From Microcaldota archaeon (GTDB lineage: Archaea; Micrarchaeota; Micrarchaeia; Norongarragalinales; UBA8480): a DNA stretch of 37,672 nucleotides. Positions 1-37,672 of this stretch are shown in pieces. Made by a program: the position numbers and the translations under genes. Each line of letters starts with the position of its first letter. Position 1 is the stretch's first letter. A model generated the notes under the pieces. It worked only from the letters and a program-made list of their open reading frames with translations, did no database searches and had not been told where the DNA came from. The stretch is taken from the NCBI GenBank assembly GCA_023247085.1, contig JAHFHC010000006.1:1-37672 (forward strand). Direction: 5' to 3'.

Positions 1-19
1 TTTCGTGTTTTTCACTCAT
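1..19 (-). CDS. Possible start of a truncated CDS (MSEKHE...) running off the left edge
   Basis: Minus-strand ATG AGT GAA AAA CAC GAA preceded by GGTGAG, a Shine-Dalgarno-like match, just downstream of tyrS. Confidence 0.3.
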
Positions 20-31
20 TGTTTTAGAAAC

Positions 32-1114
32 TCACCTAGTTATATTGAAAGATTTAACTTCTTCGTATAATTTATTGGCAGTCTTGTCTTTTTCAAAATG
101 AGTTCGAATTGGCGCAATTAATTTATCTAAGTAAATTGCAGCAGTGTTTTTCAAATCCATTGGGTGCAATTTACCCGCTACAAAATCGGTTTCTAGTTCA
201 ATGTAAGAAGTGTAAGTGACTGTTCCACCGAATTTAACTGGCCGTTCAATTGTCACTTCTTTAAAGGCGCGAAAAACGATTTCTTTCATGTATTCAAGAA
301 TAGGGTTACCTTGAACAATTTTAGCAGGGCAATAAGCTCCACCGAGTTTTTTCTTAATCTCTTCAGTTGAATCATGCACAAAAATGCAAGAACTTGGTTT
401 TGATTTACTCATTTTAGCGTTTATTTCCGCGTCAATACCTGCTTCGTCGCTCGCAGATGCACTTGTAATTCCATCAAGCCCCAATAGCATTCGGTGGTGT
501 AATGCAACTGGCTTCTTCCATTTTAATTTGTCTGCAACTTCACGCGCTAACATATTTGCTTTACGTTGATCTAAACCCAACTGGCAAATATCAACATCAA
601 GTTGAAATACATCAGCCACTTGCATAGACGGGTAAAAAAGTTGGGCAACATGACTAGTTTCTTCGGCTCTGCCGGCAATTTGCAGTGCGCGTTTAGTGCG
701 GTTTTCAGTGTGGTGTTTAGCAACTAACAAAACTTTTTTCCAGTATTCACCATCATCAAAATGATCTTTATGCCACACTACTTCAATTTTATTTAAATCA
801 AGTCCAGCGGCTTTCCAAACTTCCAAAAAGTATTTGCTAACAACCCTAATATTGTCAAGGTCGCCGCCAAGTTTTTCATTTATCCACGCAAATGAATCTG
901 CAAGAAGGAGCTTGAATTTTACATTTGCTTTTAGTAAGTCTTTCAAAAGCAATGGGCGGTAAACCCCTACGGGCAAATGTGCAAGGCCAGAAGGTTCAAA
1001 ACCGTCATATGCCGTTGGCTTGCTTTTTGTTTCAAGTAAATCGCGCAACTCAGCTTCAGTAACGATTTCTTGACTAATTCCTTTTAATAATTGTAAACGA
1101 TTTTCTAAATCCAT
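32..1114 (-). CDS. tyrS: Tyrosyl-tRNA synthetase
   Basis: 360 aa; YDGFEPSG class I signature and AKMSKSKP (KMSKS) motif; archaeal/eukaryotic-type TyrRS. Confidence 0.93.
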   Translation of the reverse strand: MDLENRLQLLKGISQEIVTEAELRDLLETKSKPTAYDGFEPSGLAHLPVGVYRPLLLKDLLKANVKFKLLLADSFAWINEKLGGDLDNIRVVSKYFLEVWKAAGLDLNKIEVVWHKDHFDDGEYWKKVLLVAKHHTENRTKRALQIAGRAEETSHVAQLFYPSMQVADVFQLDVDICQLGLDQRKANMLAREVADKLKWKKPVALHHRMLLGLDGITSASASDEAGIDAEINAKMSKSKPSSCIFVHDSTEEIKKKLGGAYCPAKIVQGNPILEYMKEIVFRAFKEVTIERPVKFGGTVTYTSYIELETDFVAGKLHPMDLKNTAAIYLDKLIAPIRTHFEKDKTANKLYEEVKSFNITR

Positions 1115-1173
1115 GCAAGTTTTAGCACTTAAGGGTATAAAATCTCATACGGGGAGCCAACAATATTCGATAT

Positions 1174-1680
1174 TCAATTGACTAGCAGTTTTTCCATTAT
1201 AATAATTGGCTTTCCATCTAGAACTTTATCGCTTTTACCTTTTGATACAAAACCAAGAGAATCGTAAAGCGATATTGCAGGGGCATTATCTTCAGAAACA
1301 AGAAGAAAAACTGAAATACAATTGGACTTAATTGCTTCCAGAATTATGCGTTCAGCTAGTTTACGTGCAACTCCATTGCGGCGATGTTCTTCGAGAACCG
1401 CTATTCCCATTAATTTGCATTGATTATCTTTTAATTCAAAATCTGCAAACCCAATTATTCCACGATTGAATTCTGCAACTAAGTACTTTACATTTGTGCT
1501 TTCTAGCCTGCGTTTTATTTCTTCAGTTGAAAAATCTACATATGGAAAAAAACGCTTTGTCAAAACAGTTAAGGTATACAGATTAAGTTTGCTCGCTGGC
1601 CGAATAATCACTTCACGGTTGTTCGTGTTTGAATTAAACGGCATCTGCGCGATTTTGTCAATGAATTGGGATTCCATCAA
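1174..1680 (-). CDS. GNAT family N-acetyltransferase
   Basis: GIAVLEEHRRNGVARKLAERIILEA acetyl-CoA binding motif and NAPAISLYDSLGFVSKGK. Confidence 0.85.
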   Translation of the reverse strand: MMESQFIDKIAQMPFNSNTNNREVIIRPASKLNLYTLTVLTKRFFPYVDFSTEEIKRRLESTNVKYLVAEFNRGIIGFADFELKDNQCKLMGIAVLEEHRRNGVARKLAERIILEAIKSNCISVFLLVSEDNAPAISLYDSLGFVSKGKSDKVLDGKPIIIMEKLLVN

Positions 1681-2206
1681 TCCAATCAGAATAAAACACC
1701 TCTAAAAACCTAGCGGCTACGTCGCTACTGCGTAATTTGACACTTGCTTCTCGGTTTAAATTAAATGAATGATAAGTCCAGTTGTTGCTTCCGACGAAAA
1801 CAGTTTCATTATCAATAACAAGGAATTTAGCATGGACAAGTGAAAAACGCTTTGGGCTTAGCATAACTTGCACTCCTTTTGCTAAAAGTGTTTTTGCCAT
1901 TGGCACATTAGAAGAAATGGAAGAATCAAGAATAACTTTTACATCAACGCCGCGGGCATGCGCAGCTATTAGTTCATCGCGTAATATCGTTGAAGAAAAA
2001 GTGTACACTTCAAGTTCAAGTGAACTACGGCTACTTTGCACTAAATGCACAACAACTTCTTGGTTACCTGGAGAAAAAACGGGTTCAACATCCACTACAC
2101 CAACTTGCGCTGGTGGAACAAAAAAACTAGTATAAACAGGCGTGGTTAATGCAAGGGAAAAACCTAGTGCAATTCCTATTAACAAAACGACAAAATTTTG
2201 CTTCAT
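1658..2206 (-). CDS. Exported or membrane-anchored phospholipase D-like (Nuc-type) nuclease, single HKD motif
   Basis: N-terminal hydrophobic segment, then HAKFLVIDNETVFVGSNNWT (HxKx4D) in a 182 aa protein. Confidence 0.85.
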   Translation of the reverse strand: MKQNFVVLLIGIALGFSLALTTPVYTSFFVPPAQVGVVDVEPVFSPGNQEVVVHLVQSSRSSLELEVYTFSSTILRDELIAAHARGVDVKVILDSSISSNVPMAKTLLAKGVQVMLSPKRFSLVHAKFLVIDNETVFVGSNNWTYHSFNLNREASVKLRSSDVAARFLEVFYSDWIDGIPIH

Positions 2207-3147
2207 TTTTTAGAGTCTTCTATCATTTTGCCGTAATCGATCTTTTTTATCGTTTCCCTTTTTTTATATATATAAACAGAAAAAACACCAAAAGCTAAAA
2301 CGGCTAATAAAATGTGTTCCCATGAAAAATTGACGTTATAGCCAAGTAAATGCGCGGTTAGTAACGTTGGTGCAACTGTTTTTACGCCCGTTGTCTGCGA
2401 TTCTAGCAGGCTGAGTTGTTTTGCGGAGTTTTCAATTGATTTAGACGCGTTTTCAAAGTTATACGCTGCCGCTTGAGCCGTGGTTTCTTTTAACAATTGT
2501 TCAACGTCAGATATATTTTTTGCAAGGTGGCCATTTGACCCGCCAATGCGTTTCTTTAGCGCGTCTATGCGAGCGGTAAGCGCCTGAATAGTAAGCGAAA
2601 CATTTTGAAATTGTTGTTCAAACGAATCAAAAACAATAGGTTGTAAGCTTGCGTTGACAATTACTTTATCTGAATAAGGATAGCCCGTCTGCGGTGCGTT
2701 GAATTTTACAATAAAGGACTTAGTTGTAATTGATGCTGGGGAACACGAATTGTTTACTACTATGCAAGTTAAAGAAAAGCGAACAACTTTAGTTAATTCA
2801 CTGCCTTTACTCTCGTCGAATGCAAAAGAAGAATTTTCACCTAATAAAGTAGATATTTTGACAAATGCGGTTACATTAGAACTAGCTGAAGATAAGTCAC
2901 TAATTCCTGAATGAGGAAGTGCGAATGAAATTGATATATTTCGCTCATACTGATAGCCTGGAAGCACTTTGTCAAAATTAAGGTCACCATCGATTGAAAT
3001 AAGTGAAGTAGTTAAAGAAGCAGCTACGTCGGTTGTTTTAACATCTTGGAACTCCGCGTTAGCTAAATTTCCAAACATAAATACGAGTACACCAATGAAA
3101 AGTACATAAATGATAAATTCTCTCAACTGGACGTGCGAAATAGCCAT
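2203..3147 (-). CDS. Secreted/membrane protein with signal peptide, coiled-coil-like stretch and C-terminal TM helix
   Basis: MAISHVQLREFIIYVLFIGVLVFMFGNLANAEF signal; C-terminal WEHILLAVLAFGVFSVYIYKKRE; stop overlaps the PLD start (ATGA). Track ORF begins at an upstream TTG (3165). Confidence 0.7.
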   Translation of the reverse strand: MAISHVQLREFIIYVLFIGVLVFMFGNLANAEFQDVKTTDVAASLTTSLISIDGDLNFDKVLPGYQYERNISISFALPHSGISDLSSASSNVTAFVKISTLLGENSSFAFDESKGSELTKVVRFSLTCIVVNNSCSPASITTKSFIVKFNAPQTGYPYSDKVIVNASLQPIVFDSFEQQFQNVSLTIQALTARIDALKKRIGGSNGHLAKNISDVEQLLKETTAQAAAYNFENASKSIENSAKQLSLLESQTTGVKTVAPTLLTAHLLGYNVNFSWEHILLAVLAFGVFSVYIYKKRETIKKIDYGKMIEDSKK

Positions 3148-3233
3148 AGCTAATACAAAAAGCAATTCAGTATAAAAGCTTATAGCAATTTCCTAAGAAA
3201 TTCACATAATCTCGGCGAATAATCTCAAAGCAC

Positions 3234-3737
3234 CTAACCAACTCGTCTTTTACTAGCCAAACGAAGTTTAAGCGCACCTTGAAAACGCGCAGCGGGTGCA
3301 CCGGTTCTTAATTGAAGTACCCTGCCCGCACCAACCAACGGCACCCTATGGTTTGAAGTAAGTTGAAATTGAGTTGTAAAACGCTTTACAGCTGAGCCGC
3401 GTAACCTATGTTGTTCTGCTAAGCGCGCTTTAAGTTTTTCAGCAACTCTCGCTGGTTCAGGACTAGGAACAAATCTAGCTTCTGATAGTTTATCTTGCCT
3501 GCCTCTTGAGTTAATATCAGCGCCGCCATTGCGCACGCTATTAATTGCAACTAGTTTAATAAAATGCCGAGCTGCTGATTCCCATTGAGTGGCTCGACCT
3601 ATTTCATTTAGTTGTAAAGGAGTGGTTATAGCTCCACCAATAACTGGTAAAAAACCCAACCAAAGCGACGGGTTTTCTTGTTCTATTTGAGCTGGAGTTT
3701 TTTTAACTTGGTTAACTCCTGGAAATAATTGACCCAT
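3234..3737 (-). CDS. Hypothetical protein
   Basis: 167 aa ORF in an otherwise uncovered interval; no recognised motif. Confidence 0.55.
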   Translation of the reverse strand: MGQLFPGVNQVKKTPAQIEQENPSLWLGFLPVIGGAITTPLQLNEIGRATQWESAARHFIKLVAINSVRNGGADINSRGRQDKLSEARFVPSPEPARVAEKLKARLAEQHRLRGSAVKRFTTQFQLTSNHRVPLVGAGRVLQLRTGAPAARFQGALKLRLASKRRVG

Positions 3738-3815
3738 AAGTATGTTAGTGATATTTCTACGCTTATAAATCTATTCGGCCTTATTATAGCTTATAGGTTA
3801 AAGGCAAAATAATTC

Positions 3816-5573
3816 ATGAAATTTTCCAAAGTTTGTACTGTATTCGACGCAATGGAAGTTACTAGTTCACGCTTAGCTTTAGCCGACTTGCTTGCTAAGT
3901 TATTTGAAGAAACTGACAAAAACGAAATTAAAAAGTTAGTATATCTTTGTCAAGGCGTTGTTTTACCCCCGCATAGCGGTATTGATTTAGGGATGGGAGA
4001 AAAGTACGCTGAACAAGCGATTTCAATTGCTTCAGGCGCAAAAGTTGAAGAAGTTGAAAAATTGTACAGGAAAACCGGGGATTTAGGCGATGCAGCAGAA
4101 CAGTTACTTGCAAAACGCACACAAACAAGCTTATCTCAAAATGAATTAACAATTGCAAAAGTATACAATAATTTTTATAAAATCGCAACAATAAGCGGCC
4201 AAGGTAGCCAAGAAACTAAAATAAAGTTATTAGCTGAATTACTCGTAAATTCTAATGGCAGCGAGTCAAAAACAATCATTAGGTTCGTAACTGGAAAACT
4301 CCGGCTAGGAATAGCAGAACCAACAATTCTTGACGCGCTTTCAGTTATGAAAACAGGTACAAAAGAATTACGCGTTGCTTTAGATCGCGCATACAATTTA
4401 ACTGCCGACTTGGGGCTTATTGCAGAATTATTCTACACCAAAGGACTCACGGGCATTGAAACAATCGCTCCAACGCCATTTAACCCAATTCGCCCGGCAT
4501 TAGCTGAACGTTTGCCGGACGCAGCTGCAATAGTTGAAAAACTTGGGCAATGCAGCGTAGAGGCAAAATACGACGGGTTTCGCTTGCAATGCCACAAACA
4601 AGGGAATAAAGTAACAATATATTCACGAAAACAAGAGCCAATGACGCACATGTTTCCAGATTTAGTAAAAGCAATAACCGAACAAATCAATGCTAAAAGC
4701 ATTATTTTTGAAGGTGAAGCAATTGCATTTGACGAAGATACACAAAGCTTTTTACCATTTCAAACAACGATTACACGTAAGCGTAAACACAATGTAAAAC
4801 AAAAAGCTAAAGAGATTCCACTGGTGCTATTTGCATTTGAACTACTTTACGCTAACGGCGTTGACTACACTCAAAAACCATTTTTAGAAAGAAGAAAAGC
4901 ATTACAAGATTTGCTAAAACCAGGAAAAATAATTCAATTATCAAAAACTATAACAATTGACAAAGCCGGGCAACTACAAGAGTTTTTTGATGAATGCGTT
5001 GCAAATGGGCTAGAGGGAATAATTGCAAAAGATCAAAACGCGCCGTACGTAGCAGGTAGCAGAAAATTTGCGTGGATAAAACTTAAACGTTCATACCAAG
5101 GAAATTTAGCAGACACAATAGATGCAGTAGTCATTGGATTTTACCGTGGAAAAGGCAAGCGAACAGAATTTGGATTTGGCGGGCTACTTACGGCAATATA
5201 CGATGACGAAAATCAAGTGTTCAAAACAATTGCTAAAGTTGGAACAGGGTTTACGGAAGAACAGCTCCAATGGTTTAACGATACGCTCTCACACATATCA
5301 GTAAAAGAAAAGCCACGAAATGTTGATAGTTTAATTGAGCCAGATATTTGGGTAACCCCTAGGCTGGTTGTTACATTAACTGCAGATGAATTAACTAAAT
5401 CACCAACACACACTTGCGCGCGGAAAGAAAGTGAAGGACTTGCGTTGCGTTTTCCTCGTTTAACGCAAATACGCGAAGATAAAAACGCAATTGACGCAAC
5501 AACTGAAAGAGAAGTAATTGAATTATTCAAAATGAGTATAAAGCAAAAGCTTTATGGCGCCGACACAAACTAA
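3816..5573 (+). CDS. lig: ATP-dependent DNA ligase
   Basis: 585 aa; adenylation motif VEAKYDGFRLQCHK, EGEAIAFD, EGIIAKDQNAPYVAGSRKFAWIKLKRSY. Confidence 0.95.
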   Translation: MKFSKVCTVFDAMEVTSSRLALADLLAKLFEETDKNEIKKLVYLCQGVVLPPHSGIDLGMGEKYAEQAISIASGAKVEEVEKLYRKTGDLGDAAEQLLAKRTQTSLSQNELTIAKVYNNFYKIATISGQGSQETKIKLLAELLVNSNGSESKTIIRFVTGKLRLGIAEPTILDALSVMKTGTKELRVALDRAYNLTADLGLIAELFYTKGLTGIETIAPTPFNPIRPALAERLPDAAAIVEKLGQCSVEAKYDGFRLQCHKQGNKVTIYSRKQEPMTHMFPDLVKAITEQINAKSIIFEGEAIAFDEDTQSFLPFQTTITRKRKHNVKQKAKEIPLVLFAFELLYANGVDYTQKPFLERRKALQDLLKPGKIIQLSKTITIDKAGQLQEFFDECVANGLEGIIAKDQNAPYVAGSRKFAWIKLKRSYQGNLADTIDAVVIGFYRGKGKRTEFGFGGLLTAIYDDENQVFKTIAKVGTGFTEEQLQWFNDTLSHISVKEKPRNVDSLIEPDIWVTPRLVVTLTADELTKSPTHTCARKESEGLALRFPRLTQIREDKNAIDATTEREVIELFKMSIKQKLYGADTN

Positions 5574-5627
5574 GCGTTTATTCTGGTTCAAAAATAAAAA
5601 AACAAGTTAAATTGGAGATGTTTAAAC

Positions 5628-6125
5628 ATGCACGAGACATTAGAAAACATACAAAACCATGTACGCAGCCACGTTGGAAAAATAACTGGAAAAGAATTTC
5701 AACCAGCATTGGGCATGCTAAAAGAAGAATTCCAGAAAAACGCTGCGATTACACCTGAAGAAAAACCGGCTTTTGACTTATTTTTTGAAAAACTAAGGTA
5801 TAAAGATAATGGAAAAGGCGCATATCCGGGATTAGCTTTTCTCCTTGCTGCGCTTGAATTTAAAAAAGTGAATAAAAAAGAAACCCTGCAAAAAATGGAG
5901 GAATTTGCCAAAAATATTGTTAAGGAATTAACGCCAAGAATGTGGGAAAACAGCGAACTAGTGTTAAACCCACTGCAAAAAATTGTAAACGCATGTAGGG
6001 ATTCAACCAGTTTCCTTAATCCGCGTATAGCAAAAACGTATGAATACGAAATAAAAGCAAGTTTATTAACTAGCCAAGAGAAAGAAATATTACTCGCTGC
6101 TATAAACGAAATAAGCGGAAAATAA
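5628..6125 (+). CDS. Hypothetical protein (possible paralogue of the next gene)
   Basis: ATG ORF downstream of lig preceded by ttggagatg; helical composition. Confidence 0.65.
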   Translation: MHETLENIQNHVRSHVGKITGKEFQPALGMLKEEFQKNAAITPEEKPAFDLFFEKLRYKDNGKGAYPGLAFLLAALEFKKVNKKETLQKMEEFAKNIVKELTPRMWENSELVLNPLQKIVNACRDSTSFLNPRIAKTYEYEIKASLLTSQEKEILLAAINEISGK

Positions 6126-6132
6126 AAAAAAG

Positions 6133-6639
6133 TTGAAAAACATGAGAGCATTTATAAGAGAAATTAGCGCCTTGGCAGCTAGAGTTCCACCCGCAAACCA
6201 ATTTCCACATTATAGAGAAGCACATGAAATCACTTCTAGGGCAATAATAAGGGAATTAACAAGAAAACGAATTGGCAAAGCTCAAATTACAGCAGCAGAA
6301 GAAGTACTTAAAAAAACTAGATTTGATGAAAATGGGCGTATACCAATACATGAAGCGGAAATGTATTTAATTGGTTTAAGAGTAAAAGAAGCAGGACACG
6401 AAAAAGTATTTGCGCGTATAGAACAAGCTGCGCTAAAAATCTCAGAAATATTATATCGCAAAAAAGTAATGGGAGCCGTATCCTGTAATCCCCCGATTAA
6501 TATACATGCGCAAATGCAGAATATTCGCGCAGTTTTAGAAGGAGAAGAACCAGGCTTACCGGAAATAGTTGAAGGCAGTCCTTTATCCCCTGAGGATAAG
6601 AAAAAACTTTTAGATTACTATCACGCTGGAGTGAAATAA
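6133..6639 (+). CDS. Hypothetical protein
   Basis: ORF in the same direction as its neighbours; likely ATG at 6142 (MRAFIREISA). Confidence 0.65.
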   Translation: MKNMRAFIREISALAARVPPANQFPHYREAHEITSRAIIRELTRKRIGKAQITAAEEVLKKTRFDENGRIPIHEAEMYLIGLRVKEAGHEKVFARIEQAALKISEILYRKKVMGAVSCNPPINIHAQMQNIRAVLEGEEPGLPEIVEGSPLSPEDKKKLLDYYHAGVK

Positions 6640-6644
6640 ACCAC

Positions 6645-6986
6645 ATGTACAAACAAGCGATTATAATTCGAAACGATTTGCAAATGGGAAAAGGAAAAAT
6701 CGCGGCTCAAGCTTCACATGCTAGTTTACAATCGTATTTGAAAACAGATGAAGAAACGCGAGACGAATGGGAAGCAGAAGGAATGAAAAAAATTACTTTA
6801 AAAGTAAATAGTGAAAAAGAACTTTTTGAAATTTTTAATGCTGCAAAAAAACGGAAATTACCAGCGGCGCTTATTCATGATGCAGGCCAAACGCAAGTTG
6901 AACCTGGAACAGTAACTTCAGTTGCAATTGGTCCAGCTGATGAAGACGAAATTGATGTAATTACTGGAAAACTAAAACTACTCTAA
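6645..6986 (+). CDS. pth2: Peptidyl-tRNA hydrolase, Pth2 family
   Basis: QAIIIRNDLQMGKGKIAAQASHAS ... LIHDAGQTQVEPGTVTSVAIGP. Confidence 0.95.
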   Translation: MYKQAIIIRNDLQMGKGKIAAQASHASLQSYLKTDEETRDEWEAEGMKKITLKVNSEKELFEIFNAAKKRKLPAALIHDAGQTQVEPGTVTSVAIGPADEDEIDVITGKLKLL

Positions 6987-7035
6987 TACACGCAGGATTA
7001 GAGCATAATAATTAAAAAAACGAAAAATAGTTTAC

Positions 7036-7269
7036 TTATCTTTTCATTTGTGGCTTGTTGCGATTTGCCTTGTGAAACTGCTTGTATTTATGATTTTTTC
7101 CACGCAATGCTGCTTTAATTTCAGATAATTTAACAAGCAAATTAGCAGGCGCATTTTTTCCAGCGCGCACAAAACTTCCAATTGACGCAGTTACATCGTT
7201 CAGCATGTCACTAAGTTGATCACGCGTAAAAAGCTTGAGTTTTTTTACTTCTGCACTTTTTTTACTCAT
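7036..7269 (-). CDS. Small basic hypothetical protein
   Basis: 77 aa; cotranscription with the upstream RHH gene is plausible. Confidence 0.55.
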   Translation of the reverse strand: MSKKSAEVKKLKLFTRDQLSDMLNDVTASIGSFVRAGKNAPANLLVKLSEIKAALRGKNHKYKQFHKANRNKPQMKR

Positions 7270-7304
7270 TTTAATTCACTACCGTTCTTGTTTTTTTCTA
7301 TCTT

Positions 7305-7490
7305 TTATTTCTTTTTTCCGTTTGTACCTTCTACTGGTGCGCCGTGTTCTTTTTCATATGCTTCAATGTCTCGGCGAATTAATTCACGCACATAATCTTG
7401 AATAGATGGAAATTTGCGTTTGCTAGTTGCATAATCGCCGAGTGCCCAATCAGTAGGGATCGTAACTAGAAAAGACTCGGAATCCGCCAT
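7305..7490 (-). CDS. Short ribbon-helix-helix-like protein (CdrS-like candidate)
   Basis: 61 aa: SFLVTIPTDWALGDYATSKRKFPSIQDYVRELIRRDIEAYEK; beta strand plus two helices; divergent from ftsZ. Confidence 0.6.
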   Translation of the reverse strand: MADSESFLVTIPTDWALGDYATSKRKFPSIQDYVRELIRRDIEAYEKEHGAPVEGTNGKKK

Positions 7491-7583
7491 TTTTTTACTT
7501 TCAACTCATATTTTTTAACGGGACAGCAAAACGTGCTACAAAACTTTTTAAAATCTTTTGCAAAAAAAGCCCCAGAAATTGTT

Positions 7584-7599
7584 TATATGAATTCATATA
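7584..7599. promoter_or_regulatory. Perfect 16-bp palindrome TATATGAATTCATATA between the RHH gene and ftsZ
   Basis: Read directly; contains TATA-like sequence on both strands. Confidence 0.5.
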
Positions 7600-7695
7600 T
7601 AAACCTATTGGCGCTCGGACGAACCACCTCACTTCCACTTTTTCTAGTGAAAAAAGAGAAAATTTCAATCAAAAACGGGAGAAAAAAGGCGAAAG

Positions 7696-7709
7696 ATTTA
7701 TATATAAAT
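7696..7709 (+). promoter_or_regulatory. TATA box of the first ftsZ (ATTTATATATAAAT, itself palindromic)
   Basis: Archaeal TATA-like element; predicted start about 25 nt downstream; AAAGGAGTGG SD upstream of the 7764 ATG. Confidence 0.6.
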
Positions 7710-7763
7710 GCACCTTGGCTATATACAAGTTAAAATTTTTCAAAAAAGGAGTGGATAATTCAC

Positions 7764-8828
7764 ATGGAAGAAATCGTAAAATCAGCAATGCAGAGCACTT
7801 CAACATCTAAGTCACTTGGTGGCGATTTTGAAGAGATTAAAATAGTTGTAATGGGTTGTGGAGGCGCAGGCAACAATACGATTAACCGATTGAAGAGGCT
7901 CGGCATAAAAGGAGCTGAACTAGCTGCTTGTAATACTGACCGACAACACTTGTCACTCATGGAAGACGGGATTCACAAGGTATTAATCGGCAAAAGTATC
8001 ACAAAGGGACTTGGTGCAGGTGGTTTTCCAGAAGTTGGAGCTAAATGTGCAGAAGTTGATAGGCCAGAATTAGAGAAACTCCTTGCAGGGTCTCACTTAG
8101 TATTCGTAACTGCAGGTATGGGCGGTGGAACTGGAACCGGAAGTGCTCCAATAATTGCGCAAATTGCAAAAGAACAAGGCGCAATTGTAGTTGCAATGGT
8201 TTCATACCCATTTGCACTTGAACGCGCACGCGTCTTCAAAGCAGATGAAGGGATTCAAAGATTACGCCAAGTTGCGGATTCAGTTATCATTCTTGACAAC
8301 AACCGATTAGTTGAAATTGTGCCAAACTTGCCAATGAATCAAGCTTTCTTAGTGGCTGACGAAATTCTCGGCAAAGCAATTGGCGGATTAGTATTCACAA
8401 TCACTCAACCTTCATTAGTTAACATTGACTTTGCAGATGTCAGGGCAATTATGGGCAACGGAGATGTTGGAATGATTGCAGTTGGTAGTGGCAAGGGTTC
8501 AAACAAAGTTGAAGATGCAGTAAACGGGGTTATGAAGAACCGTTTGCTTGATGTTGACTTCGCTGGAGCAAAAGGAGCAATTATTCACATAGCTGGCGGT
8601 TCTGATTTAACTCTTGGTGATGCAATTAAAGCTGGTGAGATAATTACTGAGCAAATGGATCCAAATGCAAGTGTCAAATGGGGAGCAAGGCTCATTCCAG
8701 ATTACGATGGCAAGCTTGAAATAACCGCAATTGTCACAGGGGTAAGATCACCCCATATAGTTGGCCATGCGGCAGCTGAGAAGAAAAAAGCTAAAGAGCC
8801 AGGCTATGACATTGAGATAATCGGCTAA
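7764..8828 (+). CDS. ftsZ: Cell division GTPase FtsZ (copy 1)
   Basis: [25 protein letters not shown] tubulin signature, [12 protein letters not shown]7 loop. Confidence 0.95.
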
Positions 8829-8838
8829 AAAGCCATTA

Positions 8839-8885
8839 ATTTTATTTTATATTTTTTTTAGTTTGTTTTGAATTTTTTTTTTAAA
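8839..8885 (+). terminator. T-rich tract downstream of ftsZ copy 1
   Basis: Long T runs at 8839-8885; archaeal termination is typically at oligo-T. Confidence 0.5.
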
Positions 8886-9094
8886 TGTTTTTGATAAACG
8901 GGAACTGTTTCGCCCACCCACCAATGGAGCAGTTGTCGTAAACGAAATGTTGTTCTTTGTAGCAACATGGCGTTAAAAAAAGGAATCCCATGCGCTGTTT
9001 GTTTTTCAAAGCGCTTGTAATAGAGGTAGCGTGAGCCACTTTTGGATTTTTGAATGGGGAATAAAAAAAGGAGAAAAGAGGTTGAAAAAATAAA

Positions 9095-10153
9095 ATGGAT
9101 GGATTAATAAGCGACGCATTGAGGAACTCAGCGCCAAAGACAAACAAGGCACTAGAAACTGGCAACGTCCAGATAACCGTCGTCGGAGTAGGCGGCGCAG
9201 GGACAAACACGGTACACCGTTTAAAGTCAATGGGACTTGAAAGTGCTAAAACACTTGCTATAAACACTGATGCTAACCACTTGAAAATAGTTGAAGCTGA
9301 CAAGAAATGCTTGATTGGAGCAAACTTAACTCGTGGTATGGGCGCAGGCGGGTTTCCTGAAGTTGGTATGAAAGCTGCTGAAAGTGCACGAGAAAAATTA
9401 ACTGAACTACTTTCAGGCAATGAACTAGTATTCATTACAGCTGGAATGGGCGGTGGAACCGGCACTGGCGCAGCTCCAGTTATTGCAGATATTGCTAAAA
9501 AAGCAGGGGCAATTACAATTGGAATCGTCACTTTCCCGTTTGTGCTTGAACGCGCTCGGCTTTCAAAGGCAGATTGGGGAATTGAAGAGCTTACAAAGGC
9601 TTGCGACACAGTCGTAATAGTTGACAACAACCGATTGGTTTCATATGTTCCAAACTTGCCAATGAATCAAGCTTTTGCAGTTGCAGACACACTAGTTGCA
9701 CGTGCAGTAAAAGGAATTGCTGACACAATTATGTTGCCTAGCTTGATGAACATTGACTTTGCCGACTTGAGGATGATCATGTCTGGCGGTGGAGTTTCAA
9801 TGATTTCAATTGGAGAAGGCAAAGGCACTGAACGAGTAGAAGGCGCGGTTAAATCTACGCTTGAACACCCGTTGCTTGACGTTGACTACACTGGTGCAAA
9901 AGGGGCTTTGGTTTTAATTCAAGGTGGCTCAAATTTAACTTTAGGTGAAGCAGTTAAAGTTGGAGAAGGGGTAACCGCTTCTTTTGACCAAAACGCGTAC
10001 GTCAAATGGGGCGCACGCATTGTGCCTGAACTAGGGGACAAGATAGTTGTAACTGCAGTGCTTACTGGCATTCAAAGCGATCAAATGGTTAGCCATGAAG
10101 TTGCAAAGCCAAATGCACCAGCTTCCTTTAGCCTAGACATGGTTAAATACTGA
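9095..10153 (+). CDS. ftsZ: Cell division GTPase FtsZ (copy 2)
   Basis: [35 protein letters not shown]; closely related to copy 1. Confidence 0.95.
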   Translation: MDGLISDALRNSAPKTNKALETGNVQITVVGVGGAGTNTVHRLKSMGLESAKTLAINTDANHLKIVEADKKCLIGANLTRGMGAGGFPEVGMKAAESAREKLTELLSGNELVFITAGMGGGTGTGAAPVIADIAKKAGAITIGIVTFPFVLERARLSKADWGIEELTKACDTVVIVDNNRLVSYVPNLPMNQAFAVADTLVARAVKGIADTIMLPSLMNIDFADLRMIMSGGGVSMISIGEGKGTERVEGAVKSTLEHPLLDVDYTGAKGALVLIQGGSNLTLGEAVKVGEGVTASFDQNAYVKWGARIVPELGDKIVVTAVLTGIQSDQMVSHEVAKPNAPASFSLDMVKY

Positions 10154-10173
10154 GAAAACTTTCCTTTGTTTTT

Positions 10174-10263
10174 TCTTTTTTTTAAATTTTTTTATTTTTC
10201 TTTCTTTTTTTGTTGGGTTTTTCTCCTTTCGCGGGGAACCATTTCTTTTTTTAGTTCCTCGCG
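10174..10263. terminator. Polypyrimidine tract plus hairpin between convergent genes
   Basis: T/C-rich tract about 10174-10230; stem CGCGGGGAAC (10230-10239) with GTTCCTCGCG (10254-10263), one G-U pair. Confidence 0.65.
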
Positions 10264-10310
10264 TATTCCCATTTTAATATTCTAGTGGCACGAGGCAACT
10301 AAGTTTGAGT

Positions 10311-13300
10311 TTACTTGCAATACGAATACGGGTGCGCGCTATCTGCATCATGAATGCTAGTTCCATCTTTGCAGGGTTCAACTCTACTGTGCCAACCGCC
10401 ACAAACGGGTTGATTCAGAGTGCCACATTCAGCAGTGCATTGCGCGGATGGACCATTGATTAGACAACCTAATCCTGCGCCGCAAAAGGCGTTGTTTGCG
10501 CTTTCAACACAACACGGCTGACCCGCTCCGCCACAAGAGTTACAAATTGGGGCGCTACCGCTAGCTTGTTCGCAAGTTTGTCCCCCTGCGCAGGTTAATT
10601 TTTCATTTGTAGTTGAATATGAACAGACGTTGCTAACGCATTTACCGCCCGAATATGAATAGATTTTGTTAACTGCACATTCTTCATAGTTATTCCCGCA
10701 ATCGCCATCGCCGCTGCATTGTTTATTAGTTAATCCAGTTACTGCAACTGGCTTGTCTCCGGGTGTTTCAGAGGCAAGTGACATTTCAAAGTTAGCGCCG
10801 TTGGAACTGATGAATTCAGTTAAGCCAAATGCTACGCTTACCAAGTTGTGCTTTTGCAATAGGCCTTGTAAATCTGTTGGGAATGGCCAGTACGGGTAAC
10901 ATTTTTCAGTTAAACCCCATTGAGTGGCTATTTTGATTACATTGTCTTTTACGTTTATGAAGAATTTTCCTCGCCTTGGCGTGCAAATCTCTGCGGTTAC
11001 TTGAGTGGGACAACATACACCCGCAAGTGGAATTATAGTCTCTAGGTTTGGAACAACCCCGAGGTTGAAAAAGTCTTGGCGGTTACATACGCTGTTTGTA
11101 ATTGATGGGCTTGTACGTTCAGGTGGTGCCCGTTCATTTTTTACTTCATCTTCAGCTAAATCTAATCCACTTGCAGCTGCGGAAATAGCGAATTGCTGGA
11201 ATGAAGGCGGCACAACGCACTTGAGTTGGCCTTGCCAAGAAAATGCAGTGAAACTAGAAGAATTTGAGTCGCTTATAGCAGTCCAAATCTTTTTGAATGC
11301 ATTTGGCGAATCAGATGGGTCAAAACTCGTTTCTGTTTTCCAATTTCCGAGGTTAATAGCGGGTAAAATCATGTGCGTACCTGGACAAACAGGTGCACCT
11401 GGAAAAACAGGGTATATACAGTTTGTTAATTCAAATTCTAGTTTTTCTACTTGGTCAATTGACGTGATTAGCGCTTTGGGAGTTGACTCAATGCAATTGT
11501 TCTTTGCGGATAAGAAGTTGCATAGCGCCACGTCGCCTTTTGCGTCAGTGAAACTAGATTGCGTAACGTTGTTTATTCCACTTCCGCCGCATTGGGATGC
11601 CGCTTGAATGTAGTCGCTTGAAGTTAATTGAAGTGTTTTGGCAGAGTAGTTCCACTCGTCTTCTTTGCCAGTGCTACTAGATGCGGTTAATTCATACACG
11701 CCTGGGTTGCCGGGCAAGCAATTTACTGGAGAAGAGAAATTAACGCCTTGTACAGTTAAAGCAGCTTGGCCGCCTTGAGTGGCTTGTACAACTGTTACGA
11801 ACTTGAATGGAGTTTGCGAGAAGTACGATAGTGGTTGGCCATTGCCTCGGCGTAATGCAGTGCGACTTGCAGTTTGTATTGCTTGGTCTTTAAACGTGTT
11901 CATTAAATCGTCAAGCGCTTTTTTGGTACACCATCCATTTGCACAGCAATTAACGTCTCCCACTGCGCATGTTGTCTGCCTGTGGCTGAGTATTCCGACT
12001 CCGGGTTTAAACGCATTTGTTGCTGGGTTTTCATAAATGATTTCTTGAAGCAAATTACTGTTTTCACTAAAGTCAAGTTGGCCTGGCCCACGCCACGCTA
12101 GTGGCTTTGCGCTTGCGCCAGCTAATTGAAATGAATTTACAGCTGGCGTGCTTGTTTGGAACTCGGTTTGTATAACTCTCCGCTGTAATTGCCGATTATT
12201 AATTAAGTAAAGTAGTTTCGCTGCATCTCCTTCTCCAAGTTGACCTTCTTCTGGTGCAATTGTCAACGTCGCTACATCGGAAATAAATTTAACGGTTATC
12301 GGAATAGCAAGTGAAACTTGTGGCGAACAACTGGCTAATACAGTTAATTCAATTGAATCAGTTGTGACGCGCGTACCGGTTCCAGAGTAGAACTTATCGC
12401 CTTGCAAGTGAATTGGGCACGATGGGTTCAACTCTTGCGAGGCAAACACAAGTGCTTTTTGACTCTCGTCATAATAATAACAAGGTGCGTTTGATGTTTT
12501 GACAGTGGAGTTTGGTTGTTTTACAATAACGGTACACTGGGCGTCTTTTTGTAGTTCAAGCGGCATCGCGTCTCCAGGCAAAATGGAATCAACTTGTAAG
12601 TCATAACGAGATAAGCCATTTTGTGAACGTAATGTTCTTTGAACTGGGTCAAATACAAGCGCGTCTCCAGTTGTAATTTGGCCAGCAACAACGGGTAACA
12701 CGTTTTCTATAATTGGCGCTTGACTTTTTGCAACAGTAAAGCGGCCGCCTGCGCTTGTAGTTTCTGCATAACAATTAGCTTTGCGAGGCGACGCGGCGTC
12801 AAAGCCAAGGTCAGGGTCAGCTGGAAAACGAGCATGTAAACCGCCACTAACTGCTTTTGCGCGGTATTCAAATGTAAACGAAGTGTTCTCACTAGTTGAA
12901 GCGGATATGGTAAATGGAATTTCAATTTCTTGCGATGATGTATTTGCAAATGTTAATTCAACCCATTTGTACGGCGGTGCACTTGGGGAGTCTGTTAAGT
13001 CAACACACGATGGTTTTGGCCCAGTATATGTATTGGATTTTGCAACATCAATGTAGTCGCTTGACAATGGTTCGTTTAAATAAATTGAAGAAAGTGAAGC
13101 GTTTTGTTTACCGTCGTTTATTCTCACGTAAAAAGACAATTGTTCGGCTTGTTTTCCAGCAGCATAAAACTTAGCAATATAAATACCTGGGCGAAGTACA
13201 TTACCGCTTACAACTTGGCCATTGGAATTCACTATAGATAATAACTCTGCGTTAATTTGTCCAGCTATTGAAGATGGCACTAGATTTACATCTGCAGTTT

Positions 13301-15116
13301 TACTCGCGCGTTCTGCTAATGGTGACGAATAATAAGTGTAGGGCAGGTAACCAGTTGCATCTACTTTTACAGCTACGTCGCTTTCTCCCCTAACTGGAAT
13401 CACGCAACCGCCATTGCCTGTACAAGTTTGGTAAACTCCACCATTGTAAAAACTCGTTAATGTTGATTGCACAAGTGAATTGTCTTGCAAGTTTCTTACG
13501 TGCAGGTCAAGGAATGCAGCGTGAGTTAATAATTGCACATTAATTGAATCGACTTGCGACAAGTCAACGTTTTGTTCAACTTCAAGAGGTTCCAGTGCAG
13601 CGCGAACAACTACAATTGAATTTATTGGAAGATTGAAATTGACTGAGGTACCAAATTGAGTTTCCAAAGGCAACGCAGCTAGTAACCCATCGGAATTTAA
13701 CACAACTACGCTTGCGCCTTGTACAAGTGCGTTATCTTCGTCAGTTACATTAACTTCAAGGTTCGATGCAGTTTCTGGAGAAATAGCAACTAAATCAACT
13801 TTTACCTCTTGACCTGCGTTGAACTCTTGAGTTGTAGACGCTAAATAACCAGATGCAGTTACTAACGCATAATAAGTTCCTTCTTGCAAGTCTGTTTCAA
13901 TTGAACCATTAGCTGAACTGACCGATAACAACTTTGTTAAGTTACCTTTTTGAAATACATGTACTTCGCCATCAACTGGCCGCGAATTTGCAAGTAAGAC
14001 AAACCGCGTTTTTGGAGCAGAAGCGGGAATTGAAACTAGCGAAACTAAAACTGGCTGTAAATCAGTTGACACCAGTACTTGTCCAGATTGGCTTGAATAA
14101 AATCCATCAGCGTTTACAGTGAAAGAAACAAGGGCGCCAACACTCAAATTGCTCACCTCTGCCCTTCCGTTTGCTATGGAGGCTGAAGCAGCTTCGCCGC
14201 CCGTAAATGTATAAAGCGCAGTTACTGTACCGCTGTTGATTGGATTGCCGTTCACATCACGCACTAGCACGCTAATACTAGTTGTTGTATTTTGGACAGC
14301 GGCTAGATTCGCAACACTTTGTTGTTTTGGCTTTAGTAAAATCTCTCGGCTGTCTTTGCCAACTTGAATAGTTAAACCAACTGGCTCAAAACGGCCTTGC
14401 GGGTCAACAACTCGAATGCGTATAATAGTTTCTCCGTTTAACGGTATTTCAGCTTTGCCTGATTCGCTTGTGTTAATTACAAAGCGTTCGTTGCTTGAAC
14501 CTAATGCATATGAGACTTTTGCACCAACAACTGGTTGGCGGTTTCCTTCTTGTAATACGATTACTGTAAATGAATCGCCTTGCAAACCACTAACTCCGCT
14601 TGCAACATTAAAATTGAAAACGCTTCTTCCGCCCGGGTTAAAAGTACGTTCAACCGTACCAGCTGAACTAGTTACTGTAAATCGAAGCAATTTATTCGGC
14701 AAGTTTTGAAAAGCCGCAATTCCATTTGCATCAGTTGTGCTAGTGCCAACTACGGTTGACCCATCGTAGACAGTTACAACTGCATTGGCAAGTTTTGCTT
14801 CGCCTGAAAGTACAACTACTTTAAAATTACTTGCTTGAATTGGCTTGAAAAAAACGATTCCCCCAATTACAACAACTGCTAATAGTAAGATGACAAACGG
14901 CATTAATTGGCTTGGTTCAATGTGCGGCAAGTGAAAGTTTATCCCTTTTTTGTCTTTGGAATAAAAACCCCCCTTTCCTAAAGTTGTCTCTTCGCCTTCA
15001 TTATTGTAATAACCTTTTTTGCCGAGGTCAGATTCTACTTGTACTTTTTGCTCAGGCGTACCTTCTTCTAGTTGTTTAAATTTCTTTTCTAAACTACTGG
15101 AATCGCCGCGTTTCAT
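10311..15116 (-). CDS. Giant surface protein P1: cytoplasmic tail, single TM, Ig/CarboxypepD_reg-like repeats, conserved core, Cys-rich C-terminus
   Basis: About 1600 aa; PSQLMPFVILLLAVVVIGGIVFF TM; repeated 'GANVxVxDG..Vg.s.TDanGia.F.nlp' units; many N-x-S/T sequons; Cys-dense last ~130 aa. Track start is an upstream GTG (15122). Confidence 0.8.
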   Translation of the reverse strand: MKRGDSSSLEKKFKQLEEGTPEQKVQVESDLGKKGYYNNEGEETTLGKGGFYSKDKKGINFHLPHIEPSQLMPFVILLLAVVVIGGIVFFKPIQASNFKVVVLSGEAKLANAVVTVYDGSTVVGTSTTDANGIAAFQNLPNKLLRFTVTSSAGTVERTFNPGGRSVFNFNVASGVSGLQGDSFTVIVLQEGNRQPVVGAKVSYALGSSNERFVINTSESGKAEIPLNGETIIRIRVVDPQGRFEPVGLTIQVGKDSREILLKPKQQSVANLAAVQNTTTSISVLVRDVNGNPINSGTVTALYTFTGGEAASASIANGRAEVSNLSVGALVSFTVNADGFYSSQSGQVLVSTDLQPVLVSLVSIPASAPKTRFVLLANSRPVDGEVHVFQKGNLTKLLSVSSANGSIETDLQEGTYYALVTASGYLASTTQEFNAGQEVKVDLVAISPETASNLEVNVTDEDNALVQGASVVVLNSDGLLAALPLETQFGTSVNFNLPINSIVVVRAALEPLEVEQNVDLSQVDSINVQLLTHAAFLDLHVRNLQDNSLVQSTLTSFYNGGVYQTCTGNGGCVIPVRGESDVAVKVDATGYLPYTYYSSPLAERASKTADVNLVPSSIAGQINAELLSIVNSNGQVVSGNVLRPGIYIAKFYAAGKQAEQLSFYVRINDGKQNASLSSIYLNEPLSSDYIDVAKSNTYTGPKPSCVDLTDSPSAPPYKWVELTFANTSSQEIEIPFTISASTSENTSFTFEYRAKAVSGGLHARFPADPDLGFDAASPRKANCYAETTSAGGRFTVAKSQAPIIENVLPVVAGQITTGDALVFDPVQRTLRSQNGLSRYDLQVDSILPGDAMPLELQKDAQCTVIVKQPNSTVKTSNAPCYYYDESQKALVFASQELNPSCPIHLQGDKFYSGTGTRVTTDSIELTVLASCSPQVSLAIPITVKFISDVATLTIAPEEGQLGEGDAAKLLYLINNRQLQRRVIQTEFQTSTPAVNSFQLAGASAKPLAWRGPGQLDFSENSNLLQEIIYENPATNAFKPGVGILSHRQTTCAVGDVNCCANGWCTKKALDDLMNTFKDQAIQTASRTALRRGNGQPLSYFSQTPFKFVTVVQATQGGQAALTVQGVNFSSPVNCLPGNPGVYELTASSSTGKEDEWNYSAKTLQLTSSDYIQAASQCGGSGINNVTQSSFTDAKGDVALCNFLSAKNNCIESTPKALITSIDQVEKLEFELTNCIYPVFPGAPVCPGTHMILPAINLGNWKTETSFDPSDSPNAFKKIWTAISDSNSSSFTAFSWQGQLKCVVPPSFQQFAISAAASGLDLAEDEVKNERAPPERTSPSITNSVCNRQDFFNLGVVPNLETIIPLAGVCCPTQVTAEICTPRRGKFFINVKDNVIKIATQWGLTEKCYPYWPFPTDLQGLLQKHNLVSVAFGLTEFISSNGANFEMSLASETPGDKPVAVTGLTNKQCSGDGDCGNNYEECAVNKIYSYSGGKCVSNVCSYSTTNEKLTCAGGQTCEQASGSAPICNSCGGAGQPCCVESANNAFCGAGLGCLINGPSAQCTAECGTLNQPVCGGWHSRVEPCKDGTSIHDADSAHPYSYCK

Positions 15117-15271
15117 AAGCACAAAACCTTACGCTGCCAATGAATTTAAAACCATTTAACAAACTGCTAAATTCGCAAGACATCATTATAATTTTCGAAT
15201 GGCAAACACGGCAAAAAAGGCTAAGTTATCGCAAAAACCAAAACCATTAGAAAAGCTTTTAAATCACGTAG

Positions 15272-15291
15272 AAGTAACAATATTGTTACTT
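15272..15291 (+). promoter_or_regulatory. Perfect 20-bp palindrome AAGTAACAATATTGTTACTT, putative AbiE operator
   Basis: Read directly; TATA-like TTTTAAAT at 15257-15264; ATG at 15296. Confidence 0.7.
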
Positions 15292-15295
15292 GAGA

Positions 15296-15871
15296 ATGAT
15301 AAAACAACTTAATTTATATAAAATTCGGGAAAAAGCACAGTACAGCGGTCGCGAAGTTTACTCTATTCAGCAACTCGCTAACTTAGCTGAAAGGCCAAAA
15401 ACTATTGCTAAAGTATATGCTAGTCGCTTAGTAAAAAAAGGACTTGCAAAGAGGCTCCTGCGGGGCAAAATAGCGTTTACTGATGACGACTACATAATTG
15501 CAACTCAATTAATTGAACCTAGCTACATTTCTCTGAGTTCAGCGTTGTTATTCCATGGGCTTATCCAACAGGTTCCTGTAGAAGTCGAATGCGTTTCTAC
15601 ACGTAATAGCTTTCGCTTTCCAAAACTAGGAATAACTTACCATAAAATTCCACCTTCGCTATTTTTTGGCTATGAAAAACATAGAAAGGGCAATAGCTAC
15701 ATATTTGTAGCCGAATCGGAAAAAGCATTAATAGACGCAGTTTATCTAGGCAAATTAAATAAAACCAGCGCACAGGTATTGCTTAAAAAAGTAGACAAAC
15801 GAAAAGTAATTCAATATTTAAAACGATTTAAAGGTCGAGGAAAGAAAAAACTTGAAAGGTATTTCAAATGA
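15296..15871 (+). CDS. AbiEi-like antitoxin (type IV TA), winged HTH N-terminus
   Basis: YSIQQLANLAERPKTIAKVYASRLVKKGLAKRLLRGKIAF, SALLFHGLIQQVP, AESEKALIDAVYL; followed by an AbiEii-like gene. Track ORF starts at TTG 15290. Confidence 0.8.
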   Translation: MIKQLNLYKIREKAQYSGREVYSIQQLANLAERPKTIAKVYASRLVKKGLAKRLLRGKIAFTDDDYIIATQLIEPSYISLSSALLFHGLIQQVPVEVECVSTRNSFRFPKLGITYHKIPPSLFFGYEKHRKGNSYIFVAESEKALIDAVYLGKLNKTSAQVLLKKVDKRKVIQYLKRFKGRGKKKLERYFK

Positions 15872-16617
15872 TTGATAAAAAAACACTAGAGCAAATTGCC
15901 AAATTAAACAATTTACGCCCGTGGCAACAAGAAAAACACTATTTACAAACGATGATATTAGAAGCTCTAGCAGATTATCCACTTGCATTTAAAGGCGGCA
16001 CTTACTTGTGGTTCTTTCATGGTTTGACGCGATTTTCTGAAGATCTTGACTTTACAATGCTCAGCGCAATAACTGAAGATTTAGCTACACGCGTTTCTGA
16101 AAATCTAAAATTATTTGGAGTAGAAAATACTTTAAAACCTATAAGCGATAATGACACTTCGTTGTCTTTTCGAATAAGTGCACGAGGGCCATTGAACACC
16201 TCAACTAGAGACTTATGCTATATTTATGTTGAGATAAGTAAACGAGAACAAGTTATTGAAAAGCCAATTACACTTAAACTCGAACCAGATGCGTATAATT
16301 TACCCGTTAAAATTTTGAACGGCATGGCACTGGAAGAAATTGCAAGTGAAAAGGTACGTGCAATCCTAACCCGCGATGCCCCACGCGACATATACGATTT
16401 GTATTTTTTAATAACTAAAAAGCAAGTGAAGTTCCAAAAAGAAATGGTGAACAAAAAATTAGAGTATTACAAAATAAATTTTGACCAACGAATATTTAAG
16501 AAAAAAATCGAAGAAGAAGAGAATACATGGAAAAAAGAACTACCAGCGTTTGTATTCAGTAGCTTACCTGACTTTAAAATCGTTGAAAAAACATTACTAG
16601 CATGGTGTAAAAAATAA
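15868..16617 (+). CDS. AbiEii-like nucleotidyltransferase toxin
   Basis: LAFKGGTYLWFFHGLTRFSEDLDFTML motif; ATGA overlap with AbiEi. Confidence 0.88.
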   Translation: MIDKKTLEQIAKLNNLRPWQQEKHYLQTMILEALADYPLAFKGGTYLWFFHGLTRFSEDLDFTMLSAITEDLATRVSENLKLFGVENTLKPISDNDTSLSFRISARGPLNTSTRDLCYIYVEISKREQVIEKPITLKLEPDAYNLPVKILNGMALEEIASEKVRAILTRDAPRDIYDLYFLITKKQVKFQKEMVNKKLEYYKINFDQRIFKKKIEEEENTWKKELPAFVFSSLPDFKIVEKTLLAWCKK

Positions 16618-16627
16618 AAGCACTAAA

Positions 16628-17047
16628 TTAGTTGGTAACTCTAGTTATTTCGTCAAGTGAATCAAAATCTTTGTCAAACGAATAAATTTCACTAACTTGT
16701 TTTTGTTGCATTAAAACAACTGCAAGTGAATCATTTATTCCTAAATTATTTTTCTCTGTAAATTCAATTGCAAGCAAATAGTCCGCTGGTTTAACTTCCA
16801 GTACTTCAATATTTTTACGCATTAAAATAGAAGAAAAAAGTGTTTTTTGATCAGGTAGAGACAAATAATTTTCTAGCACATTTGCCACTTCAGATAAATG
16901 AACTACACTAGTAACTACTTTTTCTCCATTTTCAATTCGATTAAGCATAGCTCGTGCAGCTTGCTTTACTTGTACTTCGCTTGGTTTTAATTCGCGTTTT
17001 AAATTAAGAAAAGCGTGAATAAACACATTAGCATCAATGAATCGCAT
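16628..17047 (-). CDS. PIN-domain toxin (VapC-like)
   Basis: MRFIDANVFIHAFL ... SEVANVLENYL ... NLGINDSLAVVLMQQ ... IYSFDKDFDSL acidic pattern. Confidence 0.88.
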   Translation of the reverse strand: MRFIDANVFIHAFLNLKRELKPSEVQVKQAARAMLNRIENGEKVVTSVVHLSEVANVLENYLSLPDQKTLFSSILMRKNIEVLEVKPADYLLAIEFTEKNNLGINDSLAVVLMQQKQVSEIYSFDKDFDSLDEITRVTN

Positions 17048-17285
17048 ATTTCTTATCTAACGCCTCTTTCTTCAATGATTTATAGTCAAAACTATCCGAA
17101 TCAACTTCAACTGAATCAAAAAAATCCGATAACTTAGCTGGCTCTTTTGGAACGATTTTCAAATGATCCTTGTAAACAAATAAAAGAAATTTTTTTAACC
17201 TTGCACGAAGAGCAACGGGGATAACTACCCTACCTTGAGCATCAAGCGATTTTTCATAAACACCAATTTCCACTAAATTCACCAT
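17034..17285 (-). CDS. AbrB/SpoVT-like antitoxin (VapB-like)
   Basis: YEKSLDAQGRVVIPVALRARLK swapped-hairpin motif; overlaps the PIN gene by 14 bp. Confidence 0.85.
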   Translation of the reverse strand: MVNLVEIGVYEKSLDAQGRVVIPVALRARLKKFLLFVYKDHLKIVPKEPAKLSDFFDSVEVDSDSFDYKSLKKEALDKKYAIH

Positions 17286-17429
17286 ATTTTAAAGAAAATC
17301 ACCACTATTTAAAGTTTATGCCAAATGCGTTTTAGTATGTAGAAAAGAGAAAAATGCTTTATAAAAAGAATTCGACAAAAAAAGCGGACAAAAAGAAAAA
17401 AACCAGATTTTGAGAGCGCGTTATTAAAT

Positions 17430-17858
17430 TTACTTGCTATGCGGAAGAGGCACAAGATTTATACTTGGAATTGAATTAAACCCCGAGTCAAAAGTAGCTA
17501 AATGGGTTATCTCATTTTGCTTCATTAATTCAACCGTAGTACAATCTGTGAAACTCAATTTTCCACTCTGCGCAAGATAACGAGAAGTGCTTTCCTTAAA
17601 CAGGCCCTCATCGACACGTAAAAGGTTAAGCCCATCCAGTGACAACAAACGCTTTGCAAGACCCTTACTCAACGCTATATTTCCAGTACGGATGTACATA
17701 AGGGTAAGCGCCTCGTCAAATACGTAGTCGCTTGTGCAAATCCAGTTACCATATATTCCGGAGTTTATCTGGGATAAAATTTCAACGGCATTAGAATGCA
17801 GTGAATCGTCAATATTTGCCTCAGCTACAAGTATGCCGGTATCAAGAAAAACTGCCAT
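17430..17858 (-). CDS. PIN-domain toxin (VapC-like)
   Basis: MAVFLDTGILVAEAN ... FDEALTLMYIR ... LSFTDCTTVELM ... LATFDSGFNSI; GGTGATT SD upstream. Confidence 0.88.
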   Translation of the reverse strand: MAVFLDTGILVAEANIDDSLHSNAVEILSQINSGIYGNWICTSDYVFDEALTLMYIRTGNIALSKGLAKRLLSLDGLNLLRVDEGLFKESTSRYLAQSGKLSFTDCTTVELMKQNEITHLATFDSGFNSIPSINLVPLPHSK

Positions 17859-17864
17859 TACTAA

Positions 17865-18113
17865 TCACCGATAAATGTACTTGTCCGCATTTCGTACATC
17901 AGTATCAACACCAGAATTCATCCTACCTTCACCGGTGAACAAAGCATCTTTTGAATTAATTTTCTTCCATTTATTCTTCTTTGCTTCAATCAACATAACA
18001 AACGCCTCATTAACTACTTCACTAACGGTTACATTTGACTCTGCGGCAATGCTCTTAACCTTTCGATATTTCTCCTCATCAAGCCCGCGAATCGTAATAT
18101 TAACTTGATTCAT
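17865..18113 (-). CDS. RHH antitoxin (VapB-like)
   Basis: MNQVNITIRGLDEEKYRKVKSIAAESNVTVSEVVNEAFVMLIE; ATG at 18113 preceded by GGTGATT; the upstream start in the track (18179) is less likely. Confidence 0.82.
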   Translation of the reverse strand: MNQVNITIRGLDEEKYRKVKSIAAESNVTVSEVVNEAFVMLIEAKKNKWKKINSKDALFTGEGRMNSGVDTDVRNADKYIYR

Positions 18114-18270
18114 ACAAATCACCAGAAAAGTATGACAAATCAAACTTAATAATGTTTTTGGCTTGGCAAGCCCGTACATTTTTGTATTTGCGAACTACGG
18201 TTGCCAGTCTGAATTTAAAAGCTAAACGCCGAAAAAAGGGAACAAATAGAAAAAGAGAAGAAAACTAGAA

Positions 18271-18339
18271 AAAAGCAGAAGCTTTTAGTTTTCCGCTAGG
18301 AAACTAATATGCATTTATTAGTTTCCATTTGGAAACTAA
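18271..18339 (-). repeat. Cluster of hairpins: AAAAGC-AGAA-GCTTTT plus four alternating inverted copies of TTAGTTTCC
   Basis: 18271-18286 hairpin; TTAGTTTTCC 18285-18294, GGAAACTAA 18299-18307, TTAGTTTCC 18318-18326, GGAAACTAA 18331-18339. Confidence 0.8.
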
Positions 18340-18355
18340 CTGTACTGCCAAGACA

Positions 18356-21300
18356 CTACTTGCCGCGGGAAGTTATATAGAAAGTGCCAATTTTGTTAAC
18401 TGAATCAATATTGCTTGGGTCAGTATTCACGTCGGTCGAGCCATCATCCGATTGGGCATAGGTTTGTATTTCTGGTTTGTCAACGCACTTGGTTGGCTGG
18501 CCATTGGCTTTTACTCGCAAGCTACGGAAGTCCAAATCAGTCCACACGTCAAAGTTTTCGCGTTTAATATTCGAATTGTCAGCGCAGTCTACATCTGAAC
18601 CACCTATTCCTAGGAACCCACCGCCGAAGTCCATGTTGCCGTTTTCATTTATACTTAAATAAGCACGACGCGGAACTTCCTCGTAAGCTGCGCCGCCCAT
18701 TATCAAAAGAGCTTGAGCACTTAACAACGGGCCACAAGCTGCAGTGTAAACCTGATCAAGCGTACCAACTGAAGCAGCAACATCATCTAACTTTGCTGCA
18801 CAAGATCGAGCATCTTGTCCATCTGAACAAGAGCCGGCAGAGATTGCTTCTTGTTTTGCCTCTTCTAAATCTGCTTTTGCGTTATCAACTATTTCTTTTT
18901 GTGATTTACTTAAATATTCAGCAGCTATAGGCTTTCCGTTAGGATACTTAAATTGTTCAGTGGCATCTTGTGCGCTTTTTATGTGGTCAGCTACTTTGGT
19001 CACGCCGCTTATTTGGTCGCGTACTGCTGCTGATGAAATTAGGGTTTTAAGCGCTTTTTGAATTGCGCACGAGCCATCGGGATTAAAGTCAGCATGTACG
19101 CCTGCTCCCCCTAAGCAGAGACATTTTGATAACGCGGCATCAACAACGTTTGGGCACGTGTACTGGGTTACTAACGTGGCGGTTTTGAAAAAGCTAACTG
19201 CGTTTGCAACGTCTAGTGCTGTGCCTGCGTAGCTACATGCAGCTGCCCATTTGCCTGTGAAACTCGCGAAGCCCGGCACATCCATATCTTCTGGACCCAA
19301 TGCTGAAGTTATTGCATCCGTAATGCGGTTTCCTGCCGCAAGGTCATACACCTGGTTACCTACAAAACTACCTAGAATTGAACCAACCATTGCGCCGCCT
19401 GGACCAAAAGGCGCGCCTGCTGCACATCCGGCAGGAGTAGTTAATAGTTCTGTTGCAACGCATGAAGCTACCCCGTTTGCCATTGCAGCTACCCACTTAG
19501 ATGCTAGTGTTTCGCGTCTTGATGCTGAATCTTGCCGGAAGTCATTTACTTTGAAAGTGTCTTTGTTGCATAGTGAGCCAGTTGTTCCAAGTGACGCGTT
19601 GTAATACCATCCGTCTCCGCAGTTGTTGATGCATTGGCCGCCGTTAAATGACAGTTTTCCGCATAAGGATAAAGTGTTTGAGCACCCGAAGGTTGCGTAG
19701 TCAAGTGAGCCAACGGATATTGGCGCGTATTTTTTGTCTTGTTGTACGTTGCCATCTTCGGGTCTAATTAAGTATTGCCAGTTGTAGTCGTAGACTCCTT
19801 CTTCGTTGCGCTGGGTGCATTTTTCTCCTGATAAACCTTGGAATTCAAAGTCAATTTTGCCAACTCCTTCTTTGCCAGTCCACAGTGCACCGCCAAGGTG
19901 GTAAGTAATTGGAGTTTGCTTAATGTCTACGAATACATTGTATGGAAACATTCCAAATGGACACGGGCGCGGCGGGTTACAGTCTTGTCTCCTGCGGAAA
20001 GCAGTGTTGCGTAGTACATTTAGCACTTCATTGCGGCTAGATTCCATTGACTGCGGTTGATCTTCAAAAGTAATAGTAGTTGAGCCACTGACACTATTTG
20101 CTAGTGATAATTGCTGCCCAGGGGCATGAATATCAAGTAAGTCAACAGAATCTGAACTTATGCCAAATAAGCTAGGCAGCGCCTCATCTCGTGTTAATAT
20201 TGGCTTTATTCCTTGAGTTGGAACTACAACTGCGTTGTCAAGTACGAGATAGTCAGTTGCGTCGGCTTCGGTTTCTCCTTGAAATATGCGCACGTATTTG
20301 TCTGCAGAGTATTGTCGGTTGTTGAGTAAAACGTGCATGAATGAAGCGTCTACGCCTAGTGCTGGAACTGCTGGTTCATCCCATACTTTTGGCGCTAATC
20401 GAACTGCTTGATATTCTGGTTTAAAGTTGACGGCTGCAGATGCAGGCGCTTGAGGCAGCGTCGCAGGTATGCTGCTGTCGAGAGCAAGACTTGGTGCAAC
20501 TTTTATGTTTAGTGGGATTTCAATTGCTTTTTGTGTGCATGTTGAAACTACGCGTAGAGTTGAAGCGTTTTTTGTAACTTTTACGCTGTTTGGATCTTTT
20601 GAATAGTACGCGCACCTGTTTGTAGATGCGTCGTATTTCATCATTAGTAATTTGTTTCCATAAGTGGAGTACTCTTCTGGCAAAGAGAGAACTGACTTGG
20701 GGTCATTCACTTGTTCAAAACAGCCACTGCTGTCAAAAGTTTGGAACACTAGCTCTTGGCAAGGTGAAGAAGAGAAGTTGAACAATAGCAAAGCTGCATC
20801 TGCAGGTAGCAACGGGTCAACGTAGAAGTCAATACCAGTGCCAGTAACGTTTGTTGCTGTAGAGCCGTTGACCGACAATAAAGTTAAATCATCTTGAGTT
20901 GGGTTAGATGGTGAAGCATTGTAAAGCAGCACATAGTGTGATGGCAATGCAGATAGTGCAACTGCTTCTTGTGGCAAGCCAAGCATGTTTACTGTTGTTG
21001 CAAGTGTTACTTTGTTGCCGTAGGCTAAATTAATAGTATAGTCTGGAATCGCTTGAAGTGAAGTTGGAGTCGATAAGATATCTCCAGTGACTCTTGCAGG
21101 TGTTTTGGAAACAGCGTGGTAAGTGTTGTCGGTAATTGTGACTTTGAAACTAGCTGCGTTTACTGGCATGCGTTGTTCATCTTGTCGGATTATTGCTAAA
21201 ACGTTTTTGTCAGTTTTGAAAGTTAATTCAGTTCCAGCATCAAAATCAGGGTTAAAGTCTAAAATTGAGTAAAAGAGAGATAAACGTTGTGGGAACGTGT

Positions 21301-23932
21301 CGTTGCGGAGTAAAGCAGGCCTTACACCGAAACCTTCACCGCCATGGTTTCCGCCTTGTGCAAATGTAAGTAAAAGACAAGCTTCGTTTGCGCATTGTAC
21401 TATTGTATCTGGAAGCGGAGCAACTTTGAAAGTATTATAGTATGTAGCAGCAGCACATTCACTGCGAGTAGAGGTTTGTTGTTGTGTACCAAGCATAGAA
21501 TCAGATGGGGAGCGAGTGTAAATTCCACCCGGTGAAACTGAATATGCACGGTAAGATACGTTGAGTCGATTTGGAGTTGATTTAGTAACTAGGAAAGGAA
21601 CTTTAACTTCAAAAGTGGTAGTTGATGTACTTGCAGTTGTGTTTTTGAATGCGTTTAGCCATTTGAAAGTGCCAATTTGTGCTGGTGCAACTGGGTTGCC
21701 GCAATTACCAGTTGAATAGCTAGTTGCGCCACGCAAGTTGAATTCGCCAGAATTTATTAAATCATCATCGTCTAGAGGGAATCCTTTGTAAATCAATGCA
21801 TTGTCATTTCCAGTTGAAGTAGCCTCGTCACCTAAACGCAAGTACGCACCAGCGCCAACATCATTTGGTTGTACATTAATTGAAAAAACGGCGGTGTAAA
21901 TCTTTCCTGCTTGTAGTATACGAAAGCCAGTTTCATCAGACGTGTACGTAGACACATCCGTGCCGTCTTGGTCAAAGATGTGGAAAGCGTCGTCAGGTAA
22001 CACTTGGTTATCTGCAGTTGAACTCATTGTAACATCAACTTGTTTTGTTTCGCCTGGAGCAAGTGAAAACGTTTGTATTTTGTCAAAATAATTCGAGTTA
22101 GACGCCTTTACAGTGTACATCACTTGAGAAGCTAGTGTTAATTGACAATAATCACCAGTGTTTTCAACTGGGCTTTGTACATCAACGTTTGTCAACGGAC
22201 AACCGGCTAAGTTAACGGTTTCACCGCCATAAGTGTAAGAAACAGTAAAAGTGGAACCAACTGCTACTGCCCCAGTATGCATATTTACTGTGCGGAGTTT
22301 AACAGTTGCAGCAGATGGAAGTAGTTGAACAGTTACGTTGTTGTTAGTTAGAGAAACATCTAAATTTGCTTCTCCAGTGAAAGAGCCATTAACTACTCGT
22401 ATAACAACTGGGTGCAATGGCATGTTTGTTAACACCGCTACTCCAGCAGTAGTGGGAACTGTGGGAATTAGGAACCGCTCGCTTGGGAACATTGCTGACA
22501 CGTTTGCGTTTGAAACAGGGGCATTGTAAAAGTCAACTACGTTTACGTTTACATTCACTGAATTTTCAGGGGTTAGTTTCGTTAAGTTAATCGCAGCAGT
22601 ATTGTTTGGCCCAGCTTGTAGTACAAATGGGTCAGAAACATAACGCACGTGGCCGGACGAATATGCGGATAAATAAACTGTTTTGCCAGCTGGAAGGTTT
22701 TGAATTACATTACTAACGCGGGTTAACCGGACTTGTTGTTTTAGCCTTTGCTGTGGACTGGAAAGTGAATCCCAAATTACTAAATCAACTGCAAAAGCCG
22801 GAGAATGCGCATCATCCGAAAATATAACGGTTAAATTAGAGGCAGAATCATTAGTTGGCAAAGCAAGTTGAACTGAAAGCCCAAGTGGACCACCTGAAAC
22901 AGTTCTAGTTAGGGAAGTCGCACTTACATAACCCTCTGCATCAACTGCAGCGTACACGCTTACTCCACCTGAAATTTCCGCGAACACAGCTTTGCCATCT
23001 AGACCAGTTATATTGGCTCCAAGTTGAGTTTGTGAAACTGCATCAAAAAGAGCAACGGTTGCACCCGGAAGGAAGCCAGTTGAATTTGTAACAGTGACAG
23101 TCACAGGATAAACTGAATCTAAATTCGTGCGGCTAGCGTCAGTTGCCGCGTCGTCGTTTGGACTTGGCACTCCAGCAGCGTTTCGCCGCAAATTGTTAAA
23201 ATCAGGAATAGAATGAGTGGAAGAAGAAAGGGTAATCGTGTGTTGAAAAGTTTCAGATGTGGGGGTAAACAAGTCAGTTGCAACTGGATAACCTTGAGCA
23301 GTTACAGTAACCGATACAGGAGCGCCTACTGGCGCGTTTAAAGTCGCCACTCCTTGGCTTGAAGTGATCGTATTACGAGTTTCGCCATTAACTACATATG
23401 AAACTTGCGCGTTGCCAACTGGCTCGCTTTGTTCAGTTGTAACTAATAAAGTTACGCGGCCTTGAGTTGAACCACTGAGGACAAACGGCGAAATTATACT
23501 ATTAACGCCAACCATTACGCTACGCGAAACAGGCGGAAAACCTGCTTTTGAAACTGAAACGCGAACAGTTTGACCAACTGTAACACCGGAAAAAGAAACA
23601 ACCCCATTAGCGTCTGTTGTTTGACTTAAATTAAGATTATTTGCGCCTAGCAAGACAACTGTTGCACCATCAACTGGCAACCCAGCTGCGGTTTTTACAC
23701 TAATTGACAACACAGTAGTGCTTGCACTTGGCAGTAATAGGTTTGGGTTAAGAAAGAAAATTGCGCCGCCAATTGCAATTAATAAGAGTGCGAATATAAC
23801 TGGCAATGAGGGAATCCCTTTGCTTTCCAATATGCCAATCAAGGGCTTAAAGTTCAGGCCATTATTAGCTAGCCATTCAATAAAGCTATAATACTTGTCT
23901 TCAATTGAATAGTAAATACTTTTTAAACCCAA
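18356..23932 (-). CDS. Giant surface protein P2: single TM, CarboxypepD_reg/Ig-like repeats, conserved core, Gly/Ala-rich C-terminal region
   Basis: 1858 aa; KGIPSLPVIFALLLIAIGGAIFFL TM; repeated 'ATVxLxxA..l..TDanGvvsFsgv' units; TTG start with GGGTGAG SD. Confidence 0.82.
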   Translation of the reverse strand: MGLKSIYYSIEDKYYSFIEWLANNGLNFKPLIGILESKGIPSLPVIFALLLIAIGGAIFFLNPNLLLPSASTTVLSISVKTAAGLPVDGATVVLLGANNLNLSQTTDANGVVSFSGVTVGQTVRVSVSKAGFPPVSRSVMVGVNSIISPFVLSGSTQGRVTLLVTTEQSEPVGNAQVSYVVNGETRNTITSSQGVATLNAPVGAPVSVTVTAQGYPVATDLFTPTSETFQHTITLSSSTHSIPDFNNLRRNAAGVPSPNDDAATDASRTNLDSVYPVTVTVTNSTGFLPGATVALFDAVSQTQLGANITGLDGKAVFAEISGGVSVYAAVDAEGYVSATSLTRTVSGGPLGLSVQLALPTNDSASNLTVIFSDDAHSPAFAVDLVIWDSLSSPQQRLKQQVRLTRVSNVIQNLPAGKTVYLSAYSSGHVRYVSDPFVLQAGPNNTAAINLTKLTPENSVNVNVNVVDFYNAPVSNANVSAMFPSERFLIPTVPTTAGVAVLTNMPLHPVVIRVVNGSFTGEANLDVSLTNNNVTVQLLPSAATVKLRTVNMHTGAVAVGSTFTVSYTYGGETVNLAGCPLTNVDVQSPVENTGDYCQLTLASQVMYTVKASNSNYFDKIQTFSLAPGETKQVDVTMSSTADNQVLPDDAFHIFDQDGTDVSTYTSDETGFRILQAGKIYTAVFSINVQPNDVGAGAYLRLGDEATSTGNDNALIYKGFPLDDDDLINSGEFNLRGATSYSTGNCGNPVAPAQIGTFKWLNAFKNTTASTSTTTFEVKVPFLVTKSTPNRLNVSYRAYSVSPGGIYTRSPSDSMLGTQQQTSTRSECAAATYYNTFKVAPLPDTIVQCANEACLLLTFAQGGNHGGEGFGVRPALLRNDTFPQRLSLFYSILDFNPDFDAGTELTFKTDKNVLAIIRQDEQRMPVNAASFKVTITDNTYHAVSKTPARVTGDILSTPTSLQAIPDYTINLAYGNKVTLATTVNMLGLPQEAVALSALPSHYVLLYNASPSNPTQDDLTLLSVNGSTATNVTGTGIDFYVDPLLPADAALLLFNFSSSPCQELVFQTFDSSGCFEQVNDPKSVLSLPEEYSTYGNKLLMMKYDASTNRCAYYSKDPNSVKVTKNASTLRVVSTCTQKAIEIPLNIKVAPSLALDSSIPATLPQAPASAAVNFKPEYQAVRLAPKVWDEPAVPALGVDASFMHVLLNNRQYSADKYVRIFQGETEADATDYLVLDNAVVVPTQGIKPILTRDEALPSLFGISSDSVDLLDIHAPGQQLSLANSVSGSTTITFEDQPQSMESSRNEVLNVLRNTAFRRRQDCNPPRPCPFGMFPYNVFVDIKQTPITYHLGGALWTGKEGVGKIDFEFQGLSGEKCTQRNEEGVYDYNWQYLIRPEDGNVQQDKKYAPISVGSLDYATFGCSNTLSLCGKLSFNGGQCINNCGDGWYYNASLGTTGSLCNKDTFKVNDFRQDSASRRETLASKWVAAMANGVASCVATELLTTPAGCAAGAPFGPGGAMVGSILGSFVGNQVYDLAAGNRITDAITSALGPEDMDVPGFASFTGKWAAACSYAGTALDVANAVSFFKTATLVTQYTCPNVVDAALSKCLCLGGAGVHADFNPDGSCAIQKALKTLISSAAVRDQISGVTKVADHIKSAQDATEQFKYPNGKPIAAEYLSKSQKEIVDNAKADLEEAKQEAISAGSCSDGQDARSCAAKLDDVAASVGTLDQVYTAACGPLLSAQALLIMGGAAYEEVPRRAYLSINENGNMDFGGGFLGIGGSDVDCADNSNIKRENFDVWTDLDFRSLRVKANGQPTKCVDKPEIQTYAQSDDGSTDVNTDPSNIDSVNKIGTFYITSRGK

Positions 23933-24040
23933 AAACGCTCACCCTTCTTCATAAGTGGTTAGTTCGAACATATTTAAAAATGTCCCTTTGGAATAAAAAT
24001 AGCAGCAAAAAGTACGAGAATAAAAAAACAAGGCAAAAAA

Positions 24041-25843
24041 ATGAAAATAATGGAAAAAATTACAGAAGAATGCAGGGAAGCAGTGCAAAAAGCAGTGGAA
24101 GGATTATATAAAACAAAAGAAACTAACGCGATTCCACGCGTTGAAACACATATTGAACAAAACAGAAAGGCAGATGCGAGTTGTTCAATTGCATTTCAAT
24201 TATCGCGCGAGTTAAAGAAAAGCCCTTTTGAAATAGCAGAAGAAATTGCAAAAAATATAACGCCAACTGAAACAATAGAAAAAGTCAGCGCATTGGCTGG
24301 TTTTGTGAATTTTGCTTTTTCTCAAAAATACTATCAAATTGCATTAAGTGAAAATCAAAAAGAAAAAGGAAAACAAGGTAAAAAAGAAACTGAAAAGAAA
24401 ATTAAAAAACAAACCGGAAAAGAAAGTGAAAAACAAAAGAAAAAAGCAAAACAAAAAGTCATAATTGAATACTCGTGCCCCAATGTCGGCAAGCCGTTGC
24501 ACATTGGCCATATTCGTGGAACTATTTTTGGCCACGCTTTGAAAAAAATTCGTGAACAAGATGGCGATAGCGTAGTGTCATTTAATTATCTTGGAGATTC
24601 AGGCAGCCAAGTTGCAAAACTCTTACTAGCACTTGAAATATACAAGAATTTACCAGTGATAAAAACTGAAAAAGACTTGCTGGCTTATTACGTGAAAATA
24701 AACGCGGAAATAGAGCAAAGCGAAGAATTGCAAAAAAGACAGCGCGAAATTCTTGAAGCAATTGAAAATGGCGATAAAAAAATACAAGCTAGCCTCGACA
24801 AAGTGCGAAAATTGTCCATAACCGCGTTTGATAATAGCTATGATTTACTTGGCGTAAAATTCGATGAAGTGATTGGAGAAAGCGCGTTTATCCAAGACGG
24901 TAGAAAAGTGGTGCAAGAGGCAATTGAAAAAAAAATTGCGTTTAAAGACAAGGGCGGGGAGATTGTTGCCAAACTAGAACCAGAACTTCCTAACACTATA
25001 TTGACAAGAAGCAACGGGACAACGCTTTACCTTACGCGGGATTTAGCGCTTGCGGACTATAAATTCAGTAAATACAAACCAAGCGAAAGCGTGAACATAA
25101 CTGGAAGCGAACAAAATACTCATTTCAGGCAAGTTTACGCGATTTTGCAAAAACTTGGCAGAAATTATAACAATAAGCACGTTGGCTTTGGCTTGCTTAC
25201 ATTTGAAGGAAAGAAACTAGCTACGCGCGAAGGCAAAGTGATACTGCTCGCGGATATAATTGAAGAAGCAAAGCAAGAGGCAAAAGAGCAGATAATGCAG
25301 CGCGAACCGTTGCTAAAAGGAAAAGAACTAGAGGAACGTAGCCTTGCAATTGGACTTGCAGCACTTAAATTTGCAGTGTTAAAAGTAAGCCAAGAAAAAA
25401 ACATTGTTTTCAACTTCAAACAAATGACTTCATTCGAAGGAGATACCGGCGCGTATTTACAATATTCACTTGTGAGATGCAAAAGCATATTGCATAAAGC
25501 AAATGAAGAAAGCGCACAAGAAGAAAAAAATGCAGGAAAAAGTAAAAAAGAAAAACGAGAAGAAAAATATACTTTTAACTCTGAAGAAAAAGAACTCTTG
25601 TTATTGCTAAGTGCATTTCCAGTTGTTGTGCATAATGCAAGCAAGAGCCTTGCACCGCATATTCTGTGTGACTACTTGTTAAAAACCGCTGCGGCTTTTT
25701 CAAAATTCTACTCGCTTCACTCCGTGCTAAACGCTGAAGATGAAAGAACAAAAACACAGCGGCTGGAAATCGTAAAAGCAACGGCGAATGTTTTGGAAAA
25801 CGGGCTCGACTTGTTGGGGATAACAACATTGGAAAAAATGTGA
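24041..25843 (+). CDS. argS: Arginyl-tRNA synthetase
   Basis: YSCPNVGKPLHIGHIRGTIFGHAL (HIGH motif), GDSGSQVAKLL, TRDLALADYK. Confidence 0.95.
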   Translation: MKIMEKITEECREAVQKAVEGLYKTKETNAIPRVETHIEQNRKADASCSIAFQLSRELKKSPFEIAEEIAKNITPTETIEKVSALAGFVNFAFSQKYYQIALSENQKEKGKQGKKETEKKIKKQTGKESEKQKKKAKQKVIIEYSCPNVGKPLHIGHIRGTIFGHALKKIREQDGDSVVSFNYLGDSGSQVAKLLLALEIYKNLPVIKTEKDLLAYYVKINAEIEQSEELQKRQREILEAIENGDKKIQASLDKVRKLSITAFDNSYDLLGVKFDEVIGESAFIQDGRKVVQEAIEKKIAFKDKGGEIVAKLEPELPNTILTRSNGTTLYLTRDLALADYKFSKYKPSESVNITGSEQNTHFRQVYAILQKLGRNYNNKHVGFGLLTFEGKKLATREGKVILLADIIEEAKQEAKEQIMQREPLLKGKELEERSLAIGLAALKFAVLKVSQEKNIVFNFKQMTSFEGDTGAYLQYSLVRCKSILHKANEESAQEEKNAGKSKKEKREEKYTFNSEEKELLLLLSAFPVVVHNASKSLAPHILCDYLLKTAAAFSKFYSLHSVLNAEDERTKTQRLEIVKATANVLENGLDLLGITTLEKM

Positions 25844-25848
25844 GTTGA

Positions 25849-26274
25849 ATGAACAAAGAATACAAAGAAATTGTTATTGTTATCGTACAAAATTCAAAAA
25901 AACAATTTCTTGTTCACCAGCGTAGCACTACAAAAAAAGTTTCTCCTTCTCTTTATGGGCTTGGAGCCGGCGGAAAAGTTGAACCCGGTGAGCACCCTCA
26001 AGACGCTGCAAAAAGAGAGTTAAAAGAAGAATTAGGGATAGCTGATAACCCAAAATTTTTATTTAGTTTTCCATTTGATTATAAGCCATACGGTGGCACA
26101 ATAGATGGCATTACGAATATTTTTCAAACTATTTATGATAGTGAACTCAACACTTGCGATGAATTTCAATGGACTGGATGGATGAATAAAGAAGAAGTTG
26201 AAAAAATTGCTTTATCAGGCAAAATGTGCCCAGATACAAAAATAGCGTGGGAAAAGTTCAAGCTATTTTGTTAA
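25849..26274 (+). CDS. NUDIX hydrolase
   Basis: GGKVEPGEHPQDAAKRELKEELGI matches the Nudix box Gx5Ex7REUxEExGU. Confidence 0.93.
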   Translation: MNKEYKEIVIVIVQNSKKQFLVHQRSTTKKVSPSLYGLGAGGKVEPGEHPQDAAKRELKEELGIADNPKFLFSFPFDYKPYGGTIDGITNIFQTIYDSELNTCDEFQWTGWMNKEEVEKIALSGKMCPDTKIAWEKFKLFC

Positions 26275-26303
26275 TAGAAAAATACTGAAAAACACTAGTT
26301 TTA

Positions 26304-26329
26304 AATAGTATTACCATGGTAATACTATT
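26304..26329 (+). promoter_or_regulatory. Perfect 26-bp palindrome AATAGTATTACCATGGTAATACTATT, putative autoregulatory operator
   Basis: Read directly; overlaps TATA-like TTTTAAATA (26299-26307) and lies 9 bp upstream of the RHH GTG start. Confidence 0.75.
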
Positions 26330-26338
26330 GGTGATTAT

Positions 26339-26527
26339 GTGGAAAATATTTCTTTGAAACTTCCGCCAAAATTGGTTAAATCAATGGATGAATTAGTTGA
26401 AGAAGGCTGGTATTCTAATCGAGGAGATGTTATGCGCGATGCATTGCGCGAAAAAATACGCCAACTTAAATTAACACGGCTTGAAGCCGCCATAAAAGAA
26501 GATATAGCTTGGGGATTATCACAGTGA
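26339..26527 (+). CDS. RHH (CopG/ParD-like) antitoxin
   Basis: ENISLKLPPKLVKSMDELVEEGWYSNRGDVMRDALREKIRQ; GTG start after GGTGATT. Confidence 0.85.
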   Translation: MENISLKLPPKLVKSMDELVEEGWYSNRGDVMRDALREKIRQLKLTRLEAAIKEDIAWGLSQ

Positions 26528-27000
26528 AAGCAATTAGTGACACTGGCCCCTTAATTCACTTAAATGAAATTAATTCGCTTAGTTCACTTAAGATTTTTCA
26601 AGAGGTTTTTGTTCCACCAGAAGTAGCTAAAGAATTACAAAATATGAATCGATTCCCAGGAATTAAACAAGTGCAATTAAAACAAAATAAAAGCATTGAT
26701 AAAATTGCATTAATTGCAGAAAAATTCGATATAAGTTTAGCAGAAAGCCAAGCGATCGCATTAGCAAAGGAACTTCATATTGAAAATTTATTAACCGATG
26801 ATTTAGATGCTAGAGATGCTGCTAAGGCAGTTGCATTAACGCCAGTTGGCACAATTGGAATTATAATTGCAAGTTGCAAGAAAAAAATAATTTCAAAAAC
26901 AGAGTGCGTTAATCGAATTAGGAATCTGCAAACAAATTCAAGTTTATTTGTAACATCAGAGCTTATAGCGTACGCAATAGACAAAATAAACAAAATGTGA
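26524..27000 (+). CDS. DUF3368-type PIN-domain toxin
   Basis: MKAISDTGPLIHLNEI ... VPPEVAKEL ... LAESQAIALAKEL ... LLTDDLDARDAA; GTGA 4-bp overlap with the antitoxin. Confidence 0.85.
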   Translation: MKAISDTGPLIHLNEINSLSSLKIFQEVFVPPEVAKELQNMNRFPGIKQVQLKQNKSIDKIALIAEKFDISLAESQAIALAKELHIENLLTDDLDARDAAKAVALTPVGTIGIIIASCKKKIISKTECVNRIRNLQTNSSLFVTSELIAYAIDKINKM

Positions 27001-27001
27001 C

Positions 27002-27079
27002 GTGAGAAAAATAGATGGGTAGGGCAAAATATGCCAAGATACAAAAGTCGCTTGGGAAAGATTTAAGCAACTTCTTTGA
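27002..27079 (+). pseudogene. Decayed 3' end of a second NUDIX gene
   Basis: Frame VRKIDG*GKICQDTKVAWERFKQLL* matches the intact NUDIX C-terminus VEKIALSGKMCPDTKIAWEKFKLFC*. Confidence 0.75.
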
Positions 27080-27749
27080 ATCCATTCCAGCTATTTTTGT
27101 TTTGTGGCCCGAGCAACTTTATTTTTTTCCCTTTTACTAGCACGGCTTGGTTATCTGTAAGCGCAACAATTGGATACTTTGTTGTTTTTGCGGCTCTGTC
27201 AATTATTTTGCGGTATTTTTCTACGAAATGTGCCATGATTAAAAACGGCGCTAAGTTGATTCCCTTCGTATCTGTTAATCCGAATTTATCCCGTTTTGGT
27301 TCTTTCCATAATGCCATTTCAATTGAAGGACACGCAAGGTAACTTCCAGCACTGGCGCCTACATAGATGGCACCGCGTTTGATGTAAAATGGAATTAATT
27401 TATCAAAACCACTTTCGCGCGCATATTTAAGTAAAAAGAAAGTGTTTCCGCCGCTTACAAATATCAGATCCTTATCAGCTAATATTTTTTCAAGCTGTAC
27501 TTTGTTTTTGCCACGCAAATCTAAATCTACTATATGCGTTATGCCACAATCGCTAAGCGTTTGCTTGTCTCTTATAAGCCACCACGGTTCTTTTCCACCG
27601 TAAGTTTCCGGCGGCTCGCCATAAGCGCCAGTTACTACAAAAACGGCTTTAACCTCAGAAGGTTTTTTTGGCAATAATGAAAGAAAATCTTTTTTTATTT
27701 CTGGTGCTATTCCAGCAGAGGTTAGCAAAACAGTATTCATAATAATCAA
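27063..27749 (-). CDS. Peptidase S51 (dipeptidase E-like)
   Basis: LIFVSGGNTFFLLKYARESGFDKLI ... GAIYVGASAGSYLACPSIE (nucleophile Ser in GASAGS). Confidence 0.88.
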   Translation of the reverse strand: MIIMNTVLLTSAGIAPEIKKDFLSLLPKKPSEVKAVFVVTGAYGEPPETYGGKEPWWLIRDKQTLSDCGITHIVDLDLRGKNKVQLEKILADKDLIFVSGGNTFFLLKYARESGFDKLIPFYIKRGAIYVGASAGSYLACPSIEMALWKEPKRDKFGLTDTKGINLAPFLIMAHFVEKYRKIIDRAAKTTKYPIVALTDNQAVLVKGKKIKLLGPQNKNSWNGFKEVA

Positions 27750-27909
27750 GCAAGCATATGTTAAAGTGTTTTGTACTATTTGAGCATTTCCAATAATTAA
27801 ACAATTAGCCTCGCTGGCCGGCTAACGCTGACTAGAACTATATAAAATTAAAGGATTTCAACAGCTTTTTTTCTAACATATTAAAAATAGTAATTCTCAT
27901 AAAAATAAT

Positions 27910-28626
27910 ATGTTAAACGAAGAAATTGAGATCTTGCATCGCAAAGTACGTTTGTTTGATCTTGAAAGTTTGGGAATTAACCAAAACAAAGTGATTCGAG
28001 ATCTTAAGCCTACTTTTGAAGAATTACCTTTTGATGAACACGATGTAAGGGTTTTAGGTTATAGTCAAAGACCATTCAGAAGCCGGGCTATTACTGGCTT
28101 CATCTTAACAAAAACAAAGGATAGTTGGTTAATTAAACAAGAAGAAGTAAAAGTATTTTCACAAACTGTTGAAGATAAAAGAGCTAGCCCCCGTCGTTTC
28201 AAACGCATCTCGCAAAACGTATCAAATAATCCCGAGTTTGAAAAATTACTTTTAGGCGTAGCGCACTTGATAAACTTGCAATGCCCCGGATTTAACCGAC
28301 TGAAATTTATAGCGCATCAAGTAAGAATATTCGCTACACCAGAATCTAAAGGAAGCAATTCGCCAGAAGGAATTCATAAAGATGGATATGACTTTGTGGT
28401 TCCGGCTTTGGTAATCAATAGACAAGGGATAACTGGGGGAGAGAGCCAAATATATGGGCCAGATAAAGAAAAACTTCTTTTTAGCGCAACACTTCAACCG
28501 GGCCAAGCTTTGCTGCACGAAGACAAGAATGGACCGTTATATCACCAAGTAACCCCAATTGAAACAACTGCAGGAATCGATTATGGAGTAAGGGACATTT
28601 TTGGGTTTGATATTAAGCTCGTATAA
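27910..28626 (+). CDS. 2OG-Fe(II) dioxygenase (BsmA / isoleucine-dioxygenase-like family)
   Basis: SPEGIHKDGYDFVVPALVI (HxD), PGQALLHEDKNGPLYHQVTPI (distal His), GVRDIFGFDI. Confidence 0.78.
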   Translation: MLNEEIEILHRKVRLFDLESLGINQNKVIRDLKPTFEELPFDEHDVRVLGYSQRPFRSRAITGFILTKTKDSWLIKQEEVKVFSQTVEDKRASPRRFKRISQNVSNNPEFEKLLLGVAHLINLQCPGFNRLKFIAHQVRIFATPESKGSNSPEGIHKDGYDFVVPALVINRQGITGGESQIYGPDKEKLLFSATLQPGQALLHEDKNGPLYHQVTPIETTAGIDYGVRDIFGFDIKLV

Positions 28627-28644
28627 TGCGCTAAATTGAAATAA

Positions 28645-28776
28645 CTACTCCACAGCGTATTTTATTATTTCGAGTGAACATGCTTTGTGTTTTCTGCAGT
28701 ACTCTTCGCATTTTTTGCTGATGCTGTGCTCTCTATATTCTGATCCACATTCTCTACAAGCGTATAATCTAGCCAT
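28645..28776 (-). CDS. 43-aa putative zinc-binding protein, not in the supplied ORF track
   Basis: MARLYACRECGSEYREHSISKKCEEYCRKHKACSLEIIKYAVE; CxxC plus CxxxCxxHxxC; GGTGAA SD-like sequence upstream; same strand as the aldolase. Confidence 0.7.
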   Translation of the reverse strand: MARLYACRECGSEYREHSISKKCEEYCRKHKACSLEIIKYAVE

Positions 28777-28801
28777 TATTTATTCACCACAAAATTTTTG
28801 T

Positions 28802-29722
28802 TCATGCTTTTCCACTGCTTCCTAATAATTTTATCCTGCCCTCCACTATATTTTGCATTAATTGAATTGAAGGAAGAAGTAACTTACGCGGGTCAAACTC
28901 GCGCGGATTTTTCATTATACTTTGACGCAACGCAGCGGTAAATGCAAGTCGGAGGTCAGTGTCTACGTTGACTTTGTTAATGCCGTTTTTCACTGATTTT
29001 TTCAACTCTTTTTCTGACACGCCTTGTACAGAGCCTAGGATTGCGCCAAAGTCTTGACTAAGTGAAACTAAATCTCGCGGGACAACTGAAGCGCCGTGGA
29101 GTACAAGCGGCATCTGGGTTGCTTTTTTAATAGTCGACAAGCGTTTTATGTCAAGCTGGTTTGTTGAATCATTAAATTTGTAAGCACCGTGAGAGGTTCC
29201 AATTGCGATTGCAAGTGCGTCTATTTCGGTCTCTGCAGCAAACTCGCTGGCTTTTTGTGGGTCAGTGTAAATAATTCGCCTTGACTTTACGGTATCTTCA
29301 GCTCCACCAATTGTGCCAAGTTCAGCTTCAACTGAAACGTTTTTTTCTCTAGCCATTTTTACAACTTGTTTGGTCAACTCGACATTTTTTTCAAATGGTA
29401 AAAGCGAACCATCGAACATAACTGACGAATAACCCGCGTCAATGCACTTTTTTATTAATTTTAAGTCAGCACAGTGATCCAAGTGAAGTACAACTGGAAC
29501 GCCAGGGTCAGCCGCTGCGGTTTTAGCAATACTGAAAAGGTAGTCAAATCCAGCGTAGTTTAATCCGCCTACACTTGTTTGTAAAATTACTGGCGCATCT
29601 TGCAGCTCTGCAGCGTCTATAATTGCTTTGGTGACTTCCAAGTTACTAGTATTGAAAGCGCCGACAGCGTAGTTCCCTTTGTTCGCCTTTTTCAATACTT
29701 CAGCAAGTGTAGCTAGCGTCAT
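28802..29722 (-). CDS. fba: Class II fructose-bisphosphate aldolase
   Basis: VPVVLHLDHCADLKLIKKCIDAGYSSVMFDGS, VEAELGTIGGAED, AIAIGTSHGAYKF, PLVLHGASVVP. Confidence 0.92.
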   Translation of the reverse strand: MTLATLAEVLKKANKGNYAVGAFNTSNLEVTKAIIDAAELQDAPVILQTSVGGLNYAGFDYLFSIAKTAAADPGVPVVLHLDHCADLKLIKKCIDAGYSSVMFDGSLLPFEKNVELTKQVVKMAREKNVSVEAELGTIGGAEDTVKSRRIIYTDPQKASEFAAETEIDALAIAIGTSHGAYKFNDSTNQLDIKRLSTIKKATQMPLVLHGASVVPRDLVSLSQDFGAILGSVQGVSEKELKKSVKNGINKVNVDTDLRLAFTAALRQSIMKNPREFDPRKLLLPSIQLMQNIVEGRIKLLGSSGKA

Positions 29723-29813
29723 AACAGTAGTAAAACAAGGATTGTATTTAACCCTTAAGAAACAAGTAGCTTTGACTTTTTAGTTTTTTGTTTAGCTTTT
29801 CAGTTACTTTGTT

Positions 29814-32800
29814 TTAGCTTTTGACTTTAAATGTAATCAATTTTTCGGATGTGTCAAGTGACTTCGTGTAGATTTTGACATTGTTGGCATCTTTGCACGT
29901 TTCAACTTTATTTTCACGCGCCCACAAGTCACCGAAATTACAATCCTGGTAAACAAAATAAGAGCCTAAATTATTCTGCCAAGGAGTACAAGTTTTTCCG
30001 TTTATCGCTACATACGCGCGATTGGGCAACGCTTTTTCTTCAGTTGCAGCATTAGCAATCCAAGAACCTATTAAGCCAAGAAAGCGGGTTCCTACAAGCG
30101 TGTTACAAGCGGCAGCTATTACAGATGCACCTGGAGCTGCGTCTGGCGCCACTATAGGCGCCGCAAAGGGAGTTTCATAACAAACCTGTTGGAAAGGTAG
30201 AAAATATCCCCCGAGAATAAATTCATTGACAGCTGCGCCGGCTACTGCAAGTGTTGATTCAGCTACTAAGTCACAACCAGTTGGACCATCCGCTAATGCA
30301 GATTGTATACCATACGTTGCTCCAATTGCTGTTGCTCCAGCAGTTAAAGCGCAACCAAGTTCTTTGGGACTACAAGCAGTTTCCTTTGCAATCCCTGCAG
30401 CGGTACAAGCAGCAGGACCCGCAGGGGTAGTAACCGCCGGTGGTGAACAAGCAGTAGCCGCGGTTGCTATCGCCGCTTCGCATGTATGTTGGGCTATAAC
30501 CGTACAAGCAGAAGTAGCCGCGCAACCCGCAACGTAGCAAGAACCGAGTTCAGCTACTAGTTTCAATATTTTTGTGCCTTCAACTGTTTTGTGGAAGGTG
30601 TTTACAGTGAATGTATTTCCATCGCAAAGTGCGCCTGCATCACCTTCTGTTAAACCATAGTAGGTTCCGTCGCCGCAAGTGGCAAGGCAGCTTTGACGCC
30701 AAGTTAATGCATTGCCTTGCAAGGGTTGTTCAGGTGCAGCGCATTGTTCGTCGTAATAATCAATTGAACTTATTGACAGTGGCGTGGCTTTTGTTTTCCA
30801 TTGATAACCTTGAGCGGTTTTTTCGTAATTTATTGAAATTGAATAAACTCCTTGTTGGCTTTTGCCATCAGAGTCTTTAGTAGCGAATTCAACTGACTCT
30901 AAATTTGCTTTGTGTTCTCGGTTTACACCTAGATACGCTGCGCCTAGTTGGTAGGAAAAGTCTTTATTTGGTTCAAAAGCTGAAAATGGAAACGTTTTGA
31001 ACTTGCAATTTGCATCAGAATCGCAACCAAGTGGAGCACGGCGAAAAACAGTGTTCGCTGCGATTATACGCGCTTCGTGCAGGGCGTTGGCTAGTTGCTG
31101 AGATTCAATTTCTTTATCGAATAAGTCTTCAGTGAACAAGCGAGGGGAATATGGTGGCGAAGGTGAATTTAGCTCCTGGCTAAGGTCTTTACCGCCTGAA
31201 AGAGTGCTTTTGGCGTTTGTTGAACGAGGTTGTTGTAAAACTATGCTTGAGCCTGAATTGTCATTTAAGTAACCTGTGTTTCCACCAATGAAAACAGATG
31301 AATCGCGCGTGTGCTGTCGGTTTACAAGCATTGCCCATAACTGGTGGGGGGTTTCAGACAATAAATTGCCAGTATCGCCTAAGTCATCGTCTGGTTCGCT
31401 GAAGATGCGCTGTGTTTGTAAACCCCTATAAAAATCTGTGTCCATTTGGCTGGCGACACCCGGATGTAGCGAAACGTGAATCGGAAACTCGTTTATTGAT
31501 GTACCACAAGTGAGTTTGACGTTGAGTTTAGCATTTGCCTCGTTTACTGTATTTAAGTCAACGCTGTACGCTGAGCAGCCGCTTCCAGATGCATCGTATT
31601 TTAGTAACTTTAAGCCGCGTTTCGAATCGCCAGTTGCAAAGTCGTCAGGTGCATCCGTGATTTCAAAGCAAGTTGAGTCTTGTGTTAATTGCAAGAGGAA
31701 ATCATTTTCGCCACCCTCGCATTGTGAAGAAGAATAGTTAAGGCGCAAGAGAACCGCGTCTGCTGGGAAAATTGGGTCAGTGTACATTTGAATTGAATTT
31801 CTAGTTTGTTGGCTTGACGTGCTTTGTTCTTTTAGTGAAAATGAATTTGTGTTTGTTTCAAAACTAATTGTATAGAAATTTGGCAAGCCAGCGAGTTGTA
31901 CAAGTGGTTCTGGGGGAGCAGTTACTTCAATTGGTAACTCTAGGCTTATTTTATTTCCGTAAACGAGTTTGAGTTTTTCAGAGGCTTTTTTGTTTTGTAC
32001 AGCTGACGAAATTGTTCCGTGTATTTTAAATTTGTCGGAAGTGGTTTCAAATTTGTTTTCTCCTGTGTTTATTGAACCAATTTCAGTTGTGTGGCCTGGG
32101 TCAAGTTGAAGCACATCTGCGGGCGGGCTAAATGATAACACTGAGGGAGTTTGTTGGAAGTTTAGCACTTCGTAATTTATTTCTAGATTTTTGCCAGTTT
32201 CTTGAGTTGGTCTTGCAGCTAGTGAAGAAAATGAAATTGTTTCTCCTTGTTGGAGTGACGCTTTGATGCACGCGTATGCATTGCACTTCGCTTGTTCTTT
32301 TTGTTCTACTTTTAATGGAATTGACTCTGTTCTGCCGTCGCACCATTTTTTGTCACTTGAAGAAAAGCTTTCTTTGAGGGTTAAATCATATGGAAAACGA
32401 ATTGTTTTTGCGCTATCAGCAGTATTATCCGCTTGGAAAATAGTCAGCGAGAAATACTGGAGGCTAGTTGCACCTGGAGAAAGCGCCATTATTGGGATTG
32501 TTGTTTCCACGAAGTCACTTTGAGTAGAGGCAATTGACCCCCCTCCATAAATCCATTTGTATACCCCAAAACCGTTTTGTTCGACATTTGAATCACATTG
32601 GCCAGTTGAAGCGGATTGCGATGCGTTGACAATAGGCGAGTAGAAAATTGAGCCAGGTAATGCATTGTCTGGAGATGAGAAAAGGAGCCCGGCAGGTGCA
32701 TTGTCAGAAGTGATTGATTCACCGACATTACCGATTCTCGCGTATAACCCATATTGGTTTGCAGTTGTTCCTTTATTTGTACGAAGCATAAACTTAGCGG

Positions 32801-34784
32801 CATATTGTTTTCCAATAGCTAGTGACTCGCTGGCGTCAAGTTTTCTTCCAGTGTCAGGTTCGAAAATTCCGCTAAATGCAAGTTGTTCTTGAAATGAAGT
32901 GGGAAATAGTTTAAGTTGAACTGGAATGTGCTGTAGTGGCTCAGCCTGGAATTCAATGCTTGTTGAATAATAATTGTCAAGAGACGCGCTGGCAACATAA
33001 CTAATTCCAGACACTAGCGACAAGGTACATGATGGCGAGTTTACTGTAAACGAACAATTTGTCGAAGGCAATTCAACTAACTCAGTTGGACTTGCTTTGT
33101 AAAACAACTGCAGTTTAGCAGAAGTTAATGGATTGCTAGTAGCATAATCAACGACACTAAAAGCAACTGTTCCACTTGGCGGCTTGAGTATAATTTTGTT
33201 TGTTGAACTATTGTAAGGCGTGAAAGCTAGTTGACCAAGAAAAGTATTTTTCTCTGAACGAATTAAAACAGGGGTTCCAATTGGAACGTTGCCGAAAGAT
33301 GCGTTGCCGTTATAGTCACTTGTAATTGAAACAGGCGAAAAAACGTTTGTTAAAAATAGTGAAAGCGAAGCATATGGAACGGGCTTATCTTGAAAATCAA
33401 CTGCGGATAATCCAATAGTTGCAGAATTGTTCGTTAAAGCGGTTTTGAGGTTTAAGGTAAATTGAGTTGTGTTTGAAGGAAGCAGCGAACTAACAAACCG
33501 CAAGTGTTTGTTATCAGTTGCAGCTATATAGAAGCTACCGGCTGGCAAATCGCTGAAATTCCCTTGGCCATTAATTGTTTTTTTAGTGATTATCGCGTTT
33601 TGACTTGACAATATGTAAACGTCGCTGCTAACTTGTGTGCTGCCTGAATCGTCAAGTAGTTTCACAAAAAAATCAAATGAATTTTGGCTTGTTGGGATTT
33701 GTAATGTCACATTAAATTCAAGCGAGTCATTAAGCGCATATTCAGGCGTAAGCGTTGTGACAAAACCCTCGGCTTCTACTGCCGCGTATAGTTTAACTGG
33801 ATTAAACGAGGGAGTGGAAAATACCGCTGCTCCTGCTGAGTTGGTTTTAAGTTGGCCTAAACTTGTTTTTGAAAAAGAATTGTAAATAACCACTAATGCA
33901 TTTGGAACTGGAAAAAGCCCATGGTCAGTTAGTGTATTTACGTTTACGCGAATTGAAGAATTTTTACTATTAACTACTTCTGGGTCAGTCGGCGAAAAAA
34001 TGTGCTGGCGTTGCTGGGCAAGCGCATTGAGGTTAGCAGACTTGCCTTTGATTATCTCTAGCAATGTTATAGTTTTTACGCGATTAGCAACTGGCAAAAA
34101 AGAAAGGCTCGCACTTCCATATTTTGCAGCTGAAACATTTACACTTATAGATACATTTGGCTTAACAATAAGCGCAGCATAGCCGCTTGAATTTACGCGC
34201 GTTGTTTTCAATGCTTCACCATCACTGTATTCAACTTGGCTCGTTGTAACCGGCGCGCCCACTGAATTTTGCACAAAGAGGAAAGCAACGCTAATTGGAC
34301 GCTTTGCACTTAGCATCTTGACAGTTTGTTGTCTGCCGTTTTGTAAAAATACAAACGCAACTGATGGCTCAAAATCCGTTGACGAATCTACACGTAAACT
34401 ATATTTTTTGTCAGCTGGCAAATTGAACTCAGCAACGCCATTTACAGTTATTGAAGTCTGTGAAAGCCCAGCGTCAACAGCGTCTATAGCAGTTAATGTA
34501 ACGCTTATTCCATTAAGTGGTTGACCTTCTTCGTTTACAAGTTTAATTGAAAAAAAGCTTGTGCCGGAGTTTAAAGAAAATGAAGAAGTTGAAGCAATTA
34601 AACCAATTCCGATTAATGCCATGCCGAAAATGGCAAATAGCACTAATATGCTCGGCACCCCTTTTAGTTCAATAGGAGTTACGAATTTAGAAAAAATAGG
34701 TATGCCCGTTGTTTTTTCTATTTTTTCGCATAGATCCCAGTAACTGTTGTTCAAATTTTGCCAAAGTTCCCCAAGTATTTTCAT
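29814..34784 (-). CDS. Giant surface protein P3, paralogue of P2, with Ala/Cys-rich C-terminal region
   Basis: 1656 aa; KGVPSILVLFAIFGMALIGIGLIA TM; repeated CarboxypepD_reg-like units; shares core motifs with P1/P2. Confidence 0.82.
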   Translation of the reverse strand: MKILGELWQNLNNSYWDLCEKIEKTTGIPIFSKFVTPIELKGVPSILVLFAIFGMALIGIGLIASTSSFSLNSGTSFFSIKLVNEEGQPLNGISVTLTAIDAVDAGLSQTSITVNGVAEFNLPADKKYSLRVDSSTDFEPSVAFVFLQNGRQQTVKMLSAKRPISVAFLFVQNSVGAPVTTSQVEYSDGEALKTTRVNSSGYAALIVKPNVSISVNVSAAKYGSASLSFLPVANRVKTITLLEIIKGKSANLNALAQQRQHIFSPTDPEVVNSKNSSIRVNVNTLTDHGLFPVPNALVVIYNSFSKTSLGQLKTNSAGAAVFSTPSFNPVKLYAAVEAEGFVTTLTPEYALNDSLEFNVTLQIPTSQNSFDFFVKLLDDSGSTQVSSDVYILSSQNAIITKKTINGQGNFSDLPAGSFYIAATDNKHLRFVSSLLPSNTTQFTLNLKTALTNNSATIGLSAVDFQDKPVPYASLSLFLTNVFSPVSITSDYNGNASFGNVPIGTPVLIRSEKNTFLGQLAFTPYNSSTNKIILKPPSGTVAFSVVDYATSNPLTSAKLQLFYKASPTELVELPSTNCSFTVNSPSCTLSLVSGISYVASASLDNYYSTSIEFQAEPLQHIPVQLKLFPTSFQEQLAFSGIFEPDTGRKLDASESLAIGKQYAAKFMLRTNKGTTANQYGLYARIGNVGESITSDNAPAGLLFSSPDNALPGSIFYSPIVNASQSASTGQCDSNVEQNGFGVYKWIYGGGSIASTQSDFVETTIPIMALSPGATSLQYFSLTIFQADNTADSAKTIRFPYDLTLKESFSSSDKKWCDGRTESIPLKVEQKEQAKCNAYACIKASLQQGETISFSSLAARPTQETGKNLEINYEVLNFQQTPSVLSFSPPADVLQLDPGHTTEIGSINTGENKFETTSDKFKIHGTISSAVQNKKASEKLKLVYGNKISLELPIEVTAPPEPLVQLAGLPNFYTISFETNTNSFSLKEQSTSSQQTRNSIQMYTDPIFPADAVLLRLNYSSSQCEGGENDFLLQLTQDSTCFEITDAPDDFATGDSKRGLKLLKYDASGSGCSAYSVDLNTVNEANAKLNVKLTCGTSINEFPIHVSLHPGVASQMDTDFYRGLQTQRIFSEPDDDLGDTGNLLSETPHQLWAMLVNRQHTRDSSVFIGGNTGYLNDNSGSSIVLQQPRSTNAKSTLSGGKDLSQELNSPSPPYSPRLFTEDLFDKEIESQQLANALHEARIIAANTVFRRAPLGCDSDANCKFKTFPFSAFEPNKDFSYQLGAAYLGVNREHKANLESVEFATKDSDGKSQQGVYSISINYEKTAQGYQWKTKATPLSISSIDYYDEQCAAPEQPLQGNALTWRQSCLATCGDGTYYGLTEGDAGALCDGNTFTVNTFHKTVEGTKILKLVAELGSCYVAGCAATSACTVIAQHTCEAAIATAATACSPPAVTTPAGPAACTAAGIAKETACSPKELGCALTAGATAIGATYGIQSALADGPTGCDLVAESTLAVAGAAVNEFILGGYFLPFQQVCYETPFAAPIVAPDAAPGASVIAAACNTLVGTRFLGLIGSWIANAATEEKALPNRAYVAINGKTCTPWQNNLGSYFVYQDCNFGDLWARENKVETCKDANNVKIYTKSLDTSEKLITFKVKS

Positions 34785-34833
34785 TTTCTACTATCACATT
34801 TTTCATATTAGCGGATATCTTTTGCTATTCTTG

Positions 34834-37672
34834 CTATTTCGCTATTTTTGTCCTTGTTCCAAAATTTGGGTCAAAAATACCCTTGCCAATTATTGGCAGT
34901 GCTTTTGTCACAAACCCTTCAAGCGTTTGGTTATTAGAGGCAAATGGAATACTATAACCTTTTATTGCAAGGATGTAACCACGCTTATAACCAATACCGC
35001 TGTCATCAATTTTTTCGTGTGCATCTTTAAATTCCATTTCAACATGATCACGTTTATATTGGCTATAACGCAACTCGTCATCGCGTGCAATTTGTTTAGC
35101 AACGTCTACTCCATTTCCATCAATTGCAGTTTGTAAGTCCAATTGTGTTACTTGCATTTCTTCGTCTGGCGAAAAGTCTGCATAAACCTCGTCAATGTTA
35201 TATGCACCGCCAGCAGTTTCAAGACGCACAATTAAGCTACCTGACTCTGGAACAGTGAAGTACACGAGTCTACTCGTATCTTCAGCTACTCGAATTGCGC
35301 CAACATCGCGCCATTCATTTCCTTGCTTCACTTTTACAGCAAGCGTCATTTTACGCTTTACCCAATTGTCATAAACAAACGTAAACAATTCGTGTGGAAC
35401 TGCATCTAGAAAATCGTTGACAATGAACTGGTAATTCTTTCCAATCAACGAACGGATATTGTTGAGCTTTGCGTTGAGTGAACCACTTTTACGTAATTGA
35501 ACGTTTAGCTTAACGGTTGTGAAATTATTCAGGGCAGCAAAGTGAAGCTCGGCAAAGTTTATTGGTTTCCGGGAATTGTCTTGCCAGTAGATACCATCTG
35601 AATTATTCACGTAGTTAGTTACGTCAACGTCATCTTGGTCAATTGCACGGTACGCGTATATTTTTTGCTTCATCGTATGCGGCGCGCCGTTTAAGTCAGG
35701 CATTATGGCATTTGCGTTTTTGTAGTCAACTGCAAATACTTTGACGACATTTGTAAATGACACTTCTTGTTTGGTTTCAAGCGAACGGAGTTTCAGTGTT
35801 CCATTTTGTGGTTTTAAAAAGTTGAGAGGCGAATAAGAATAATCCTCTTCGTTTTTTAATCCAGATTGTGGGAACCCCTCGTGTTCAAACTTGTAATCCG
35901 ACCCATCAAAAGAAAAAATGTACGGGCAACTTGCAGTTTCTAAATAGCAGCCAACAAAGCACTTTTGATCAGTGGGAGGTGATATCACTATGCCATTTGC
36001 ATTTATTTGCTTGTATTTAACCACAACTTCTCCATCGTATACACCGTCAAATTCCATTTTATTTTTTACTGGTCCATCTGCTCGGTGTGCCAAAGTCCTA
36101 CAATCGTCAGATGAAAGAGGGGCATCTTCGTTAATTCCGATAGCTACATCCACTTTGTTAAGCCAGTCTAATTCGCCGTTTTTGGTTAAGCCGAGCTTTG
36201 TTGGACGCAAGTTAGTGCTCGGTAAAAGTGGAGATTTAGTAGTTTTATTCGTATAGTAATGATATGGCCCAGAATTCGTAGGAGTAATGAATGTTTCGTA
36301 ATTACAATAAGATCCACCAATACACGCGCGGTCGTAGGGTTTTCCATTACTAAAGATTTGTTGCTGGTAGTAATCCTGCCCGTTTTGACTGTTAGTTCCA
36401 AAAAAGGGACATAATGGCACACTTAGACTAAAATCAGATGAGCTGAGTTTAACTTCCATATTCCTAAAGTACAAATTCTCATCTGTAAAGTTTTGCATAA
36501 GGCTATTTGGTAGTACCACACCAGCCGGGAGATTGAGCCCTTCGCCTTTTAACACTTTAACGCTTTCATATGGCACTCCGTTTAACTTTGTCGTATCGCC
36601 ACGTGCATCATCTTTGTCATTTGCATTTTCTGGAATGTAGTCACGCAATGAACGCAAACAATAGCCAATTGCAGGCTGTTGACCCGCTCTCTCAGTTCCA
36701 ACCCTCATCGTAGTACTATACCACGAATAACATAGTTTTGAAAATCTACCAGTTCCTGGCGAAGGTGAGTCACAACGATCTTGAGAAGTATCGTCTTGCA
36801 AATAAGCAGAAGAAACTTGTAATGGGTCAGCCACATAAATCCATTTCATTTGACCAGATGAAGAGTCGCGATAGTAGCTAAAAGTTAAACGGAAGTAACT
36901 TGGCTTGTTTCCAGGTACACAGCCACCATCTTCTTCTCTAAACTTAATAGTACCAATTGTTGATCCGGAAGTGAAAAAGGGCACACCAGATCGAGGAATC
37001 GGCGTATATTTTTCAAGTACAGCGCGACTTCCTGAATCAACAAAGCAACCCGTGTCAGTGTAACCCAGTATGCTATCTGCTGTTGCATTGCATGAAGAAC
37101 CTAGTCTCGCTACATAAGTGTAATTAAATGTTCCTCCAGTTTCACTTGCAAAATATTTAAACGGCGCATCTGTTAAGTCAAGCGCAGCGGTTTCATCTTG
37201 ACTAAAACGTATTAAGGGAACTAGTGAAAGTGTAGTGTGGTTTAGCCAAACTTGCGTTGCTCTGCCCGGAATAGGCACTTTTTTCTTATTTGTAGTTGGA
37301 TTACAAGCCGGTGCTTTTTCGCATACTGGCGCATCACACCAATTGAAGCAAAGTGAACCATCTGGCTTTTTGCCAGTTGTAGCATTACAAGTTGAATCAC
37401 AATTTGTTCCTGCTCTACATGCTGTGCAAGGCTCTTCTCTATAAGCTGGGTTTTCTACAGTTGTAATCCAATCATTGAGAGTTGGTCGACACCGCGTTGG
37501 GTCAAACGATGGTTGCACGCCCCTTTCGCAATAGTAATTCGAATTCAAACTACGGCGAAATGCAGTTATTAACCGAATATTATTGGCATTTTGCACGTAT
37601 TCTAGCAGAGGCTTTGGGCGCAAAGTGTCATTAAGTAATAGAGCCCCATTGACTTGAGGTCGCCGGCTATGT
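34834..37672 (-). CDS. C-terminal part of giant surface protein P4 (5' end beyond the window)
   Basis: Frame stays open to the window edge upstream of the reported TTG start (HSRRPQVNGALLLNDTLRPKPLLEYVQ...); shares TAFRR and W...SSxY...C motifs with P1-P3; has CPYIFSFDGSDYKFEHEGFPQSGLKNEEDYSYSPL. Confidence 0.8.
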   Translation of the reverse strand, partial: HSRRPQVNGALLLNDTLRPKPLLEYVQNANNIRLITAFRRSLNSNYYCERGVQPSFDPTRCRPTLNDWITTVENPAYREEPCTACRAGTNCDSTCNATTGKKPDGSLCFNWCDAPVCEKAPACNPTTNKKKVPIPGRATQVWLNHTTLSLVPLIRFSQDETAALDLTDAPFKYFASETGGTFNYTYVARLGSSCNATADSILGYTDTGCFVDSGSRAVLEKYTPIPRSGVPFFTSGSTIGTIKFREEDGGCVPGNKPSYFRLTFSYYRDSSSGQMKWIYVADPLQVSSAYLQDDTSQDRCDSPSPGTGRFSKLCYSWYSTTMRVGTERAGQQPAIGYCLRSLRDYIPENANDKDDARGDTTKLNGVPYESVKVLKGEGLNLPAGVVLPNSLMQNFTDENLYFRNMEVKLSSSDFSLSVPLCPFFGTNSQNGQDYYQQQIFSNGKPYDRACIGGSYCNYETFITPTNSGPYHYYTNKTTKSPLLPSTNLRPTKLGLTKNGELDWLNKVDVAIGINEDAPLSSDDCRTLAHRADGPVKNKMEFDGVYDGEVVVKYKQINANGIVISPPTDQKCFVGCYLETASCPYIFSFDGSDYKFEHEGFPQSGLKNEEDYSYSPLNFLKPQNGTLKLRSLETKQEVSFTNVVKVFAVDYKNANAIMPDLNGAPHTMKQKIYAYRAIDQDDVDVTNYVNNSDGIYWQDNSRKPINFAELHFAALNNFTTVKLNVQLRKSGSLNAKLNNIRSLIGKNYQFIVNDFLDAVPHELFTFVYDNWVKRKMTLAVKVKQGNEWRDVGAIRVAEDTSRLVYFTVPESGSLIVRLETAGGAYNIDEVYADFSPDEEMQVTQLDLQTAIDGNGVDVAKQIARDDELRYSQYKRDHVEMEFKDAHEKIDDSGIGYKRGYILAIKGYSIPFASNNQTLEGFVTKALPIIGKGIFDPNFGTRTKIAK

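Follow-up and report, generated by a model that had tools for sequence, protein, structure and literature searches.

The question raised by this locus is what a glycine-rich segment near the far end of a giant archaeal protein is for. A preliminary description of the DNA had likened the segment to glycine-zipper or membrane-inserting sequences and had proposed that, carried at the distal end of an anchored stalk, it might insert into the membrane of a partner cell. The window, i.e., the whole stretch of DNA analyzed (bases 1-37672 of a 46585-base contig in a 0.89-Mb metagenome-assembled genome related to Candidatus Micrarchaeota), carries four giant proteins, P1, P2, P3, and P4, all encoded on the minus strand, and the segment belongs to P2.

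The Giant Proteins and Their Anchor

The P2 gene (18356..23932, minus strand, TTG start, as given in the list of open reading frames) encodes 1858 aa, predicted to form an N-terminally anchored giant surface protein. P1 (10311..15122, minus, 1603 aa) and P3 (29814..34784, minus, 1656 aa) are its paralogs, and a further giant paralog, P4, is located 49 bp upstream of P3; the C-terminal part of P4 (34834..37671, minus) lies in the window, while its N-terminus, beyond the window in locus L007, carries an anchor of the same kind as that of P1-P3. Each of the latter has one strong N-terminal hydrophobic helix followed, as is characteristic of the family, by domains matching PF13620 (carboxypeptidase regulatory-like, with an Ig/prealbumin-type fold) above the Pfam cut-off, with E=5.8e-12 in P1 and E=1.8e-16, over three stretches, in P2. 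P2 and P3 are 25% identical across P2 aa 3-1501 (BLAST, E=9e-79).

Orthologs of P2 are present in the genomes G002, G001, and G004, and an ortholog is carried by a contig of Candidatus Micrarchaeota archaeon isolate nzgw34, the best segment being 90% identical. Relatives of P2 occur in 27 of the 60 genomes searched, nearly all of them within the same order. In G002, where P1 comes directly after P2, the P2 ortholog (L041, G002:C121) is broken across reading frames at about 4700 and 8100; the contig is of low coverage, and these breaks are possibly assembly errors. The interval between P2 and P1 is occupied in the window by an AbiEii-type nucleotidyltransferase gene and a PIN-domain gene (15868-16617 and 17430-17858) and in G001 by another small ORF. 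Two tandem FtsZ genes were identified in the window with Pfam (7764-8828 and 9095-10153), and a third FtsZ-like ORF was read from the sequence of the same contig (L007:4390-5604).

Membrane segments were assessed with simple hydropathy scales and with our own approximate position-weighted dG, which is not a validated published predictor, so that the dG values given here are crude ones. On these scales, aa 43-61 of P2 (23750..23806, minus; KD 2.77, crude dG -4.4), directly after KGIPS, form the sole TM-grade helix of the protein. The placement proposed in the preliminary description is supported: the strong N-terminal TM helix is followed by the PF13620 domains, and the glycine-rich segment lies at about 80% of the length. 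The motif preceding the TM helix (P2 aa 36-45, window positions 23827-23798, minus) is of the G-[IV]-P-S-[FL]-P type, reading KGIPSLP in P2 and KGVPSIL in P3, and is common to most members of the family. Often in the fuller form E-x-[KR]-G-[IV]-P-S-[FL]-P, it stands before the single N-terminal TM helix of nearly every giant protein of the order; G-x-P was counted in 54 of the 57 N-complete giants, some of these matches lying farther from the TM helix, and P1 has no such pre-TM motif. It is possibly a sorting or processing signal. A prepilin-peptidase-like reading (KG/IPSFP) was set aside, since a Pro occupies position +2 and the residue at the K position varies. One protein, L099 (G024:C70), carries a TM-grade helix, ILLPLLLMALAFFVIGPAI, near its C-terminus (aa 2059, crude dG -3.6), and may thus have an anchor at each end or insert through its distal part.

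The Glycine Zipper of P2

The segment singled out in the preliminary description, within 19250-19500, comprises the 44 residues of P2 aa 1498-1541 (19310..19441, minus). Its core, aa 1502-1525 (19358..19429, minus), contains two runs of glycines spaced four residues apart (1502, 1506, and 1510, then 1513, 1517, 1521, and 1525), with a PFGPG turn between them, the second run amounting to a full GxxxGxxxGxxxG. The five GxxxG pairs present in a 47-aa segment exceed what is expected from the local composition (shuffle p=0.003). The longest zipper chain gave a shuffle p of 0.02 locally, 0.013 within a 287-aa insert, and 0.05 in the whole protein, and the number of GxxxG pairs over the whole of P2 gave p=0.15.

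Congeneric proteins that are 80% and about 42% identical to P2 also have the zipper. Its glycines are conserved in 8/8 cases in G002 and 7/8 in G001, where the aligned region is 42% identical overall and 7/13 of the non-zipper glycines are kept. We take this selective conservation to be stronger evidence for a zipper than the chance statistics, and the resemblance noted at the outset, which involves seven glycines at four-residue spacing, is upheld. In the protein of G004, which comes from a different genus of the family and is about 30% identical, GPGGA is retained and the zipper register is lost. The conserved residues Cys 1490 and Cys 1503 flank the first zipper arm. Charged residues account for 3.9% of aa 1480-1530 vs. 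15.7% of the whole of P2, and the longest charge-poor stretch of the protein is unexceptional (shuffle p=0.29).

On the scales used, the segment is predicted to be neither a TM helix nor an amphipathic one. The best stretch across the zipper has a KD of 0.7, a hydrophobic moment of 0.25, and a crude dG of +3.5, as against -4.4 for the anchor, and stretches of the Ig-like stalk score similarly on the same scales. The near absence of charge nevertheless suggests that the segment should be buried somewhere. Since a segment of this kind would first have to cross the cell's own membrane, it could hardly be strongly hydrophobic, and its moderate hydropathy would be compatible with insertion.

No match to the glycine-zipper families PF05433 and PF13441 was obtained in the distal regions of P2 or P3 in a Pfam search up to E 10; among the paralogs, only L079 of G010 showed sub-threshold matches to these families in its distal region. 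The P2 zipper weakly resembles DUF6861 (E=0.07) and also C19orf12 (E=0.26), but both matches fall far short of the cut-off.

The Tips of P2 and P3

The zipper lies in a distal insert predicted, on low-confidence secondary structure, to be helical with beta-rich flanks (P2 aa 1465-1750, 18683..19540, minus), which contains 10 Cys. A second putative helix, ACGPLLSAQALLIMGGAAY (aa 1732-1750, 18683..18739, minus), is moderately hydrophobic, being the most hydrophobic 19-mer outside the anchor on a crude scale, and ends just before a PRRAYLSIN strand. The insert is followed by a C-terminal domain (aa 1751-1858 plus stop, 18356..18682, minus) common to P3 and to the G002, G001, and G004 proteins. 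AlphaFold2 models of P2 aa 1290-1858 (4-row alignment, pLDDT 29.7) and aa 1440-1765 (3-row alignment, pLDDT 33.2), based on alignments without the order-wide homologs, are of low confidence; they suggest that the insert contains helices and that these are interrupted at the PFGPG turn. No homolog was found in PDB sequence searches with P2 and the tip profile, and searches of Pfam, NCBIfam, and PHROGs gave nothing significant for the tip. The P2/P3 type of tip was found in only two genera.

P3 had been described as having a comparable Ala/Gly/Cys-rich run. As regards composition and position this is true: P3 aa 1409-1559 (30108..30560, minus) contain 27% Ala, 10 Cys, and 8% charged residues. 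It does not hold for the motif, since no zipper chain of the P2 kind occurs in this region and the zipper columns correspond to a gap in P3 in the alignment; the possibility that P3 carries a second zipper was rejected for this reason. The C-terminal motif said to be shared by the two proteins is indeed homologous: it starts with EEVPRRAYLSIN at P2 aa 1751 and with EKALPNRAYVAIN at P3 aa 1583, the P3 domain covering aa 1583-1656 plus stop (29814..30038, minus). This pair (BLAST E=6e-4, shuffle p=0.0015) is collinear with the match over P2 aa 3-1501, so that P2 and P3 would have the same distal layout, in which a helical insert separates a beta-rich region from the shared C-terminal domain; the insert measures about 290 aa in P2 and about 175 aa in P3.

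Distal Regions across the Order

About 60 giant proteins were collected, of which 37 anchored ones are complete. In these 37, the 60-mer richest in G+A tends to be distal, its relative position having a median of 0.81 (KS p=3e-5). Of the 14 best hydrophobic stretches with a crude dG <1.5, 12 fall within the final 30% of the chain. Hydrophobic zipper-like patches are about twice as frequent as expected from shuffles (34 vs. 16.4), and 24 of the 27 occurring in complete proteins are located in the last 30% (nominal p=3e-10). Homology among the tips inflates this value: once homologous tips are collapsed, using our own grouping of related tips, 6 of 9 patches remain in the last 30% (p=0.025). Taken one by one, most hydrophobicity minima lie no deeper than those of shuffled sequences; the order-wide pattern resides in position and not in any single segment. 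The clearest distal zipper array seen among the giants is that of L079 (G010:C20), an anchored protein of 2337 aa in which four zipper patches occur at aa 2091-2250, within the final 12% of the chain.

Another distal module, the A4 tip (loci L101-L130), was found in 25 of the order's 29 genomes and in none of 217 genomes sampled from the rest of the class, and most of its carriers have a single A4 protein or apparent pieces of one. Its helical region, between two conserved Cys sites, has a charge of about 6-10% and a G+A content of 28-35%, whereas the charge is mostly in the range of roughly 20-25% elsewhere in the module. The P2/P3 tip shows no profile homology to it (hhalign probability <1%), and a search of the window's genome (G000) with the A4 profile did not find P2 and P3, which are thus not A4 members. 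Although no homology is detectable between them, the two kinds of distal module have the same chemical character. In the window's genome, an N-terminal A4 piece (L050, G000:C20:3-4766) runs off the end of its contig and a C-terminal piece is found at G000:C11:7741-8445 (L113); the two probably belong to one A4 giant protein.

Possible Role of the Tip

The reading we prefer, with a probability of about 0.5, is that P2 is an adhesive stalk with a zipper-packed helical tip domain. P2 would stand on the cell surface as a giant stalk, fixed by its single N-terminal membrane helix and with the C-terminus outside the cell, and its far end would consist of a beta-rich domain bearing a helical, Cys-containing insert, in which disulfides might form. 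Within this insert, the 44-residue segment might fold into a glycine-zipper helical hairpin (arm, PFGPG turn, arm). As the zipper glycines would fall on one face of the helix and the other residues are almost all uncharged, the hairpin is expected to be buried. It would most probably pack onto other tip helices, whether of its own chain or, by oligomerization, of neighboring tips, and this packing might give the stalk a compact end with which to touch a partner cell. The Ala/Cys-rich composition of P3 without a zipper and the loss of register in G004 are as expected of a variable packing module.

The distal charge depletion observed across the order suits a membrane role equally well as packing. 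The tip might be a membrane-inserting one, in which the zipper hairpin is protected during secretion, inserts on contact into the partner's membrane or the cell's own, and oligomerizes via its glycines, as in TelE (PMC10434224) or CdzC/D (PMC5380434), which provide precedents. The excess of zipper-like patches and their distal concentration, which persists on collapsing, are in keeping with insertion, as are the contrast between the Cys-bounded A4 region (G+A about 0.3) and most of the remaining module (about 22% charge) and the faint zipper similarities to DUF6861 and C19orf12. We nevertheless regard insertion as rather unlikely: the P2 zipper does not reach TM-grade hydrophobicity, the conserved Cys point to an extracellular domain that is folded, P3 has no zipper, no toxin domain was found, and single hydrophobicity minima mostly do no better than shuffles. 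Still less probable is compositional drift, by which low-complexity helices rich in Ala and Gly would pile up in an insert under little constraint, the zipper having no special role. The whole-protein shuffles (p 0.05-0.15) and the Ala/Cys-rich tips of P3 and G004 lacking the register would fit such drift, but the zipper glycines are kept at 7/8 despite the low overall identity in G001, and the patches are concentrated distally throughout the order.

A bolder proposal would be that, on the giant N-terminally anchored stalks of the order, distal modules of no common origin have repeatedly gained helical glycine-zipper hairpins, uncharged and bounded by Cys, which insert into partner membranes on contact, making up an archaeal contact or penetration apparatus unrelated to SPEARE or known toxins; this we consider unlikely. 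If the distal hairpins are membrane-active, the family points to a protein, and to residues within it, by which small DPANN archaea may take hold of a partner or enter it. Should the hairpins serve for packing alone, what is left is still a set of order-specific giant surface stalks with a recognizable anchor motif, and the near-universal A4 member can be used as a marker for the order.

Comparison with Known Systems

CdzC and CdzD are contact-dependent, surface-displayed glycine-zipper bacteriocins of Caulobacter (PMC5380434), and TelE is a T7SS LXG effector with a C-terminal glycine zipper, a glycine of which is needed for toxicity (PMC10434224). GxxxG repeats in which the intervening residues are mostly small or hydrophobic, as is typical of toxins of this kind, also occur in P2, and P2 is presumably surface-displayed like CdzC/CdzD. 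These bacteriocins are, however, 84-86 aa long, type I secreted, and mostly zipper, whereas P2 has a 24-aa zipper in an 1858-aa protein, with an N-terminal TM anchor in place of a small protein's type I leader. As in TelE, a conserved zipper lies toward the C-terminus of P2, within a region that is helical (in P2, at low confidence); the membrane damage and glycine dependence of TelE are experimental, whereas P2 is known from its sequence. No LXG domain was matched by Pfam. The GxxxG helices of the PF05433 and PF13441 families are also like those of P2, yet P2 does not match these families.

For the giant surface proteins of Nanohaloarchaeota, SPEARE among them, a role in contact with the host has been suggested (PMC6642349, PMC10266531). 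Like them, P2 and P3 are giant, mostly extracellular, and membrane-anchored proteins of a DPANN archaeon with Ig-like/adhesive domains, as far as can be predicted here. SPEARE proteins are mostly anchored near the C-terminus and have a conserved cytoplasmic part, read in the later paper as a VirB4/TraG-like ATPase (PMC6642349, PMC10266531), whereas P2 and P3 have an N-terminal anchor after a GIPS-type motif and would end outside the cell; one published SPEARE is also anchored N-terminally. VirB4/TraG-like ATPase, helicase-like, laminin-G, and protease domains had no Pfam match in P1-P3 or the part of P4 lying in the window. The tubes seen to bridge the cells of one DPANN pair have been attributed to the host (PMC11329633), which calls for caution in assuming penetration from the symbiont's side. 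Judging from their sequences, the P2-type stalks seem to be a variant within the giant surface proteins of DPANN archaea, differing from SPEARE in both their anchor and their domains.
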